A DNA stretch of 64,000 bases from Martelella alba (GTDB lineage Bacteria > Pseudomonadota > Alphaproteobacteria > Rhizobiales > Rhizobiaceae), in the NCBI RefSeq assembly GCF_006516955.1, contig NZ_VHLG01000004.1, forward strand, positions 124,001 through 188,000, read 5' to 3'. A program made the position numbers and the translations under genes. This document shows, one piece after another, positions 1-64,000 of this stretch; position 1 is the stretch's first letter, and the number at the start of each line of letters is the position of its first letter. The notes under the pieces are model-generated. The model made no database searches. It was not told the DNA's origin and worked only from the letters and a program-made list of their open reading frames with translations.

Positions 1-240
1 ATCACTTTACTTGATGGGTTCCAGCCCGATGCCATCGCCTTTTACTCGCAGGCAACTGCCGACCGCTTCTTTACTTTGTTCGGTCAGGAGATCGCAGGGC
101 CAGATATGCAGAATATAATCTTTGCCTGTCTCAGCGCGACGGTCGCCGCCGCAATCCCGAAAGATCTGCCAAATCGGGTTCTGATTGCCGAAACACCGCA
201 CGAAACGGCGCTTTTTGCGCGTCTTTTCAAATGCGGATAA
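1..240 (+). CDS. hemD: Uroporphyrinogen-III synthase, C-terminal part (cut by window edge)
   Basis: The reading frame is open from base 1 and stops at 238-240, giving the last 79 residues. HemD closes hydroxymethylbilane into uroporphyrinogen III in the cytoplasm, a step of heme and corrin synthesis. The residues seen fit the C-terminal half of the family: a segment reading AIAFYSQATADRFF, then CLSATVAAAIP, then IAETPHETALFARLF. The downstream mitofilin-like and HemY-like genes are the usual alphaproteobacterial neighbours of hemD and support the call. The start and N-terminal domain lie outside the window. The family is poorly conserved, so context carries part of the weight. Confidence 0.82.
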   Translation: MTLLDGFQPDAIAFYSQATADRFFTLFGQEIAGPDMQNIIFACLSATVAAAIPKDLPNRVLIAETPHETALFARLFKCG

Positions 241-343
241 GCGGCGCTGCCGGAAACCAGGTCTGGAAAGATTACAAACAAAAACCTTTCTTTAACGCCA
301 GTCGGACACTAACTTACAACCGACCAGCGCGAGAGAGGTTATC

Positions 344-1651
344 ATGGTTCCGGACAATTCATCGCGACCCGAACAGAATGAGAAAAATGAGACGGGCGCC
401 GGGCCCGCCCCGATGAAGCCGCGCGACAATGAGGAGGATGTGAAGGCCGCCATGGCCGATATTGCCGCAGCGATCCATCGCCACGGCAATGGTGATCTGG
501 AGCCTTCGCCGACAAAACCTGAAACGGAGGAGACGGACATGCCCCGCCAAGCCGATGCGCCCACGGCAGATGAAGCCGCATCCGAACCGGAAAAAGCTGA
601 AAGCATAGCGCCCACACCGCCTATGCCGGCAAGAGGGCCGGGTTCCGCCGGCTATCTTGCTGCAGGCATTGCCGGCGGGATCGTGGCTCTCGCCTGTGCT
701 GGCGCCCTGCAATATGCAGGTTTCCTTGGCATGCCAGGCGGACGGCAGGCGGGAAGCGAAACCGCTGCCAGCATTGCGGCACTCCAGAGCGATCTGGCTC
801 AGATGAAAGCCTCGCTTTCGGCAGCACCGGCCGAGGCTCAGACCGCCCTTTCCTCTCTTGGCAGCCGCCTTGACACGATGGATGCGAAGATCGCCGACCT
901 ATCGTCGCGCCCAACCGGGGAAAGCGGTGGTTCAAGCCAGGCTATCGACGCACTGAAGGCCGACCTCGCCACACTATCGACCACGGTTCAGGCCAATGCG
1001 ACCAGCCTTGCCAATCAGTCTCAGGCAGAACAGGCACAGGGCGATGTCCTGAGCAAGCTTGAGGGCCAGGTCGCAGCGCTTGACAAGAAGGTGAATGATC
1101 CCGGCAAGGAACTGATGATCGCCCGTGCCATCGCCGCAGCCGGCCTCAAGGCCGCGATTGATCGCGGCGGCAGTTTTGCCAGCGAATTGCAGACCTATGC
1201 CAGCGTCGCGCCGGATGACCCGGCACTTGGCGCGCTGAAAAGCCTTGCTGCCAGCGGCATTCCCACCCGAGACGCGCTTCTCGCCCAGTTCGAAACGCTG
1301 GCAACGCCGATCATCAATGCCGCCGACGCACCGCCTGCCGATGAAAGCGTGACGACGCGGCTGTGGAACTCCGCCCGACACCTCGTCAGCGTTCGCCCTG
1401 TCGGCGATGTCGAAGGTACATCGACCGGCGCGATCGTCGCACGGATCGAGAATGATCTTGAAACCGGCAAGCTTCAGGCTGCCGCGAAGGAATGGTCGAG
1501 CCTGCCAGAGGCCGGTCAGGCCGTGTCAGTGGATTTCAAGACCGCCCTTGATGCCCGCATCAAGGCGGAAAGTCTGCTTGGCCAGATGCTGAGTGATGCC
1601 GCCACTGCCGGCCAGCCGGTCGATACCAGCGCAGGAGGCACAAACCCATGA
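344..1651 (+). CDS. Mitofilin/Mic60-like inner-membrane protein (COG4223 type)
   Basis: This 435-residue protein has an acidic, proline-rich N-terminal stretch (about 1-100), one membrane segment at about 103-128 (GYLAAGIAGGIVALACAG), and a long alanine-rich region likely to be coiled coil with LQSDLAQMKASL and LGSRLDTMDAKIADL heptad patterns. A more globular C-terminal part follows. This is the layout of alphaproteobacterial Mic60, the bacterial relative of the mitochondrial cristae-junction protein, commonly found in heme-synthesis operons. It is probably anchored in the inner membrane with the coiled coil in the periplasm. The start is supported by GAGAGAGG upstream. The stop overlaps the next start by 4 bp (ATGA), indicating translational coupling with the HemY-like gene. 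Confidence 0.8.
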   Translation: MVPDNSSRPEQNEKNETGAGPAPMKPRDNEEDVKAAMADIAAAIHRHGNGDLEPSPTKPETEETDMPRQADAPTADEAASEPEKAESIAPTPPMPARGPGSAGYLAAGIAGGIVALACAGALQYAGFLGMPGGRQAGSETAASIAALQSDLAQMKASLSAAPAEAQTALSSLGSRLDTMDAKIADLSSRPTGESGGSSQAIDALKADLATLSTTVQANATSLANQSQAEQAQGDVLSKLEGQVAALDKKVNDPGKELMIARAIAAAGLKAAIDRGGSFASELQTYASVAPDDPALGALKSLAASGIPTRDALLAQFETLATPIINAADAPPADESVTTRLWNSARHLVSVRPVGDVEGTSTGAIVARIENDLETGKLQAAAKEWSSLPEAGQAVSVDFKTALDARIKAESLLGQMLSDAATAGQPVDTSAGGTNP

Positions 1652-3393
1652 TCAGGCTGCTCGTCTTTGCCCTTGTTGTCCTGGGCTTCGGCCTCGGTTT
1701 TTCCTGGTTTGCCGATCGCCCCGGCGAATTGTCCCTGACATGGCAGGGACAATTGTTCCAGACCCCGTTGACGACAGCACTTGCCATGCTGGTGGCGCTG
1801 ATCTTCGTCATCATGCTGATCTGGTGGCTGATCCGCGCCATATGGACCTCGCCGCATTCCGCGCGCCGCTACTTCCGCGCCCGAAAGCGCGATCGGGGTT
1901 ATCAGGCGATTTCCACCGGACTGATCGCCGCAGGCTCCGGCAATCTCGTCATGGCGCGCAAGATGAGCGCGCGCGCCCATGCCCTTCTGAGCGCTGATCA
2001 GGAACCGCTGATCCACGTTCTCGATGCACAGGTCGCCCTGATCGAAGGAGACCACGACAAGGCCCGCAGCCTGTTTGAAGCCATGGTCGACGACCCGGAA
2101 ACGGAAGAACTCGGCCTGCGCGGCCTTTATCTCGAAGCCCGTCGCGCCGGCGCCGATGAGGCAGCCCGCCAATATGCCGAACGCGCCGCCGACAAGGCGC
2201 CCTATCTGACCTGGGCCGCCAAGGCGACGCTTGAGACCCGCTCGCGCCAGGGTCGCTGGGACGACGCCTTGCGGCTGATCGACCAGCAGCGCGTCGCCAA
2301 GGTGATGGAAAAGGATGAAACCGCACGGCTGAAAGCGGTGATCCTGACGGCCCGTGCCGAAACGAAACTGAATGACGACCCGAAGGCCGCCATAGCCGAT
2401 GCACTGCAGGCGCTAAAGCTCCGGGACGATTTTCATCCCGCCGCCATCATCGCCGCCAAGGCTTATCTCGCCCAGGATAATCTGCGCAAATCGGCGGGCG
2501 TGCTTGAAACGGTCTGGAAAAAGGAAGCCCATCCGCAGGTCGCCGCCCTTTATGTCCGCGCCCGTGGCGGCGACACGGCAACCGACCGGCTGAAGCGGGC
2601 AGAAAAGCTGGAAGCGCTGAAACCCAATAATGCGATTGCGATGATGGCCGTCGCCCGTGCAGCCCTTGATGCACGGGAATTTTCCAAGGCCCGTGAAAAG
2701 GCTGAAGCCGCTGCACGGATGTTGCCACAGGAAAGTGCCTTTCTGCTGCTTGCCGATATTGAAGAGGCAGAGACCGCTGACCAGGGCCGGATCCGCCACT
2801 GGATGGCACAGGCGCTGAAAGCATCGCGCGACCCGACCTGGGTTGCCGACGGGCTCGTATCGGAAACCTGGCGCCCCTTCTCTCCCACCAGCGGCAAGCT
2901 CGACGCCTTCCAGTGGAAAGTGCCCTATGGCGAGATCGATGGCCCGGTTGAGGAAGGCCAGGCATCGCGCCTTGATGCAGCGCTCAAGACTTTGCCGCCG
3001 GTCGGCGGGATCAGGGCCGATGCGGAAAAGGCCGGTGACGCTGATATCGGCGCAGCTGCGACAACACAGGAAGCCCTCGAAGAGACGCCCCCCGTTAGCC
3101 CGGAACCGCCAACAGAGCCCGTGCCCACAGAGCCCGTAATTGTCGAACATGAGAGCGAGGCAGAGGCTGCGCCCGCTCAAACCGCAGTGCAGAAGCCGCC
3201 GTTAACCATCGACGACACGCCTGCCAGTGCAACCCGGGCAGCCGAACCGTCAGCACCCGATATCGCGGGCGAAAAACACATTACCGACGATCCGCCGACA
3301 ACGCCCTTTGGCGGCCGGGCACCGGATGACCCGGGGGTGAGGGCCGGGAAACCGCCTGAACCGGCGCCAAAGAAGAAACTGGGACTGTTCTAG
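1648..3393 (+). CDS. hemY: HemY-like inner-membrane TPR protein
   Basis: The 581-residue protein carries the HemY N-terminal module: two membrane segments at about 3-21 and 35-61, followed by a soluble region rich in tetratricopeptide-like helices (about 80-420, e.g. LLSADQEPLIHVLDAQVALI and AIMMAVARAALDAREFSKA). The last 150 residues are acidic, proline-rich and probably disordered. Proteins of this type sit in heme operons of many proteobacteria. They are not the oxygen-dependent HemY oxidase of Gram-positives, and their biochemical role is still poorly defined. The ATG overlaps the stop of the mitofilin-like gene. The pair may form a membrane scaffold linked to heme synthesis; that is inference from conserved adjacency. 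Confidence 0.82.
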   Translation: MIRLLVFALVVLGFGLGFSWFADRPGELSLTWQGQLFQTPLTTALAMLVALIFVIMLIWWLIRAIWTSPHSARRYFRARKRDRGYQAISTGLIAAGSGNLVMARKMSARAHALLSADQEPLIHVLDAQVALIEGDHDKARSLFEAMVDDPETEELGLRGLYLEARRAGADEAARQYAERAADKAPYLTWAAKATLETRSRQGRWDDALRLIDQQRVAKVMEKDETARLKAVILTARAETKLNDDPKAAIADALQALKLRDDFHPAAIIAAKAYLAQDNLRKSAGVLETVWKKEAHPQVAALYVRARGGDTATDRLKRAEKLEALKPNNAIAMMAVARAALDAREFSKAREKAEAAARMLPQESAFLLLADIEEAETADQGRIRHWMAQALKASRDPTWVADGLVSETWRPFSPTSGKLDAFQWKVPYGEIDGPVEEGQASRLDAALKTLPPVGGIRADAEKAGDADIGAAATTQEALEETPPVSPEPPTEPVPTEPVIVEHESEAEAAPAQTAVQKPPLTIDDTPASATRAAEPSAPDIAGEKHITDDPPTTPFGGRAPDDPGVRAGKPPEPAPKKKLGLF

Positions 3394-3485
3394 TTTGACG
3401 AAAACCAAGAACTATATGAGAGAATGACAGGGTGAGAGCCGCTTTTTCGGCCCAATCGCGCTCTAGTTGATGAAAAACGCAGGAC

Positions 3486-3995
3486 ATGACCGGAATGTTT
3501 GAAAAGATCAGCCGCTTTCTCCAGGAAATGACAGGCGATGAAGGCAGCAGGCAACAACAGCCCGACGACGCCCGCATTGCCGTGGTCGCGCTGTGCTTTC
3601 AGGTCATGGAAGCCGATGGCCGGATCAGCGACAGCGAGCAGAAGCGGCTGCGCGATCTTTTGTCAGAAAAATACGGCATTGACGGCGAGAGCCTCGACAA
3701 GCTGATTGAAGCGGGTGAGGCAGCCGGCAGCGAGGCCGTCGATTTCTACCGCTTCACCTCCGATGTAAAACGCCATCTCGACGAAGAACAGCGCATCGGC
3801 TTGATCAGCCTCTTGTGGGACATCGCCTATGCCGATGGTACACGCAGCGAAATCGAAGACAATGTGGTCTGGCGGATTGCCGAACTGATGGGCGTTTCCG
3901 ACCGTGACCGTGTGCTGGAACGCCAGGCCGCAAAGCAGCGCGCCGGACTAGAGACCGAAGGAGATATGCATGCCGGGGATCCCGGAGACAAGTGA
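3486..3995 (+). CDS. TerB-like (tellurite resistance B family) protein
   Basis: This small acidic, soluble protein has 169 residues. It shows two TerB-type acidic helix motifs, ADGRISDSEQ (about residues 41-50) and ADGTRSEIED (about 117-126), of the kind that bind divalent metal in the family. Single TerB-domain proteins are widespread in alphaproteobacteria and are usually not part of a tellurite operon; no terC, terD or terZ is nearby. Its last 26 bases overlap the following glutamine amidotransferase gene, so the two are probably co-translated. An internal ATG at 3495 is an alternative start. Function is unknown beyond family membership. Confidence 0.72.
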   Translation: MTGMFEKISRFLQEMTGDEGSRQQQPDDARIAVVALCFQVMEADGRISDSEQKRLRDLLSEKYGIDGESLDKLIEAGEAAGSEAVDFYRFTSDVKRHLDEEQRIGLISLLWDIAYADGTRSEIEDNVVWRIAELMGVSDRDRVLERQAAKQRAGLETEGDMHAGDPGDK

Positions 3996-4728
3996 GCATC
4001 GCCGACCGATCCTGATCGTCCTCCACCAGGAACGTTCGACGCCTGGCCGTGTTGGCCAGATTCTGATGCAGAAGGGTTATGCCCTCGATATCCGCCGCCC
4101 GGCGCTCGGCCAGAGCCTGCCTGACACGCTGGAACGCCACAGCGGCGCAGTGATTTTTGGTGGTCCGATGAGCGCCAATGACGGCGACGATTTCGTCCGC
4201 TCGGAGATCGACTGGCTGTCCGTCCCGCTGAAGGAAAACCGTCCCTTTCTCGGCATCTGCCTCGGCGCACAAATGCTTGCCCGCCAGATCGGCGGCACCG
4301 TCTGCGGCAATGGCGATGGTTCGGTGGAGATCGGCTGGTATCCGATCCGCCCGACAGAGAAAGGCCGGTTGATGATGAAATGGCCGAAAATGGTCTATCA
4401 GTTTCACCGTGAAGGCTTTGAGCTGCCCCACAGCGCAGATCTTCTGGCCGAAGGCGACATCTATCCCAACCAGGCTTTCCGCTATGGCGAGAAAGCCTAT
4501 GGCGTGCAGTTCCATGCCGAACTGACCCGGATGATGATGCATAGCTGGGTCGTGCGCGGTTCCTCGCGCTTCACCCTGCCCAAGGCACAACCCGGCGCTC
4601 AGCATCTGGAAGGCCGCATGCTGCATGACCGTGCGCTCAAGGCATGGCTGTGCGATTTTCTCGATGTCATCTTCACAAAAGAAGAGGCGCCCGCGCAAAA
4701 ACCGGTCCCGCTTGCCGCCTCCTCATAG
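3970..4728 (+). CDS. Class I glutamine amidotransferase (GMP-synthase-like)
   Basis: The 252-residue protein has the class I glutamine amidotransferase fold signature. The nucleophile elbow GICLGAQ places Cys at about 97, and GVQFHAE supplies the catalytic His (182) and Glu (184). Upstream VIFGGPMSAND is also typical of the GMP synthase GATase subgroup. No synthetase domain is fused, so it is a stand-alone amidotransferase or a hydrolase of gamma-glutamyl compounds, acting in the cytoplasm. It overlaps the TerB-like gene. Its acceptor substrate cannot be told from sequence. It is not the carbamoyl-phosphate or anthranilate enzyme, because partner subunits are absent. Confidence 0.8.
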   Translation: MPGIPETSEHRRPILIVLHQERSTPGRVGQILMQKGYALDIRRPALGQSLPDTLERHSGAVIFGGPMSANDGDDFVRSEIDWLSVPLKENRPFLGICLGAQMLARQIGGTVCGNGDGSVEIGWYPIRPTEKGRLMMKWPKMVYQFHREGFELPHSADLLAEGDIYPNQAFRYGEKAYGVQFHAELTRMMMHSWVVRGSSRFTLPKAQPGAQHLEGRMLHDRALKAWLCDFLDVIFTKEEAPAQKPVPLAASS

Positions 4729-4738
4729 CCAATCAGCA

Positions 4739-5986
4739 TTATTGCTGGTGGCTGTGATCCGGGGCATCGAGGCTGTCAATGGTTCTGAGCTTGGTGAAAT
4801 GTGCAGCCCAAAGCCCTGCCACGACCAGCGAGCCGATACCGCCGAAGACAACCGCAGGAACCGCACCGATCAGCGATGCCATGGAACCGGCGCGGAACTC
4901 GCCAAGCTCGTTTGACGCGCCGACAAAAACGGAATTGACGGCGTTGACGCGGCCGCGCACCTCATCCGGTGTCCACAATGCGATCAACGTTTCGCGGACA
5001 TAGACCGACACCATGTCGGCAGCCCCCATGATCATCAGTGCTGCAATCGACAGCCAGACACTGTGCGACAGGCCGAAGACCACAGTCGAGGCACCGAACA
5101 GCGCGACACCGAAAAACATGAAGTGACCGGCATGATGGCGGATCGGGAAGGACGCAAGCATCAGTGCCACAACAATAGCACCGATGCCGGGAGCTGCCCT
5201 GAGCAGACCAAGCCCCCAGGGTCCAAGATCGAGAATATCGCGGGCAAAGATCGGCATCAGCGCGACAGCGCCGCCAAGGAGCACGACGAAAAGATCGAGC
5301 GAGATCGCCCCGAGCACGACCTTCTCCCCCCAAATGAAGCGGAAGCCCGCGAGAATGGTCTCCTTGGTCACAGCACCGGCAGCGGAACGCTGGACCGGCT
5401 TTTCAACGAGCAGCATCAAAAGCGCGGCACCACCAAAAAAGGCCAGCGCCACACCATAGGCGACAGAAGCTCCAATGCCATAGAGCAGGCCGCCAGCCAC
5501 CGGACCGACAATCGATGCTGTCTGCCAGGAGGAGGAATTCCAGGCGATCGCATTGGCCAGATCCTTCGCCGGCACAAGATTGGGCGCCAGCGACTGCACC
5601 GCCGGGTTCATGAAAGCGCGTTCAATGCCGAACACCAGCAATATGGCAAAGACCAGCCAGGGCGAAAATGTCCCCGTCAGCGTAATCGCAAGCAGCACCG
5701 CAGCGCAGCCGGTTGAAACGGCAAAGCAGAGCGCGGCGATGGCGCGGCGGTTATAACGGTCGGCCACCGTTCCGGTGACAAGGGTCAGCACCAGCGCTGG
5801 CAGGAACTGGAACAGGCCGATCAGGCCGAGATAGAGCGCACTGCCGGTTTGGTCATACATCTGCCAGCCGACCGATACCGAAACAATCTGGATCGCAAAG
5901 GTCCCGAGAAAGCGCGCGAAGAAAAAGCGGGCATAGGATTTGTGCCTGAAGGCGGCAAAACGGGCACCTGGTTCGGAAGAATGCAT
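4739..5986 (-). CDS. MFS transporter, EntS/TIGR00900-like exporter
   Basis: The protein (415 residues from the chosen ATG) has about 12 hydrophobic segments and begins FAAFRHKSYARFFFARFLGTFAIQIVSVSVGWQMYDQTG, the typical opening of the major-facilitator subgroup that includes EntS-like siderophore or drug exporters. A loop-2 motif GTVADRYNRR follows. It probably exports small molecules by proton antiport in the inner membrane; the substrate is unknown. Start choice is uncertain: a GTG at 6040 and an ATG at 5998 are in frame, but ATG 5986 has a GGA seven bases upstream and gives the usual short N-tail. The gene converges on the amidotransferase with only 10 bp between stops. Confidence 0.8.
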   Translation of the reverse strand: MHSSEPGARFAAFRHKSYARFFFARFLGTFAIQIVSVSVGWQMYDQTGSALYLGLIGLFQFLPALVLTLVTGTVADRYNRRAIAALCFAVSTGCAAVLLAITLTGTFSPWLVFAILLVFGIERAFMNPAVQSLAPNLVPAKDLANAIAWNSSSWQTASIVGPVAGGLLYGIGASVAYGVALAFFGGAALLMLLVEKPVQRSAAGAVTKETILAGFRFIWGEKVVLGAISLDLFVVLLGGAVALMPIFARDILDLGPWGLGLLRAAPGIGAIVVALMLASFPIRHHAGHFMFFGVALFGASTVVFGLSHSVWLSIAALMIMGAADMVSVYVRETLIALWTPDEVRGRVNAVNSVFVGASNELGEFRAGSMASLIGAVPAVVFGGIGSLVVAGLWAAHFTKLRTIDSLDAPDHSHQQ

Positions 5987-6144
5987 CACATGGTCCATCA
6001 CTGTCGGGCCAAAGGCGGCCGGGGCTGTTGCCGGGCGCACAAAAGACCAATCGAAACGGAATCGAAGCTAAAGGAACTGGCAACCCTTGTCCGTTAAGTC
6101 GCTAATGTCTAAATGACTGTCAAGCTGGAACCGGAGACCGATAA

Positions 6145-6444
6145 ATGTTTGCGCTATTCAAGACGATTGATCTTGTGCTGAATCTCTACACCTGGATCAT
6201 TATCGCCAGCGCGATATTGTCCTGGCTTTACGCCTTCAACATCGTCAATGCCTCCAACGGTTTCATCAACACCGTCGGCCGCATGCTCTATAATCTGACG
6301 GAACCGGTCTATCGCCCGATCCGCAATATCCTGCCCAATCTCGGTGGCATCGATATTTCACCGGTGATCGTGCTGATTGCCATCTATTTCATCCGCGTCT
6401 TGATGTGGAGCTCGATCTGGCCGATCTTCGCACGGATGGGCTGA
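6145..6444 (+). CDS. YggT family integral membrane protein
   Basis: This small membrane protein of 99 residues has two hydrophobic helices (about 5-25 and 70-92). Between them lies the YggT hallmark, reading [32 protein letters not shown] in pieces, with the conserved TEP-x-Y-x-P-IR core. YggT proteins sit in the inner membrane and are implicated in osmotic or ion stress and, in some bacteria, cell-division-linked processes; no activity is firmly assigned. The ATG is preceded by GGAG (6131-6136 region). The gene overlaps yggU by 40 bp, the same pairing seen in many proteobacteria. Confidence 0.88.
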
Positions 6445-6749
6445 ACGCCATCACGCCTGCCGAAAACCATGTCGACATCACCATCCGGCTGACACCGAAT
6501 GGTGGTCGGGACGAGCTTGCCGGTATCCGAGAGGATGCTGCAGGCTCTGCCTATCTGACCGCACGCGTCACGGCCGTAGCTGAGAAGGGCAAGGCCAACA
6601 AGGCGCTGATCGCCCTTGTTGCCAAGAGGCTGGGTATTGCCAAATCCTCCATCAGCATCATCAGCGGGGAAACAGCGCGCATGAAAAAACTCCGGATCGC
6701 GGGCGATCCGGAGTTTCTGATGGAAGCGCTGAACCGCGCAACGCCGTGA
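6405..6749 (+). CDS. DUF167/YggU family protein
   Basis: The 114-residue soluble protein has the DUF167 core: [14 protein letters not shown], then [28 protein letters not shown], then [17 protein letters not shown]. The family has a small alpha/beta fold of unknown function. The only usable initiator in frame is GTG at 6405, inside the end of yggT. This gives about 27 residues before the core, somewhat more than usual, so a non-standard initiator further down cannot be excluded. Overlap with yggT implies coupled translation. Confidence 0.8.
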
Positions 6750-6762
6750 CCGGCGGAAGGGC

Positions 6763-7296
6763 TCAGCCCTTGGTCTTGGCACGCTCAATTGCGTCAACGA
6801 TCAGCTTCTTGGCTTCCTCGGCACCGTGCCAGCCGAAGATCTTGACCCATTTGCCGGGTTCCAGATCCTTGTAGTGTTCAAAGAAATGCTCGATCTGCTT
6901 CAACTGGATTTCCGGCATATCCTGATAATCGCGGATCTTGTTGAAACGGGCACTGACATTTTCCGACGGCACTGCAATAATCTTCTCGTCCTTGCCGGAA
7001 TTGTCTTCCATCATCATCACGCCGATCGGACGGACATTGATGACGCAGCCGGGAACCAGCGGGCGCAGATTGCAGATCAGAACGTCGATCGGATCGCCAT
7101 CATCGGAAAGTGTGTGCGGAACGAAGCCATAATTGCCGGGATACATCATCGGCGTGTAGAGAAAACGGTCGACGACCAGAACACCGGCATCCTTGTCCAT
7201 CTCATATTTGATCGGCTGGCCGCCAAGCGGAACCTCGACGATGACGTTGATATCTTCCGGGGGATTTTCACCGATCTTGATGGCATCAATACGCAT
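6763..7296 (-). CDS. ppa: Inorganic pyrophosphatase (family I, soluble)
   Basis: The 177-residue enzyme hydrolyses pyrophosphate to phosphate in the cytoplasm, pulling biosynthetic reactions forward. Family I landmarks are present: [45 protein letters not shown], in which the D-GDP-x-D motif provides metal ligands, and later [14 protein letters not shown]. Length matches bacterial Ppa. GGAGAAG precedes the ATG. It converges with yggU; a short 6-bp stem (AAGGGC-TCA-GCCCTT, 6757-6771) covers the two stop regions. Confidence 0.95.
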
Positions 7297-7445
7297 TAAG
7301 CTTCTCCATAGGGGATTGGAAATTTTGCCACTTGGATAATCAAAATCGCCCTATAAAGCAACCAGCCGAACTGACTTCGGCAAATTTCACCAAAGCGTCA
7401 TCAGCAGCAAAAGATCAGAATTCCGTTTCAAACGATTAGCAGCGA

Positions 7446-7952
7446 TCAACCCCAGGCGAATCCAACCTTGTCGAGGCGTTTCTCGCCGAAACGCTCGACG
7501 CTGAGCGCCTGCCTGCGCCCGCCAAGTGCGGCGAAAAACCCGGTCGCCTGATCGAGATCTTCCAGACACCAGGCGATCACGCCCTGGCAGCCAAGCGAGG
7601 CCAGAAGACGCTGAGCCTCGCGAAACAGCCGTCGCCCATAGCCCAGACCCTGATAGGTCGGCAGCAGATAGATCTCGTAGATCTCGCCTTCCTGCGGCAG
7701 CGAACGCGCACGGCTGAGCCCGACGGTCGCGTAACCGACCACGCGCGCATCGACTTCCAGCACGAGCAGTGTCGCCGGTCCGTCTATTGCCTTCAGCCAC
7801 CACTGACTGTTGCGCCGTGTCAGCATATGCTGCAATGCAATATGCGGAATAATCCCAGCATAGCCATGCTGCCAGGCCTGCCAGTAAACACTGGCAACGG
7901 CTTTGGCGTCCGCCTTTTCTGCACGACGGACGTCACTCGAAAGGATCGTCAT
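7446..7952 (-). CDS. GNAT family N-acetyltransferase
   Basis: A single-domain acetyltransferase of 168 residues from the chosen start. The acetyl-CoA loop is visible as YLLPTYQGLGYGRRLF (Q-x-x-G-x-G/R form) near residue 105, preceded by VVGYATVGL and followed by a C-terminal strand FFAALGGRRQA. The substrate is not predictable. The frame extends upstream to 8018, but ATG 7952 has GGTGG eight bases before it and fits the usual GNAT N-terminus (VRRAEKADAKAVASVY). It follows lpxK on the same strand with a 66-bp gap and may be co-transcribed with the lipid A block. Confidence 0.78.
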   Translation of the reverse strand: MTILSSDVRRAEKADAKAVASVYWQAWQHGYAGIIPHIALQHMLTRRNSQWWLKAIDGPATLLVLEVDARVVGYATVGLSRARSLPQEGEIYEIYLLPTYQGLGYGRRLFREAQRLLASLGCQGVIAWCLEDLDQATGFFAALGGRRQALSVERFGEKRLDKVGFAWG

Positions 7953-8018
7953 CGTTTTCCACCGGATCTGATACTGTTTCTGCCTTTTGATAATACGGCA
8001 ATTGGCCGCAATTGCCAT

Positions 8019-9074
8019 TCAATTTGGATTGAAACCGGTCTTTGAAGCGCCCATACGCCGGGAAAAGCGCTCAACTGCTGTGGCGACAAGCTCTTTTGCG
8101 GCTTCAGCTTCAGCAAAGACCATGTCAATCTCAAGCACATCTGCTGCAGTCGCCAATGCCTGCAGGGCCGGATCGGCTGCCCCTTCAAGACGCGCCATAT
8201 CCTTCGCTGTCGTCACCACAGCGAGCCCGGTCGCTTCAGCATCGGCGCAAATGGCCCGGGCTGTGTCAGGCGCAATCGCCTGGTGATCGGCAAGCGGCAC
8301 CGCTTTGACAATCTCAGCACCTGCAGCGCGCAGCGTATCGAAAAATTTCTCCGGATAGCCAATGCCGGCAAAGGCAAGGACCCGCCTGCCCGAAAAACGC
8401 GCGGCATCACGCGGACGGATCGCCGCATCAAGCGCGGCAAGCCCTGTCTGCGCGACAAGCGCCGCCGTGTTGCCCGTCTGGTCTGCCCCGACAAGGATCA
8501 GCCGGTCCGTCTTTTCCAGCTGGACGGCAAGCGAGGCCCGGAGAGGGCCGGCCGGCAAGACAAGGCCATTGCCAAGGCCGCGCTTTCGATCAATCACAGC
8601 CAGGGCCAGATCCGGCTTCAGCCGGCCGCTTTGCAACCCGTCATCCATGATGATCATGTTAACGCCGGCCTGAACCAGCAGATCCGCTGCATCATGCCGT
8701 CGAGGCGAAACCGCCACGGGTGCAACGGCGCTCAGCATCAAGGCCTCATCCCCGACATCGCCGCTTTTGTCACGGCCGGCTTCAACGATCTGCGCGGCAC
8801 CGCCCTGCCCGCCGAAACCGCGCATGACAATGCCGGGCTTATGCCCGAGCGATCGCGCTGCATGGACCAGCGCTTCAACAGTTGGGGATTTTCCCGCACC
8901 ACCGGCAGTGAAATTGCCGACACAAATCACCGGCACAGGCAGACTGGCTCCTTTGGCAGCGCGCATGCGCCTGTCAGCAATCGCGGCGTAAATCCACGAC
9001 AACGGCATCAGCACCACGGTGAAGGGGTGATAACGCTTCTGCCAGAAATCGGGAGCCCTGAGCAGCGATGTCAC
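8019..9074 (-). CDS. lpxK: Tetraacyldisaccharide 4'-kinase
   Basis: The 351-residue protein phosphorylates the 4' position of the lipid A disaccharide on the inner face of the cytoplasmic membrane, giving lipid IVA. It has the LpxK signature CVGNFTAGGAGKSPTVEAL, a P-loop variant near residue 52, and MDDGLQ near residue 145. An N-terminal hydrophobic helix anchors it (VVLMPLSWIYAAIA). Translation probably begins with GTG at 9074, backed by GGGAGAG at five-base spacing. It follows waaA with a 30-bp gap, so Kdo transfer and 4'-phosphorylation are encoded together. Confidence 0.93.
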   Translation of the reverse strand: MTSLLRAPDFWQKRYHPFTVVLMPLSWIYAAIADRRMRAAKGASLPVPVICVGNFTAGGAGKSPTVEALVHAARSLGHKPGIVMRGFGGQGGAAQIVEAGRDKSGDVGDEALMLSAVAPVAVSPRRHDAADLLVQAGVNMIIMDDGLQSGRLKPDLALAVIDRKRGLGNGLVLPAGPLRASLAVQLEKTDRLILVGADQTGNTAALVAQTGLAALDAAIRPRDAARFSGRRVLAFAGIGYPEKFFDTLRAAGAEIVKAVPLADHQAIAPDTARAICADAEATGLAVVTTAKDMARLEGAADPALQALATAADVLEIDMVFAEAEAAKELVATAVERFSRRMGASKTGFNPN

Positions 9075-9104
9075 ATCCGCTCTCCCGTCACCACCAGCCC
9101 CATG

Positions 9105-10496
9105 CTAGCGCGACGCGCGCATGCGGCCATGCATCGGCGTATCCAGATCGCTGCCAGCCTGCGGTGCATTGCCGCCCTGCGCGGAGAGCCGCGCACTCAG
9201 CCGCGCCTCCAGAACCAGCGGCGAAAGATGCCGGTCAAGATGCTTCATCGTTTCGGCAAGCGCACCGCGCATGGACTCTACCGTGCGATAACCGGCGACA
9301 ACCATCTCATCCCGGGCTTTTTCCACACTGAGAAGCTGGTAGACATTGCGCGCCAGCTGTTCGACCGTATCAGCCGTGCGCGCCGCGCCGGCTGCCCGCA
9401 GTTTCTGGTAGGTATCCTGAAAATTCTGCACATGTGGGCCGCTGATAATGGCAGCGCCCAGCATGGCTGGCTCCAGCGGGTTCTGCCCGCCCGTCGCCGT
9501 CAGTGACCGACCAACAAAGGCAATTCTGGCGAGACGCAGGTAAAGCCCCATCTCACCCATCGTATCGCCGAGCAGGATATCGGTCTCAGCGGTGATGGCC
9601 GCCCCCTCTGATCGGCGAACGACATTCAGCCCCTTGGCCTGAAACAGCGCAGTCAGCTGATCACAGCGCTCGGGATGACGCGGAACGATCACCGTCAGCA
9701 GGCCCGGCACGCGGCTTTTGAGTACGCGGTGCACGTTGGAGACCGCCTTTTCCTCACCCTCAAAGGTCGAAATGCCGGCCCAGACCAGCCTGTCGCCAAT
9801 TTCACGGCGCAATGTCGCCAGCACCACCTCATCGGCGGGCGGCGGGTCGCGATCAACCTTCAGATTGCCCGTGACCGAAACGCGCATGGCGCCCAGCTCA
9901 CGAAACCGTTCACCGTCAAGATCGCTCTGCGCCAGAACGCTTGCAATCTGGGAAAACAGGCTGCGGGCGAAATCGCGCCGCTTCAACCAGCGATCATAGG
10001 ACTTGTCGGAAATCCGTCCATTAACGAAAATCTGCGGAATGTTCCGCTTCGATAGCTGACCCATAATGGTTGGCCAGATCTCGCTTTCGACATTGATGGC
10101 GACGTCAGGCCGCCAGTGATCCAGAAAACGGCTCACCGCACGCGGCACATCGAAGGGAACATATTGGTGGATCACCTGATCGGGAAAACGCTCTGCGGCA
10201 AGCTTTGCCGAGGTGACCGTTCCCGTGGTCAGCAGCACGTTAATGCCAAGCGCCGCGATTTTCTCCATCATCGGCGCGACGGAAAGCGTCTCGCCAACAC
10301 TTGCGGCATGAATCCAGACCAGTGGCCCATTCGGTCGCGCGACGCGCGTGCGACCGAAGCGTTCGGCCTTGCGGGCCCGTTCTTCCTTGCCCCGGCGCGC
10401 GCGTCGGCGATAGATGAACGGCAGCAGTGGATAGACCGCCACCCCGGCAAACCGGTAGCCTTGCGTCGCCAGCCATGTCGAAATACGCGCCGTCAT
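9105..10496 (-). CDS. waaA: 3-deoxy-D-manno-octulosonic acid (Kdo) transferase
   Basis: This GT-B glycosyltransferase adds Kdo to lipid IVA at the cytoplasmic membrane. Visible landmarks are an N-terminal hydrophobic segment, WIHAASVGETLSVAPMM, NVESEIWPTIMGQL with the conserved Glu, FVNGRISDKSYDRW, and the C-terminal GQNPLEPAMLGAAIISGPHVQNF donor-binding stretch. Length (463 residues) is normal. Two starts are possible: ATG 10496 (chosen) and GTG 10514, six codons upstream. It lies between DUF4170 and lpxK in the same direction. Confidence 0.92.
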   Translation of the reverse strand: MTARISTWLATQGYRFAGVAVYPLLPFIYRRRARRGKEERARKAERFGRTRVARPNGPLVWIHAASVGETLSVAPMMEKIAALGINVLLTTGTVTSAKLAAERFPDQVIHQYVPFDVPRAVSRFLDHWRPDVAINVESEIWPTIMGQLSKRNIPQIFVNGRISDKSYDRWLKRRDFARSLFSQIASVLAQSDLDGERFRELGAMRVSVTGNLKVDRDPPPADEVVLATLRREIGDRLVWAGISTFEGEEKAVSNVHRVLKSRVPGLLTVIVPRHPERCDQLTALFQAKGLNVVRRSEGAAITAETDILLGDTMGEMGLYLRLARIAFVGRSLTATGGQNPLEPAMLGAAIISGPHVQNFQDTYQKLRAAGAARTADTVEQLARNVYQLLSVEKARDEMVVAGYRTVESMRGALAETMKHLDRHLSPLVLEARLSARLSAQGGNAPQAGSDLDTPMHGRMRASR

Positions 10497-10627
10497 CGTC
10501 AAAACCAGATGCACTCCAGAAATTCGTCCGTCCGAAACGAACCGCTTCGTCAGGTTACCACTTAATCAGCTGATTGCACACGCAATGATGGCACGGCTGA
10601 CTGAAGGCCCGCACCACGAAAAGAAGA

Positions 10628-10651
10628 GGCGTAAAATCAACAATTTACGCC
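10628..10651 (-). terminator. Possible hairpin between DUF4170 and waaA
   Basis: GGCGTAAA-N8-TTTACGCC, a perfect 8-bp stem 80 bp beyond the DUF4170 stop. On the minus strand it is followed by TCTTCTTTT, a partial T-run. It may attenuate transcription into waaA and lpxK. Confidence 0.4.
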
Positions 10652-10730
10652 ATCATATTGCGGGCAGAAGAACCTCTAGACTGCTCTTAGCCGTAAACAG
10701 CGGCCGAATTTGGACCTTTGATCGCACGAA

Positions 10731-10964
10731 TCAGTCTTCGGGATCGAGCAGGCGATGCAGGTGGACGATGAAATAACGCATATGGGCATTGTCGACAGTC
10801 TGCTGAGCCTTGGACTTCCATGCCGTATGCGCCGCAGCGTAGTTGGGATAGATGCCGACAATGTCCAGCTGGTCAAGATCGGAGAACTTGACGCCGTCCA
10901 GCTGCTCCAGTTCGCCGCCGAATACCAGGTGCAGAAGCTGTTTGTTTTCAACCGTATCGATCAT
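10731..10964 (-). CDS. DUF4170 domain protein
   Basis: A 77-residue protein with a compact alpha/beta pattern: LLHLVFGGELEQLDGVKFSDLDQLDIVGIYPNYAAAHTAWKSKAQQTVD in pieces, ending RYFIVHLHRLLDPE. DUF4170 genes are regularly found beside waaA/lpxK in rhizobia. Function is unknown; the position suggests a link to lipopolysaccharide assembly. The ATG at 10964 is chosen because GCGAGG lies six bases upstream; an upstream in-frame initiator at 10982 has no such site. Confidence 0.8.
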   Translation of the reverse strand: MIDTVENKQLLHLVFGGELEQLDGVKFSDLDQLDIVGIYPNYAAAHTAWKSKAQQTVDNAHMRYFIVHLHRLLDPED

Positions 10965-11030
10965 GAGAAACCTCGCTTGCAAAAATCGTTGCAGATGCGT
11001 CCACTCGTGTCGCGGTAATTGATGCGGATG

Positions 11031-11858
11031 TCAAGCAAAGGGTTTGCGATCAAAGTGCCGCAGCAGCATATCAACCAGATCCGATGATCCGGCAAACAGC
11101 GTTTCTTTGGAGACATCCGCCAGATTATAGCGCGGCGCGACGCCGTCTCCATCGACCAGCTTTGCCCCGGCACAGCGCAGGATCAAATCAGCAGCTGCGA
11201 TATCCCAGTCATGGGAATCCGTCCTGACCAGCGTGCCGTCAAGCCGGCCCTCTGCCACCATGGCCAGCCGATAGGCCAGCGAAGGAACATGGCCGGCGCG
11301 GTGAATACGCTTTTGCATGGCAGGCGCAAGCCGTTCCACCAGATTGCCCGGCGCAGCAAAATCGAGCATATCCCCGGCGCCCGCGAGGCGGCAGGCAATA
11401 TCAGCGCCGTTTTTGGCGGCGGGTCCGCCCTTGCAGGCAGTAAAGAGCTCGTCCAGCGCCGGAGCGAACAGAACGGCGGCAACGGGCTCCCCCCGGTTGA
11501 CCACTGCAACCGACACGACCCAACGCTTGTCTCCGGCCAGGAAGCCACGGGTTCCATCGATCGGATCGACAACGAAAGCGCGTTCACAGGAAAGCCGGGC
11601 CGGGTCATCCTCGCTTTCTTCGGAAAGCCAGCCATAATCGGGCCGGGCATGGCGCAACAGTGCTTCAAGCCGGCGATTGGCGGCGAAATCCGCCTCGCTG
11701 ACCGGAGAGGCGCCATTATTCTTCCACCAGGTCTGCGGCGCCTGACCGAAATAGCCAAGCGCGACGCCGCCAGCATCGCGGGCCGCCGCTTCAATCAGCG
11801 CCAGATCATCCAGCCAGCGGTCATGCTCCGTTGCGTTGATCATCGTGTCAGGCACCAT
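11031..11858 (-). CDS. Inositol monophosphatase-family phosphatase (CysQ/3'-phosphonucleotidase-like)
   Basis: The 275-residue enzyme belongs to the Mg-dependent, lithium-sensitive phosphatase superfamily. The metal motif FVVDPIDGTRGFLAG and the C-terminal DSHDWDIAAADLILRCAGAKLVD supply the conserved Asp residues, and LSEESEDD gives the first acidic ligand pair. Possible substrates are 3'-phosphoadenosine 5'-phosphate, inositol phosphate or a related sugar phosphate; sequence alone does not decide. The ATG lies directly after the pmbA stop (one base between), and the gene leads into the DUF4170-waaA-lpxK block. Confidence 0.85.
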   Translation of the reverse strand: MVPDTMINATEHDRWLDDLALIEAAARDAGGVALGYFGQAPQTWWKNNGASPVSEADFAANRRLEALLRHARPDYGWLSEESEDDPARLSCERAFVVDPIDGTRGFLAGDKRWVVSVAVVNRGEPVAAVLFAPALDELFTACKGGPAAKNGADIACRLAGAGDMLDFAAPGNLVERLAPAMQKRIHRAGHVPSLAYRLAMVAEGRLDGTLVRTDSHDWDIAAADLILRCAGAKLVDGDGVAPRYNLADVSKETLFAGSSDLVDMLLRHFDRKPFA

Positions 11859-11859
11859 T

Positions 11860-13206
11860 TCAGCGCCCTGCCAGCGTCAGTCCCTCGACCAGAAGGCTGG
11901 GCGCTGCAATCGAATAGCGACGATCAATATCGCTGGCCGGCGTCATGTTGAGATACATGTCCTTCAGATTTCCGGCGAGCGTCATCTGCGAGACGGGATA
12001 GGCAATCTCGCCATTTTCGAACCAGAAGCCGGACGCGCCGCGCGAATATTCACCAGTGACCATATTGACGCCATGACCGATCAGCTCGGTCACCAGGAAA
12101 CCCGAACCGAGCGCCTTCATCATGGCTTCCGGCGTGTCCGCACCCGGCTCCAGAATGAGATTGGTACCCGTGGCCGAGAGCGAATTGCCGGATCGCACCC
12201 CGCGACCATTGGTCACAAGCCCCAGCTCCCGCCCGAGTGCTGTCGACAGGAACCATTGCTTGAGAACGCCATCACCGACCATGGTCAATTTCTGGCTTGC
12301 CACGCCTTCGCCGTCGAAAGGCTGGGAACCGGACCCGCGAAGGATGCTCGGATCATCGATCAGGCTGACCCCGGCCTTCAGCACCTGCTTGCCGAGACGG
12401 TCTTTCAGAAACGACGTTTTGCGCGCAATCGCACTGCCGGAAATGGCACCGGCAAGGTGACCGACAAGGCTGGTGGCAACACGCTGATCGAAGATGATGC
12501 CAATACCGTGCTGCGTCTCGAGCTGGCGCGGATTAAGGCGCGCGACGGCGCGTTCACCCGCATTGCGGCCGATCTCTTCGGGTGTCGTCAGATCGGCATC
12601 AAAGGCGCGGGCCTCGGAATCATGATCGCGCTGCATCGCCGTACCGTCCCCGGCAACCGCCGAGGCCGAAACGGAAAAATAGGATCGCCGGTAGCCACCG
12701 GCAAAACCGCCGCTGGTGACAAGCGCGAAGGCAATTTCGCCGCTGGAAGCACTCGCCCCGGAGCTTTTGCTGACACCGGGAACCGCAAGGGCTGCCGCTT
12801 CCGCTGCAAGCGCCCGCTCGGCCAGCCTTTCCGGTGAAACACCGGTCGGATCGTAAAGCTGCAGATCGGGCGTTTCATCGGCCAGCCGATCGGCATCCGC
12901 CAGACAGGCGTAAGGGTCTTCCGGCGATACCTTCGCCATGGCGATGGCACGTTCGACAAGAGCCGACACATCGTCAGCGGAATTGGTCGACACGCTGGCA
13001 ATACGCTTGCCGATAAACACGCGCAGCGACAATCCCCGATTTTCGGAAGCCTGTGCATTCTCACGTTTGCCATCGCGAACAGAGATGGCGTTGGAGACAC
13101 CTTCCGACACAACCACATCTGCGGCATCGGCACCCGCCGCCTTCGCGGCATCGACAATCCTGGAAGCGTTCCTGATCAATTCACTGCTTGCGTCATTCAC
13201 AGACAT
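11860..13206 (-). CDS. pmbA: TldD/PmbA family metallopeptidase-like protein
   Basis: The 448-residue protein has the PmbA layout: an N-terminal ADAADVVVSEGVSNAISVRDGKRENAQASENRGLSLRVFIGKR region in pieces, a middle CARGFDADL-like domain, and a C-terminal NGRGVRSGNSLSATGTNLILEPG followed by GFLVTELIGHGVNMVTGEYSRGASGFWFENGEIAYPV. TldD/PmbA pairs process small modified peptides in enterobacteria; in this locus no tldD partner is present. The enzyme is cytoplasmic. This arm of the family typically lacks the HEXXH-type motif of TldD. It is the first gene of the minus-strand block that continues into lipid A synthesis. Confidence 0.88.
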   Translation of the reverse strand: MSVNDASSELIRNASRIVDAAKAAGADAADVVVSEGVSNAISVRDGKRENAQASENRGLSLRVFIGKRIASVSTNSADDVSALVERAIAMAKVSPEDPYACLADADRLADETPDLQLYDPTGVSPERLAERALAAEAAALAVPGVSKSSGASASSGEIAFALVTSGGFAGGYRRSYFSVSASAVAGDGTAMQRDHDSEARAFDADLTTPEEIGRNAGERAVARLNPRQLETQHGIGIIFDQRVATSLVGHLAGAISGSAIARKTSFLKDRLGKQVLKAGVSLIDDPSILRGSGSQPFDGEGVASQKLTMVGDGVLKQWFLSTALGRELGLVTNGRGVRSGNSLSATGTNLILEPGADTPEAMMKALGSGFLVTELIGHGVNMVTGEYSRGASGFWFENGEIAYPVSQMTLAGNLKDMYLNMTPASDIDRRYSIAAPSLLVEGLTLAGR

Positions 13207-13330
13207 GGCATGGCCTTTCCTTGCGCTTCCATTTATTGTTCGCTTTGTATTCCATCAAGTGCCGTTTTGATGACGCTCGATTTTTATTAACCTATAGGGG
13301 GCTATCCACATTATGGCGAGCGAGGCGAGC

Positions 13331-15121
13331 ATGTTTTCCGAATTGCTGTGGATGCTGGGAGGCGCTGCCATCGCCGCCCCTGTTTTCAAGCGCCTCGGTC
13401 TCGGCACCGTTCTGGGTTATCTGGCCGCCGGCGTGATCATCGGGCCCGTGTTCAAGCGCATCACCAATGGCGAGGAAGTCCTCAGCGTCGCCGAACTCGG
13501 CGTCGTCTTTCTCCTGTTCATGATCGGACTGGAACTGAAGCCCGCCCGGCTATGGACCATGCGCAAGGATATTTTCGGCCTCGGCTTTGCCCAGGTGCTG
13601 CTGACGGGGGCGATCCTGACGCCACTGGTCATGCTGACCGGCAAGTTCGACTGGAGCGCCGCCATCATTGCCGGCTACGGCCTGGCGCTGTCTTCCACCG
13701 CCTTTGCCATGCAGATCCTCGACGATGCCGGTGACGTCAACACCCGTTACGGCCAGCGCGCCTTTTCCATGCTGCTGTTTCAGGATATCGCCATCGTGCC
13801 ATTACTGGCGCTGCTGGCCATTCTGTCCGGCGGTGCGGAGGGAACGTCGGGAAGTGACATGCTGGCGAACGCTGCGCTTGCGCTGATGGTGATCGCGCTG
13901 ATGATTGCCGCAGGCCGCTATGTGCTGACGCCGGTCTTCCAGATCATTGCCGCCACAGGCGCGCGCGAAGTGATGATCGTTGCCGCCCTGTTCATTGTCA
14001 TCGGCGCGGCAACCGCCATGCATCTCGTCGGCCTTTCCATGGCCATGGGGGCATTTCTTGCTGGGGTGATGCTGGCCGAATCCTCCTATCGTCATGAGCT
14101 TGAGGCCGATATCGAGCCCTTTCGCGGGGTCATGCTCGCCATTTTCTTCATCGCCGTCGGCCTGTCACTGGAACTGGATGTGCTGTGGGAAAATATTCTC
14201 CTCATCATCCTGGCCGTACCGGTGCTGGTCGCGATCAAGGCAGCGGTGATCTATCTGCTCTGTCGCATCAGCGGCTCCTCGCATGCCGACGCAATCCGCA
14301 TCGCCGCCCTTTTGCCGCAGGGCGGTGAATTCGGCTTTGTCATGTTCTCGACGGCGGCAGCCGGCGGCCTGTTTACCAATGCCACCGCCTCCCTGCTGAT
14401 CACCATTGTCACGCTCTCCATGGTGGTCACGCCGCTTTGCGTACGGCTTGCCGCAAGACTTTACCGGACAGAGACCCATCACGAGGAGATGGAGGAGGAT
14501 TTTGCCGGCGCCGGCGCCGATGTGCTGATGGTTGGTTTTTCCCGTTTTGGCCAGATCGCCGCGCAGATCCTTCTGGCAAGCGGCCGCGATGTCACCATCA
14601 TCGACTATTCCGCCGAACGCATTCGCCAGGCATCGGCCTTTGGCTTTCACATCTATTTCGGCGACGGTACCCGCAAGGACGTGCTGATTTCAGCCGGTAT
14701 TGAAAAGGCCAAGATCGTTGCGGTCTGCACCCAGAAGCGCGAAATCACCGATCAGGTGGTCGCCATGATCCAGGAGAACTTCCCCCGTGCTCACATCTAT
14801 GCCCGTTCTTATGATCGCGGCCACACGCTGGCGCTCAGAGCCCGCGGCGTTGAATATGAGCTACGCGAAACACTGGAATCCGGCCTCACCTTCGGCCGCG
14901 AGACCCTGATTGCGCTCGGAACCAGCGAGGAGGACGCCCAGGCGATCACCGACGATATCCGCAAGCGGGACGCCAAGCGGCTGGAAATTCAGGCGGTCGA
15001 GGGCATTCTGGCCGGGGCGGACATGCTGCATACCGAACCTGTGCGCCCCGAACCGCTGATGCGCCCCAAGCGGCGTCTCGCCGCCAATGATATCGATGTA
15101 ACCGGCCGCGACATGGCGTGA
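13331..15121 (+). CDS. CPA2 family monovalent cation:proton antiporter with TrkA-N domain (KefB/KefC-like)
   Basis: The membrane part (about residues 1-380) has roughly 12 hydrophobic segments, including LGTVLGYLAAGVIIGPVFKRI and LFLLFMIGLELKPARLW-type sequences of the Na+/H+ exchanger fold and GLALSSTAFAMQIL. A cytoplasmic Rossmann TrkA-N domain follows (ADVLMVGFSRFGQIAAQILLASGRDVTIID). This architecture is that of glutathione-gated potassium efflux and K+/H+ antiporters. The 602-codon frame starts at 13313, but ATG 13331 is preferred because GCGAGG lies five bases before it. It is divergent from pmbA and converges on the APC permease. No KefF/KefG ancillary gene is adjacent. Confidence 0.85.
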   Translation: MFSELLWMLGGAAIAAPVFKRLGLGTVLGYLAAGVIIGPVFKRITNGEEVLSVAELGVVFLLFMIGLELKPARLWTMRKDIFGLGFAQVLLTGAILTPLVMLTGKFDWSAAIIAGYGLALSSTAFAMQILDDAGDVNTRYGQRAFSMLLFQDIAIVPLLALLAILSGGAEGTSGSDMLANAALALMVIALMIAAGRYVLTPVFQIIAATGAREVMIVAALFIVIGAATAMHLVGLSMAMGAFLAGVMLAESSYRHELEADIEPFRGVMLAIFFIAVGLSLELDVLWENILLIILAVPVLVAIKAAVIYLLCRISGSSHADAIRIAALLPQGGEFGFVMFSTAAAGGLFTNATASLLITIVTLSMVVTPLCVRLAARLYRTETHHEEMEEDFAGAGADVLMVGFSRFGQIAAQILLASGRDVTIIDYSAERIRQASAFGFHIYFGDGTRKDVLISAGIEKAKIVAVCTQKREITDQVVAMIQENFPRAHIYARSYDRGHTLALRARGVEYELRETLESGLTFGRETLIALGTSEEDAQAITDDIRKRDAKRLEIQAVEGILAGADMLHTEPVRPEPLMRPKRRLAANDIDVTGRDMA

Positions 15122-15139
15122 GGGGACAGTGCGGGCGGA

Positions 15140-16414
15140 TCAGGCGGGCCGGCGGCCGTGACGCAGAACAAGAGCACATTCAAGCACCGCAGCAACGGCA
15201 TAGGCACCAGCCAGGAACAGCAGGCCAACCGGGTCTGTCTGAAAGGTGTGCCAGACAAGGACGAGGAAACTCGCGAAACAGAGCAGGCAACCTGCCAGCG
15301 GTACAACCGGCTTGATGGCGATTCGCCGCGACAGCCTGAAGGCCGCCAGATTGACCGCAAAAAAGATCAATAGAAATGTGGCGCTGGCAAAGAGAGAAAT
15401 CTCTTCAAGCGGCGCGAGAACCGCAAAGGCGAGAGATAGAACTGTCAGCACGATCAGTGCCACGTAAGGTATCGGCCGGTTGCGTTCGCGCATCGAGAAA
15501 ATCGCCGGCAAGGCTCTTTCGCGCGCCATGACCATGGCGAGCCGCGCTGCGCCGAAAAGCGTTGCATTGATCGCCGACGCCGTTGACAGGAGCGCGGCGG
15601 CCGCGATCAGCGTGAAGCCGAACTGTCCGAGCATCGGCCGAGCGGCAACAGCGAGAACATATTCCTGATCCTTTGCGATTTCCGCCGGTGTCAGATTGCC
15701 CAGCGCCACGACCGCCACAGCCACATAAATCAGCGTGGTGAGGCAGATGGCAATCACGATCGCTCGTTTCAGGTTCCGCTCGGGCGACGCCATCTCGTCA
15801 ATGGCGTTCGGGATAAGCTCAAATCCCTCATAGGCGACAAAGATGAGCGCCACGGCGGAAAGCGCCGCCGGAAAGCCGTGATCAAAAACCGGCGTGAAAT
15901 GCGACGCCTTGATGCCCGTGGCGGCAATCACTGCAAAAAGCGCCAGAATGGCAAGCTTGATGGCAACCACCCCAAGCTCGACGCCGCCCGACAGCTTGGC
16001 GCCAACGAGGTTGATCACCAGAAAACCGGTGAGCACCACGGCCGCCAGCACACCAGCATTGACTGCACCTTCAGGCAGAAACGTCGCGCCATAGGCGCCG
16101 AAAGCCGATGCGTAAAGCGCCAGGGTGCCGACATAGCCTGCGACCAGCAGCCAGCCGGCGAAACCGGCAATGCCCGGTGCCGTAAAGGCTTTTTCGATAT
16201 AGGTGAAACTGCCGCCGTCATTTCTGAATTCAAGCCCGAGATGGGCATAGGAAATACCGGTCAGAAGCGCGATCACGCCACCGGCAAGAAGGGCGAACGC
16301 CACAGCATGGCCAGCAACGGCTATGGCAAGACCGAGCACGGCGAAAATGCCGCCACCGATCATCCCGCCAATCCCGATTGCCGTTACCTCGGCCAGGCTG
16401 AGTTTTTTCTGCAC
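15140..16414 (-). CDS. APC family amino acid permease
   Basis: The protein has about 12 membrane segments. The start GTG at 16414 sits behind GAGAGG with eight-base spacing; an in-frame TTG at 16432 is less likely. The N-terminus SLAEVTAIGIGGMIGGGIFAVLGLAIAVAG is the classical APC superfamily TM1 with the unwound GIGGMIGGGIF substrate site. FVAYEGFELIPNA in TM6 is also typical of the subgroup. It probably imports or exchanges an amino acid or amine, driven by protons; the substrate is not resolved. Length is 424 residues. It lies tail to tail with the antiporter gene, 18 bp apart. Confidence 0.85.
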   Translation of the reverse strand: MQKKLSLAEVTAIGIGGMIGGGIFAVLGLAIAVAGHAVAFALLAGGVIALLTGISYAHLGLEFRNDGGSFTYIEKAFTAPGIAGFAGWLLVAGYVGTLALYASAFGAYGATFLPEGAVNAGVLAAVVLTGFLVINLVGAKLSGGVELGVVAIKLAILALFAVIAATGIKASHFTPVFDHGFPAALSAVALIFVAYEGFELIPNAIDEMASPERNLKRAIVIAICLTTLIYVAVAVVALGNLTPAEIAKDQEYVLAVAARPMLGQFGFTLIAAAALLSTASAINATLFGAARLAMVMARERALPAIFSMRERNRPIPYVALIVLTVLSLAFAVLAPLEEISLFASATFLLIFFAVNLAAFRLSRRIAIKPVVPLAGCLLCFASFLVLVWHTFQTDPVGLLFLAGAYAVAAVLECALVLRHGRRPA

Positions 16415-16505
16415 GGTGTAAACCTCTCGCAATGAATGAAGGAGAGATACCGGTCAGCATGCAACCTTTTCAAGCCTCAAGTGGAAAGGAAGCGGCCGCA
16501 GACTG

Positions 16506-17648
16506 TCAATGTTCGGCGACCATGCGCCGTCTTTTCGCAAAAGCATGCGCTTCCGATGGCGTAGCGGCCGCATTGCGCTCCATAAGGACAATCTGGTCAC
16601 GACCATGCATTTTGGCCTGGTAAAGGGCACGGTCGGAAAGCTCCAGCGCCGTCTCCATCGGCAGGCAGGCGTGGCTCCAGCACACCCCGATGCTCGTCGT
16701 GATGGCGAGCGCATCAGCATTGTCCGGGGCAGAAATTTCCGCCATGGCGCTGCGCGCCCGCTCGGCAATTTCACGCGCTTTCTCGCGCCCGGTATTGGGT
16801 AGAAAGACAGCGAATTCCTCGCCACCTAGCCGCGCTGCCAGGTCCGTGCCACGCAGGCTTTCGCGCAGCAGCTCGGCCACGGCGACGAGAACCCTGTCGC
16901 CGACGGCATGGCCATAGGTGTCGTTAACCTTCTTGAAATGATCAAGATCGATCAGCAGAAGCGCCGCTCCGCGCGGTGTCTGGCGCAAGGCGGCAACGCG
17001 ATAGGCTTCCTCAAAGGCGCGGCGGTTGAAAAGCCCGGTCAACGGATCGACGGATGCCTGAACGCGCAGCGCCTTTTCCCGCAGGTCCCGCCGGCGTTCA
17101 CGCTCCAGAAAGCCACCCAGGACAAAGGCGCCGATGATATTGGTGACGACGAGGAAGGGAATGGCATATGAAAAGACCGGCGCCCAGTCCGAACGCGGCA
17201 GCAAAAAAGTGCAGACAAAGGAAAGGCTGATCGCCGGACCGAGCAGCAAGAGATGGATCCTGGTCATCTGACCGGAACGGCTGACCATCAGGCGCCAGAC
17301 GAGGCCAAGACAGGTGGCGAGGAACAGCGAAAGCACGCAGACATTGGCAGACGGCCCCTCTTCAAGATAGCGCGTCGCTGCCGCCATGGTGAAGCTGATC
17401 AGGCCACCAATCGGCCCGGCAAAGGCACCAGCACAGCCGACAAACAGGTTGCGCGGATCGATCTGCAGCCCGTTGATGTGCATGACCGGCTGAAAGGATA
17501 CCAGCGTGGCCCCCAGCCCCAGAATGAAACCGAGGAGAACCTGTCTTGCGTAGGCGACCGTCACCGAACGCATAACAAATGCGAAGGCGATGGCTGTCAG
17601 CGCCATCATTCCCGCAAAATTAACGATCAGAATCAGGTATTGCGACAT
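16506..17648 (-). CDS. Membrane diguanylate cyclase (5TM-LYT-like sensor plus GGDEF)
   Basis: The N-terminal ~190 residues contain about six hydrophobic segments resembling the 5TM-5TMR sensor class (FILGLGATLVSFQPVMHINGLQIDPRNLFVGCAGAFAGPIGGLISF in pieces, with the diagnostic N-GLQ-DPR and G-IGGLISF motifs). A GGDEF domain follows, with the intact active site GGEEF and an RGTD inhibitory I-site exactly five residues upstream. It should therefore make cyclic di-GMP and show product inhibition. It ends ALYQAKMHGRDQIV, as these domains do. It is transcribed alone on the minus strand, divergent from preTA. Confidence 0.9.
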   Translation of the reverse strand: MSQYLILIVNFAGMMALTAIAFAFVMRSVTVAYARQVLLGFILGLGATLVSFQPVMHINGLQIDPRNLFVGCAGAFAGPIGGLISFTMAAATRYLEEGPSANVCVLSLFLATCLGLVWRLMVSRSGQMTRIHLLLLGPAISLSFVCTFLLPRSDWAPVFSYAIPFLVVTNIIGAFVLGGFLERERRRDLREKALRVQASVDPLTGLFNRRAFEEAYRVAALRQTPRGAALLLIDLDHFKKVNDTYGHAVGDRVLVAVAELLRESLRGTDLAARLGGEEFAVFLPNTGREKAREIAERARSAMAEISAPDNADALAITTSIGVCWSHACLPMETALELSDRALYQAKMHGRDQIVLMERNAAATPSEAHAFAKRRRMVAEH

Positions 17649-17809
17649 CGTCTGGTTTTCTTTTCTTCAAAACCGCCGACAACGGCATTTCCAGCGCAGG
17701 GTGCTTCGCTTTTACGTTTTGATCAAGCCTATTGGCGCGAACCGGCCGAAAACACAATCATCACAAGTGCAAAATCGCCCGGATTTGCGGTCATTTTCTG
17801 ACCGAAAGC

Positions 17810-17835
17810 AAAATTTTACCGTTTGATAAAATTTT
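17810..17835. promoter_or_regulatory. Inverted repeat upstream of preTA, candidate operator
   Basis: A perfect 9-bp inverted repeat AAAATTTTA / TAAAATTTT separated by 8 bp (CCGTTTGA) lies 45 bp before the preT start codon. The site is AT-only inside GC-rich DNA and is placed where a repressor or activator of the pyrimidine-reduction operon could act. No adjacent regulator gene was identified to match it. Confidence 0.4.
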
Positions 17836-17879
17836 CAAACCGGGTTAGGCTTTTCCCAGAAACAAAAAAGGGGAACCCT

Positions 17880-19238
17880 ATGCAAGACACCGAACCCGCC
17901 CGCGCGGGCGGGCGTCTGACGCCTGCCGATTACGAGCGCAACTTCTCTGACCTGCATCCGCCGTTGCAAAAGCATGAGGCAGCCGTTGAGGCTGACCGCT
18001 GCTACTTCTGCTATGATGCGCCGTGCATGACAGCCTGTCCGACGGCGATCGACATTCCGCTCTTCATCCGCCAGATATCCACCGGCAATGCCAGCGGCGC
18101 GGCGAAGACGATCCTTGACCAGAACATTCTCGGCGGCATGTGCGCCCGCGTCTGTCCCACCGAAACGCTGTGCCAGGAGGCCTGCGTGCGCAATACGGCG
18201 GAGGAAAAGCCGGTCGAGATCGGCCTGCTGCAGCGCTACGCGACCGACACCGTCATGGTCGAAGGCACGCAGTTTTATGGCCGCGCTGCCGCCACCGGCA
18301 AGACGGTCGCCGTGATCGGCGCTGGCCCGGCAGGCCTTGCCTGCGCCCACAGGCTTTCCATGGCCGGTCATGATGTCGTGATCTTCGAGGCCAGGGCCAA
18401 GGCCGGCGGCCTCAACGAATATGGCCTTGCGGCCTACAAGACCACCGGTGATTTCGCCCAGCGCGAGGTTGAATATCTGCTGGAGATCGGCGGTATCGAG
18501 ATCCGCAACAATATGGCACTTGGCCGCGATTTTGCTCTTGGCGACCTTACCCGCGATTATGACGCTGTCTTCATCGGCATCGGTCTTGGCGGGGTCAACG
18601 CGCTCGGCATCCCCGGCGAGGATCTGGACGGCTGCGAAAACGCCGTCGACTTCATCGAGACGCTGCGCCAGGCCGAAGACAAGGCCTCCGTCAAGGTTGG
18701 CAGCCATGTGGTTGTCCTCGGCGGCGGCATGACCGCCATCGATGCTGCCGTGCAGGCAAAGCTTCTCGGCGCCGCCGAAGTGACGCTTTGCTATCGCCGC
18801 GGTGCAGAGGCCATGGGCGCATCCACCTTCGAGCAGGAGCTTGCCGCCTCGAAGGGCGTCTTCATCCGCCATTATCTGGCACCGAAGGAAATCCTCGGTG
18901 AGAACGGCGCCGTTTCCGGGGTGCTGTTCGACAACACCGCCAGCGAGAATGGCAAGCTAATCGTCACCGGTGAGACCGGCATTATCGCCGCAGACCATGT
19001 GCTGAAGGCCATCGGCCAGACCTTTGTCACCGACCATCTGGAAGGCCTGAAACTTGAAGGCGGCCGCATTGCCGTAGACGAGGACGGCCTAACATCGATT
19101 GCCGGCGTCTATGCCGGCGGTGACTGCATCAAGCGCGGTGAGGACCTGACTGTCACCTCCGTTGCCCAGGGCCGCGACGCGGCTATTGCCATCAACAGGA
19201 TGCTTGCCGGCGAAACGCGCGCAAGCGCCGTCGCCTGA
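17880..19238 (+). CDS. preT: Dihydropyrimidine dehydrogenase, flavin/FeS subunit PreT
   Basis: The 452-residue subunit passes electrons from NAD(P)H through FAD and iron-sulfur clusters to PreA for reduction of uracil and thymine. The N-terminal cysteines CYFCYDAPCMTACPTAIDIP and CARVCPTETLCQEACV form the glutamate-synthase-type 4Fe-4S region (about residues 40-110). Then come the FAD motif VAVIGAGPAGLACAHRLSMAGHDVVIFE and a second nucleotide site VVVLGGGMTAIDAAVQAKLLGAAEVTL. The ATG at 17880 is preceded by AAGGGGAA; a longer frame from 17823 adds an unlikely N-tail. It forms an operon with preA, 15 bp downstream. Confidence 0.92.
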   Translation: MQDTEPARAGGRLTPADYERNFSDLHPPLQKHEAAVEADRCYFCYDAPCMTACPTAIDIPLFIRQISTGNASGAAKTILDQNILGGMCARVCPTETLCQEACVRNTAEEKPVEIGLLQRYATDTVMVEGTQFYGRAAATGKTVAVIGAGPAGLACAHRLSMAGHDVVIFEARAKAGGLNEYGLAAYKTTGDFAQREVEYLLEIGGIEIRNNMALGRDFALGDLTRDYDAVFIGIGLGGVNALGIPGEDLDGCENAVDFIETLRQAEDKASVKVGSHVVVLGGGMTAIDAAVQAKLLGAAEVTLCYRRGAEAMGASTFEQELAASKGVFIRHYLAPKEILGENGAVSGVLFDNTASENGKLIVTGETGIIAADHVLKAIGQTFVTDHLEGLKLEGGRIAVDEDGLTSIAGVYAGGDCIKRGEDLTVTSVAQGRDAAIAINRMLAGETRASAVA

Positions 19239-19253
19239 AGGGAGGGTTGAAAC

Positions 19254-20567
19254 ATGGCTGATCTTTCCAATAATTTCGTCGGTATCAAATCGCCCAACCC
19301 CTTCTGGCTCGCCTCCGCACCGCCAACCGACAAGGCCTATAATGTCGAGCGCGCCTTTCGCGCCGGCTGGGGCGGTGTCGTCTGGAAGACGCTCGGCGAG
19401 GAAGGCCCGCCGGTCGTCAATGTCAACGGTCCGCGCTATGGCGCCATCTGGGGCGCCGACCGCCGTCTTCTCGGTCTCAACAATATCGAGCTGATCACCG
19501 ACCGCGATCTCTACACCAATCTGCGCGAGATCAAGGAAGTCAAGCAACGCTGGCCGGACCGGGCGATCGTCGTCTCGATCATGGTGCCCTGCGAGGAAGA
19601 GGCCTGGAAGGCGATCCTGCCGCTGGTGGAAGAAACCGGCGCCGACGGCATCGAGCTCAATTTCGGCTGTCCCCACGGCATGTCGGAACGCGGCATGGGC
19701 GCCGCCGTCGGCCAGGTGCCGGAATATGTCGAGATGGTGGTGCGCTGGTGCAAGCAATATACCCGCATGCCGGTGATCACCAAGCTGACGCCGAATATCA
19801 CCGATATCCGCCATTCCGCCCGCGCCGCTTTCCGCGGCGGCACCGACGCTGTGTCGCTGATCAACACGATCAACTCGATCGTTTCCGTTGATCTCGATGC
19901 CATGGCCCCCGTTCCGACCGTTGGCGGCAAGGGCACGCATGGCGGCTATTGCGGCCCGGCCGTCAAGCCGATTGCGCTCAACATGGTTGCCGAAATCGCC
20001 CGCGATACGGAAACGCCGAACCTGCCGATCTCCGGTATCGGCGGCATCACCACCTGGCGTGACGCAGCGGAGTTTCTGGTTCTCGGCGCCGGTAATGTTC
20101 AGGTCTGCACCGCCGCCATGACCTATGGCTTCAAGATCGTCGAGGAGATGATCACCGGGCTTTCCAACTGGATGGACACCAAGGGCTACCGCACGCTGGA
20201 CGATATTTCCGGCCGCGCGGTGAAGAATGTCACCGACTGGCAATATCTCAACCTCAACGCCATCGCCAAGGCCAATATCGATCAGGACGCCTGCATCAAA
20301 TGCGGCCGATGCCACATTGCCTGCGAGGACACCTCGCATCAGGCAATCACGGCGATCGTCGATGGCGAACGGCGCTTCGAGGTGAAGGAAGAGGACTGCG
20401 TCGGCTGCAATCTCTGCGTCAATGTCTGCCCCGTCGCCGACTGCATCACCATGGTGCCGCTCGAACCCGGCGCCATCGACAAGCGCACCGGCAAGGTCGT
20501 CTCTGCCGACTATGCCAACTGGACCACCCATCCGAACAACCCGATGGCCCCGAAGGCCGCCGAGTAA
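19254..20567 (+). CDS. preA: Dihydropyrimidine dehydrogenase, catalytic subunit PreA
   Basis: The 437-residue protein combines a dihydroorotate-dehydrogenase-like FMN barrel (about 1-320; NPFWLASAPPTDKAYNVERAF, ELNFGCPHGMSERGMGAAVGQ, TKLTPNITD) with two C-terminal 4Fe-4S ferredoxin motifs, CIKCGRCHIACED and CVGCNLCVNVCPV (about 345-400). It reduces uracil and thymine to dihydro forms, the first step of reductive pyrimidine breakdown. The usual downstream dihydropyrimidinase and beta-ureidopropionase genes are not in this window; the operon ends with a terminator at 20600-20626. Confidence 0.94.
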   Translation: MADLSNNFVGIKSPNPFWLASAPPTDKAYNVERAFRAGWGGVVWKTLGEEGPPVVNVNGPRYGAIWGADRRLLGLNNIELITDRDLYTNLREIKEVKQRWPDRAIVVSIMVPCEEEAWKAILPLVEETGADGIELNFGCPHGMSERGMGAAVGQVPEYVEMVVRWCKQYTRMPVITKLTPNITDIRHSARAAFRGGTDAVSLINTINSIVSVDLDAMAPVPTVGGKGTHGGYCGPAVKPIALNMVAEIARDTETPNLPISGIGGITTWRDAAEFLVLGAGNVQVCTAAMTYGFKIVEEMITGLSNWMDTKGYRTLDDISGRAVKNVTDWQYLNLNAIAKANIDQDACIKCGRCHIACEDTSHQAITAIVDGERRFEVKEEDCVGCNLCVNVCPVADCITMVPLEPGAIDKRTGKVVSADYANWTTHPNNPMAPKAAE

Positions 20568-20599
20568 TACCCGCCTTTGTTCCTTTTCTCTGGTAACTC

Positions 20600-20626
20600 G
20601 CCCCGGCTTCGTCCGGGGCTTTTTTT
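20600..20626 (+). terminator. Rho-independent terminator after preA
   Basis: A 7-bp GC stem (GCCCCGG / CCGGGGC) with the loop CTTCGT is followed by seven T residues, 33 bp past the preA stop. This is a textbook intrinsic terminator ending the preTA operon. Confidence 0.88.
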
Positions 20627-20735
20627 GCGCGATCACGCCCGCAGCCATGACGTCGCTTGCCTAAGGGTTGCAACAAATAGGCTTATCACCCTATTGATTG
20701 AAAAAACATCCTCTTTGTGAATACTACAGCAGCAG

Positions 20736-23414
20736 ATGAATGGAGACGTGCACATGGAGCCCGCCATCGATGATGAGCCTCAGAAGCACAAATGGTGGCA
20801 GCCGACATCCGGTGACCTGCTGGCGCTTGCTGTTGTCATCCTCGTCGCCATTGCAGTCATCTATTTCGACCGCATATCATCGCGCGACTATCGCAACAAT
20901 CTCCGGCTCGAGGTCGCAGAAACCTCCGCGCTCGTCAGCACCCGGCTTGCCGGGCAGATTACGGCCAATGTTGCACTCGGCCAGGGACTGGCATCGGCAA
21001 TTTCGACCAACCCGGCGATTGACGAAGCCGCATTTTCCCGCCTCGCCAAAAGCATGCTCGCCACGCCATCAGCCATTCTGTCCGTGGCCATTGCCCGCAA
21101 CAACAGGATCGAGATGGTCTATCCGCGGGCTGGCAATGAAGCAGCTATCGGCCTGAACTACAACGACCACCCAGAACAGGCAGCGGCCGTGGCGCATGCC
21201 ATCGCGACCGGCGCACCCGTCGTCGAAGGGCCGATTGCCATCGTTCAGGGCGGTTCGCAGCTGATCGCCTATTATCCCCTCATCGACGGCACAGACCACA
21301 CGGTCTGGGGCGTGATGTCGACGATCATCGACTTTGAACGCATCCGCAATGACAACCTCGCCCACCAGCTCAAGACCCCGCTGCGTGTCAGCATTATCAG
21401 GATGAACCCGGTCACGCAGGAGGCAGAGCCTATCTTCGGCAGGCCGGAGGTCGTGGCAGAAAACCCGGTGACGCAATCCATCGACTTCACACAGCGAAAA
21501 TGGATCATGGCAGCAGTTCCGGCCCTTGGCTGGGAAGAACCCGTGACCCATTCGCTCGCGCGCCGCATCCTTGTCGGCTCGATCGGCGCCATTCTTGTTA
21601 TCAGCGTGATTGGTATTGCCATGCTGATGCGCGAACGGCTGGTCCATTTCAGAACCTTATGGCACCGCGAACGGCAGCTTGAGCGCCTGTCGACCCGGAT
21701 GCAGCTCGCCCTCGATGCCTCGAGCATCGGCGTGTGGGAATATGACCTCGACAGCGGTGTAGTCGTCTGGGACCAGCGCATGTATGCGCTTTACGGTATC
21801 AGCCCTCAGGAAAGACCAAAGGACATCTCGCTGTGGCGCGACAGTGTCTACCCTGATGATATCGACCGGGAGCGGCGGGCATTCGCCCGCATCCTTCAGG
21901 GCGAAAGCAATGAATATCACTCAACCTTCCGGGTCACAGGTCGCGATGGCACGCTGCGCCACATCCGCGCTTTCGGCATGCTGAGCACGCTCAAGGATGG
22001 CACACGCAGGGTAATCGGCGCCAACTGGGATGTTACCGAAGACATCCGCCTTCAACAGGCGCTGCGCGACGCCAATCGCGAGACGAAGGAACAGAATGCG
22101 GCCCTGGAACGTGCCCGTCGCGGGCTGGAATACCGCGCCCTTCATGACGGGCTGACCGACCTGCCCAACCGCCGTTATCTCGAAGATCTCCTGTCAGGCG
22201 CGCGGCGCGAGGCTTCGTTGACCGCGCCCTTTTTGTTGCTGCATATCGATCTCGACAGGTTCAAGGAAATCAACGACACGCTCGGCCATGAAGCAGGAGA
22301 CAGCATCCTCCGGCATACGGCGCGCACCCTGAAATCCCTGGCACGCGCTGGAGAGTTTGTCGCGAGAATCGGCGGCGACGAATTCGCGATCCTGTCGCAT
22401 TGGGACGGCAATGCCGAGGGCGCGGCAAGGCGGGCCCGCTCCATCATTGCAGCGCTGAGCCGCCCCGTCCGCCTCGGGCTCCATAACTGCCGCACCGGCG
22501 CCAGCATTGGCATTGCCTGGGCCGATCAGGAAAGCAGCGATGTCCTGGCCAATGCCGATATCGCCCTCGACGGCGCGAAGAAGGCCGGCCGCGACCGCTT
22601 CACGGTTTTCAACGCCTCGCTTCGCAGCGCCGCCGTTGAAAGCCGCCGCATCGCCGATGAGATCCTGGCCGGTCTCGATCGCAATGAATTCGTGGTATAT
22701 TATCAGCCGCAGCTCAATGCCAAAAGCCTCGCCCTTGAAGGCGTCGAGGCGCTGGTGCGCTGGCACCACCCGACCCGGGGCCTGCTGGCGCCGCAACATT
22801 TCCTCACTGCCGCTGAAACCGTCGGCGCCATATCCCGGATCGACAGAGCCGTCATGGTAGAAGCTGCCAGACAGTACCACCGCTGGAACAATAGTGGCAT
22901 CATTGTGCCTCATATCGCCGTCAATATCTCCGCTCAGAGACTGAGCGACGGCAGTATTTTCGAAGGCCTCGACGCGCTCGACATTCCGCCGGGCGCACTG
23001 TCCTTCGAACTGGTCGAATCGATCTCCTTCGATACATCGGACGGTGTGTTTGAGAAGATCGTCCGGCAGCTCAAACGCTATGGTATCGACATCGAAATCG
23101 ACGATTTCGGCACCGGCTATGCGTCAATCATTTCGCTGCTGGCCCTGTCACCGAAACGTCTGAAAATCGACCGGCAGCTCGTAACCCCCATTGTCCATTC
23201 ACAAAGCCAGCGCCGGCTGGTCAGTTCGATTGTCGAGATCGGCCGGGCGCTGGGAATCGAGATCATTGCCGAAGGCGTGGAAACCTCCGAGCATGCGCGC
23301 ATTCTCGCTGAACTCGGTTGCGACGCGTTGCAGGGCTACCTCTTCTCCGAGCCGCTTCCTCCGGCGGATTTCGAACGCTGGGTGAGGCAGCGTAACATGC
23401 CTGTGCGAGACTAG
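20736..23414 (+). CDS. CHASE-PAS-GGDEF-EAL cyclic di-GMP turnover protein
   Basis: This 892-residue inner-membrane sensor has TM1 at about 28-44, a periplasmic CHASE-like domain to about 260, TM2 at about 272-292, a PAS domain (about 320-440, IGVWEYDLDSGVVVWDQRMYALYG), GGDEF (about 475-630) and EAL (about 640-890). The GGDEF site is intact (IGGDEF), but the I-site position reads RAGE instead of RxxD. The EAL domain keeps EALVRW, VNIS, FELVES, DDFGTG, LKID, EGVET and LQGY, so phosphodiesterase activity is likely. An alternative ATG is at 20754. It stands alone after the preTA terminator. Confidence 0.92.
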   Translation: MNGDVHMEPAIDDEPQKHKWWQPTSGDLLALAVVILVAIAVIYFDRISSRDYRNNLRLEVAETSALVSTRLAGQITANVALGQGLASAISTNPAIDEAAFSRLAKSMLATPSAILSVAIARNNRIEMVYPRAGNEAAIGLNYNDHPEQAAAVAHAIATGAPVVEGPIAIVQGGSQLIAYYPLIDGTDHTVWGVMSTIIDFERIRNDNLAHQLKTPLRVSIIRMNPVTQEAEPIFGRPEVVAENPVTQSIDFTQRKWIMAAVPALGWEEPVTHSLARRILVGSIGAILVISVIGIAMLMRERLVHFRTLWHRERQLERLSTRMQLALDASSIGVWEYDLDSGVVVWDQRMYALYGISPQERPKDISLWRDSVYPDDIDRERRAFARILQGESNEYHSTFRVTGRDGTLRHIRAFGMLSTLKDGTRRVIGANWDVTEDIRLQQALRDANRETKEQNAALERARRGLEYRALHDGLTDLPNRRYLEDLLSGARREASLTAPFLLLHIDLDRFKEINDTLGHEAGDSILRHTARTLKSLARAGEFVARIGGDEFAILSHWDGNAEGAARRARSIIAALSRPVRLGLHNCRTGASIGIAWADQESSDVLANADIALDGAKKAGRDRFTVFNASLRSAAVESRRIADEILAGLDRNEFVVYYQPQLNAKSLALEGVEALVRWHHPTRGLLAPQHFLTAAETVGAISRIDRAVMVEAARQYHRWNNSGIIVPHIAVNISAQRLSDGSIFEGLDALDIPPGALSFELVESISFDTSDGVFEKIVRQLKRYGIDIEIDDFGTGYASIISLLALSPKRLKIDRQLVTPIVHSQSQRRLVSSIVEIGRALGIEIIAEGVETSEHARILAELGCDALQGYLFSEPLPPADFERWVRQRNMPVRD

Positions 23415-23517
23415 ACCTGCCCGGGCGGAATGGAGCAAGGATCGACAGGATCATGCGGCGGCAAAACGGCAAATCAGAGCAGGATTGCGCGAAACCGGGG
23501 CGCTGCCGCGCCACTGT

Positions 23518-24267
23518 TCAGCGGGCGCGCTGCGAGGGGGAAAACTCGGCAACCAGCGTGTGCATGTCACCGGGATAGGTCAGCCGGACATGGGTGATGG
23601 CGCCGGCGGCGTTCCAGGTGCGGCGGCTGATGATGAGACAGGGCGTGCCAGGCGCAAGTTCAAGTGCTGAAGCCGCCCTGCCCTGCGCACCGATCGCGCG
23701 GATGCGATGTTCGGCAGCACTCCATGGCACCTGTTCCAGAAGCCATGTACCGGGCGGCGTCAGGTCAAAATCAGCCTCCCGCGCGGCCGGCACAACATCG
23801 AGATTGATCAGCCGCTCTTCGTAACAGAAAAGTCGCTCACCGGCCTTGTGCAGGCTGGTGACGCAAAGAACCGGAACCGGCCTGTCGATAGACAGACGTG
23901 TCACATCCTCAACACTGGCAAGACGTTCCAGCTGCGCAAGCCGCCGGAAGGAATAATGCAATCCGAGAGCGGTCACCTCCCGGTCAAGCTGATGGATCTC
24001 CATCACTGCTGACAGCACTTCCGGCTGACAGACGAAGGAACCGGATTTGCGGCGACGCTCAATCAATCCCTTTTTTGACAATTCGCTGAGCGCCTTGTTC
24101 ACGGTCATGCGCGAACAGCCATAGGTATCTGTCAGCTCATGTTCGAAGGGAATCCGAAAGCCAGGCGGCCATTCGCCCGACATGATCTTGCTTTCGACAT
24201 CATGCTGGATCCGCGCATGCAGCGGCAGTTTCTCGCCCTTTTTGCCGTTCTGCCCCCCAGCAACCAT
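23518..24267 (-). CDS. hutC: Histidine-utilisation repressor HutC (GntR/UTRA family)
   Basis: The 249-residue repressor has an N-terminal GntR winged helix (DVESKIMSGEWPPGFRIPFEHELTDTYGCSRMTVNKALSELSKKGLIERRRKSGSFV in pieces, about residues 18-75) and a C-terminal UTRA ligand domain. HutC hallmarks LEQVPWSAAEHRIRAIGA and SRRTWNAAGAITHVRLTYPGDMHTL are present. HutC proteins repress histidine-degradation genes and are released by urocanate. It is the last gene behind the ABC transporter operon (23-bp gap) and is divergent by operon from hutF. Two GTNTANAC sites in that shared promoter are its likely targets. Confidence 0.93.
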   Translation of the reverse strand: MVAGGQNGKKGEKLPLHARIQHDVESKIMSGEWPPGFRIPFEHELTDTYGCSRMTVNKALSELSKKGLIERRRKSGSFVCQPEVLSAVMEIHQLDREVTALGLHYSFRRLAQLERLASVEDVTRLSIDRPVPVLCVTSLHKAGERLFCYEERLINLDVVPAAREADFDLTPPGTWLLEQVPWSAAEHRIRAIGAQGRAASALELAPGTPCLIISRRTWNAAGAITHVRLTYPGDMHTLVAEFSPSQRAR

Positions 24268-24290
24268 GTCCTGCCCCTTTCAGCCCATGA

Positions 24291-25082
24291 TCAGCCGCGC
24301 GCAACGGCAGCGATAACCTCGGCACGGATCTCTTCCGTGAGCTTCAATCTGAGCCGCGCAAATTCCGGATCCGCCTTCAGCGTATAGTCACGCGGATGGC
24401 CGAAATTGACCGGTGTAATCGAAGATATACGCCCCGGCCGGGCCGACATTGTGACAACCCGCGAGGCCATGAAGACCGCTTCCTCGATGTCGTGGGTCAC
24501 GAAGATGACCGTCTTCTTTTCCCGCTCCCAGATGCCGAGCAGAAGCTCCTGCATCAGGCCGCGGGTCTGGTTGTCAAGCGCGCCGAAAGGTTCATCAAGC
24601 AGCAGGATCTTGGGATCATTGGCAAGTGCGCGGGCAATCGCCGTGCGCTGCTGCATGCCGCCGGAAAGCTGCTTCGGCCAGTGATCGGCAAAAGCGGAAA
24701 GCCCGACACGATCGAGATAGTGATCGACGATCGTCCGGATCTCCTTGTCCTTCATGCCCTTTTCGCGCAGGCCGAAACCGACATTCTGGCGGATCGTCAG
24801 CCAGGGAAACAGCGTGTAGGACTGAAACACCATGCCGCGATCGGCGCCAGGCCCGGTGACGACATTGCCATCCAGCAAGACGCGCCCGGTGGTGGGCTTG
24901 TCAAGGCCGGCAACAATGCGCAAAAGCGTGGACTTGCCGCAGCCTGACGGACCAAGAATGGTGACGAAATCATTCTTTTCCAGCGTCAGATCGGTCGGCG
25001 CCAGCGCCTGAACCGGCTCACCGCCGCGATTGCCGGCAAAGACGCGCGACACGCCTTCGATGACGAGCTCAGACGCGCTCAT
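24291..25082 (-). CDS. NitT/TauT-type ABC transporter ATP-binding protein
   Basis: The 263-residue ATPase has Walker [14 protein letters not shown] (near 45), the Q-loop within MVFQSYTLFPWLT, signature LSGGMQQRTAIARA, Walker B ILLLDEPFGALDNQTR and the switch His in VTHDIEEAVFMASRV. LFPWLTIRQNV and EEAVFMASRVVTMSARPGRI mark the SsuB/TauB/NrtD subgroup. The ATG overlaps the permease stop (ATGA), so the two are translationally coupled. It powers uptake of the substrate bound by the protein encoded at 25922-26872. Confidence 0.92.
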   Translation of the reverse strand: MSASELVIEGVSRVFAGNRGGEPVQALAPTDLTLEKNDFVTILGPSGCGKSTLLRIVAGLDKPTTGRVLLDGNVVTGPGADRGMVFQSYTLFPWLTIRQNVGFGLREKGMKDKEIRTIVDHYLDRVGLSAFADHWPKQLSGGMQQRTAIARALANDPKILLLDEPFGALDNQTRGLMQELLLGIWEREKKTVIFVTHDIEEAVFMASRVVTMSARPGRISSITPVNFGHPRDYTLKADPEFARLRLKLTEEIRAEVIAAVARG

Positions 25083-25852
25083 GCGAACCTCCATGCAAAA
25101 AGCCTGCGATTGATCATCTTGAAGGCAACATCGGAGATGAGGCCAATCACGCCGATGACGATGATGCCGAAAATGATCTGGCCGGTTGCCATCAGCGACT
25201 GGGAATTGATGATCATATAGCCGATGCCGGAGGAGGCACCAATCAACTCGGCGACGATGACATAGGTCCAGGCCCAGCCGAGCACGAGACGCAGCGTTTC
25301 GGCGATATCAGGCGCACTTGCCGGCAACAGAACCCGCCGCACGACGCTGGAATTGGATGAGCCGAGCGTATAGGCAGCCTCCACCAGATCACGCCTGGTA
25401 TTGGCGACATAAACAGCGATCATCAAGATGATCTGAAACACCGACCCGATGAAGATGACGAGCAGCTTCTGCATTTCGCCGATACCGGCCCACAGGATGA
25501 GCAGCGGCACGAAGGCAGAGGCCGGGAGGTAGCGCGCGAAGGATACGAAAGGCTCGAGAAAGGCCTCGATCGGCTTGTAGGCGCCCATGGCAATGCCCAC
25601 CGGAACAGCGACAATGGTGGCCAGCACGAAGCCGCCGACAACACGCCAGACAGTCATGCCGATATCGCCAAGGAAATGCCGCTTGGTCAAAAGCCACCAG
25701 CCATCGCTGAGCATGGTCAGCGGATCGGCCAGGAAGGTCTTCGAAACAAAACCGCCGAATGTGGCAACGCCCCAACCGGCAAAAAAGATGACGAAGAACA
25801 GTATGCCGAGGGAAATCCTCAGCTTCGGATCGATAGGTTCGAGGGGTTTCAT
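25079..25852 (-). CDS. NitT/TauT-type ABC transporter permease
   Basis: The 257-residue inner-membrane protein has about six transmembrane segments (FFVIFFAGWGVATFGG, ATIVAVPVGIAMGAY, LLVIFIGSVFQIILMIAVYVAN, GIIVIGVIGLISDVAFKMI). The coupling-loop EAA motif reads EAAYTLGSSNSSVVRRVLLPASAPDI. It resembles SsuC/TauC. The ATG is backed by GGAAG. It lies 69 bp after the binding-protein gene and overlaps the ATPase gene. Confidence 0.92.
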   Translation of the reverse strand: MKPLEPIDPKLRISLGILFFVIFFAGWGVATFGGFVSKTFLADPLTMLSDGWWLLTKRHFLGDIGMTVWRVVGGFVLATIVAVPVGIAMGAYKPIEAFLEPFVSFARYLPASAFVPLLILWAGIGEMQKLLVIFIGSVFQIILMIAVYVANTRRDLVEAAYTLGSSNSSVVRRVLLPASAPDIAETLRLVLGWAWTYVIVAELIGASSGIGYMIINSQSLMATGQIIFGIIVIGVIGLISDVAFKMINRRLFAWRFA

Positions 25853-25921
25853 CGCACTTCCGTTTCAAACGGCAACGGACGGGGGCTGACCGCAATCAGC
25901 CCCCGCCGGTAGGATCTTGAA

Positions 25922-26872
25922 TTACTGCTGGATATAGCTCGGATCGGCCAGAACCGTCAGATCCGGAATTTCCTTGATGACACCGGCGTCGAGCAGAAGC
26001 TGGGCGGCATCTTCAGAAAACTGCTTGTAGGGACCATCGAAGAAGGCAATCGCAGCATCACGGTCCTGCCATTCCAGATATTCTGCCGAAGCCTTGAACT
26101 CGTCGGCCGTCTGGTTCACATCGGCGCCCATGATTTCATAGGATTTTTCCGGTTCTGCAGCGATCATGTCCAGCGCCTGATAATAGGACGTGGCCAGCGC
26201 CTTGGCAGCATCCGGATTGTCGGCGAGGAAAGACGGCGTGCAGCCGAATGTGTCAATCACGGCCGGGTAATCAACGGTTGTCGCCATGATCTTGCCGGCG
26301 TCGCCCGCATCACGAACCGAAGAGAGATAGGGCTCATAGGTCATGGCCGCATCATTCTGGCCGGCAAGGAAGGCCTGGGCTGCCGGGCCCGGCTCAAGGT
26401 TGACGACCTTGACGTCATCCATGGTCATGCCGTTCTGCTTCAGCATGTAAGCGAGCAGGAAGTAAGGCGAGGTGCCAGGGGCGGAGGCCGCGATGGTCTT
26501 GCCCTTCAGATCAGCAAAGGAGGAAATGTCGTTGCGCACGACAATGCCGTCAGCACCGTGGGACTGATCAAGCTGGAAGATCTGCGTGGTGGGAACACCG
26601 GCTGCAGCCCAGACGATAAAGGTCTCGGTGGTGGTGGCCGCGCACTGGATATCGCCGGAGGCCAACGCCAGATGGCGGCTTGCCTGCGGGATCTTGACCA
26701 GCGTGACATCAAGACCGTTCTTCTCGAAAATGCCGGCTTCCTTGGCCAGTGTCAGCGGTGCAAAACCGGTCCAGCCGGAAAAGCCAATCTCAACCTTGGT
26801 ATCGGCGGCATGGGCGGCGGTGGCCGCCATGAAACCGCAAAGCGAGGCTGCGGCAATCCACTTCATGTTCAT
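25922..26872 (-). CDS. NitT/TauT-type ABC transporter substrate-binding protein
   Basis: The periplasmic binding protein has 316 residues with a signal peptide (MNMKWIAAASLCGFMAATAAHA, in two parts: a positively charged start and a hydrophobic core, cleaved near residue 22). The mature start GFSGWTGFAPLTLAKEAGIFEKNGLDV is the NMT1/SsuA pattern, and SGDIQCAATTTETFIVWAAAG is the hinge region. Ligand is unknown. Control by HutC and linkage to hutF suggest a histidine-pathway compound (urocanate, formiminoglutamate, an imidazole or hydantoin); this is inference. GAGGGG lies seven bases before ATG 26872; ATG 26866 is the next option. Confidence 0.88.
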   Translation of the reverse strand: MNMKWIAAASLCGFMAATAAHAADTKVEIGFSGWTGFAPLTLAKEAGIFEKNGLDVTLVKIPQASRHLALASGDIQCAATTTETFIVWAAAGVPTTQIFQLDQSHGADGIVVRNDISSFADLKGKTIAASAPGTSPYFLLAYMLKQNGMTMDDVKVVNLEPGPAAQAFLAGQNDAAMTYEPYLSSVRDAGDAGKIMATTVDYPAVIDTFGCTPSFLADNPDAAKALATSYYQALDMIAAEPEKSYEIMGADVNQTADEFKASAEYLEWQDRDAAIAFFDGPYKQFSEDAAQLLLDAGVIKEIPDLTVLADPSYIQQ

Positions 26873-26954
26873 ATTCGAACCCCTCATTCTGTGAAATTTT
26901 ATGCAGGCGGGCATTCTGCCCCTTCCATGGGCATACTAGCCATGGCCTATATAT

Positions 26955-26968
26955 TTTGTCTAGACAAA
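26955..26968. promoter_or_regulatory. Candidate HutC operator 1
   Basis: A 14-bp perfect palindrome TTTGTCTAGACAAA contains GTCTAGAC, an exact match to GTNTANAC, the core bound by the HutC branch of GntR regulators. It lies 83 bp upstream of the binding-protein gene and about 105 bp upstream of hutF, in the divergent promoter. Confidence 0.68.
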
Positions 26969-27037
26969 TTACAGGAAGTTTGTGCGCTGCGATGCCATCA
27001 CATCATGTGTTGTCATTTGCGGTACAAAGTCATTTTA

Positions 27038-27047
27038 TGTATATACA
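27038..27047. promoter_or_regulatory. Candidate HutC operator 2
   Basis: The perfect palindrome TGTATATACA contains GTATATAC, again exactly GTNTANAC. It ends 25 bp before the hutF start codon, where bound repressor would block initiation of transcription of hutF. The centre-to-centre distance to operator 1 is 81 bp, close to eight helical turns. Confidence 0.68.
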
Positions 27048-27072
27048 AAATAAGACAATGGGGATGAGGCCG

Positions 27073-28419
27073 ATGACACGGATCTTTGCCGAGACGATAT
27101 TGACGCGAAACGGCCTGGTGAGCAATGCCCGGCTGACGGTTCGCGATGGGCAGATCGACACGATCGCAACAGGCGTTGCGGCCGAGCCGGTCGACGAGCG
27201 GCACAGCCTGATCATTCCCGCCATTCCCAACCTTCACAGCCACGCCTTCCAGCGCGCCATGGCCGGGATGACCGAGCGGCGCGGCATGACGGCTGACAGC
27301 TTCTGGAGCTGGCGCGAGCTGATGTATCGCTTCGCGTGGAAAATCCGGCCGGACGAGGTCGAAGCCATCGCGGCACAGCTTTACATGGAAATGCTGGAAG
27401 CCGGATTCGGCCGGGTCGGAGAGTTCCATTATCTCCACAACGACGAGGATGGCACCCATTACGACAACATTGCCGAGATGGCCGAGCGCATCGCAGCGGC
27501 AGCCAGCACGACCGGCATCGGATTGACACTTCTGCCGGTCTTCTACGCCCAATCCGGCTTTGGCGGCCTCGCCCCGCATGAGGGGCAGCGCCGTTTCATT
27601 CATGACACGGAAAGTTTTGCGCGGCTGATGGCGGCGGCCCGGCAGGCGCTTTCCCCGCTTCCCACATCACGACTGGGTGTCGCACCGCACTCTCTGCGCG
27701 CCGTCACGCTTGAGGATCTGGGCAGGGTCGCCGCGCTTGCCGGCGATGGACCGATCCACATCCATATCGCCGAACAGCTGAAGGAGGTCGAAGACTGTAT
27801 CGCCTGGAGCGGTACGCGCCCGGTCTCGCTGCTGTTTGACCATGCCGACGTCGACGCGCGCTGGTGCCTGATCCACGCCACCCATATGAGCGCGGAAGAA
27901 ACCGCCCGCTTTGCCCGCTCGGGCGCGGTTGCCGGTCTCTGCCCGGTCACAGAGGCCAATCTGGGCGACGGCACCTTCCCGGCCGCCGCCTTTCTGGCGC
28001 AAGGCGGGCGGCTTGGCGTCGGCTCTGATTCCAATGTGCTGATCGGCCTTGCCGATGAATTGCGCCAGCTTGAATATTCAGCACGCCTTGCCGAACATGC
28101 CCGCAATGTGATCGCCCCGGCGGGTGGCTCCACCGGGCGCCACCTCATCGATCTCGCTGTCGATGGTGGCGCGCGCGCCCTTGGTGCTGCGGCGGCTATC
28201 ACCGAAGGCAGCGCTGCCGATTTCGTTTCCCTCGATACTTCTGAAGCCCCGTGGCTTGCGGGTGACGCAGCCCTTGACGGCTTCATCTTTGCCAATGCGG
28301 TGAAGGTTGACGGCGTCTGGATCGCAGGCGAGAAACTGGTGGAAAATGGCCGCCATCGCGACAGGGGTGCCATCACCGCACGCTTCCGCCGGGCCATGAC
28401 GGCACTGACGGCCGATTAG
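27073..28419 (+). CDS. hutF: Formimidoylglutamate deiminase
   Basis: The 448-residue amidohydrolase converts N-formimino-L-glutamate to N-formyl-L-glutamate and ammonia in the five-step histidine pathway. Metal ligands are visible in PNLHSHAFQRAMAG, APHSLRAV, HIHIAEQLKEVEDC, LIHATHM and GSDSNVLI; the VGEFHYLHND strand is characteristic of HutF. The frame is open far upstream (to 26956), but ATG 27073 is chosen: it follows GATGAGG and gives the family's usual N-terminus, MTRIFAETILTRNG. No hutH, hutU, hutI or hutG is in the window. Confidence 0.93.
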   Translation: MTRIFAETILTRNGLVSNARLTVRDGQIDTIATGVAAEPVDERHSLIIPAIPNLHSHAFQRAMAGMTERRGMTADSFWSWRELMYRFAWKIRPDEVEAIAAQLYMEMLEAGFGRVGEFHYLHNDEDGTHYDNIAEMAERIAAAASTTGIGLTLLPVFYAQSGFGGLAPHEGQRRFIHDTESFARLMAAARQALSPLPTSRLGVAPHSLRAVTLEDLGRVAALAGDGPIHIHIAEQLKEVEDCIAWSGTRPVSLLFDHADVDARWCLIHATHMSAEETARFARSGAVAGLCPVTEANLGDGTFPAAAFLAQGGRLGVGSDSNVLIGLADELRQLEYSARLAEHARNVIAPAGGSTGRHLIDLAVDGGARALGAAAAITEGSAADFVSLDTSEAPWLAGDAALDGFIFANAVKVDGVWIAGEKLVENGRHRDRGAITARFRRAMTALTAD

Positions 28420-28480
28420 GGACATCAGGCACTTCCAGCCTGCCAGCCCGGCGTGATAACAAGACGGCAATTCCAGCCCT

Positions 28481-28512
28481 GCCGCCGGGAGCTCCTGTCC
28501 GGACGGCTTTTT
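28481..28512 (+). terminator. Intrinsic terminator between hutF and rppH, touching the rppH leader
   Basis: GCCGCCGG pairs with CCGG-A-CGGC (one bulged A) around a 10-base loop and is followed by TTTTT. The T-run ends two bases before the rppH Shine-Dalgarno AGGAGG (28515-28520). If active, it would end hutF transcripts and leave rppH dependent on read-through. Confidence 0.6.
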
Positions 28513-28525
28513 CAGGAGGTCTGCC

Positions 28526-29050
28526 TTGTCCGAGGAAATCCGCCGGCCGCGTGCCGATGAACTGCCCTATCGTCCCAATGTCGGCGTCATGGTGCTCAAT
28601 CGCGATGGCAAGGTCTGGGTTGGCCGCCGCCTTTCGGAAAACAATAGCGAAAGCGATGGCAGCCCGCAGCTCTGGCAAATGCCGCAGGGCGGCATTGATG
28701 CCGGCGAGGCGCCATTGCCTGCCGCCATGCGCGAGCTTTACGAAGAGACGGGCATGAAGACCGTAACGCTTCTGGCCGAGGCCTCGCGCTGGATCAATTA
28801 CGACCTGCCGGAAGCGCTGATCGGTATCGGCCTGCGCGGCAAATATCGCGGCCAGACCCAGCGCTGGTTCGCCTTCCGCTTTGAGGGTGATGAGAGCGAG
28901 ATCGCGATCGATCCGCCACCTCAGGGCCACATGCGCGAATTTGATGCCTGGCAATGGGTTGATATGGAGACACTTCCCGCGCTGATCGTCGAATTCAAAC
29001 GCGCCGTTTATGAAGACGTTGTCTCCGAATTCCGCCACCTGGTGGCCTGA
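28526..29050 (+). CDS. rppH: RNA pyrophosphohydrolase (Nudix)
   Basis: The 174-residue enzyme removes pyrophosphate from the 5' end of transcripts, starting RNase E-dependent decay. The Nudix box is complete: GGIDAGE, seven residues, then REL-Y-EETGM. RppH/NudH features include [21 protein letters not shown]-like N-terminus and WQMPQGGID. Translation starts at TTG 28526; AGGAGG at 28515-28520 sits five bases upstream and no ATG is suitably placed. A terminator-like hairpin directly precedes the ribosome-binding site. Confidence 0.92.
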
Positions 29051-29052
29051 CG

Positions 29053-29088
29053 AAAAACCCCGGCCTCATGCGGGCCGGGGCTCTCTTC
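29053..29088. terminator. Terminator between convergent rppH and bfr
   Basis: Stem CCCCGGCC / GGCCGGGG (29058-29080) with a 7-base loop. On the minus strand it is followed by TTTTTCG, giving a standard intrinsic terminator for bfr; on the plus strand the tail CTCTCTTCT is weaker but usable for rppH. Confidence 0.8.
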
Positions 29089-29122
29089 TATCAATGATCC
29101 GGCTGCACTGCAGCATAGATGA

Positions 29123-29611
29123 TCAGTCTTCCGCCTCATTGGTCGCGGCAGCATTGAGCATGGCGTATTTCTTGTCGCCAAGCGTGTCCAGAAGCTCAAG
29201 CTGGGTTTCGAGGAAGTCGATATGTCCTTCCTCGTCGATCATCAGCTCTTCAAAGAGCTTCATGCTCACATAGTCGCCAGCTTCGTGACAGACATCGCGG
29301 GAAGCCTTGTAGGAATTGCGGGCTTCGTATTCACCGGCAAGGTCGGCTTCCAGCACTTCCTTGACATTCTGACCGATGCGCAGCGGCGCAAGCGTCTGCA
29401 GATTGGGATGACCTTCGAGGAAGATGATGCGGTCTACCAGCTTGTCGGCGTGTTGCATTTCCTCGATCGATTCGGCGCGCTCCTTGGCGGCGAGCTTGGT
29501 TAAGCCCCAGTCCTCCAGAAGACGGTAATGCAGCCAATACTGATTGACCGCACCAAGCTCAAGAAACAGTGCTTCGTTCAGCCGCTCGATGACTTTTTTG
29601 TCGCCTTTCAA
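29123..29611 (-). CDS. bfr: Bacterioferritin
   Basis: The 162-residue iron-storage protein forms a 24-mer shell with ferroxidase centres and intersubunit heme. Ligands are visible: [15 protein letters not shown] (first Glu), [19 protein letters not shown] with the heme Met at about 52 and Glu/His iron ligands, then [13 protein letters not shown] and [21 protein letters not shown]. The start is probably TTG at 29611 ([14 protein letters not shown]), six bases after AGGAGAG; an in-frame ATG at 29635 lacks such a site and would add eight unusual residues. The gene overlaps the end of the Bfd-like gene upstream, so the two are coupled. Confidence 0.93.
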
Positions 29612-29888
29612 TGTCCGCTCTCCTGTTTTGTTCATGGAACTGTTTGAGGCGGCTCATAAAATCAAAAATCTCCGCCTCGGTCGAGTCACGTTTCAGATGA
29701 TACGCCTCTGTCGTGCGGATGATAATGTCGACGACATTCGGAAAGCAACCGCAGCAGCGACCGCGTTTCGCCATACGATGATAGACTTTCGCCGGTACGA
29801 TCAGCTGCCAGCAGTCTTCTGCGAGGAGCTCGTTAACCGTGTCCTCGATTTCCTTTTCAGTGATGAAATTGCAGCTGCAGACAAGCAT
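29559..29888 (-). CDS. bfd: Bacterioferritin-associated ferredoxin (2Fe-2S)
   Basis: A 109-residue protein whose first ~65 residues match Bfd: cysteines C4 and C6 (LVCSCNFIT) and C45/C48 ([15 protein letters not shown]) would hold a 2Fe-2S cluster that donates electrons to bacterioferritin for iron release. The typical enzyme is 64-90 residues; here a ~40-residue charged tail ([24 protein letters not shown]) extends through the bfr start, overlapping bfr by 53 bp. The overlap argues for coordinated synthesis of store and release protein. Confidence 0.85.
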
Positions 29889-30188
29889 GACCTTAACCGA
29901 CGACAGTTAAACCTTCCTTTTCCAGGTGACTTTGCAGAAAGAAGGTGATCGTTGTCAAGATTTTTCTGGAGTATGAAAGTTCACATTTAGGCGACGCAGT
30001 GTTCATGTGGACGCGGCCGATGACGCTTAAGCGGCTTTTCAGCGACCGGGCGACATGCTGCCCGCCAGGCCTCCCTCCTCTCAGACGCGCGACAAAATAC
30101 CGCATGCCCCATGGCAGCGGATTTTACATGCAGAGCAGGAAGAAGGGAGGAAATGTTCTGTTCCGATCCGCCCCCAGATCAGAATTGA
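29889..30188. other. 300-bp intergenic region upstream of bfd
   Basis: This region must hold the bfd-bfr promoter, since both genes run leftward from 29888. A TTGACA (minus strand, about 29956) lies 60-70 bp upstream of bfd. I looked for RirA-type (TGA-N9-TCA) and Irr-type iron boxes and saw no convincing match. No gene of reasonable length with a ribosome-binding site was found on either strand. Confidence 0.5.
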
Positions 30189-30338
30189 TCAGTGAATTGC
30201 TGCAGTCGCACAAGGATCGATGCCATAGGCCGGTGCACAGCCATCCTTGCCGGCAGCGACCGTACCTGGCGCAGCTAGCGAGGCGGCGATGATAACCAGC
30301 GCAGCACCAACAAAGAGGAAGGCAATCGATTTACCCAT
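30189..30338 (-). CDS. Small secreted or membrane-anchored hypothetical protein
   Basis: A 49-residue frame starting MGKSIAFLFVGAALVIIAASLAAPGTVAAGK and continuing DGCAPAYGIDPCATAAIH. The N-terminus looks like a signal peptide or single membrane helix (about 4-22), with possible cleavage after TVA. The remaining 20 residues contain two cysteines nine residues apart that could form a disulfide. AAAGG lies upstream of ATG 30338. No family recognised. The frame continues upstream to 30389, but that part lacks a ribosome-binding site. Confidence 0.45.
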   Translation of the reverse strand: MGKSIAFLFVGAALVIIAASLAAPGTVAAGKDGCAPAYGIDPCATAAIH

Positions 30339-30498
30339 CGCGAAAGACCTTTCAGTATCTGATCGCTCAATCATGATCACGCCCAACATGTCAACAAAGC
30401 GTAAACGACGTTACCTTTGTGACAGCAGTATCACTACGTCTATGACGCAGAGGTGAAAATTTTGTTCCAATTATGATGCCACGAAGCGCATTTTGCCC

Positions 30499-31470
30499 TC
30501 AGGCGACGCGCCCGAACTGACCGTGCTCGCGGTACTGCACCAGATAGCCCGGCAGGACCGAGCCAAGCACAACCGGGGTAATGCCCGCCGCCTCAAGTGT
30601 GCGTCCTTCCGCAATCGCCTCGGCAGATACGACACTGTCTTGCTTCAAAAGCCGAACCTGATCCGGCGTCACCGGCGGTTTGATCAGCGGGATCGCCGAA
30701 GCAATACCGGCAAACAGCGAGGCCAGCCCGAAAGGTATCGACACAAGCCGCCGCTTGCGGCCGGTGATCTTGAGGATCATTTCAAGACACTGGCGGAAAT
30801 CGACAACATCGCGACCGCCAAGCTCATAGATCGCGCCCTTGACGAGCTTGCCCTCGACAGACAGCGCAACAGTCTCGGCCACATCGCCGACATAGACCGG
30901 CTGAAACTTCGTCCGGCCGCCGCCAATCAGCGGCAGGAAAAGCGAGGAAAGGGTCATGGCCGCAAATTTGTTGAAGAACTGGTCTTCCGTGCCAAAGACA
31001 AGCGACGGCCGCAGGATAACGGTATCGCTGAGCGCATCCTGCACCGCCTTTTCGCCTGCAGCCTTGCTGCGCGCATAGGAAGACGGTGATCCGGCGCTGG
31101 CGCCGATGGCGGAAATATGGGTGAGCCCAGCACCTTCATCCCGCGCAGCCTCAGCGACAAGTGCCGCGCCTCTGGCCTGAACGGGATCGAACTTGTTCTT
31201 GCCGCTCTCAAACATGAGGCCGACACAATTGACGACATGCGAAGCACCGGAAACGGCATTTTTGACCGAATCGGGATAACGCAGATTGGCCTGAACAAAC
31301 GTGATCTGTCCGACATTGCCGAGCGGCTGCAGGAAACCGGCCAGATCCGGCCGGCGCACGGCAACACGAATGCGATAGCCACGCTTGGCAAGCGCACGCA
31401 CGACATAGCGCCCGAGAAAACCCGACCCACCGAATACCGTCACCAACGGGGGAATATTCGAAAGCGTCAT
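30499..31470 (-). CDS. NDUFA9-like NAD(P)-binding protein (complex I subunit/assembly family)
   Basis: A 323-residue atypical short-chain dehydrogenase. The nucleotide motif VTVFGGSGFLGRYVVRALAKRGYRIRVAVRRP (about residues 9-40) and YARSKAAGEKAV with Tyr and Lys spaced as in SDR enzymes are present. GGRTKFQPVYVGDVAE matches the NDUFA9 subgroup. Alphaproteobacterial members are orthologs of the mitochondrial complex I accessory subunit, although their role in bacteria is less clear. ATG 31470 is chosen for AGGAG ten bases upstream. It is a single gene downstream of pyrF on the same strand. Confidence 0.85.
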   Translation of the reverse strand: MTLSNIPPLVTVFGGSGFLGRYVVRALAKRGYRIRVAVRRPDLAGFLQPLGNVGQITFVQANLRYPDSVKNAVSGASHVVNCVGLMFESGKNKFDPVQARGAALVAEAARDEGAGLTHISAIGASAGSPSSYARSKAAGEKAVQDALSDTVILRPSLVFGTEDQFFNKFAAMTLSSLFLPLIGGGRTKFQPVYVGDVAETVALSVEGKLVKGAIYELGGRDVVDFRQCLEMILKITGRKRRLVSIPFGLASLFAGIASAIPLIKPPVTPDQVRLLKQDSVVSAEAIAEGRTLEAAGITPVVLGSVLPGYLVQYREHGQFGRVA

Positions 31471-31622
31471 GGCTCGCTCCTGACTGCACACATGTTCATG
31501 ATAGATTGCAATTCCCTTAGCCCAATCCGGCAGCAAGGTGAAGTGCCTAACGCCGCTGCGGCCCAAAAGGCAGTGTTTTTTCCGCCTCGTGGCTTTGCCG
31601 TCACAGATAGTTAATGGCTGAC

Positions 31623-32330
31623 TTACCGGTTGGCCGGCCAGATCGCCGTTTCAACTTCTCCGAGAATGGCGCGGGCTGCAGCCTTCGGGTCTTCTGCCCG
31701 GACCACAGGACGGGCGACGACCAGATGGGAGGCACCGGCCTTGACGGCGTCATACGGGGTGACAACCCGCTTCTGATCCCCCTGATCCACGCCGAGCGGA
31801 CGGATGCCAGGCGTCACGACCGCCATGTCCGGCCCGACGATCTGGCGCACAATGTCAGCCTCCGCTGCCGAACAAACGATCCCGCCCATCCCCGCTTCAG
31901 CCGCCTGGGCCGCGCGCTTTTCCACGAGGCTTTTCGCATCGACCGCATAGCCGGCCTCGACCAGATCCTCGTCATCCATGGAGGTGAGGACGGTAACGCC
32001 GAGCAGGCAGAGCCCGGAGCCCTCGGCGGCGGCAACGGCGGCGCGCATCGCCTTGGGATAGGCGTGCAGCGTCAGCATCGTCATGCCCATCTTGGCAATA
32101 TTCTCGACACCCTTGGCAACCGTGTTGTCGATATCGAGAAGCTTCATATCAAGGAAGATCTTCTTGCCATCGGCGGCGAGCTCGCGGGCGAAATCCAGCC
32201 CGCCTGCGAAAACCAGCTGATAGCCGATCTTGTAAAAATCCACCGCATCGCCCAGCAATGTGACCATGGCTTCCGCCTCGGCCACCGTCGGAACATCAAG
32301 CCCGACAATCAATCGATCCTTCGCACTCAT
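31623..32330 (-). CDS. pyrF: Orotidine 5'-phosphate decarboxylase
   Basis: The 235-residue enzyme makes UMP, the last step of de novo pyrimidine synthesis. Catalytic residues lie in [13 protein letters not shown] (D-x-K-x-x-D triad) with [16 protein letters not shown] at the N-terminus and VTPGIRP and [16 protein letters not shown] in the phosphate-binding C-terminus. ATG 32330 overlaps the stop of the phosphatase-like gene (ATGA) and has AGGA eight bases before it, so pyrF is translationally coupled to that gene. Confidence 0.94.
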
Positions 32331-32947
32331 TTCGGCCATCCTTCCCACAATTCCATCGGCGTCCAGTCGCATAAAAGCGCGCAATCGGAAAGGCTGAAGC
32401 AGAAAATATTACCGCCACCACCCGGCTGATCCTCATCAGCACTGATCGCGCCCCCTTTCAGATGGCATTTCAGCAGTGTTCCAACCGCTCCATGGCCGAC
32501 AAAGGCAATGGGACGCTCCCACTGCCGAAGCGCAAGCACGGACTGAACGGCCTTGACGATGCGCGCTTGCGCATCCTCAGCCCGCTCCCAGCCGCGATAG
32601 GAGACATCCGGCTGGCCGAGAAAGGCGAGCCGTGCAGCCTCGAACTCACCACCAGCCAGATAGCCGGTGGCCGAGCGGTCATTTTCATGGGTTTCTGCAA
32701 CAATCTCGACACCAAGCCCCGTCGCAGCCGCCAGAATGCCTGCGGCCTCAACCGCCTTGGTTTCAGCACTCGAGACGATATGGCCGAGGTCCTGCACGAC
32801 TGAGCGCGCGGCAAAGGCCGCCATGCGCTGGCGCCCGAGAGCCGAAAGCGGCCATTCAGGCACCGGCACGGCCGGATCCTGCGCCACCTGGGGATGGGTG
32901 ATGTAGAGTGCGTAAATCCTTCCCTCCCCGGTGGTCGGCCTAAACAC
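32327..32947 (-). CDS. Histidine phosphatase superfamily protein with altered RHG motif
   Basis: A 206-residue protein with the histidine-phosphatase fold pattern: N-terminal YITHPQV (about 15-21), [45 protein letters not shown] and the second His in [12 protein letters not shown]. The usual RHG catalytic triplet reads THP: the nucleophilic His is kept, but Arg is replaced by Thr and Gly by Pro, so catalysis may be altered. It starts with GTG inside the end of dnaN (8-bp overlap) and overlaps pyrF by 4 bp, linking replication clamp, phosphatase and pyrimidine genes in one transcript. Confidence 0.8.
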
Positions 32948-34058
32948 GCATCGGCATCAGAACATAGAGCGCTTCGGCGCTGGCCGTATCGCGGATCAGC
33001 GTCGGCGATCCGGCATCGGCAAACAGGAAAACAGCATCCTCGCCGGTCAGCTGCGAGGTGATATCGAGCAGATATTTGGCGTTGAAACCGATATCCATCG
33101 GCTCGCTGTCATAGGAGACGGCGAGTTCATCAGTGGCGCTGCCCGAATCGGGATTGTTGACGGTCAGCGTCAGCTGTCCTTCGGAAAGCGAAAGCTTGAC
33201 GGCGCGGCCGCGCTCCGACGACACGGTCGAGACGCGGTCAACGGCCTTGGCAAAGCCCTGGCAGTCGATGCGCATTTCGCGGTCATTATTGGCCGGGATA
33301 ACGCGCTGATAATCCGGGAAGGTGCCGTCAATCAGCTTCGACGTCATGACGATCTCGCCAATGGTGAAGCGGATCTTCGCATCGGAAACCTCGACCTTGA
33401 CGCTTGCTTCCGGGTCATCAACCAGCTTCTGGATCTCGCCGACCGTCTTGCGCGGAATGATGACGCCGGGCATGTTTTCGCACCCCGCAGGCGCCTCGAT
33501 CTCGGCGCGTGCCAGACGGTGGCCATCGGTGGCAACCGCGCGCAGTTTCAAGGACGATCCCTCGCTCATGGCGTGGAAGAAGATGCCGTTCAGATAATAA
33601 CGGGTTTCCTCGGTGGAGATCGCGAACTGGGTCCGGTCGATCAGCATCTTCAGCTCGGAGGCCTTGATGGTGAATGCATGGCTGAAGGTGCCGGCGGTCA
33701 GATCCGGAAAATCGGCTTCCGGCAGGCATTGCAGCGAAAACTTCGACCGGCCCGAGGCAACCGAAATCGACGCCCCGTCGGGATCGGTCGCCAGCATGAC
33801 TTCCGAACCGTCTGAAAGCTTGCGGACGATTTCATAAAGCAGATAGGCAGGCACGGTGGTCGCACCGGCCTTTTCCACCATGGCAGCCGTTGCCTCGGTG
33901 ATTTCAAGATCCAGGTCGGTCGCCTTCATGGTCAGGCTGTTGCCCTCTGCCTTCAGCAGCACATTGGAGAGAATCGGTATCGTGTTGCGCCTTTCGACCA
34001 CGCGATGAACATGGTTCAGGGACTTCAACAGGTTGGACCGCTCCAGGGTGATACGCAT
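32940..34058 (-). CDS. dnaN: DNA polymerase III sliding clamp (beta subunit)
   Basis: The 372-residue clamp holds the replicase on DNA as a ring dimer. The three-fold domain structure begins MRITLERSNLLKSLNHVHRVVERRNTIPILSNVLL, with FAISTEETRYYLNGIFFH and LRAVATDGHRLA in the middle domain and the C-terminal [10 protein letters not shown] close to the partner-binding cleft. The start at 34058 has GGAAG upstream. In this organism dnaN is not beside dnaA; it is followed by a phosphatase-like gene and pyrF. Confidence 0.96.
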   Translation of the reverse strand: MRITLERSNLLKSLNHVHRVVERRNTIPILSNVLLKAEGNSLTMKATDLDLEITEATAAMVEKAGATTVPAYLLYEIVRKLSDGSEVMLATDPDGASISVASGRSKFSLQCLPEADFPDLTAGTFSHAFTIKASELKMLIDRTQFAISTEETRYYLNGIFFHAMSEGSSLKLRAVATDGHRLARAEIEAPAGCENMPGVIIPRKTVGEIQKLVDDPEASVKVEVSDAKIRFTIGEIVMTSKLIDGTFPDYQRVIPANNDREMRIDCQGFAKAVDRVSTVSSERGRAVKLSLSEGQLTLTVNNPDSGSATDELAVSYDSEPMDIGFNAKYLLDITSQLTGEDAVFLFADAGSPTLIRDTASAEALYVLMPMRV

Positions 34059-34277
34059 GACTTTCGCTTCCACTCAATCTCCGCCGCATGGGCGTTTGGA
34101 ACCCGCAGCCGCCCAAAATGGCCTGCGGGTTTGGGGGCTCAAATTGACAGGAAAGCCGGGTGAAAGGCAAGGGGCGGTTTTCACGCCATACCCATAATTC
34201 ACATGAGGACGGCTGCAATATCCTTGTCGCCAGGGCAAAGCCGTGATCATAAGAAGGCATGAACAGGGACAAGAACC

Positions 34278-35180
34278 ATGCAGGATGACGCCAGCGCACC
34301 AACCTTCGAGATATCGGGGCGCAAACTTGATGCCCGGCCGCTTGCGCCTGGCCTCTATCTGGTGGCAACGCCGATCGGCAATCTCGGGGATATTACCCTG
34401 CGTGCGCTGGAAACGCTCGCCGCCGCCGATATCCTCGCCTGCGAGGACACCCGCGTGACCCGCAAGCTCATCGACCGCTATGTCATCCGCGCCCGCCCCT
34501 TTGCCTATCACGAGCATAATGCCGAAGAGGCCGGTGAAAAGCTGCTGGCAGCACTGCGCGAGGGAAAATCAGTGGCGCTGGTGTCCGATGCCGGAACGCC
34601 GCTGGTCTCCGACCCCGGCTACCGCCTTGCAAAGCTGGCCATTGCCGAAGATTTGCCGGTCTTTCCGATCCCTGGTGCCTCGGCGCCGCTGGCAGCCCTT
34701 GTCGGCGCCGGTCTTCCCAATGACGCTTTTTTCTTCGCCGGCTTTCTGCCCTCCAAGGACAAGGCACGGCGCGACCGGCTTGCAGAACTCAGCGCCGTCC
34801 CGGCAACGCTGATCTTTTTCGAATCACCGCACCGGATCGCAGCAACGCTTGTTTCAGCCGCCGATGTGCTGGGCGCCGAACGCCCCGCCGCCGTCTGCCG
34901 GGAGCTGACCAAGACGCATGAGGAATTTTCCCGCGACACGCTCGGCCTTTTGGCCGACGCCTTCGCAACACGCGATGTGAAGGGGGAGATCGTACTGGTC
35001 ATCGGCCCGCCACTGCCAAAGGGAGCCCCGGCAGAAGAAGATGTCGATGTGCTTTTGAAGCGCCTCGTCGCCGAAATGCCCGCAGGCAAGGCAGCGAGTG
35101 AGGCCGCGCAGATGACCGGCCTCGCCCGCCGCGACCTCTATCAGCGACTGCTAGCCCTGAAGGACAGCGATGACGCGTGA
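34278..35180 (+). CDS. rsmI: 16S rRNA (cytidine-1402 2'-O)-methyltransferase
   Basis: The 300-residue SAM enzyme methylates the ribose of C1402 in 16S rRNA at the decoding centre. RsmI motifs include LYLVATPIGNLGDITLRALETLAAADILACEDTRVT (in pieces), ALVSDAGTPLVSDPGYRL, and FVFAGFLPSKDKARRDRL-like plus FFESPHRIAATL. Length matches E. coli RsmI. It overlaps yraN by 11 bp and is divergent from dnaN. Confidence 0.93.
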   Translation: MQDDASAPTFEISGRKLDARPLAPGLYLVATPIGNLGDITLRALETLAAADILACEDTRVTRKLIDRYVIRARPFAYHEHNAEEAGEKLLAALREGKSVALVSDAGTPLVSDPGYRLAKLAIAEDLPVFPIPGASAPLAALVGAGLPNDAFFFAGFLPSKDKARRDRLAELSAVPATLIFFESPHRIAATLVSAADVLGAERPAAVCRELTKTHEEFSRDTLGLLADAFATRDVKGEIVLVIGPPLPKGAPAEEDVDVLLKRLVAEMPAGKAASEAAQMTGLARRDLYQRLLALKDSDDA

Positions 35181-35535
35181 GCCCGCCCCGTCCCGCGTCA
35201 AGGCAGAACGCCGTGGCCGGCGGGCGGAATGGATCGCCGCGCTTTATCTGACATGTAAAGGATACCGCATCGTCGCCATGCGCTACAAGACGCCATCGGG
35301 TGAGATCGACCTGATTGCCCGCAAGGGAGATCTGGCGATTTTCATCGAGGTCAAGGCGCGCAAAAGCCGCGAAAGCGCCATTGATGCGGTGTCCTATGAG
35401 GCCATGCGGCGCATCCGCGCGGCGTCCGACTTATGGCTCAAGCGCCAGAAGAACTGGCACGCGATTTCCTCGCGCTTTGACATTGTCGCCGTTACACCCG
35501 GCAGGCTTCCCCAACATATCCCCAACGCATTCTGA
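35170..35535 (+). CDS. yraN: YraN/UPF0102 family nuclease-like protein
   Basis: This 121-residue protein has the restriction-endonuclease-like core of UPF0102: GRRAEWIAALYLTCKGYRIVAMRYKTPSGEIDLIARKGDLAIFIEVKARKS, in which the E-ID...E-K residues resemble a nuclease site. The family is near-universally found downstream of rsmI and has been linked to DNA processing, but its role is not established. ATG 35170 lies in the end of rsmI. Confidence 0.9.
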   Translation: MTREPAPSRVKAERRGRRAEWIAALYLTCKGYRIVAMRYKTPSGEIDLIARKGDLAIFIEVKARKSRESAIDAVSYEAMRRIRAASDLWLKRQKNWHAISSRFDIVAVTPGRLPQHIPNAF

Positions 35536-35568
35536 CAAGCATCAGGCCAAGGCGGCCATTTTACAATT

Positions 35569-35586
35569 CTGCCACAAATCCGTAGC
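35569..35586 (+). promoter_or_regulatory. Degenerate PHO-box-like sequence upstream of ugpB
   Basis: CTGCCAC-AAAT-CCGTAGC has the 7-4-7 layout and the AT-rich spacer of a PhoB box (CTGTCAT-N4-CTGTCAT). The first half matches five of seven consensus positions, the second only three or four. ugp operons are PhoB-regulated in rhizobia, which is the reason to list it; the match alone is weak. Confidence 0.25.
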
Positions 35587-35661
35587 GGCACCGTCATGAA
35601 GACCCGCTAACCGTCCCGCATTCGAAATTGCAGTTTTCCTACTCTTCGAACGGGGACATTC

Positions 35662-36981
35662 ATGATCAAGAAAATCGCTCTCGCCGCTCTGGCTCTCGGC
35701 CTGTCGGCTTCCGTCTCGCAGGCGGCAACGCAGATCCAGTGGTGGCATGCCATGGGTGGCGAGCTCGGCCAGAAGCTCAACGAGATCGTTGCAAATTACA
35801 ACGCATCGCAGGACCAGTATGAGGTAGTTCCCACCTACAAGGGCAACTATGCTGAAACCATGACCTCAGCCATCGCTGCTTTCCGCGCCAAGGAACAGCC
35901 TGCCATCGTTCAGGTCTATGAGGTTGGTACCGGCACGATGATGGCCGCCAAGGGCGCGATCTATCCGGTCTACCAGTTGATGAAGGATAGCGGCGCCAAC
36001 TTCGACCCCAAGGCCTTCCTCCCGGCCGTTGTCGGCTACTACACCGATACCGATGGCAACATGCTGTCCATGCCGTTCAACTCTTCGACGCCGATCCTCT
36101 ATTACAACAAGAATGTGTTCGAAAAGGCCGGGCTTGACCCGAACCAGCCGCCCAAGACCTGGGAAGATATGGAAGCCTATTCGAAGAAGATCGTTGAAAG
36201 CGGTGCTGCGCCCTGCGGCTTCACCACCGGCTGGGTGTCCTGGATCCAGACAGAAAACTTCTCCGCCTGGCACAATGTTCCACTCGGCACCGAACAGAAC
36301 GGTTTTGGCGGTCTCGATACCGAACTGACCATGAATGGTCCGCTGCAGGTCCGCCACTGGGGCAATCTGAAGAAATGGGCTGACGAAGGCCTCTACCGCT
36401 ATGCCGGTGCAGAAGGCGGCGCCGATGCCCAGCCGATGTTCTACGCCCAGACCTGCGCCATGATGATGAACTCGTCCGCCTCGCGCGCCGGTGTCATGGC
36501 CAATGCCAAGGATTTCGACGTCGGCTTCGGCATGCTGCCCTATTACAGCGATGTTGAAGGCGCACCGCAGAACTCCATCATTGGCGGTGCAACGCTGTGG
36601 GTGCTGCAGGGCAAGGATGACGCTACCTACAAGGGTGTCGCCGACTTCTTCTCCTACCTGTCCTCACCTGAAGTTCAGGCCGACTGGCACCAGTTCTCCG
36701 GCTACCTGCCGATCACCACGGCAGCCTATGAGCTTGGCCAGAGCCAGGGCTATTATACCGAAAACCCGGGTGCTGATGTCGGCATCAAGCAGATCACGCT
36801 GAACCCGCCGACGGAAAACTCCAAGGGCCTGCGCTTCGGCAATTATGTCCAGATCCGTGGCATTATCGACGAAGAATTCGAAGCCATGCTGGGCAATGAA
36901 AAGACCCCGCAGGAAGCGCTTGATGAGCTCGTCTCGCGCGGCAATGCGCTGCTGCGCGAATTCCAGGCTGCAAATCAGTAA
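35662..36981 (+). CDS. ugpB: sn-Glycerol-3-phosphate ABC transporter substrate-binding protein
   Basis: The 439-residue periplasmic binding protein starts with a signal peptide ([21 protein letters not shown]). The mature protein opens [26 protein letters not shown], characteristic of UgpB, with [37 protein letters not shown] and the ligand-site region [22 protein letters not shown]. It binds glycerol-3-phosphate or glycerophosphodiesters for the UgpAEC importer. GGGG precedes the ATG. It is the first of four genes, ugpB-A-E-C. Confidence 0.94.
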
Positions 36982-37072
36982 GCCTTTCTTTTCCGGTCTC
37001 GGGGTCCGCGCAAAACTGTGCGGACCTCCTTTGTATTTCCGGCTGGCGACTGCCGCCCAAACGAAGTCCGTC

Positions 37073-37957
37073 ATGACGACCAAGCGCACCATATTCAAAA
37101 ATCAGCTGCTGCCCTATCTGCTTCTGGCGCCACAGCTGGCGATCACCATCATCTTCTTCCTCTGGCCGGCCGGTCAGGCCGTATGGCAATCCTTCCTTCG
37201 CGAGGACGCCTTCGGCATTAAGACGACGTTTGTCGGGCTCGACAATTATGCCCGCCTGTTCGCCGATCCGACCTATCTCAATTCTGTGGGCGTGACGGCA
37301 ATCTTCGCCATTTCGGTGACGATCCTATCCATGGGCACCTCGCTGCTTTTCGCCGTCACCGTTGACCGCATGGTCCGCTCGGCCTCCACCTATACCACGC
37401 TGATCGTCTGGCCCTATGCCGTCGCACCTGCTGTTTCCGGCCTGCTCTGGTGGTTCATCTTCAATCCGACCATCGGCATCGTGCCCTATCTGCTCGATCT
37501 GGTCGGCTATCGCTGGAGCCATACCTCATCCAAGCTCGATGCCATGATCCTGGTGGTGATTGCCGCAAGCTGGAAGCAGATCAGCTACAACTTCCTGTTC
37601 TTCGTTGCCGGTCTCCAGGCGATTCCGTCATCGCTGCGCGAGGCAGCCGCGATTGATGGCGCGGGCCCGTTCAAGCGTTTCTTCACCATCACCTTCCCGC
37701 TTCTGGCGCCCACCACCTTTTTCCTTCTGGTGGTCAATGTCGTTTACACCATGTTCGACACATTCGGCGTGATCGACGCGACGACCCAGGGCGGCCCGGC
37801 CCAGGCGACCAATATTCTCGTCTACAAGGTGTTCCGGGATGGCTTCATCGGCCTCAATCTCGGTTCGTCGGCGGCGCAATCCGTCGTGCTGATGATCATG
37901 GTCATCGCGCTGACCGTGGTGCAGTTCCGCTACATCGAACGCCGCGTGGAATATTAG
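37073..37957 (+). CDS. ugpA: sn-Glycerol-3-phosphate ABC transporter permease UgpA
   Basis: The 294-residue permease has six membrane segments, beginning [31 protein letters not shown] and with the MalF/UgpA EAA loop [28 protein letters not shown] 37073 is chosen; the open frame further upstream lies inside ugpB and its downstream gap. It pairs with UgpE to form the membrane channel. Confidence 0.94.
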
Positions 37958-37966
37958 GAGCCCGTC

Positions 37967-38815
37967 ATGGTCGAAAATCAGCGCTGGCTCGACATTCTGT
38001 CCCATGCCATTCTCATCCTCGGCGTCATCATCGTCGCCTTTCCGCTTTATATCGCCGTCATTGCCTCCACCCATGAAACATCGGATTTCATGACCGGGAC
38101 CATTCCGCTTCTGCCGGGCGGCCATGCCATCGAGAATTATTCGACAATCCTGTTTTCCGGGTTGAAGAACAACGGCACGCCGCCGATCGCCATGATGATG
38201 CTGAACAGCCTGATCATGGCGCTGATCGTGGCCCTCGGAAAGATCGCCATCTCGATCACCTCGGCCTTCGCGATTGTCTATTTCCGGTTCCGCTTCCGCA
38301 TGCTGGCTTTCTGGCTGATCTTCATCACGCTGATGCTGCCGGTAGAAGTGCGCATCATGCCGACCTTCAAGGTGGTTGCCGATCTCGGCCTGCTCAATTC
38401 CTATGCCGGCCTGTCAATCCCGCTGATCGCTTCGGCAACGGCGACCTTCTTGTTCCGGCAGGTGTTTCTGACCATGCCGGACGAGTTGACGGAAGCCGCC
38501 CGCATTGATGGCGCAGGGCCGCTGAAATTCTTCCGCGACATGCTGCTGCCGCTGTCGCGCACCAATATCGCGGCCCTATTCGTCATCCTCTTCATCTTCG
38601 GCTGGAACCAGTATCTCTGGCCAATGCTGGTGACGACCGACCAGCGCTTCTACACCGTGATCATGGGGATCAAGCGGCTCGCTGACGTTGTCGACGGCCG
38701 GCCCACCTGGCATCTCGTGATGGCGGCGGTCACCCTTGCCATGCTGCCACCCGTGCTCGTGGTGATCTTCATGCAAAAGCTCTTCGTCAAGGGCCTCGTC
38801 GAAACGGAGAAATAA
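37967..38815 (+). CDS. ugpE: sn-Glycerol-3-phosphate ABC transporter permease UgpE
   Basis: The 282-residue partner permease shows about six membrane segments, the UgpE N-terminus ([35 protein letters not shown]) and the EAA loop [51 protein letters not shown] is diagnostic of the UgpE/MalG group. It follows ugpA by 9 bp with GGAG before the ATG. Confidence 0.94.
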
Positions 38816-38819
38816 GAAA

Positions 38820-39899
38820 ATGGCTTCGATATCGCTTCAAAACATCTCCAAGACTTATCCCGGCGGAACAAAAGCCGTGAGCAATGTCGATCTCGAAATT
38901 GCCGATGGCGAATTCATTGTACTTGTCGGCCCGTCAGGCTGCGGCAAGTCAACGCTTCTGCGCATGGTGGCAGGCCTTGAGACTATCACCGATGGCAAGG
39001 CCCTGATCGGTGACCGGCTGATCAATCAGGTTGAGCCCGCCGACCGTGACATCGCCATGGTGTTCCAGAATTACGCGCTTTACCCGCATATGACGGTCTA
39101 TAACAACCTCGCCTATGGGCTGAAAAACCGTGGAACGCCGAAAGCGGAAATCGCCGCACGCGTTGCAGAGGCGGCGAAAATGCTGGAGATTGAGCAATAT
39201 CTCGAGCGCAAGCCGCGCGCGCTTTCCGGCGGTCAGCGCCAGCGTGTGGCCATGGGCCGCGCCATTGTGCGCAAGCCGGCAGCCTTCCTCTTTGATGAAC
39301 CGCTATCGAACCTCGATGCCAAGCTGCGCGTGACCATGCGCGGCGAAATCAAGCGTTTGCAGAAACGCCTCGGCACCACCTCGCTCTATGTCACCCACGA
39401 CCAGCTTGAGGCCATGACGCTGGCCGACCGGCTGGTCGTCCTGAATGCCGGGCGTATCGAACAGATCGGTACACCGCTCAAGGTCTATCACGAACCGGCA
39501 TCCACCTTCGTCGCCAGCTTTATCGGCTCGCCGGCGATGAACCTCATGCAGGGCTTGATTGAGGGTGACAGTCTGAAAATCGATGGCCAGATGATCAGTC
39601 TTGGCGCCAGCGCACCCGGCATTTCAGGCCCTGTCACGGTTGGCATTCGCGCCGAGGACCTGCAGCCCTTTGCCGGAGAAGGCGCTACACTCGATCTCAA
39701 CTTCGATTATGCCGAAGAACTCGGTGCACTGCGGCTTGCCCATTTCAGCCTTGACGGCAAGACATTGACGGCAGCGCTTTCACCGGCCCTGCCCCTCACC
39801 GACCGGATGACCCTTGGAATTGCTGCTGAAAAACTGCATTTCTTCGATGCCACCAGCGGCAAGCGGATCTCGTCTGTGAAATCTGCCGTGGCAGCGTGA
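38820..39899 (+). CDS. ugpC: sn-Glycerol-3-phosphate ABC transporter ATPase UgpC
   Basis: The 359-residue ATPase has Walker [40 protein letters not shown], signature [15 protein letters not shown], Walker [17 protein letters not shown] and the switch [14 protein letters not shown]. The C-terminal TOBE/OB region (about 240-350) is the regulatory domain of the MalK/UgpC group. It is 4 bp behind ugpE and closes the operon. Confidence 0.95.
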
Positions 39900-39907
39900 A
39901 TGTGCAA

Positions 39908-39934
39908 AAGGCCGGATCAGCGGCATCCGGCCTT
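39908..39934 (+). terminator. Hairpin after ugpC
   Basis: A perfect 10-bp stem AAGGCCGGAT / ATCCGGCCTT with a 7-base loop starts 9 bp after the ugpC stop. There is no T-run, so it may act as a weak or factor-assisted terminator, or protect the 3' end of the mRNA. Confidence 0.55.
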
Positions 39935-40014
39935 GCCTGCCCCGTTGCCAAGCAGCAGGACCACCATTACATATCTTCCCGTTTGAATGACATTAACGCG
40001 GAAACAGTGCTCTC

Positions 40015-40962
40015 ATGGCCAATATCAGGAATGTCGCGGTCCAGATGGACCATATCTCCACGGTGAAGATCGCAGGCGATTCCACCTTTGCCATGTCGCT
40101 GGAAGCCCAGGCGCGGGGCTATAATCTTTTCCACTATACGCCCGACCGGCTTTCCATGCGCGATGGAAAGGTGTTTGCCGAAGTCGAAGCGATGACGCTG
40201 CGCGATGTCGAGGGCGATCACTATGATCTGGGTCCCCGCGAACGCGTCGATCTTGCGACCATGGATGTCGTGCTTCTGCGCCAGGACCCGCCCTTTGACA
40301 TGGCCTACATCACCACCACCCACATGCTGGAGCGCATTCACCCGAAAACACTGGTGGTCAACGATCCCGCCTGGGTGCGCAATTCACCGGAGAAGATTTT
40401 CGTCACCGAATTTGCCGATCTGATGCCGAAGACACTGATCACCAAGGACCCTGGTGAACTGGCCCGTTTCCGCGACGAAATGGGTGACATCATCCTGAAG
40501 CCGCTTTACGGCAATGGTGGTGCCGGCGTCTTCCATTCCGCCCGGGACGACCGCAACTTCACATCGCTTCTGGAAATGTTTGGCCAGATGTTCCGCGAGC
40601 CCTATATCGCCCAACAATATCTGCCGGCCGTGCGCAAGGGTGACAAGCGTATCATTCTCATTGATGGCGAATTTGCCGGGGCGATCAACCGCGTCCCCGC
40701 CGAAACAGACAGCCGTTCCAACATGCATGTCGGCGGACGGGCGGAACCGACAGAACTCACGAAACGCGAAGCGGAAATCTGCCGACGGATCGGTCCCGCT
40801 CTCAAGGAGCGCGGCTTCATTCTGGTCGGCATTGACGTCATTGGCGACTATATGACCGAGATCAACGTCACCTCACCGACCGGCATCCGCGAGGTCCAGA
40901 AATTCGGCGGCGCTGATATCGCTGCGCTCTTCTGGGATGCCGTTGAAAAGAAACGCGGCTGA
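40015..40962 (+). CDS. gshB: Glutathione synthetase
   Basis: The 315-residue ATP-grasp enzyme joins gamma-glutamylcysteine and glycine. The N-terminal [40 protein letters not shown], the glycine-rich loop [14 protein letters not shown], the RIILIDGEF strand and the C-terminal [24 protein letters not shown] are typical. It is a single gene, likely from its own promoter, ending in a strong hairpin at 40997-41025. Confidence 0.95.
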
Positions 40963-40996
40963 GCAACACCAGCATTCCCTGAAAGCAGGACTTGCA

Positions 40997-41025
40997 AAGG
41001 CTTCCCCACTCTGTGGGGAAGCCTT
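40997..41025 (+). terminator. Terminator hairpin after gshB
   Basis: A perfect 13-bp stem AAGGCTTCCCCAC / GTGGGGAAGCCTT with a three-base loop begins 34 bp after the gshB stop. The tail TATCTG has few T residues but the stem is very stable. Confidence 0.72.
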
Positions 41026-41208
41026 ATCTGTGACGTGCCCGGCTGCCGCTGCACGGCAGCACAACCTCATTACATCCGACAACAACCATACCGGACAATG
41101 CAAAATACGGCCCGGGCGCGATACCCCGAAATTACCGACGGAAATGATCCGCGTTTGTTCCAGGCACACAACCAAACACAACCCATACACAACCCATAAC
41201 AGGCAAAA

Positions 41209-41223
41209 GTTCTATATTTGTTC
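41209..41223 (+). promoter_or_regulatory. LexA-type SOS box upstream of comM
   Basis: GTTCTATATTTGTTC is an exact GTTC-N7-GTTC, the direct-repeat LexA site of alphaproteobacteria, 75 bp before the comM start. It suggests damage-inducible expression of comM. Confidence 0.6.
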
Positions 41224-41297
41224 TTGCGCAAGGGTGATATTCATGCAAGAGTTGCAGCATAATTTTGTTTCGCGCAGGCTTCGGGGGCGGCGGGCTT

Positions 41298-42830
41298 ATG
41301 GTTTCGAGGGTAAACACGGTTGCATTTCAGGGGATAGAAGGCGTTCCGGTGGATGTTCAGGTGATGGTCGCCCCCGGCAAGCTCGGCATGCAGATTGTCG
41401 GCCTGCCGGACAAGGCGGTGGCGGAGAGCCGGGAGCGCGTTCAGGCGGCGCTGCATGCCTCGGGTCTTGCCCTTCCCGCCAAGCGCATCACCATCAATCT
41501 TGCACCGGCAGATCTGCCGAAGGAAGGGTCGCATTTTGACCTCGCAATAGCACTCGGACTGATGGCCGCTCTCGGCGCGATCCCTGCCGATGTGCTTGCC
41601 AGTTTTCTTGTCATCGGCGAACTTAATCTAGACGGCACGATTGCCGCCGTCGCTGGTGCCCTGCCCGCCGCCATGACCGCCAATGCCCTTGACAAGGGGC
41701 TGATCTGCCCGGCCGATTGCGGCCCTGAGGCAGCCTGGGCGGGCGGTGACCTCGATATTCTTGCACCGCGAAGCCTCATCGCCGTTGCCAACCATTTCAA
41801 GGGCACGCAGGTGCTTTCCAGACCGCAGCCGGCGATCCGTCAACCTGGCGGGCTTCCGGGTGACTTCTCCGAGATCCGCGGCCAGGAGAGCGCCAAACGC
41901 GCCCTGGAAATCGCTGCTGCCGGTGGCCATAACCTGCTGATGATCGGCCCGCCGGGCGCCGGAAAGTCGATGCTGGCCTCACGGCTGTCCTCCATTCTTC
42001 CGCCGCTTTCCCCGCCGGAACTGCTCGATGTATCGATGATCCACTCGATTGCCGGACAGATAGCCGGCGGAAAGCTGTCCGACCGTCGGCCCTTTCGCGC
42101 GCCTCACCACTCCGCCAGCATGGCGTCACTCGTCGGCGGCGGACTGAAAGCACGGCCGGGCGAGGCCTCACTCGCCCATCATGGCATCCTCTTTCTCGAT
42201 GAATTGCCAGAGTTTTCACCCCAGGTTCTCGATGCATTGCGGCAGCCGCTCGAAACCGGCGAATGCGTGATTGCCAGGGCCAATCATCGCGTTTCCTATC
42301 CCGCACGGTTCCAGCTGATTGCCGCCATGAATCCCTGTCGCTGCGGCATGGCAGGCGAGCCGGGCTACAGCTGCGCGCGCGGTGACCGCTGCGCCAGTGA
42401 CTATCAGGCCCGGATTTCCGGACCGCTTATGGACCGCATCGATATCACCATCAATGTACCGGCCGTTTCCGCCCTCGACCTGATGGGACCACGCAGCAGC
42501 GAGCCAAGCAGCGAGGTTGCCCGCCGTGTGGCCCGGGCCAGATCGGTTCAGACGGAGCGCTTCAGCAAGACCGACCCGACCGGAACCAATGCCCGCTGCA
42601 ACGCTGGGCAGATCGAAGAGATCGCCCTGCCTGACCGTGCCGGCACTGCATTGCTTCAGGAAGCAGCCGAAAAGCTTCAGTTTTCCGCCCGGGCCTATCA
42701 TCGCATCCTGAAAGTGGCGCGCACCATCGCAGATCTGGACGGCAGTGAGCAGGTCGGAAGGGCTCATATCGGCGAAGCAATCGCCTACCGGATGGCAATG
42801 CGTCAGCCAGCTACATTGCAAACAGCATAA
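41298..42830 (+). CDS. comM: YifB/ComM family Mg-chelatase-like AAA+ ATPase
   Basis: The 510-residue protein has a Lon-S5-like N-terminal domain (VNTVAFQGIEGVPVDVQVMVAPGKLGMQIVGLPDKAVAESRERVQAAL), a central AAA+ Mg-chelatase module with Walker A GPPGAGKSMLASRL (about residue 220), Walker B LFLDELPEFSP, and a C-terminal helical Mg-chelatase domain with cysteine pairs (NPCRCGMAGEPGYSCARGDRC). ComM is a hexameric helicase that promotes branch migration during natural transformation. ATG 41298 is chosen; the frame extends 11 codons upstream. A LexA-type box lies 75 bp before it. Confidence 0.93.
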   Translation: MVSRVNTVAFQGIEGVPVDVQVMVAPGKLGMQIVGLPDKAVAESRERVQAALHASGLALPAKRITINLAPADLPKEGSHFDLAIALGLMAALGAIPADVLASFLVIGELNLDGTIAAVAGALPAAMTANALDKGLICPADCGPEAAWAGGDLDILAPRSLIAVANHFKGTQVLSRPQPAIRQPGGLPGDFSEIRGQESAKRALEIAAAGGHNLLMIGPPGAGKSMLASRLSSILPPLSPPELLDVSMIHSIAGQIAGGKLSDRRPFRAPHHSASMASLVGGGLKARPGEASLAHHGILFLDELPEFSPQVLDALRQPLETGECVIARANHRVSYPARFQLIAAMNPCRCGMAGEPGYSCARGDRCASDYQARISGPLMDRIDITINVPAVSALDLMGPRSSEPSSEVARRVARARSVQTERFSKTDPTGTNARCNAGQIEEIALPDRAGTALLQEAAEKLQFSARAYHRILKVARTIADLDGSEQVGRAHIGEAIAYRMAMRQPATLQTA

Positions 42831-43143
42831 AGCGCCTGAGCCTTGAAGGCGGGTCATCCACGACCAGCAAAGATAGTTTGGCGGCGATCCACGTTGCGGC
42901 AAAGCTATGGTCGCGCAGTCGCAAAAGGCCTTTGCAAAACAGCGAAGCCTCACAATGCACAGTATCAGACTATTGTCTGATCTTGGAAACAAACACTGCA
43001 CCAGCTGGGCAATGTCCGCCAGCGGTAAGGAAAGCCATAGCCGTCCCGCTGCAGACAGGCGGGAAAATCTCACCAACCTTTATCCCCGGCTCCACCGAGC
43101 CGTTTAAGCTTGGCCCTGAAACGATTTCTCAATGGAGACGGCC
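42831..43143. other. 313-bp intergenic region between comM and the DUF2793 gene
   Basis: It contains one perfect short hairpin, ATCAGAC-TATT-GTCTGAT at 42964-42981, without a T-run, and a GC-rich imperfect hairpin around 43043-43062 (CCCGCTGCAGACAGGCGGG). No gene, RNA gene or clear promoter is supported. Confidence 0.5.
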
Positions 43144-44181
43144 ATGTCGGATAACACTGCCAATCTTGCACTCCCTTTCATCTTGCCCGCGCAGGCGCAA
43201 AAACATGTGACCCATAATGAAGCGCTCCAGCGGCTTGATACCGTTGTACAACTTTCCATTGTGTCGACAGCTGCAACGCCGCCGTCGGCCCCGACAGAGG
43301 GTGACCGCTATCGTGTTGGCCCCGGAGCAAGCGATGGCTTTGCCGGTAAGGACGGCAAAATTGCCGTCTATCAGGATGGCAACTGGGTCTTCATCACGCC
43401 AGCATCTGGCTGGCTGGCATGGTTCCAAGATGACGAATGCCTGCTTTGCTATGACGGAGCCGCATGGACAGAACCACCAATGCCCTCGGCTGCCAGTTGC
43501 AACATGCTGGGCGTTAACGCAACGGCCGACAGCACCAATCGCCTGGCCGTTTCCAGCGCGGCCACACTCTTGAACCATATAGGCAATGGCCACCAGCTAA
43601 AGATCAACAAGGCGGCCAGCACTGACACCGCGTCACTGCTGTTCCAGACCGGATGGTCCGGCCGCGCTGAAATGGTCCTTGCGGGCAACGACGACTTTTC
43701 AGTCAAAACCAGTGTCGACGGCAGTTCATGGGTTGATGCCCTGGAGATTGCCGGCAATGGCACCATATCCATGCCGCAGCGCCCCATCGTTCGCGCAGCC
43801 CCCGCGCCTTCATCGGGCGTGATAGCAGATGGCAGCGAGACTGGATTTGACACGCTTCATCTGCATCAGACCGGTTTTTCGCTGGGAAGCGCCTGTGCGG
43901 GTGGCGGCTATGCATTGCAGGTGAGCGAAACCGGCTATTATCACCTCTCCCTTTTGATCACCGCATCGGCAACGGCTGCCCATTCGGTGGATCTGCGCAA
44001 AGACAGCTCGGAAACGGTCTTCGCTCTGGCGGGCGCTGCCAGCAGCGGCGTATCCTCCAGCCAGGCAGGCAGTACGATCGCCTATTTGAGCGCAGGTGAT
44101 ACATTAACGCTTCTGCACCATGGTGGCGCCAGCTATGACCTTGGTTACGGAAAAACGGAGATCTCCATTTTTCGCCTCTAA
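43144..44181 (+). CDS. DUF2793 domain protein, phage-tail/gene-transfer-agent-like
   Basis: The 345-residue protein has an N-terminal DUF2793 domain (ALPFILPAQAQKHVTHNEALQRLDTVVQLSIVS, TPPSAPTEGDRYRVG, DGKIAVYQDGNWVFITPASGWLAWFQDDECLLCYDGAAW). The low-complexity Ser/Ala/Thr-rich C-terminal half (about 200-345) ends in beta-like repeats resembling C1q/TNF-type or tail-fibre folds. DUF2793 proteins are commonly encoded with phage tails or next to rhizobial gene-transfer-agent clusters. No other phage gene is nearby, so it is an isolated copy. GGAGACGG precedes ATG 43144. Confidence 0.8.
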   Translation: MSDNTANLALPFILPAQAQKHVTHNEALQRLDTVVQLSIVSTAATPPSAPTEGDRYRVGPGASDGFAGKDGKIAVYQDGNWVFITPASGWLAWFQDDECLLCYDGAAWTEPPMPSAASCNMLGVNATADSTNRLAVSSAATLLNHIGNGHQLKINKAASTDTASLLFQTGWSGRAEMVLAGNDDFSVKTSVDGSSWVDALEIAGNGTISMPQRPIVRAAPAPSSGVIADGSETGFDTLHLHQTGFSLGSACAGGGYALQVSETGYYHLSLLITASATAAHSVDLRKDSSETVFALAGAASSGVSSSQAGSTIAYLSAGDTLTLLHHGGASYDLGYGKTEISIFRL

Positions 44182-44263
44182 TGCATCGGGCAAAACCCGG
44201 AGACCGCTTAGCGACCCCCGGTCGTATCAGGAAGAAAAGTCGAAATCATCACATAAACCCGAC

Positions 44264-44296
44264 CAGAGGCCCGCAGCCGTCTGCTGCGGGCCTCTG
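44264..44296 (+). terminator. Terminator hairpin after the DUF2793 gene
   Basis: A 14-bp perfect stem (CAGAGGCCCGCAGC / GCTGCGGGCCTCTG) with a 5-base loop lies 82 bp past the stop. It is very stable; there is no T-run. Confidence 0.65.
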
Positions 44297-44352
44297 TCCG
44301 CCCTCGAGAAAGGCCTGCTCACGACGCCGGGTCACGGTTGAAGGCATCGCCA

Positions 44353-44374
44353 AATGTGGCAAGTTCGCCACATT
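44353..44374. promoter_or_regulatory. Inverted repeat, possible operator
   Basis: Perfect 8-bp arms AATGTGGC and GCCACATT flank six bases, about 290 bp before the sugar-transferase start. The size is compatible with a dimeric regulator; none is identified. Confidence 0.3.
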
Positions 44375-44472
44375 CGAAGCTATGCATTACACGCATATCT
44401 CCCATTCACATTTAGTGATCGTCGGTAGGAGCCGCATCCCGAGCAGTTTATCACCATAAATACAATATGTTA

Positions 44473-44491
44473 AAACTTGGTTGCCAGGTTT
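44473..44491. promoter_or_regulatory. Inverted repeat, possible operator
   Basis: AAACTTGG-TTG-CCAGGTTT, 7 of 8 arm positions paired, about 170 bp upstream of the sugar-transferase start, in AT-rich promoter-like sequence. This resembles sites of TetR/MarR-type dimers, but no cognate regulator is visible. Confidence 0.3.
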
Positions 44492-44556
44492 CAGCATGGT
44501 GCAGGCGCTCCTCTCGCCGGAGAATGACGTTAATCATTTTTCGCATCACACAGGCC

Positions 44557-44578
44557 GCCTCTTGATTTGAGGCTTTTT
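44557..44578 (+). terminator. Terminator-like hairpin in the sugar-transferase leader
   Basis: GCCTC-TTGATTT-GAGGC followed by TTTTT, about 80 bp before the start codon. It could close upstream read-through or act as an attenuator if the promoter lies before it. The stem is short (5 bp). Confidence 0.45.
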
Positions 44579-44659
44579 CTTGGTGACAAAGATATCGGAA
44601 GATATTAAAACACTTCCACATCAGGAAATTCTAATACAATTTTTATTGAGGGTATTTCC

Positions 44660-45373
44660 TTGACCGTGACAGATTTTCAAAATTCGATCTATTTTTCAGA
44701 TATCAATACATTGCCAACTCGCGCCTTTGGACACGAGGTTTGTGTTGCAACGTCATCGAAGAAACGGACCGCCCAGTTGATGGTCAAGCGTGTTTTCGAT
44801 CTCGCTGTCTCGCTCTCCGCTCTCATCGCTTTGTTCCCGCTGTTCCTGATCGTCGCAACGCTGATCAAACTGGACAACCCGGGGCCCGTTTTCTTTACGC
44901 AGACCCGGTGGGGCCAGGGCGGAAAGAAGATCAACATCTTCAAATTCCGCTCCATGCGGACCGATCTTGGCGACAAGAGCGGCGTTCAGCAGACCATTGC
45001 CAATGATCCGCGTATCACCAAGATCGGCGCATTCATGCGGCGCACAAATATTGATGAGCTGCCGCAGCTGATCAATGTCGTGAAGGGTGACATGTCGCTG
45101 ATCGGACCGCGCTGCCACGCAGTCGGCATGCTTGCTGGCGGCATGCTCTATGAAGAGCTGGTCCCGGAATATCACATGCGCCATTTGATGAAGCCGGGAC
45201 TGAGCGGGCTGGCACAAATTCGCGGCTGGCGCGGACCGACGACACGCAGAGGTGAAGCCCGCGCAAGAGTGATGTGCGACCTCTATTATGTTTCGAATTT
45301 CAATCTTCTGCTCGATGCCAAGATCTTTTTTGCAACCATCCGCTCCGAAGTGGGCCGCGGAACCGGTTTCTGA
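44660..45373 (+). CDS. Undecaprenyl-phosphate sugar phosphotransferase (ExoY/WcaJ-like)
   Basis: The 237-residue protein starts polysaccharide assembly by moving a sugar-1-phosphate to undecaprenyl phosphate. It has one membrane helix (about 46-68) and the catalytic domain with INIFKFRSMRTD, RITKIGAFMRRTNIDELPQLINVVKGDMSLIGPR and KPGLSGLAQIRGWRG, ending DAKIFFATIRSEVGRGTGF. It is the short ExoY form without the four-helix N-terminal domain. The usual GPRP reads GPRC. The start is TTG, with GAGGG upstream. It is separated by about 8 kb from the other exopolysaccharide genes at 53.4-58.6 kb. Confidence 0.88.
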   Translation: MTVTDFQNSIYFSDINTLPTRAFGHEVCVATSSKKRTAQLMVKRVFDLAVSLSALIALFPLFLIVATLIKLDNPGPVFFTQTRWGQGGKKINIFKFRSMRTDLGDKSGVQQTIANDPRITKIGAFMRRTNIDELPQLINVVKGDMSLIGPRCHAVGMLAGGMLYEELVPEYHMRHLMKPGLSGLAQIRGWRGPTTRRGEARARVMCDLYYVSNFNLLLDAKIFFATIRSEVGRGTGF

Positions 45374-45568
45374 CGTCGATCTCACGCACCGCCATCCCTA
45401 CCTGAACGGCTCGCACCCCGGGCCGTTCTTGCTTTGCTTTCGACACACACTCACGGAAAGCCGTCAGATAAAGCTTTCGGCACCAAGTCCGCATTGCCCC
45501 CTCCATGAACATACCCAATTTACCGGCCATCCGACGCGGTGTCTGGTTACCGGAAGATTACCGCCCCC

Positions 45569-45583
45569 TTAGGTAAATCTTAA
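45569..45583. promoter_or_regulatory. CtrA-box-like site upstream of sciP
   Basis: TTAGGTAAATCTTAA matches the CtrA consensus TTAA-N7-TTAA with one mismatch and exact spacing. It ends 53 bp before the sciP ATG, a plausible promoter position. sciP is a CtrA target in Caulobacter. Confidence 0.55.
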
Positions 45584-45636
45584 AAATGTGGCGCTAGCGT
45601 CTCTCATGTTGGTTGTGAGTTTATGTAGAGAGTACG

Positions 45637-45912
45637 ATGACCGAACTAGTCCGCTCCCGCGCGAAGTATGTTATAGGCCCTGACGGAAGCCCGCTGACTG
45701 TTGCCGATCTTCCACCGGCCAATACCCGCCGCTGGGTCATCCGCCGCAAGGCAGAAGTTGTAGCCGCAGTACGTGGCGGCCTGCTCAGCCTTGAAGAAGC
45801 CTGTGAGCGTTACAGGCTGACGGTGGAAGAGTTTCTATCCTGGCAGACATCCATCGATGATCACGGCCTGGCCGGCCTGCGGACTACACGGATCCAGCAA
45901 TATCGAAACTGA
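45637..45912 (+). CDS. sciP: CtrA inhibitor SciP (DUF1153)
   Basis: The 91-residue DNA-binding protein matches DUF1153/SciP: RAKYVIGPDGSPLTVADLPPANTRRWVIRRKAEVVAAVRGGLLSLEEACERYRLTVEEFLSWQ (in pieces), with a Trp-containing helix-turn-helix. In Caulobacter SciP binds CtrA at promoters and blocks its activation in the G1 swarmer phase. GAGAG precedes the ATG. The protein is convergent with fliJ and lies 1.1 kb from ctrA, as in other rhizobia. A CtrA-like box is directly upstream. Confidence 0.92.
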   Translation: MTELVRSRAKYVIGPDGSPLTVADLPPANTRRWVIRRKAEVVAAVRGGLLSLEEACERYRLTVEEFLSWQTSIDDHGLAGLRTTRIQQYRN

Positions 45913-46243
45913 TTGAGTGCGCGCCATCGCCAAAGGACCTTCAGGCGCGTCGCCCATTATTTGATTCGCGTGATCAGGGGACCTGTATCAGCGCGACGCT
46001 TCCAGAACTTGAGGGCAGTGGCAACGAAGACAAAATGTTGCCATGCACCGGGCTTTAGCCATTCCGCCGCATCGACCGCCCAGCCTCCCCTTTGCCAACA
46101 CAGCAGGCGGCGCGGTGAGCCATCGCACCTTTGGGACCACGCAAACGGCTCAGTCCAGTTGGGCACCACACCAAATACTGACGAAAAAGGGACCGCATCA
46201 TATCAATGCGGTCCCTTTTTTCCTGGTCCGGATGCCAAACGCC
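45913..46243. other. 331-bp region between sciP and fliJ
   Basis: It holds the shared bidirectional terminator (46184-46222). On the minus strand a 70-codon frame (45957-46169, GTG start, Trp-rich, ending ALKFWKRRADTGPLITRIK) is open, but it lacks a clear ribosome-binding site and lies beyond the terminator of fliJ. I do not call it a gene. Confidence 0.5.
46184..46222. terminator. Bidirectional terminator between sciP and fliJ
   Basis: A 15-bp perfect stem AAAAAGGGACCGCAT / ATGCGGTCCCTTTTT with a 7-base loop; A-run on the left and T-run on the right make it functional on both strands. It closes sciP (+) and fliJ (-). Confidence 0.92.
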
Positions 46244-46594
46244 TCAGGCGCGTTTCCGGCTCGCCCCGTCACGATCCTCCAGCGCCGCGAGACGCTGATA
46301 TTCCGTGTCGAGCTCAAGAAGCTCACTTTCGCCGACTGCCCTTTGCTCCAGAAGGTCACGGACAGAAACGTTCAGGTTATCTGCCCGCTGCCGCGCTGAT
46401 TTGGCGAAGGTGGAATAGGCGAAATGCGTGGGATCCGAGATCCCCGTCTTCTGCTCTTCCGCGTCAATCTGTCGCTTCAGCTCATCGGACATACGCTCGA
46501 ACTCGTCGATCATAAGCTGCAGCTGCTGCAGCTGCCGCTTTTTTTCTTTCACCTGAAACGCCTTTAGGCGCAACAGACTGTTTCGTGCCTTCAT
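46244..46594 (-). CDS. fliJ: FliJ-like flagellar export chaperone
   Basis: A 116-residue, almost fully helical coiled-coil protein (LLRLKAFQVKEKKRQLQQLQLMIDEFERMSDELKRQIDAEEQKT in pieces) of the length and charge pattern of FliJ, the central stalk of the flagellar export ATPase FliI. Rhizobial genomes carry this gene beside ctrA, away from the main flagellar cluster. ATG 46594 is chosen; the frame extends upstream to 46660 without a better initiator. It is divergent from ctrA, so the intergenic region may control both. Confidence 0.78.
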   Translation of the reverse strand: MKARNSLLRLKAFQVKEKKRQLQQLQLMIDEFERMSDELKRQIDAEEQKTGISDPTHFAYSTFAKSARQRADNLNVSVRDLLEQRAVGESELLELDTEYQRLAALEDRDGASRKRA

Positions 46595-47022
46595 ACGCAA
46601 TACTCCCCGGCTGACGAACGCATATCCGAAAGGGTCCCCCAACATTTGATTCGCTCCCACGTCAGCCGGATATGCTTAACGAAAAACGAATGCTGGTAAC
46701 CTTTCGTTTACAGCCATGGCAGATCATAGGCGACATGACTTAAGGGTCGGTAAACCCGGAGCGCGGAAACAGACGAAAACTTGCGAGTCTATTGAATCAC
46801 TTAGCGATATTTTCTCACCTGTTTTCTCGGCACTCAGGCACCTGAAATATGTGTAAAATCATAAGGCTGACGAATAAAATTAATAAAATCTGACCATCTT
46901 GCCAGAGAGAATCAGAATTTGTTAACCATTAGCTGTCAGCTTCACGTCAGGTCATCACTGAGTCCGTATCGCGTCCGGGGCGAGATCAGACCTTTTAATA
47001 GCGGCGGTTTAAGGGGAAAGAC
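46595..47022. promoter_or_regulatory. 428-bp ctrA/fliJ divergent control region
   Basis: It contains five GANTC sites (46648, 46785, 46794, 46909, 46960), the target of the cell-cycle methylase CcrM, where about 1.7 would be expected by chance. A CtrA-like box TTAAGGGTCGGTAAA (46740-46754, one mismatch) and a half-site GTTAACCATTAG (46921 region) are also present. The arrangement fits methylation-dependent and autoregulated ctrA transcription as known in Caulobacter and rhizobia. Confidence 0.6.
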
Positions 47023-47724
47023 ATGCGGGTTCTTTTAATCGAAGACGACAGCGCTACGGCTCAAAGCATTGAGCTGATGCTCAAGAGCGAAAATTTCAAC
47101 GTCTATACGACGGATCTCGGCGAGGAGGGTGTCGACCTCGGCAAGATCTATGATTACGACATCATCCTTCTGGATCTCAACCTTCCGGATATGTCTGGTT
47201 ATGAGGTTCTTAAAGCCCTTCGCGTTGCCAAGATCGCAACGCCAATCCTCATCCTCTCCGGCATGTCCGGTACGGATGACAAGGTGCGCGGCTTCGGCTC
47301 GGGTGCAGACGATTATCTGACCAAGCCGTTCCACAAGGAAGAACTGGTCGCGCGCATTCATGCAATCGTGCGTCGTTCCAAGGGCCATGCCCAGTCGGTG
47401 ATCACCACCGGCGATCTGACGGTCAATGTCGATGCCAAGACTGTGGAAGTCGGCGGCCAGCGCGTGCATCTGACCGGCAAGGAATATCAGATGCTGGAAC
47501 TGCTCTCGCTGCGCAAGGGCACGACGCTGACCAAGGAAATGTTCCTCAACCACCTCTATGGCGGCATGGACGAACCCGAGCTGAAGATCATCGACGTCTT
47601 CATCTGCAAGCTGCGCAAGAAGCTGGCCAATGCTGCTGGCGGCACCAATTTCATCGAAACGGTTTGGGGACGCGGCTATGTGCTGCGCGATCCTGAACAG
47701 CAGGACATTCAAAAGCGCGCCTGA
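47023..47724 (+). CDS. ctrA: Cell-cycle response regulator CtrA
   Basis: The 233-residue master regulator has an N-terminal receiver domain with acidic pocket ED (8-9), phospho-acceptor D51 ([13 protein letters not shown]) and Lys in [13 protein letters not shown], then an OmpR-type winged helix (about 125-225; [52 protein letters not shown], the CtrA-specific wording). It controls division, flagella and envelope genes and is phosphorylated via CckA and ChpT. It ends in a terminator at 47747-47794. Confidence 0.98.
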
Positions 47725-47746
47725 CCGGTCACTTTTGAGGGCTTCA

Positions 47747-47794
47747 GGCAAAGAGCGTCGCGAGCCAGCCGGCTTCCGGCGCTCTTTGCCTTTG
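47747..47794 (+). terminator. Terminator after ctrA
   Basis: AGGCAAAGAGCG pairs with CGCTCTTTGCCT (12 bp) around a 21-base loop that has its own small hairpin (GCCAGCCGGCTTCCGGC region). A TTTG tail follows. It starts 23 bp past the ctrA stop. Confidence 0.72.
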
Positions 47795-47932
47795 TGCTGA
47801 CACGGCCTTCTTCCTACCGCCCCGGCGGCGGCAATGTCAGGCCTATCGGTTTCCTTCGCGGATGACCGGCGCCGCGCCCGAAAAGAGGACGCCAGCTTTT
47901 CGGGCAAGGTACAGAAGCGGGAAATGTGAAAC

Positions 47933-47952
47933 AGCGGGCGACTGCCCGCACA
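47933..47952 (+). repeat. Hairpin direct repeat, copy 1
   Basis: A 20-bp sequence whose core GCGGGC-GACT-GCCCGC is a perfect hairpin. An identical 20-bp copy lies at 48158-48177 in the same orientation, flanking the palindromic element. Confidence 0.8.
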
Positions 47953-47983
47953 GATTGCTGACAAACCCTGTCCCCTTCTCTAA

Positions 47984-48097
47984 CGTCATGCCTGTGCTTG
48001 TCACAGGCATCCAGCCGACGCGCGTCCGCGCGGCGAAAGAACCTGCTTATTCAAATTCTTAAGAATATGGATCCCCGTGACAAGCACGGGGATGACG
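47984..48097. repeat. Palindromic intergenic repeat element (rhizobial REP/BIME-like)
   Basis: Two 30-bp arms (47984-48013 and 48068-48097) in inverted orientation, 26 of 30 positions alike. Each arm is itself a hairpin: ATGCCTGTG-N5-CACAGGCAT on the left and ATCCCCGTG-N5-CACGGGGAT on the right. The four differences are paired compensatory changes that keep each stem intact. Sequences of the form TCATCCCCGTGCTTGTCACGG are common intergenic repeats in rhizobia. Such elements can stabilise transcripts or bind proteins. Mobility cannot be judged. Confidence 0.8.
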
Positions 48098-48157
48098 ACG
48101 GAGGCGATGGCTATTTCACCCCAAACAGACAAGCTGAATGACTTTGTCAGCAGCCAG

Positions 48158-48177
48158 AGCGGGCGACTGCCCGCACA
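48158..48177 (+). repeat. Hairpin direct repeat, copy 2
   Basis: Identical over 20 bp to 47933-47952. It ends 17 bp before the chpT stop, where on the minus strand it could act as the 3' hairpin of the chpT mRNA. Confidence 0.8.
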
Positions 48178-48194
48178 TTTCAGCTGAAATCACC

Positions 48195-48842
48195 TTAGCC
48201 GGCAGTTTTGCCCTCAAACAGCACCTCACCCTCATTCAGGGTGAAACGGATATCCGTGCCGGTCAACTCGGCAAGAAGTGCCGTGTAATAGGGCTGCACA
48301 TTATGCGAGGTGACGGGCTGATCCATCACGCCGGAATGAATGCGGGCAAATTCGGAGGGCGGCTGAATGTGGCCACCGCGCGCGCGAATGGAAAAATGGA
48401 AGGGCGCATCGACTGATTGCAGCGTCACCTCGATCGTGCCGCCGCGCGGGATCGTTGCCATGGCGACAAGCAACAGATTGAGAATGAGCTTCACCCGATC
48501 CTTGTCCGCATTGGCGTGAGGTCCCGTCCATTCAATGACAAGGCGTTTGTTGAGCGCCACCAGATCGCATGCTGCACGCTCGGCCTCACCGGTATCCAGC
48601 GGGGCAGCAATCGTGCCGGATGCGCCGAAAGCGAGGCGGGCAAATTTGAGATGCGTGGCGGCACTGTGCGTGCTCTGGCGGATAAGGCTCAACGCTTCCT
48701 CATCCATGCCCCCTTCATCAAGCAGCTCCAGCCCGTTTCCAGCCGCACCGATCGGGTTAACGACATCATGGCAGATGCGGCTCGCCAGCAATGCAGCCAG
48801 ATCGGGCCCGCTCAGCGTCAGATTGGGGTTCCTTGCCATCAT
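48195..48842 (-). CDS. chpT: Histidine phosphotransferase ChpT
   Basis: The 215-residue protein carries phosphate from the hybrid kinase CckA to CtrA and CpdR. Its DHp-like helix has the phospho-accepting His at about 25 in LLASRICHDVVNPIGAAGNGLELLDEGG, and the C-terminal half resembles a degenerate GHKL fold (VKLILNLLLVAMATIPRGGTIEV). ATG 48842 is chosen for AAGGA five bases before it; the frame runs on to 48986 without support. It is divergent from eipA with a shared 200-bp promoter region. Confidence 0.95.
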   Translation of the reverse strand: MMARNPNLTLSGPDLAALLASRICHDVVNPIGAAGNGLELLDEGGMDEEALSLIRQSTHSAATHLKFARLAFGASGTIAAPLDTGEAERAACDLVALNKRLVIEWTGPHANADKDRVKLILNLLLVAMATIPRGGTIEVTLQSVDAPFHFSIRARGGHIQPPSEFARIHSGVMDQPVTSHNVQPYYTALLAELTGTDIRFTLNEGEVLFEGKTAG

Positions 48843-48941
48843 GTATTCCTTTCGGTTTCTCACCTGCGGTCCAGCTGCCGGAACCATCCGGTCGCTGTCG
48901 AGCCCTTTGTGGCGCCACACTCTGAAAAACACCACATTTGG

Positions 48942-48956
48942 TAAATCCATTGTTAA
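48942..48956. promoter_or_regulatory. CtrA-box-like site between chpT and eipA
   Basis: TAAATCCATTGTTAA (reverse TTAACAATGGATTTA) is TTAA-N7-TTAA with one mismatch. It lies about 100 bp before chpT and 88 bp before eipA. eipA is CtrA-regulated in Brucella, which supports the site. Confidence 0.55.
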
Positions 48957-49044
48957 GAGGTGGTTGTCACAATGAAGTTCGAGCACACGCTTGTCAGATT
49001 CGCGAGAAATCGCAATGCCCGATCATGAAAAGAATGGAACTGCC

Positions 49045-49650
49045 ATGCGCGCAACCCCATCCCCGATCCTAAAGCCGATCACGATGATCGCGCTTTTTCT
49101 TGCCCTTTGCGTTGCGCCGTCCGGAGCGGCCTTCGCCCAGCAGGCTCAACCCCAACCGCAGCAGAGCAACAGCTACTCGGCTGACGAAATCGTTGCCGCA
49201 GGCAGCAATTTCTTCGGTGAAGCCAGCGCTGGCCTTGCCACCGCGCTTCAGAACGCCTTTTCCAAATATGGCTTGCCAAATGGTTATGTTCTCGGCAAGG
49301 AAGGCTCCGGCGCCTTTATTGCCGGCCTGACCTATGGCGAGGGCACGCTCAACACCAAGAATGTCGGCCAGCACCAGGTCTTTTGGCAGGGCCCCTCCTT
49401 CGGCTTCGATTATGGCGGAGACGGCTCGCGCGTGATGATGCTGGTCTATAACCTGCCGGCCGTGAGCGAAATCTACCACCGTTTCGGCGGCGTTTCCGGC
49501 TCGGCCTATGTCGTCGCCGGTTTTTCGATGCAGGTTTACAAGTTCGGCAATATCATTCTGGTTCCGGTTCGCTCCGGTGTCGGCGCCCGGCTTGGCGTCA
49601 ATGTCGGCTATCTGAAACTGACCCAGAAACCGACCTGGAACCCCTTCTGA
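49045..49650 (+). CDS. eipA: Envelope integrity protein EipA (DUF1134)
   Basis: A 201-residue periplasmic protein with signal peptide (about 31 residues, ending SGAAFA). The mature domain is DUF1134: SADEIVAAGSNFFGEASAGLATALQNAFSKYGLPNGYVLGKEGSGAFIAGLTYGEGTL (in pieces), then FGFDYGGDGSRVMMLVYNL, ending GARLGVNVGYLKLTQKPTWNPF. In Brucella EipA is needed for envelope-stress resistance, is encoded beside chpT and ctrA, and is under CtrA control. An in-frame ATG at 49015 and TTG at 48991 are alternatives; 49045 gives the best signal peptide. Confidence 0.9.
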   Translation: MRATPSPILKPITMIALFLALCVAPSGAAFAQQAQPQPQQSNSYSADEIVAAGSNFFGEASAGLATALQNAFSKYGLPNGYVLGKEGSGAFIAGLTYGEGTLNTKNVGQHQVFWQGPSFGFDYGGDGSRVMMLVYNLPAVSEIYHRFGGVSGSAYVVAGFSMQVYKFGNIILVPVRSGVGARLGVNVGYLKLTQKPTWNPF

Positions 49651-49662
49651 CCGCGAGTTCCC

Positions 49663-49935
49663 ATGCGCAAAACCAGAGACGATGCATTGAAACAGGAAAT
49701 CGAAGGGCGCAGCCGCGCCCTTCGCCTGTCGATCGCCCAAGCGCGAGACAGCCGGGACGACGATGCCCTGCGACAGGGGTTGGCCGAGCTTGGCGCACTG
49801 ATGATTGCCCATACATGGCTGATCGAAGGGGCCGATCCAGCACTTGCCAAGACCCTTGAAACGGCTGCCTCTCATGGCGACCGGAAAAGCCTGGCCGCGC
49901 GGGCCGCAGAACTGATCGCCGCCCTTGAGCGCTGA
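49663..49935 (+). CDS. Small hypothetical protein downstream of eipA
   Basis: A 90-residue, charged, helical protein (MRKTRDDALKQEIEGRSRALRLSIAQARDSRDDDALRQGLAELGAL in pieces, then HTWLIEGADPALAKTLETAA). It lies 12 bp after the eipA stop in the same direction and probably shares its transcript. Codon use is like its neighbours and no competing frame is better. I recognise no family. The ribosome-binding site is weak. Confidence 0.55.
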   Translation: MRKTRDDALKQEIEGRSRALRLSIAQARDSRDDDALRQGLAELGALMIAHTWLIEGADPALAKTLETAASHGDRKSLAARAAELIAALER

Positions 49936-49953
49936 CGCGCCGCTACGGGCATC

Positions 49954-50772
49954 TCAGCCGATACGCTGCTTTTTCAAGGCCAGCTCATACAGTGCAATCC
50001 CCGCCGCCATGGACACGTTGAGACTGTCAAGCTCCGGCGACTGGGCAATACGCACAGGGCTGAAACGCTGCATGATTGCAGCCGGCAGTCCATCACCTTC
50101 CGTACCGAGAACCAGCGCTGTACGCCTTGACGGCTGAAGGTGATCAATCGTCGTTTCCCCGGCAGGTGACAGGGTGAGGATCTGAAAACCGGCCTCCGCC
50201 AGCATTGTCAGCAGGTTCTGCCCGTTTCCAGCCCTTATCCACGGCATCCTCAGTACCGAACCGACGGAAACCCTCAGGCTCTTGCGATAAAGCGGATCGC
50301 AGGACGTTTCATCCAGCAGCACGGCATCAGCGCCAAAGGCCGTCGCATTGCGAAACAGGCTTCCGGCATTGTCATGATTGGAAAGACCGATTGCCACCGC
50401 GACAAGCGCGTCCTCAGGCAGGCTTTCAACAAGCTGCACGGGGTCAGCGGTGGCTGATCGTGTTCCAAGAGCCAGAACACCGCGATGCATATCGAAACCG
50501 GCAATGGCATTCATCACGCCTGCATCGCAGACATAAACGGGTACATCGGCCGGAAAGTCCGCAAGAATATCGGAAATGCCGGAAAGACGGTTTTCCAGAA
50601 CCAGAATGCGGTCTGCCCGAAAGACCCGGCCATGAACCTGAGACAGGACGCGAAGAACCACCGTGCCTTCGACAATGAAATGACCGCGCCGGCCGACAAG
50701 ATCCCGTTCGCGGATGGCACGGAACGGCGCAACCCTCTCGTCATCCGGATCCGTAATCGTCTCGAAAGGCAT
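49954..50772 (-). CDS. SpoU/TrmH family RNA 2'-O-methyltransferase
   Basis: The 272-residue SPOUT enzyme has the knot motifs of the family: AIGLSNHDNAGSLFRNATAFGADAVLLDETSCDPLYRKSLRVSVGS (motif 1), ALVLGTEGDGLPAAIM (motif 2) and SLNVSMAAGIALYELAL (motif 3). An N-terminal substrate-binding domain (DPDDERVAPFRAIRERDLVGRRGHFIVEG) resembles 23S rRNA (RlmB-type) or tRNA enzymes; the target nucleotide is not predictable. It is downstream of the DUF6476-like gene by 7 bp. Confidence 0.88.
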   Translation of the reverse strand: MPFETITDPDDERVAPFRAIRERDLVGRRGHFIVEGTVVLRVLSQVHGRVFRADRILVLENRLSGISDILADFPADVPVYVCDAGVMNAIAGFDMHRGVLALGTRSATADPVQLVESLPEDALVAVAIGLSNHDNAGSLFRNATAFGADAVLLDETSCDPLYRKSLRVSVGSVLRMPWIRAGNGQNLLTMLAEAGFQILTLSPAGETTIDHLQPSRRTALVLGTEGDGLPAAIMQRFSPVRIAQSPELDSLNVSMAAGIALYELALKKQRIG

Positions 50773-50779
50773 GACGGCG

Positions 50780-51157
50780 TCAGGGAATGGAAACCGTTGC
50801 CGCCATGCGGCCGGTCGTCAGATCGAAAATATAAACGGCCTGCCTGCCATCGGCACGGGTACCGAAAAAGGTAACGGAGCCATCACCATAGGAAACCTGC
50901 TCAACCTTGAAACCATCCGGCAGTGGTGCAACAAATTCCAGCGGCGCCCCCGAAGGCACGGCAAGCGCATGACCGGCCGGAGCCGTGTCATCCGCGCGCG
51001 AGGAGATCTTGTAAATGATGGCACCAAAAACCGCGAACAGACTGACAATCATGATCACGGCAGAGATAATCTGCAGTCTCAACATCTTGCGACGAACGAT
51101 ATCGAGTGCCGGGTCGAGCGGCTTTTCATCCTCGGCGTCGTTGCGATCATGTGCCAT
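50780..51157 (-). CDS. Single-pass membrane protein, DUF6476-like
   Basis: A 125-residue protein with an acidic cytoplasmic start (AHDRNDAEDEKPLDPALDIVRRKMLRLQ), one membrane helix (about 30-50, IISAVIMIVSLFAVFGAIIYKI) and a C-terminal beta-rich segment (PDGFKVEQVSYGDGSVTFFGTRADGRQAVYIFDLTTGRM). The pattern fits a small alphaproteobacterial family (DUF6476-type) of unknown role. It probably forms an operon with the methyltransferase gene. ATG 51157 is chosen over a TTG at 51163. Confidence 0.72.
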   Translation of the reverse strand: MAHDRNDAEDEKPLDPALDIVRRKMLRLQIISAVIMIVSLFAVFGAIIYKISSRADDTAPAGHALAVPSGAPLEFVAPLPDGFKVEQVSYGDGSVTFFGTRADGRQAVYIFDLTTGRMAATVSIP

Positions 51158-51225
51158 AGTCAATTGCCCTTGAGCCTTGTTTGCCGTAAAAGCGCCAGTT
51201 CCTCAATGTCAGGTCCAGAAAAGAA

Positions 51226-52269
51226 ATGACGGATAAAGCCCCCTTTAAACAAGCCGAGCCCAATAGAAAAGACTTTCTCGTCGAAGAAGACGGGAAAGAG
51301 CGGCTTGACACGTTTCTTTCCCGCCAGATGGGCGACGCCGTATCGCGCAGCCGGATCAAGGCCATGATCGTCAAACAGGCCGTGACCATCAACGGCGCGG
51401 TGTGCACCAACCCCTCACGCAAGCTGAAGCCGGGCGAAACCGTTGCGCTGGATGTGCCGGAGCCGGAAGACCCGACCCCCTTGCCGGAAAATATTCCGCT
51501 CGACATCCTGTATGAAGACGACGACCTGATCGTACTCAACAAGCAGGCCGGGCTGGTCGTGCATCCAGGGGCTGGCAATTGGACGGGAACGCTGGTCAAC
51601 GCCCTGCTCCATCATTGCGGCAACACGCTGTCCGGCATCGGCGGTGTGAGACGGCCCGGCATTGTGCACCGGCTCGACAAGGATACGACGGGCGTCATGG
51701 TTGTCGCCAAGAATGACCGCGCCCACCAGTCGCTGTCTGCGCAATTTGCCGATCACGGCCGCACCGGACCGCTGGAGCGCGCCTATCTGGCACTTGTCTG
51801 GGGCCGTCCGAAAACCCTGACCGGCACGATCGACGCACCGCTCGGGCGCAGTGGCGACCGCGTGCGCCGCGCCGTCAAATCCGCTGAAAGCGCCGATGCC
51901 GATTTCGCCATCACGCATTACACAGTCGTTGAGCGCTTCGGTGAAAAGGCGGATGGAACCGCCACGGCAAGCCTGGTTGAATGCCGGCTGGAGACAGGGC
52001 GCACCCATCAGATCCGCGTCCACATGGCCCATATCGGTCACCCGTTGATCGGCGATCAGGCCTATGGTGCCGGCTACAAAACCAAGGCCAACAAGCTCGA
52101 TGATGAGGCCCGTATCGCGGTGACGGCATTTCCGCGCCAGGCGCTCCACGCCTATCTGCTGGCCTTCGAACATCCCGCAACCGGTGAGACAATCCACTTC
52201 GAAGCCCCGCTGCCACCCGATATGGAAACCCTTTGTGAGGCTTTCAGGCAGGCCCGGACCGCCAGCTGA
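51226..52269 (+). CDS. RluA family pseudouridine synthase (RluD-like)
   Basis: The 347-residue protein has an N-terminal S4 RNA-binding domain (ERLDTFLSRQMGDAVSRSRIKAMIVKQAVTINGAVCTNPSRKLKPGETV) and the catalytic domain with HRLDKDTTGVMVVAKNDRAH carrying the active-site Asp, followed by LETGRTHQIRVHMAHIGHPLIGD. This is the RluD/RluC architecture, likely modifying 23S rRNA. It is divergent from the DUF6476-like gene and precedes rpoH. Confidence 0.9.
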   Translation: MTDKAPFKQAEPNRKDFLVEEDGKERLDTFLSRQMGDAVSRSRIKAMIVKQAVTINGAVCTNPSRKLKPGETVALDVPEPEDPTPLPENIPLDILYEDDDLIVLNKQAGLVVHPGAGNWTGTLVNALLHHCGNTLSGIGGVRRPGIVHRLDKDTTGVMVVAKNDRAHQSLSAQFADHGRTGPLERAYLALVWGRPKTLTGTIDAPLGRSGDRVRRAVKSAESADADFAITHYTVVERFGEKADGTATASLVECRLETGRTHQIRVHMAHIGHPLIGDQAYGAGYKTKANKLDDEARIAVTAFPRQALHAYLLAFEHPATGETIHFEAPLPPDMETLCEAFRQARTAS

Positions 52270-52273
52270 GCCT

Positions 52274-52302
52274 CTTGAAAGATTGAAGCGGCGACACCAT
52301 AT
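52274..52302 (+). promoter_or_regulatory. rpoH: Sigma-32-type promoter upstream of rpoH
   Basis: CTTGAAA (52274-52280), a 14-bp spacer, and CACCATAT (52295-52302) match the heat-shock promoter consensus CTTGAAA-N13-15-CCCCATNT at 14 of 15 fixed or wildcard positions. It lies 108 bp before the rpoH start, implying autoregulation by sigma-32. Confidence 0.65.
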
Positions 52303-52409
52303 CTGAATTTCCCTTCGCGCGGTTCGCATGAACGCGCCTAACCTTGGAACCTGCTGAAGCTTCAATCATTCCGTTTGAAAATAGGGGTTCAACATACAGG
52401 GGTCTCTGC

Positions 52410-53321
52410 ATGGCTAACAATATTATTCCCAGCATCCGTGCCGGCGAGAATGGCCTTAATCGTTATCTCGAAGAAATCCGTAAATTTCCCATGCTGGAAC
52501 CGCAGGAAGAGTACATGCTCGCCAAGCGGTTTCAGGAACATGATGACCGCAAGGCTGCCCACAAGCTTGTCACCAGTCACCTGAGGCTCGTTGCCAAGAT
52601 CGCCATGGGGTATCGCGGCTATGGCCTGCCGATCGGCGAAGTGGTTTCCGAAGGCAATGTCGGCCTGATGCAGGCGGTGAAGAAATTCGATCCTGAACGC
52701 GGCTTCCGCCTCGCAACCTACGCCATGTGGTGGATCAAGGCCTCCATTCAGGAATATATCCTGCGCTCCTGGTCTCTGGTGAAAATGGGTACCACCGCCA
52801 ATCAGAAGCGCCTGTTCTTCAACCTGCGCCGCCTGAAGGGCAAGATCCAGGCCATTGAAGATGGCGATCTGAAGCCCGAACAGGTCAGCGAGATTGCAAC
52901 CAAGCTCAATGTGAGCGAGGAGGAAGTGGTCTCCATGAACCGCCGCCTCTCCGGCGACGCCTCGCTCAATGCGCCGATCCGCGCTTCCGAAGGCGATGCC
53001 GGGCAATGGCAGGACTGGCTTGTCGATGATAGCGACAGCCAGGAGCAGATGCTGATAGATCAGGACGAGCACGACACCCGCCGGCAGATGCTGGTTGAGG
53101 CGATGAATGTGCTGAATGATCGCGAAAAACGCATTTTCACCGCTCGCCGTCTGAGTGAGAACCCGGAAACGCTTGAGGAGCTTTCCGCCGAATTCTCGAT
53201 CAGCCGCGAACGCGTCCGCCAGATTGAGGTCCGGGCTTTTGAGAAGGTGCAGGAAGCGGTTCAAAAGCAGGTCCTGGCCAATGCACGCGCGTTGCGCGCC
53301 GTGCGCGAGGAAGAGGCCTGA
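52410..53321 (+). CDS. rpoH: RNA polymerase heat-shock sigma factor (sigma-32)
   Basis: The 303-residue sigma factor has region 1.2/2 (NGLNRYLEEIRKFPMLEPQEEYMLAKRFQ; GYGLPIGEVVSEGNVGLMQAVKKFDPERGFRLATYAMWWIKASIQEYIL), the RpoH box (NQKRLFFNLRRLK) that marks sigma-32, and region 4 with LEELSAEFSISRERVRQIEVRAFEKVQEAV. It drives chaperone and protease genes during heat or envelope stress. ATG 52410 follows CAGGGG. Rhizobia usually have two copies; this resembles RpoH1, but I did not compare. Confidence 0.96.
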   Translation: MANNIIPSIRAGENGLNRYLEEIRKFPMLEPQEEYMLAKRFQEHDDRKAAHKLVTSHLRLVAKIAMGYRGYGLPIGEVVSEGNVGLMQAVKKFDPERGFRLATYAMWWIKASIQEYILRSWSLVKMGTTANQKRLFFNLRRLKGKIQAIEDGDLKPEQVSEIATKLNVSEEEVVSMNRRLSGDASLNAPIRASEGDAGQWQDWLVDDSDSQEQMLIDQDEHDTRRQMLVEAMNVLNDREKRIFTARRLSENPETLEELSAEFSISRERVRQIEVRAFEKVQEAVQKQVLANARALRAVREEEA

Positions 53322-53344
53322 GCCTCAGCCCGATCGATCATATG

Positions 53345-53379
53345 AAAAAGCCGCGGCGTGAAATCGCCGCGGCTTTTTT
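53345..53379. terminator. Bidirectional terminator after rpoH
   Basis: AAAAAGCCGCGGCG / CGCCGCGGCTTTTT, 14-bp perfect stem, 6-base loop, A-run left and T-run right. It closes rpoH (+) and the exopolysaccharide operon (-), which ends 25 bp to the right. Confidence 0.93.
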
Positions 53380-53404
53380 GCTGTTTTCGTTGTGGCGCCA
53401 GCAA

Positions 53405-55591
53405 TCAGTCGGAATAATAGCCGGAATAATAGTAATAGTAGTTGCCAAACAGATTGGTCCGTTCCAGCTGATTCATGATCGCCAGTAGCGAGCCGTCATC
53501 CTTCATATTGGCCCGCAGCGCATTGGTGGAACGGCGTGCGCTCTGCTGCGAGGTGCTGGCCCACTTGATGACATATCCAACGACATCGGCGAAACGGGCA
53601 AGATACAGCCCGTCGACAACCGGCTCAATCGGCGGCGTATCAAGAATGATGAAGTCAAAGTGGCGACGCGCGCTTTCGAGCAGCTTGGCGATACGCTCGC
53701 CCATGAAGAGCTCATCGGTGGCAAAGTCGGTCCGGCGGCTGCCAAGCAGCACTGTCAGCCCCGTCAACGGATCAGTGACCGTGAGATTGGCAAGCGAAGA
53801 TCCCGCCGAGGAGCCACGCAGGAAATCGACAAGACCAGAGCTGGGTTCCATGCCAAGGTAACGGTGCACACTCGGTTTGCGCAGGTCGCAATCGATCAGA
53901 AGCGTCTTCTTGCCCGAAATCGCATAGGTCCGTGCCAGAGAAAGCGACATGGTCGACTTGCCTTCACCAGGAACAGCCGACGTCATCATGACAATGGTCC
54001 CAAGACCGTCTTCATGATCCGTCGGCTGGCCGGCAGCGAGTGCGGCCTTGCGTTTGTTATATTGTGCCTGTTCAATCGCGACGCGCACACGCCGGATCGA
54101 TTCGGCAAAAGTCGACAGCGGCGATTCAACCACCAGATTGGCGAGCGATGTCCGTCCGCCAGAGCCATCCTTCATATCTTCATTGCCCGCAGAGGAATTC
54201 TCACGCGGTGTAAGTGTCGCCAGCGGCAGGTGAAGAACCGATTCCACCTGCTCCTCGGTGGTAAACCCGCCAACATAGTGTTCACGAATGAAGGCAAGCC
54301 CCAGACCAATACCGAACGACAGCAGCAGAGCAGCAGCAAAGATAAGCTGCTTGTTGGGATAGGATGGGCCGGCCGGGATCATCGCCCGCGAAACAATGCG
54401 GCTGTCGGCGATCTGCAGCGACGAAAGGTTGTCGAGTTCCTGCTGACGCGACAGCAGGTTCTGATATTGCGTACGGGCGATATCAGCCGACTGGCGGAGG
54501 CCGTAAATTTCCGTCAGGACTTCGGGCGGCAGGTCACTCTGCAGCACGGAACTGCGCAATTGCGAACGCAGATCTTCCGATTGCGTTTGCTGGACGCTGA
54601 TCTGATTGCGAAGATCACTCGCGGTATTTTGCGCCTGTTCCTTCAGCGAATTCTCGATCTTGGCCAGCTCAGCCCGCAAATCAACGGCGCGTGAACTGTT
54701 TTGCGGAGCATCGCCAAGCTCGGCATTGACCTGCTGCCACTGACCCTGAAGCGCCGAAGCCGCCTCCGTCTGCAGCGAAGCAACAAGCGTCGAAAAATCA
54801 CTGGTGCCAAGACTGCGGTTAATGATTTCCAGACGCGACTGGTCGTCACTGCTCTGCTTTGAAAGGGTATTGAGCTGATCGCGCAGGGCAGCAAGATCGG
54901 AAGAGCCCGTCTCATCCTGCAGGCTGTCAATGTTGTCGAGAATATAGTTATCAAGCTTTTTCTCGGCTTCAACAACGGCCTGGCTAGCCGTCGATACACG
55001 GGACTGGATAATGTCACGTGCGGCAACGACCGAAGAAATCTTGGCCTGCACCTGCTGCTTGATATAGGCATCGACCACAGCATCGGCCAGCGTCGCAGCC
55101 TTTTGCGGATCCGTTGACGTGACGGTCACCGAAATCAGATAGGTCAACCCGCTTCGGCTGACAGAAACGGCCGTCTTGAAACGGTTGAGAACCTTGGACA
55201 GGGCGTCGGGGCCCTGAACGGAACTGGCGTCTGACAGGTGGAGCTTGCTCAAAACCCTTTGCATAAGGGAGATATGAACACCGAACTCCGGATCCTGAAC
55301 AAGGTTCTGATCATTGATTACCTGCAGGAGCACACTATTCGAGGAGAGGATCTTAACCTCGGATTCAACCCTGGCATTATCACCCGATGCAGCACTGTAA
55401 GAGGTCTGCGGATCCAGCAGATTCTTCGAACTCGTATCGACAAAAACAAGTGCGGTCGCCGAATACTTAGGTGTAATTGAGTAAACAGCGGCTGAAGTGA
55501 TTACCGTTATGCCAATGACCACTGACAGGATGAGCCAGATCTGCCGCCTGATCATGGCTACCAAGCTGCGAATATCAATTTCATTATCCAT
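53405..55591 (-). CDS. Polysaccharide co-polymerase tyrosine autokinase (Wzc/ExoP-type BY-kinase)
   Basis: The 728-residue inner-membrane protein has TM1 (about 17-38), a periplasmic Wzz domain with long coiled coil (about 60-410), TM2 (about 415-437) and a cytoplasmic bacterial tyrosine kinase. The kinase has Walker A (MMTSAVPGEGKSTMSL, about 535-548), Walker A' (LLIDCDLRKPSVHRYLG) and Walker B (FIILDTPP), with a Tyr-rich tail (GNYYYYYSGYYSD, seven tyrosines) for autophosphorylation. It controls polymer length and export. It is the last gene of a four-gene minus-strand operon. Confidence 0.94.
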   Translation of the reverse strand: MDNEIDIRSLVAMIRRQIWLILSVVIGITVITSAAVYSITPKYSATALVFVDTSSKNLLDPQTSYSAASGDNARVESEVKILSSNSVLLQVINDQNLVQDPEFGVHISLMQRVLSKLHLSDASSVQGPDALSKVLNRFKTAVSVSRSGLTYLISVTVTSTDPQKAATLADAVVDAYIKQQVQAKISSVVAARDIIQSRVSTASQAVVEAEKKLDNYILDNIDSLQDETGSSDLAALRDQLNTLSKQSSDDQSRLEIINRSLGTSDFSTLVASLQTEAASALQGQWQQVNAELGDAPQNSSRAVDLRAELAKIENSLKEQAQNTASDLRNQISVQQTQSEDLRSQLRSSVLQSDLPPEVLTEIYGLRQSADIARTQYQNLLSRQQELDNLSSLQIADSRIVSRAMIPAGPSYPNKQLIFAAALLLSFGIGLGLAFIREHYVGGFTTEEQVESVLHLPLATLTPRENSSAGNEDMKDGSGGRTSLANLVVESPLSTFAESIRRVRVAIEQAQYNKRKAALAAGQPTDHEDGLGTIVMMTSAVPGEGKSTMSLSLARTYAISGKKTLLIDCDLRKPSVHRYLGMEPSSGLVDFLRGSSAGSSLANLTVTDPLTGLTVLLGSRRTDFATDELFMGERIAKLLESARRHFDFIILDTPPIEPVVDGLYLARFADVVGYVIKWASTSQQSARRSTNALRANMKDDGSLLAIMNQLERTNLFGNYYYYYSGYYSD

Positions 55592-55691
55592 AATGCACTC
55601 AACGTTTCGAAAAGGTAATGACAGGATAATTCTGGAAAAAATTTACATAAGCAACATTCAATACCAGAATCCGATGCGGAGTAAACTCTTA

Positions 55692-56480
55692 TCAAGAACC
55701 ACTGCCACCAACCTCCAGCACGGCATCGGGCTTGCCGTAAGAAAGTTTCAGACAGGAAAGGCGACCGGAAAAATAGGCACCGGTATCCAGGTTAATGCGA
55801 TTGCCGATCCGCTCCACCTGCTTGACAGGCGTATGCCCATGGACAACGACAGGCCCATCCGTCACGGGACCACCATGTTCGGCTTCCTCGCGATCCGGCC
55901 GGATCCACAGGAGATCGGCATCGACCTGATCTTCGAGCGCAACGCCATGTTTCAGGCCGGCATGCACGAAACACAGACCGGGAAACCTGATCATCGATGG
56001 CAGCCCCTCAAGAAAATCGACATGTTCTTCCGGAATATGGCTGGCAACAACAGTATCAAGATGCTTCCGCGCACGCTGCATATCCTGAACACCATAGGAT
56101 TTAAGCGTCTCTTCACCACCGAAATTAAGCCAGTGATGATCACTCGCCGGCCGCCGCATGAAAGAGAGCATCTGCTCTTCATGATTACCGGCCAGACACA
56201 ATCTGCGCAACCCCGCCTGCTGTCGCGCCATCAGGAAGTCGATCATCTGTGCACTTGCGTGCCCGCGATCGACATAGTCCCCGAGATAGACAATCCAGGT
56301 TTCACCGGCAATATTCTGCGCTGCGTGAGCAATTTCAGCTTCCATCTGACGGGCAAGATCAATGCAGCCGTGAACATCACCGATGGCGAAAATCGCAGCC
56401 GGCACTTTATCAAAGACCATATGGCGCCTGCCAGCAATCTGCTCCGGCTTCTTTTTGAACAACTTGCCCAGAAACTGCAT
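55692..56480 (-). CDS. PPP-family metallophosphatase in exopolysaccharide operon
   Basis: The 262-residue protein has the full metallophosphoesterase signature: IFAIGDVHGCIDLA, YLGDYVDRG, CLAGNHEEQML, and HAGLKHG with VVVHGHTP. This is the bacterial PrpA/ApaH-like serine/threonine phosphatase or Ap4A hydrolase group. Its ATG comes two bases after the stop of the O-antigen ligase gene, so the two are translationally coupled, and the next gene is the tyrosine autokinase. A role in dephosphorylating the kinase or other export proteins is plausible but unproven. No low-molecular-weight Wzb-type phosphatase is in the window. Confidence 0.85.
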   Translation of the reverse strand: MQFLGKLFKKKPEQIAGRRHMVFDKVPAAIFAIGDVHGCIDLARQMEAEIAHAAQNIAGETWIVYLGDYVDRGHASAQMIDFLMARQQAGLRRLCLAGNHEEQMLSFMRRPASDHHWLNFGGEETLKSYGVQDMQRARKHLDTVVASHIPEEHVDFLEGLPSMIRFPGLCFVHAGLKHGVALEDQVDADLLWIRPDREEAEHGGPVTDGPVVVHGHTPVKQVERIGNRINLDTGAYFSGRLSCLKLSYGKPDAVLEVGGSGS

Positions 56481-56482
56481 AT

Positions 56483-57907
56483 TCAGGATTCTTTAGCCTC
56501 CGCCGTCGCGTCGCGCTCACGCGGCAATCGTGTTTCGCCAATACCATTGGCAAGAATCGCCACGAACAGCAAGGTAACACCCTCCATTTCGAGACTGAAA
56601 TCGACAGTCGAATGAACAGCCGCCGTTACGATGACGCCAATGGCAGCAATACTACCAGAAGGATCTTCGGCCAGAGAGAAGTCAGATCGGAGAATACGCC
56701 AGAAGACAAGTGCCACGATGACCAGCGGCATGGACCCGAAAATCAACCCATATTCACTCCACAGCGCCAGATAGGTGGAGTGGGCAAGATCCCAGAGATA
56801 GTCTGCCGACAACGCATCCTGATGGAACAGCGGAAAGGCAAATTCGAAGCCATTGCCACCGAAGCCGAGCAGCGGACGATCCATGAACATTCGCCATGTC
56901 TGTTCATAAAGCGCCGCGCGAACTGCAACGGAGATCGAGGCGGTGTCATAACTGAAGCGGTCCACAAGTGAAGAGCCGTAAAACGCGACCACGAGACCAA
57001 AGGCGGCCAGCAGAACAGCAAGAAGACCAACGATACTGCGTGTCGTGACAGCAGATCTGAAATTGGCCGCCATGATTGCACAGGTCACGATACCGCCCAA
57101 AAAGGCCGCGATATTGCCCATGCGCGACTCCGTCGCGACGAGAGCCATAACGACCAGAAGAAGGCCCACAACATATAGGATGACCCCGTCGCGCGCGGTC
57201 AGCAGATCAATCAGCTTGCGTCCGCCATCGCGCCGATATTTGGACACCCGCGTTCCGATAAGCGCGGCTCCCAGCGGGACGCCAAAGGCCAGGAAGGTGG
57301 CAAAAGAATTTCGATTGACGAAACCGCCTGTCACCGATCCGGTATAGGCCCATTTATGTACGAAAAGGATCTTGTCGCCGAACTGGAACCGCAAAAGCAG
57401 GCCATAAACGGCGTGGGCGACGATAATGGCAAACAGAACCCTGGTGAAGAATGCCGAGCGCCCCGGATTGGCCGCAATCTGCAGCACCAGATAAAAGACG
57501 GAGCCATATGTCAGCCAGCGCAGGAGCGCCAGAAAGGTATCCCCCGGGGCAACGGAAATTGTGTCGCCGCCGCCATAACCGGAAGGAAAGGCCAGTATGT
57601 TGTTCGACAAAAAAGAGAACACAGGCATGACCTGAACCAGACAGTAGGCCGCGAAGGCGAAGAAAAGCCCCGCAATCAACGGGAATTGTGACGGCAGTAC
57701 ACGTGGTGTTATGTCATAGCGCATGACGCGCCACACGTAGAGCACCATCCACCCGAAGACTACGGTGGCATCCAGCGCCCATACTGCCGGGCGGTTCCCG
57801 CCCAGCATGAGCGGCGTAACCAGCAGCAGCACAGCCAAAAAGAAAAGTGTCCGGTTGTTCAACACGGACCGCGCCTGACGGCTTGGTTTGGATTTTCTCT
57901 TACTCAT
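56483..57907 (-). CDS. O-antigen ligase/polymerase family membrane protein (WaaL/Wzy-like)
   Basis: The 474-residue protein has about 11-12 membrane segments and a large periplasmic loop. The Wzy_C-type core includes FVNRNSFATFLAFGVPLGAALIG, SRMGNIAAFLGGIV and, in the loop, DRPLLGFGGNGFEFAFPLFHQDALSADYLWDLAHSTYLALWSEYGLIFG. Ligases and Wzy polymerases share this fold; next to a Wzc-type kinase, polymerase activity on exopolysaccharide is the better guess. The N-terminal start is MSKRKSKPSRQARSVL, positively charged. Confidence 0.88.
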   Translation of the reverse strand: MSKRKSKPSRQARSVLNNRTLFFLAVLLLVTPLMLGGNRPAVWALDATVVFGWMVLYVWRVMRYDITPRVLPSQFPLIAGLFFAFAAYCLVQVMPVFSFLSNNILAFPSGYGGGDTISVAPGDTFLALLRWLTYGSVFYLVLQIAANPGRSAFFTRVLFAIIVAHAVYGLLLRFQFGDKILFVHKWAYTGSVTGGFVNRNSFATFLAFGVPLGAALIGTRVSKYRRDGGRKLIDLLTARDGVILYVVGLLLVVMALVATESRMGNIAAFLGGIVTCAIMAANFRSAVTTRSIVGLLAVLLAAFGLVVAFYGSSLVDRFSYDTASISVAVRAALYEQTWRMFMDRPLLGFGGNGFEFAFPLFHQDALSADYLWDLAHSTYLALWSEYGLIFGSMPLVIVALVFWRILRSDFSLAEDPSGSIAAIGVIVTAAVHSTVDFSLEMEGVTLLFVAILANGIGETRLPRERDATAEAKES

Positions 57908-57959
57908 GTGCGATTTTCGATTTTTCCTGCCCCATATCTACAAGCTCTGCCATCCCCAG

Positions 57960-58646
57960 TCATTGACCGGATTGCTCTTTTGCAAGGACCCTGACACGAG
58001 TGAGAAAACGCCTCTGTTCTGTCTGCGTAAGCGTTTCGACAATATCCACCGCGCGCGCCCGGAATGCTTCGTTGGCGACATAGCGGCGCGCCAGCATATT
58101 GCTGCCATTGTAGGTACTTGCAAGAAGCGCAATATCCTTGTCTTCCAAGGCAAGGTTCTCCTGCGACATCTGATCACGATAGGTTTCCACGAACCAAAGC
58201 CGTTGGTTTGCCAGCCAGCCCTCGTTGGGACCAAGTGCAAAAGCTTCGCTCAACAACGCGTTGGACAACTCGACATTGCCCTCAATCATAGCAGCATAGG
58301 AGCCAACGAACCGGGCAAAACTCATCGAGGGCATAACATCGTCAATCGCTGCAGCCGTCTGAACGCAGTTCGCAGCGAGCTGATTGACCTGCTCCTCGGT
58401 TGCGGCATAGCCGGACCGGCGCTGCAATACGTTGTAGCAGCGTTGCAACACCGCCTTCTTGGAGCGGGACGACGGTGCAAAAGCAAGCGGCCCCGAAAGA
58501 AGGGCCGTACCGTAAATCGGCTCGGACGCATCCGGGGACAGGATATCCTCAAATTCACGCCAAAATGTCGCAGCTGAAAATAACACAGCAAAAACAAAGC
58601 CTAAAAGAGCGGCCCAGCGCCAGAACTGCACTCTCGCCTTCACCAT
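57960..58646 (-). CDS. Membrane-anchored protein of the exopolysaccharide operon
   Basis: A 228-residue protein with one N-terminal membrane helix (about 9-27, WRWAALLGFVFAVLFSAATFW) and an otherwise helical, probably periplasmic, TPR-like domain (CYNVLQRRSGYAATEEQVNQLAANCVQTAAAID; ALLSEAFALGPNEGWLANQRLWFVETYRDQ). I recognise no named family. It is the first gene of the operon with ligase, phosphatase and tyrosine kinase, 52 bp before the ligase start, suggesting an accessory role in polymer assembly or export. Confidence 0.7.
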   Translation of the reverse strand: MVKARVQFWRWAALLGFVFAVLFSAATFWREFEDILSPDASEPIYGTALLSGPLAFAPSSRSKKAVLQRCYNVLQRRSGYAATEEQVNQLAANCVQTAAAIDDVMPSMSFARFVGSYAAMIEGNVELSNALLSEAFALGPNEGWLANQRLWFVETYRDQMSQENLALEDKDIALLASTYNGSNMLARRYVANEAFRARAVDIVETLTQTEQRRFLTRVRVLAKEQSGQ

Positions 58647-58889
58647 CGGCCTCCCAAGACGAACATGTCAGACATACATCCAGGCAACGATATATGGTTC
58701 AAACCAATACTCCTGTATTCCGACGCGACTGGCAAATGCCTGCAACATCTGGCCCGTTCAATGCCGGCACCGAAATCATCAACTGAAACCTTTGTTCATA
58801 GTTCGCTCATATACGGTGAGTGAACAAATTAGTACCCGAAATTCAGGTCTCAATGACAGACAGCGCTACCAAAATCAAAAAAAAGCCTG

Positions 58890-59780
58890 TCACGCCTCCT
58901 TTGGCTTACCTTTCTCGGCAATTGCAATACCTGTAATTGCAAGGGCAAGCGCAACAATATGAAAGAGTTGCAGCTCTTCACCAAGCAGGAAAACAGCCAA
59001 AAGAATACCAAAGACGGGAATCAGGTTGATAAACAGGCCGGCGCGGTTGGGACCGATCAATTCCACACCGCGAATGAAAAGCGCCTGAGAAACCAGCGAC
59101 GGCAGCAGCCCGGTATAGATGACGGCGAGAATGCCGACCATATCCGTCGGCACCTGCAGTTCACCGCTTCTGGCTTCGATGAAAACCATGGGCAGGGCAG
59201 CAAGGAAAGCGCCGGAGCAACAAGCCATCATCATGGATCGCCAGTTCAGCTTCGGTTTCCACCGCAGCGAGACGGTGTAAAGCGAATAGCACAGGACAGC
59301 CATCACCATCAGAAAATCCCCGAAGTTGATGGTGAGGCGGGCAAGGTCGGCTGGCTGTCCGTGGGTTACGGCGATAACGACGCCGACAAGGGTCAAGAAG
59401 AAGCCAAAAAGCTGTGCGACGCTGGCTTTGATTCTGAACAGCGCAAAATTGAGCAGAAAGATCATCAGTGGAATGCCCGCCTGATCAACAGCGCCATTGA
59501 TGGCGCCGGTATGTTTCAGCGCGGAATAGAGAAATGCGTTGAAAGCCGAAAAGCCGATCGCGCCATAAGCCAGCAGCAGCAACCAGTTGGCACGGATGAC
59601 AGACCAGTCCCGGCGGATTTGAGGCAGTGAGAAAATCGTGACGGCAATGGCCGCGATCGCCCAGCGCGATGCATTGAGCATCATCGGAGACACATGACCG
59701 ACAGCAAGCTTGCCCGCAACCAGATTGCCCGCCCACAAAAGCGTGGTTATCGTCAACAGACTATAGGCCTTGATCTGCAT
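58890..59780 (-). CDS. EamA/DMT family transporter
   Basis: The 296-residue protein has ten membrane segments in two EamA repeats (ITTLLWAGNLVAGKLAVGHVSPMMLNASRWAIAAIAV and, in the second, FLMVMAVLCYSLYTVSLRWKPKL, RGVELIGPNRAGLFINLIPVFGILLAVFLLGEELQ). Drug/metabolite exporters of this type often export amino acids or related compounds; the substrate is unknown. A single gene in a minus-strand unit, divergent from purA. Confidence 0.88.
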   Translation of the reverse strand: MQIKAYSLLTITTLLWAGNLVAGKLAVGHVSPMMLNASRWAIAAIAVTIFSLPQIRRDWSVIRANWLLLLAYGAIGFSAFNAFLYSALKHTGAINGAVDQAGIPLMIFLLNFALFRIKASVAQLFGFFLTLVGVVIAVTHGQPADLARLTINFGDFLMVMAVLCYSLYTVSLRWKPKLNWRSMMMACCSGAFLAALPMVFIEARSGELQVPTDMVGILAVIYTGLLPSLVSQALFIRGVELIGPNRAGLFINLIPVFGILLAVFLLGEELQLFHIVALALAITGIAIAEKGKPKEA

Positions 59781-59994
59781 GGATGATTCGCTCCCGCCCG
59801 CGATGGCCGCGCCTGAAATGCCGCCAAAGGTGTGTTTTTATTTGTTTCCGGCCTTCGAATAGACTGCCGCTTGTGCCATTGTCACGCGAAAACATAGCCG
59901 GGTCATCTTGAAAGAGTCGCATTCTTGGACACAGGTCTTTATACATGCGCACGTTTTCAGTATCCGGGACAGACGGTCCTTATAGGTAGGTAAA

Positions 59995-61293
59995 ATGACG
60001 AATGTTGTGGTGGTCGGCTCGCAATGGGGCGACGAGGGCAAGGGTAAAATTGTGGATTGGCTTTCGGAGCGTGCCGACATCGTCGTGCGCTATCAGGGTG
60101 GCCACAATGCCGGTCATACGCTGGTGATTGACGGTGTGAGCTACAAGCTCTCGCTTTTGCCTTCCGGTGTTGTACGACCCGGAAAACTCGCAGTTATCGG
60201 CAATGGTGTTGTCGTTGATCCCCATGCACTGATTGCCGAAATCGGCCGCCTGGAAGCCCAGAACGTCAAGGTTTCACCCGAAAACCTGCGGATCGCAGAT
60301 AATGCAACGTTGATTCTGTCACTTCATCGCGAGCTTGACGGCATGCGCGAAGACGCCGCCTCCAACAGCGGCACGAAGATCGGCACGACACGCCGCGGTA
60401 TCGGCCCGGCCTACGAAGACAAGGTCGGACGCCGGGCGATCCGGCTGATGGATCTGGCCAATCTCGAAACACTGCCGGCCAAGGTCGATCGCCTTCTGAC
60501 ACACCACAACGCACTGCGTCGCGGTTTTGGTGCACCGGAAGTCAGCCATGAGACCATCATGGAAGAACTGACATCGGTCGCTGATCGGGTGCTCTCTTTC
60601 CGCGAGACGGTCTGGCTGCTGCTCGACAAGGAGCGCCGTCGCGGTGCGCGTATCCTGTTCGAAGGTGCCCAGGGCAGCCTGCTCGATATCGATCATGGCA
60701 CCTATCCCTTCGTCACCTCGTCAAACACGGTCGCCGGTCAGGCTGCGGCCGGGTCCGGCATGGGTCCGGGCGCGCTCGGCTATATTCTCGGCATCACCAA
60801 GGCCTATACGACCCGCGTTGGGGAAGGCCCCTTCCCGACCGAACTCACCGATGAGGTCGGTCAGTTTCTGGGAGAGCGCGGTCGTGAATTCGGCACAGTC
60901 ACCGGGCGCAAGCGGCGCTGCGGCTGGTTCGATTCCGTTCTGGTGCGCCAGGCAGTCGCAACCAACGGCATTACCGGCATTGCGCTGACCAAGCTGGATG
61001 TTCTCGACGGTCTTGATGAAATCAAGATCTGCGTCGGCTATGAGCTGGACGGTAAAACACTGGAAAGCCTGCCGGCAAGCCAGGGCGATCAGGCGCGCGT
61101 CAAGCCGGTCTACATCACCCTAGAAGGCTGGAAGGAATCGACCGTTGGCGCCCGTAAATGGGCCGATCTGCCAGCGCAGGCGATCAAATATGTTCGCCAG
61201 ATCGAGGAGTTGATCGGCGCGCCGGTTGCCCTTCTTTCCACCAGTCCGGAACGGGACGACACGATTCTCGTCACCGATCCATTTGAAGACTAG
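59995..61293 (+). CDS. purA: Adenylosuccinate synthetase
   Basis: The 432-residue enzyme condenses IMP and aspartate with GTP, the first committed step to AMP. The P-loop-like start [41 protein letters not shown] is diagnostic, with [48 protein letters not shown] and TKLDVLDGL further on. AGGTAGGT lies before the ATG. It heads a plus-strand pair with the 648-residue protein, 51 bp downstream. Confidence 0.97.
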
Positions 61294-61344
61294 ACATAGT
61301 CAGATTATTGTTCCGGCCCGTAACCGGGCAATTGGGGTTTATGC

Positions 61345-63291
61345 ATGGCGGATTTCGCTTCAGTCATTCGGCGGGCGGTAGAAGGATTACCGGAAAACAC
61401 GCCCGAACTGCGCGCGCGCGTTTATGAAAAAGCGCGGGCCGCAGTGATCAGGCAATTGGAGAACATGTCTCCAAAGCCTCCCGAATCCTTGATGAAACGG
61501 CAAATCGACAAGATTGACACGGCGATCGCCGAGGTTGAGAGCGAATTTGCCGAGGCGATTGGCGAAGATGAGGTGATTGACGCACCTGACGATGCGCCGC
61601 CGCCCGTGGCCGAAATGCCCGTACCCGCGCCAGCCCCCGCCCCCCCAAAGGCCCCGCCGGCGCCGGAACAATATGCACCCGCCCCGCCTGTGCAACGCAT
61701 CGAGCCGGAAGCGCAGCCGGAGCCGGTTGAACAATGGCAGGAACCGCCACCATCGCGAACGCCGGAAAGATCCTGGCCTGCACAGCACCGCGACGTATGG
61801 GAAGAACCCGCAGCGGCTCCGGAACAGGAAGAGCCATCCCCCGAGCCGGAGGACCAGGGCGAGGATTATGACTTCGATGGTCGCCGCTCAGTGCCAGCAC
61901 CGCCGCCTTCGCCGGAACCTGTTGAAGAAGAAGATATTTTCGGCCAGGGGCATCACGCGCGCAGCATGAGCGAACCGCTGGCGCGTGCACCGCTAACGCC
62001 GAGCCAGGATGAAGGCTGGGGCGGCACGGATGAAAGCGATGCGCCATCCGATGACGATGGCTGGCAGCCCGAAACGCCGCAGCGTCATGCTTCGCAGCCA
62101 AAATCTGCATCGCGAAATGACGCGGAAGACGACAGCTTCGACAGTGCCTATATGGCCGGGTCGATCCCACTGGCCCCTCCGCCGCCGGCACGCCCTGCCT
62201 CAAACGCAGAATGGGACCATGTCGATACCATTCTTGGTCTGGCACCCGGTGGCACCCATCCGGATTTTGACGATCTTGATGACGAAGACGACGACACGCC
62301 GTGGCATGATGACGACGAGCCCGGCCGGAGCAAATCCATTCTGCGCCGGATGCTTCTGCCGGTTATTGCCCTGGTTGTCGTGATAGCGCTTGGCATTGGC
62401 GGATATTTCGGCTGGATGCACCGCGACCAGCTGCAAAGTCTTGTTGCCAGCGGTGAAGGCACGCCTGCCACCGAAACGGCAGCACCGGCGGCATCAAGCC
62501 CTGCCACCTCCGACGATACGCCCACAGTTGCTGCCAGCGAAGGCGGCACGATCGACAAGCCTTATACGCAGCGCCTGCTGCCCGATGGCAACGAGGTTGA
62601 TGAGGGGCTGCCCGCAGAAGGCTCAGGCAGCGGCACCACGCAGAGCGTTGCGGCACAGACCACGCCGAGTGCCTCGGCTGTGCCTGAGGGAACGGATACA
62701 TCGACGACGCCGGCTCCACCGGTTGGCTCAGCCCAGAAAATGTATCTATATGAAGAACAGCTCGGCCAGTCCGTGCCGTCGGCCTTCCAGGGTACTGTGG
62801 AATGGAACCTGAAGCAGCAGAACAACAATACATCGGTCCCTGAACCGGTGATCGAAGGCAAGATGAGCGTTCCTGATGCCAAGCTTTCCGGTACGATCAC
62901 CATTCGCCGCAATGATGATCCCTCGCTTCCGGCCAGCCATCTGATCGATATTTCGTTTGATCTTGGCGATGGTTTCGATGGCGGCGCCATCGACAATCTG
63001 CAGCGCATCTCGCTGAAGGAAACCGAAGCAGCCCGTGGTGATCCGCTGGTGGCGGTTTCGGCCAAGATTACCGACAATCTCTATATGGTCGCTCTCAATG
63101 ATTTCGATCAGGCGCGCAACCAGAACCTGACCCTGCTGCAAGACCGTAACTGGATCGACATTCCGGTCACTTACAGAAATGGCCGGCGCGCACTGCTGAC
63201 GCTCGAAAAGGGCACGACCGGTGAAGCGATCTTCGACCGCGCCATTCAGGAATGGCAGGCGCTTGGAGACATCACCAGCGGCAGCAACTGA
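61345..63291 (+). CDS. Large disordered single-pass membrane protein downstream of purA
   Basis: A 648-residue protein. Residues 1-70 are helical (ASVIRRAVEGLPENTPELRARVYEKARAAVIRQLENM, a motif found in a conserved rhizobial family). About 75-320 is Pro/Glu/Asp-rich and probably disordered in the cytoplasm. One membrane helix follows (about 330-352, RRMLLPVIALVVVIALGIGGYFGW). The periplasmic region begins with a Ser/Thr/Ala linker and ends with a beta-rich domain (about 480-640, SAFQGTVEWNLKQQ...). Relatives are often found beside purA in rhizobia, with no known function. It starts at ATG 61345 after GGGG; a second ATG lies at 61341 in another frame. Confidence 0.8.
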   Translation: MADFASVIRRAVEGLPENTPELRARVYEKARAAVIRQLENMSPKPPESLMKRQIDKIDTAIAEVESEFAEAIGEDEVIDAPDDAPPPVAEMPVPAPAPAPPKAPPAPEQYAPAPPVQRIEPEAQPEPVEQWQEPPPSRTPERSWPAQHRDVWEEPAAAPEQEEPSPEPEDQGEDYDFDGRRSVPAPPPSPEPVEEEDIFGQGHHARSMSEPLARAPLTPSQDEGWGGTDESDAPSDDDGWQPETPQRHASQPKSASRNDAEDDSFDSAYMAGSIPLAPPPPARPASNAEWDHVDTILGLAPGGTHPDFDDLDDEDDDTPWHDDDEPGRSKSILRRMLLPVIALVVVIALGIGGYFGWMHRDQLQSLVASGEGTPATETAAPAASSPATSDDTPTVAASEGGTIDKPYTQRLLPDGNEVDEGLPAEGSGSGTTQSVAAQTTPSASAVPEGTDTSTTPAPPVGSAQKMYLYEEQLGQSVPSAFQGTVEWNLKQQNNNTSVPEPVIEGKMSVPDAKLSGTITIRRNDDPSLPASHLIDISFDLGDGFDGGAIDNLQRISLKETEAARGDPLVAVSAKITDNLYMVALNDFDQARNQNLTLLQDRNWIDIPVTYRNGRRALLTLEKGTTGEAIFDRAIQEWQALGDITSGSN

Positions 63292-63341
63292 TCCGCAGGA
63301 GACCACCAGAGGCAGGCCCTCTGACCCTGTCTCATCAATCG

Positions 63342-63367
63342 CCCGCCGGCAATGCCGGCGGGTTTTT
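63342..63367 (+). terminator. Terminator after the purA-linked membrane protein gene
   Basis: CCCGCCGGC / GCCGGCGGG, 9-bp perfect stem with a three-base loop, followed by TTTTT, 50 bp past the stop. Confidence 0.92.
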
Positions 63368-63568
63368 GCTATCGGCGATGCGCCGGCCTGGATCTCCCGA
63401 TAGGAGCATTTGCGATTCTGCTCTCTATTTGGCATCACGCGGAGCGCAAAACGATGCTTTTGTCCGCCCTGCATTTTCCCTAAGCCTTGATCAGACGCAA
63501 AAACGCTCCGATTTACCCGGTCCGGCACGCCTGCCGGGGCGGACAGAACCTCAATGCGGTAGGGAACC

Positions 63569-64000
63569 ATGGCAAAACGATTTTACTGGAACGAACTGAT
63601 CAGCCGCGAATTTGCAGCGCTCGACCCGAATACGACAATTGCGGTTCTGCCGGTCGCTTCCACCGAACAGCATGGCCCGCACCTTCCCGTTGCGACGGAT
63701 GTGGCGATCGCCCGCGGCATGCTGGATGCGCTTCAGGCGCGCCTGCCGGAAGACCTCGACGTGCTGGTGCTGCCCGTTCAGGAAGTCGGCAAGGCCAATG
63801 AGCATATTTACGGCCCCGGCACCCTGTCTCTGCCGGCAGAATTGCTGATCCAGGCCTGGACCACAATTGGCGAGAAGGTTGCCGCAGCCGGCCTGCGCAA
63901 GATGGTGATCATTAACAGCCATGGCGGCAACCTTGACGTCATGAACATCGTCGCCCGCGAATTGCGCGTGCGCTACCAGATGGCCGTGGTCGCTACGCAA
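63569..64000 (+). CDS. Creatininase-family hydrolase (N-terminal part, cut by window edge)
   Basis: The frame opens at ATG 63569 behind AGGGAACC and runs to the window end (144 residues). The creatininase/formamide amidohydrolase family motifs are visible: VLPVASTEQHGPHLPVATDVAIARGM (metal ligands Glu, His and Asp) and VIINSHGGNLDVMNIVARELR. Members hydrolyse creatinine, formamide-type or pterin-like cyclic amides; the substrate is unknown. The C-terminal half is outside the window. Confidence 0.88.
   Translation, partial: MAKRFYWNELISREFAALDPNTTIAVLPVASTEQHGPHLPVATDVAIARGMLDALQARLPEDLDVLVLPVQEVGKANEHIYGPGTLSLPAELLIQAWTTIGEKVAAAGLRKMVIINSHGGNLDVMNIVARELRVRYQMAVVATQ

Follow-up and report, generated by a model that had tools for sequence, protein, structure and literature searches.

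Our analysis of a 64,000-nucleotide stretch of the Martelella alba genome (the window) points to a HutC-regulated ABC importer of the NitT/TauT type that probably belongs to histidine utilisation and whose predicted ligand is most likely L-histidine. This reading starts from what we established directly, namely the genes, the palindromic boxes, the full set of histidine-degrading enzymes in the genome and an association that recurs in other bacteria. The best reading of the gene content places L-histidine first among the candidate ligands and urocanate second, with formiminoglutamate disfavoured, and gene association does not separate histidine from urocanate cleanly. A first-pass annotation of this DNA had proposed HutC-controlled uptake for the histidine pathway; the module, its hut association and its boxes do recur, but the pathway intermediate that it favoured as the ligand did not hold up.

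A single operon on the minus strand holds the genes of the binding protein, the permease, the ATPase and, last, HutC; hutF is divergent on the plus strand, and the gap between contains two palindromes, 81 bp apart from centre to centre (Table 1); sequence and family matches confirm this layout as it had first been annotated. HutC matches TIGR02018 over its full length (positions 1-226 of 226) and is the only one of 31 matches genome-wide that passes the cut-off of this model. The listed hutF frame opens too early, at TTG 26956, and because the family match begins at residue 39-40 of that frame, we place the likely start at ATG 27073. The likely start of the binding protein is preceded by GAGGGG and followed by a signal peptide, as judged by eye, and the first-ATG frame of the ATPase overlaps the permease by 16 bp.

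Table 1. Genes and HutC-type boxes of the importer locus, in window coordinates.
Feature	Position	Strand	Remarks
hutC, histidine-utilisation repressor of the GntR/UTRA family, closing the operon	23518..24267	-	TIGR02018 273.8 bits (cut-off 220); PF00392 and PF07702
ABC importer ATPase, NitT/TauT type	24291..25094	-	PF00005; best NCBIfam models TauB-like 249.7, SaoA 242.0 and NtrCD 238.1 bits, all below cut-off
ABC importer permease	25079..25852	-	PF00528; SaoP, TauC and SsuC models matched, all below cut-off
Periplasmic substrate-binding protein	open frame 25922..26914, likely start ATG 26872	-	PF09084 (NMT1) 92.6 bits, gathering score 20.5
HutC-type box TTTGTCTAGACAAA, 14-bp perfect palindrome	26955..26968	.	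some 80 bp ahead of the likely ATG 26872
HutC-type box TGTATATACA	27038..27047	.	25 bp ahead of the likely ATG 27073
hutF, formimidoylglutamate deiminase	27073..28419	+	NF006683 697 bits (cut-off 654); TIGR02022 602.1 bits (cut-off 413.05)

The NMT1-type binding protein, the BPD_transp_1 permease and the ATPase all exceed the gathering scores of their Pfam families and are adjacent on the same strand, which identifies an importer of the NitT/TauT type. At the level of the substrate, the scores fall short of the cut-offs: the binding protein reaches 132.7 of 163.5 for SsuA_fam and 62.6 of 304.25 for TauA, the ATPase 238.1 of 291.8 for NtrCD, and the permease 123.6 of 342 for TauC and 87.4 of 209 for NtrB, while every NCBIfam model matched by the binding protein (8) or the permease (10) stays below its cut-off. 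The fold model of the binding protein (mean pLDDT 87.4) has E. coli TauA (6ssy) as its best match, with a TM-score of 0.78 by query and 0.85 by target at 22% identity, and invariant blocks were seen in the binding-protein sequences. In the fold comparison the identity to solved SsuA and TauA is 19-22%, so the high similarity to a characterised taurine or sulfonate protein that could have overturned the initial annotation is absent. As the top match of a predicted fold, TauA gives no hint of histidine. A taurine or sulfonate importer standing beside hut genes by chance would agree with the NitT/TauT fold, with this TauA match and with the listed plasmid records, which name the binding proteins of the clade generically or as 'aliphatic sulfonates-binding' (two of them as putative aliphatic sulfonates-binding protein). 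We nevertheless consider it extremely improbable, given the sub-cut-off SsuA and TauA models, the low identity to TauA and a hut association that holds inside the host's order, outside it and on plasmids.

Regulation by HutC is suggested by the boxes. The TTTGTCTAGACAAA box is a proposed operator of the transporter-hutC operon. The 10-bp form TGTNTANACA, which we take to be the box of HutC, is found 8 times in the genome (4.99 Mb): two copies are in the gap between transporter and hutF, and one is just upstream of hutI on another contig, where the box is again TGTATATACA. The HutC of this genome is thus accompanied by a shared palindromic box upstream of hut operons, to which it is predicted to bind. 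None of the other five places resembles a histidine-gene promoter when the context is read by eye. One of these five (C53:80138) precedes a GntR-type frame by roughly 0.1 kb. Taken by itself, the 8-bp core is not significant (5 occurrences in the window versus 2.23 expected, a number reached by 8 of 100 shuffles); the backward-read control of TGTNTANACA occurs at 25 places in the genome, and TTGTNTANACAA with one mismatch allowed at 30 places versus 41 for its control. Since the control patterns are commoner than the boxes, these totals prove nothing, and it is position and recurrence that carry weight. Between 250 bp before and 30 bp inside the binding-protein match, TGTNTANACA is present in 54 of 80 named loci (the best 80 of at least 562 candidates, and therefore leaning to close kin; summed expectation 0.08) and in 7 of 40 fetched relatives from the host's order (summed expectation 0.007), so the boxes recur in relatives. 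The two sets overlap, L052 and L154 for example being on contigs of equal length, and their counts are not added together.

By tblastn, hutH, hutU, hutI and hutG have no match within the window. The first-pass annotation had likewise noted no hutH, hutU or hutI there and had argued from this that the module may serve an intermediate; the argument fails, as hutI-hutH-hutG-hutU, each over its cut-off, lie on another contig of the same genome behind the same box. In the Martelella loci L085-L087, the hutIHGU block sits at the matching site between hutF and the binding protein in a contiguous locus, with a box between hutF and hutI whose position is that of TGTATATACA here. The simplest account of why hutF-transporter-hutC and hutIHGU are apart here is a rearrangement of the contiguous locus still seen in Martelella. 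This split accounts for both the "missing" hut genes and the presence of two boxes in the gap, and it illustrates how a single window may hint at a partial pathway that is merely split across the genome. An importer gated locally by HutF and serving formiminoglutamate, imidazole propionate or a hydantoin would be in keeping with hutF as the sole catabolic hut gene beside the importer in the window; it becomes very unlikely with hutIHGU elsewhere in the genome and, in Martelella, between hutF and the importer itself. Also against it are stretches that carry hutH and in which hutF was not detected, from Comamonadaceae (L167) and a Rhodococcus plasmid (L166, hutH-binding protein-permease-ATPase, with no further hut gene detected in the stretch). 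An importer dedicated to intermediates is rejected in view of hutIHGU elsewhere in this genome and of hutH and hutU in every transporter genome of the order, described below.

The neighbourhood is not confined to one strain. Of 297 genomes from the host's order, 41 carry a binding-protein orthologue, and a gap in identity sets these orthologues off (50-70% versus 31-40%). All 41 transporter genomes have hutU, compared with 155 among the 297 (hypergeometric probability 1.4e-13 counted by genome and 6e-5 counted by genus), and hutH, counted in these 41 rather than across the 297, is over cut-off in every one. With neighbouring hut genes called by tblastn at identity thresholds set gene by gene, at least one lies within 10 kb of the transporter in 50 of the 80 named loci and two or more in 41 (again among the best 80 of at least 562 candidates), and 12 of the 40 fetched relatives within the order have two or more nearby. 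Outside the order, where HutC was accepted at 30% identity, all nine copies in a sample of 398 genomes adjoin hutH and hutU, and in seven the transporter just precedes hutH-hutU, in most of them with hutC intervening. Members of the clade occur in Hyphomicrobiales, in further proteobacteria and on plasmids of enterobacteria; they are accompanied by HutC-type boxes or hut genes in many Hyphomicrobiales, on a plasmid from Comamonadaceae and in other genomes beyond the order.

These associations bear on urocanate, the inducer of HutC, as the main ligand of the same module. With the repressor encoded in the same operon, feed-forward by urocanate would be economical, and hutU in all 41 transporter genomes would fit such an importer. 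A cell importing urocanate could do without hutH, however, and hutH is just as constant in the transporter genomes, lies downstream of the importer in those seven copies and adjoins it on the Rhodococcus stretch, where hutU was not detected. We therefore regard urocanate as a possible but unlikely main ligand.

Not all copies keep this company. Near the transporter, no hut gene and no box was found in 15 of the 80 named loci (the best 80 of at least 562 candidates) and in 23 of the 40 order relatives (one with only 38 bp of upstream sequence), and these 23 have hutU and hutH elsewhere in their genomes. In a quick tree, such copies form two sizeable clades rather than one separate family. In a Mesorhizobium-like lineage, where hut genes and boxes are missing beside the transporter, its neighbours are a GcvT-domain enzyme, predicted to be an oxidoreductase, and a regulator resembling GbdR (368 bits against a cut-off of 480). 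It is conceivable, if rather doubtful, that the clade imports imidazole amino acids in general and that its use has shifted in some lineages, as if towards a methylated histidine such as hercynine. With L-histidine as the preferred ligand, our survey offers a testable substrate for a whole clade that carries generic or sulfonate labels.

Urocanate is known elsewhere as the inducer of HutC, and the histidine reading suggests a simple circuit. HutC, whose gene closes the transporter operon, would occupy both boxes of the gap and the box upstream of hutIHGU and repress these genes. As urocanate, the product of HutH, builds up, HutC would release the DNA, and the importer, HutC, HutF and the catabolic enzymes would rise together. 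Going by the family names, imported histidine would then pass through HutH, HutU, HutI, HutF and HutG to glutamate and formate.

Among known systems, the importer resembles the NitT/TauT importers TauABC, SsuABC and NrtABCD in its binding-protein fold, its NMT1 family, its single permease gene and its TauB/NtrCD-like ATPase, all traits of that family. It differs from them in its low identity to solved SsuA and TauA, its sub-cut-off scores and its hut context. NitT/TauT-like genes of an Acidovorax strain have reportedly been annotated as histidine transport on the basis of fitness data. Our literature search, which included the accessible part of PMC9007349, did not recover this annotation, and the accessible part of PMC8751395 has nothing on this transporter. 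A histidine importer under HutC regulation is already predicted in print: the available text of Leyn et al. (2016; PMC5343134) describes HisXYZ, an ABC system predicted for histidine uptake under HutC in Comamonadaceae, Ralstonia and Rhizobiales, which shares its name with another HisXYZ of Gram-positive bacteria (PMC9413887, available part). The same text names HutXYZ, HisJMPQ and HisT (a permease and two distinct ABC systems) as further HutC-linked importers; their role, histidine uptake under HutC, is the same, and they are set apart from ours by description only. The importer studied here is probably HisXYZ of PMC5343134, matched by description, as no protein family is stated in that part of the paper, and not by sequence. 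HisXYZ is reported there for Ralstonia, whereas the named carriers of our clade include no Ralstonia; the two are alike in their association with HutC boxes, which we found in both Rhizobiales and Comamonadaceae.

Gene coordinates and profile searches agree with the first-pass annotation that a minus-strand operon of binding protein, permease, ATPase and hutC lies divergent from hutF. Its HutC is the sole match above the HutC cut-off in a genome-wide profile search, and the binding protein scores under the cut-off for all eight NCBIfam models matched.

Features of the importer operon, hutF and the intervening boxes in the window
Feature	Position	Strand or location	Assignment
binding protein	25922-26914	minus	NMT1 family by profile search
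permease	25079-25852	minus	operon member
ATPase	24291-25094	minus	operon member
hutC	23518-24267	minus	above TIGR02018 cut-off
hutF	27073 (likely start) to 28419 (end)	opposite direction to operon	above TIGR02022 and NF006683 cut-offs
box TTTGTCTAGACAAA	26955-26968	between binding protein and hutF	sequence
box TGTATATACA	27038-27047	between binding protein and hutF	sequence

The two palindromes were confirmed in the sequence, with 81 bp between their centres. With the binding protein probably starting at 26872 and hutF at the position given in the table, one box lies upstream of each gene, at about 80 bp and 25 bp, respectively. A sigma-70-like minus-strand match overlaps the first box, but such matches (3 against 0.7 expected) are not evidence of function. 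The 8-bp core of the box shows a weak excess in the window (5 against 2.23 expected), and the 10-bp form TGTNTANACA occurs at 8 places in the 4.99-Mb genome against 25 for the backward control, which is thus the commoner. Of these 8 places, two fall between the binding protein and hutF and a third directly precedes hutI on a separate contig; the remaining five appear unrelated by eye. A TGTATACACA box at position 6139-6148 of locus L014 (C53:80138) lies some 0.1 kb ahead of a frame judged by eye to be a GntR-family regulator of FadR type, and is possibly that regulator's own site. Near the operon, at 17823-20567, PreA (738 bits) follows a PreT-like frame named by eye.

The absence of hutH, hutU and hutI, which had led to the proposal that the importer serves only an intermediate of the formiminoglutamate type, holds for the 64-kb window, where no hutG was detected either. 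The proposal itself is not supported, since hutI, hutH, hutG and hutU form one run on contig C53 of the same genome, each above its family cut-off, and all 41 transporter genomes sampled from the order have hutH and hutU. A second HutH-like protein on contig C33 (267237-268817) scores 531.2 bits, below the cut-off of 539.15. Loci L085-L087, from two Martelella genomes and a third filed under Marinicella sp. W31, read bacterioferritin-like, Nudix-like, hutF, box, hutI-hutH-hutG-hutU, box, binding protein, permease, ATPase, hutC (the first two named by eye, the Nudix match coming via a frame overlapping that gene). The window shares the flank beside hutF and lacks the middle block. Loci L101 and L149 are likewise contiguous with hutD added, L149 having no second box. 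The split locus is therefore most simply a derived state, a direction inferred from few genomes. On that reading, the gap holds both the hutF/hutI box and the transporter box.

Orthologues of the binding protein, at 50-70% identity against 31-40% for the next group down, are present in 41 of 297 genomes of the order, the window's included. All 41 carry hutU (G246 through a partial match; lists matched by hand), against 155/297 overall, a co-occurrence with a hypergeometric probability of 1.4e-13 by genomes, kinship ignored, and of 6e-5 by genera (14 genera against 65/123), the only relatedness correction made. hutH is above cut-off in 41/41, a count covering those genomes only. Near the transporter, 12 of 40 fetched relatives have at least two hut genes, 5 a box alone and 23 neither; a further relative, L197, has neither hut gene nor box in its fetched stretch. 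Nine of the 12 have the order hutF-hutC-binding protein-permease-ATPase with a box in front of hutF, and because that box heads the same gene run, no separate one is expected at the binding protein.

The module also extends beyond a single strain in a wider set overlapping these relatives. Among the best 80 of at least 562 named loci (up to 10 kb each side, some contigs short), 50 carry one or more hut genes within the stretch, 41 of them at least two; of those with none, 15 have a box alone and 15 neither. The boxes are kept as well: one lies at the binding protein, between 250 bp ahead of the match and 30 bp into it, in 54 of these best 80 and in 7/40 fetched relatives, where first-order Markov sequences modelled on those stretches predict totals of 0.08 and 0.007, respectively. 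In a phylum sample of 398 genomes, 29 have a match, including 9 that fall outside the order. For all 9 copies the stretch fetched includes hutH and hutU; 8 have a HutC-like gene (31-37% identity), and 7 the order binding protein-permease-ATPase-(hutC in six)-box-hutH-hutU.

Plasmids carry the association too. Of 71 records with a binding-protein match, at least 57 come from Klebsiella, Enterobacter, Escherichia or Leclercia, and the three inspected (L165, L198, L199) all hold a complete hut set with the transporter. These are mobilizable IncR plasmids of Klebsiella and E. coli, in which hisC, an alpha-hydroxy acid oxidase and an iron-containing alcohol dehydrogenase follow; IS5-type transposases flank the set on both sides in L165 and were seen on one side in the others. 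A Comamonadaceae plasmid has the order SBP-permease-ATPase-hutC-hutH-hutU, but Tistrella plasmid pTM2 runs counter to the pattern, with the transporter and no hut gene in the stretch. On a linear Rhodococcus plasmid (L166), hutH, the sole hut gene detected in the stretch, precedes the three transporter genes. The identity to the window genome's proteins (transporter 65-76%, hutH 55%) and a nearby gene annotated as a TonB-dependent receptor suggest transfer from Gram-negative bacteria.

HutH acts on histidine. Its gene's presence in all 41 transporter genomes sampled from the order, and as the only hut gene detected in the Rhodococcus stretch, points to histidine rather than urocanate and speaks more strongly still against formiminoglutamate, so far as gene content can tell; L-histidine is the most likely predicted ligand. 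High similarity to a characterised taurine or sulfonate protein was not found: the best fold match of the binding-protein model (mean pLDDT 87.4) is E. coli TauA at 22% identity (TM 0.85 by target), which indicates the kind of protein and not its ligand. Blocks invariant in 21 aligned orthologues (SGWTGF, QCAATT, Q-D-S-GAD, PGT-P-F, YEP, DT-GCTP), even in copies without hut neighbours, are consistent with one ligand across the clade. In a FastTree phylogeny of 131 rows (43/128 inner branches weak, one long row as outgroup), copies without hut gene or box are scattered among linked ones and also form two sizeable clades of their own. The Mesorhizobium-like copies L059, L066 and L157 have neither; beside L066 are a regulator resembling GbdR (368 bits against a cut-off of 480) and an enzyme with a GcvT domain (141.8 bits against 300), and by eye similar frames occur near L157 (regulator) and L059 (enzyme).

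We conclude that the HutC-associated importer, in a genome with a split hut locus, is real, recurs across genomes and belongs to a known kind. Among the papers listed by searches of a literature with few subscription journals, none was recognised as describing experiments on a hut importer of the NitT/TauT type. Leyn et al. 2016 (PMC5343134) predicted an ABC system for histidine uptake under HutC, HisXYZ, in Comamonadaceae, Ralstonia and Rhizobiales. In the parts seen of that paper the protein family of the system is unnamed, and Ralstonia is not among the copies named here. Because regulation and taxa agree, the present importer is probably that system.
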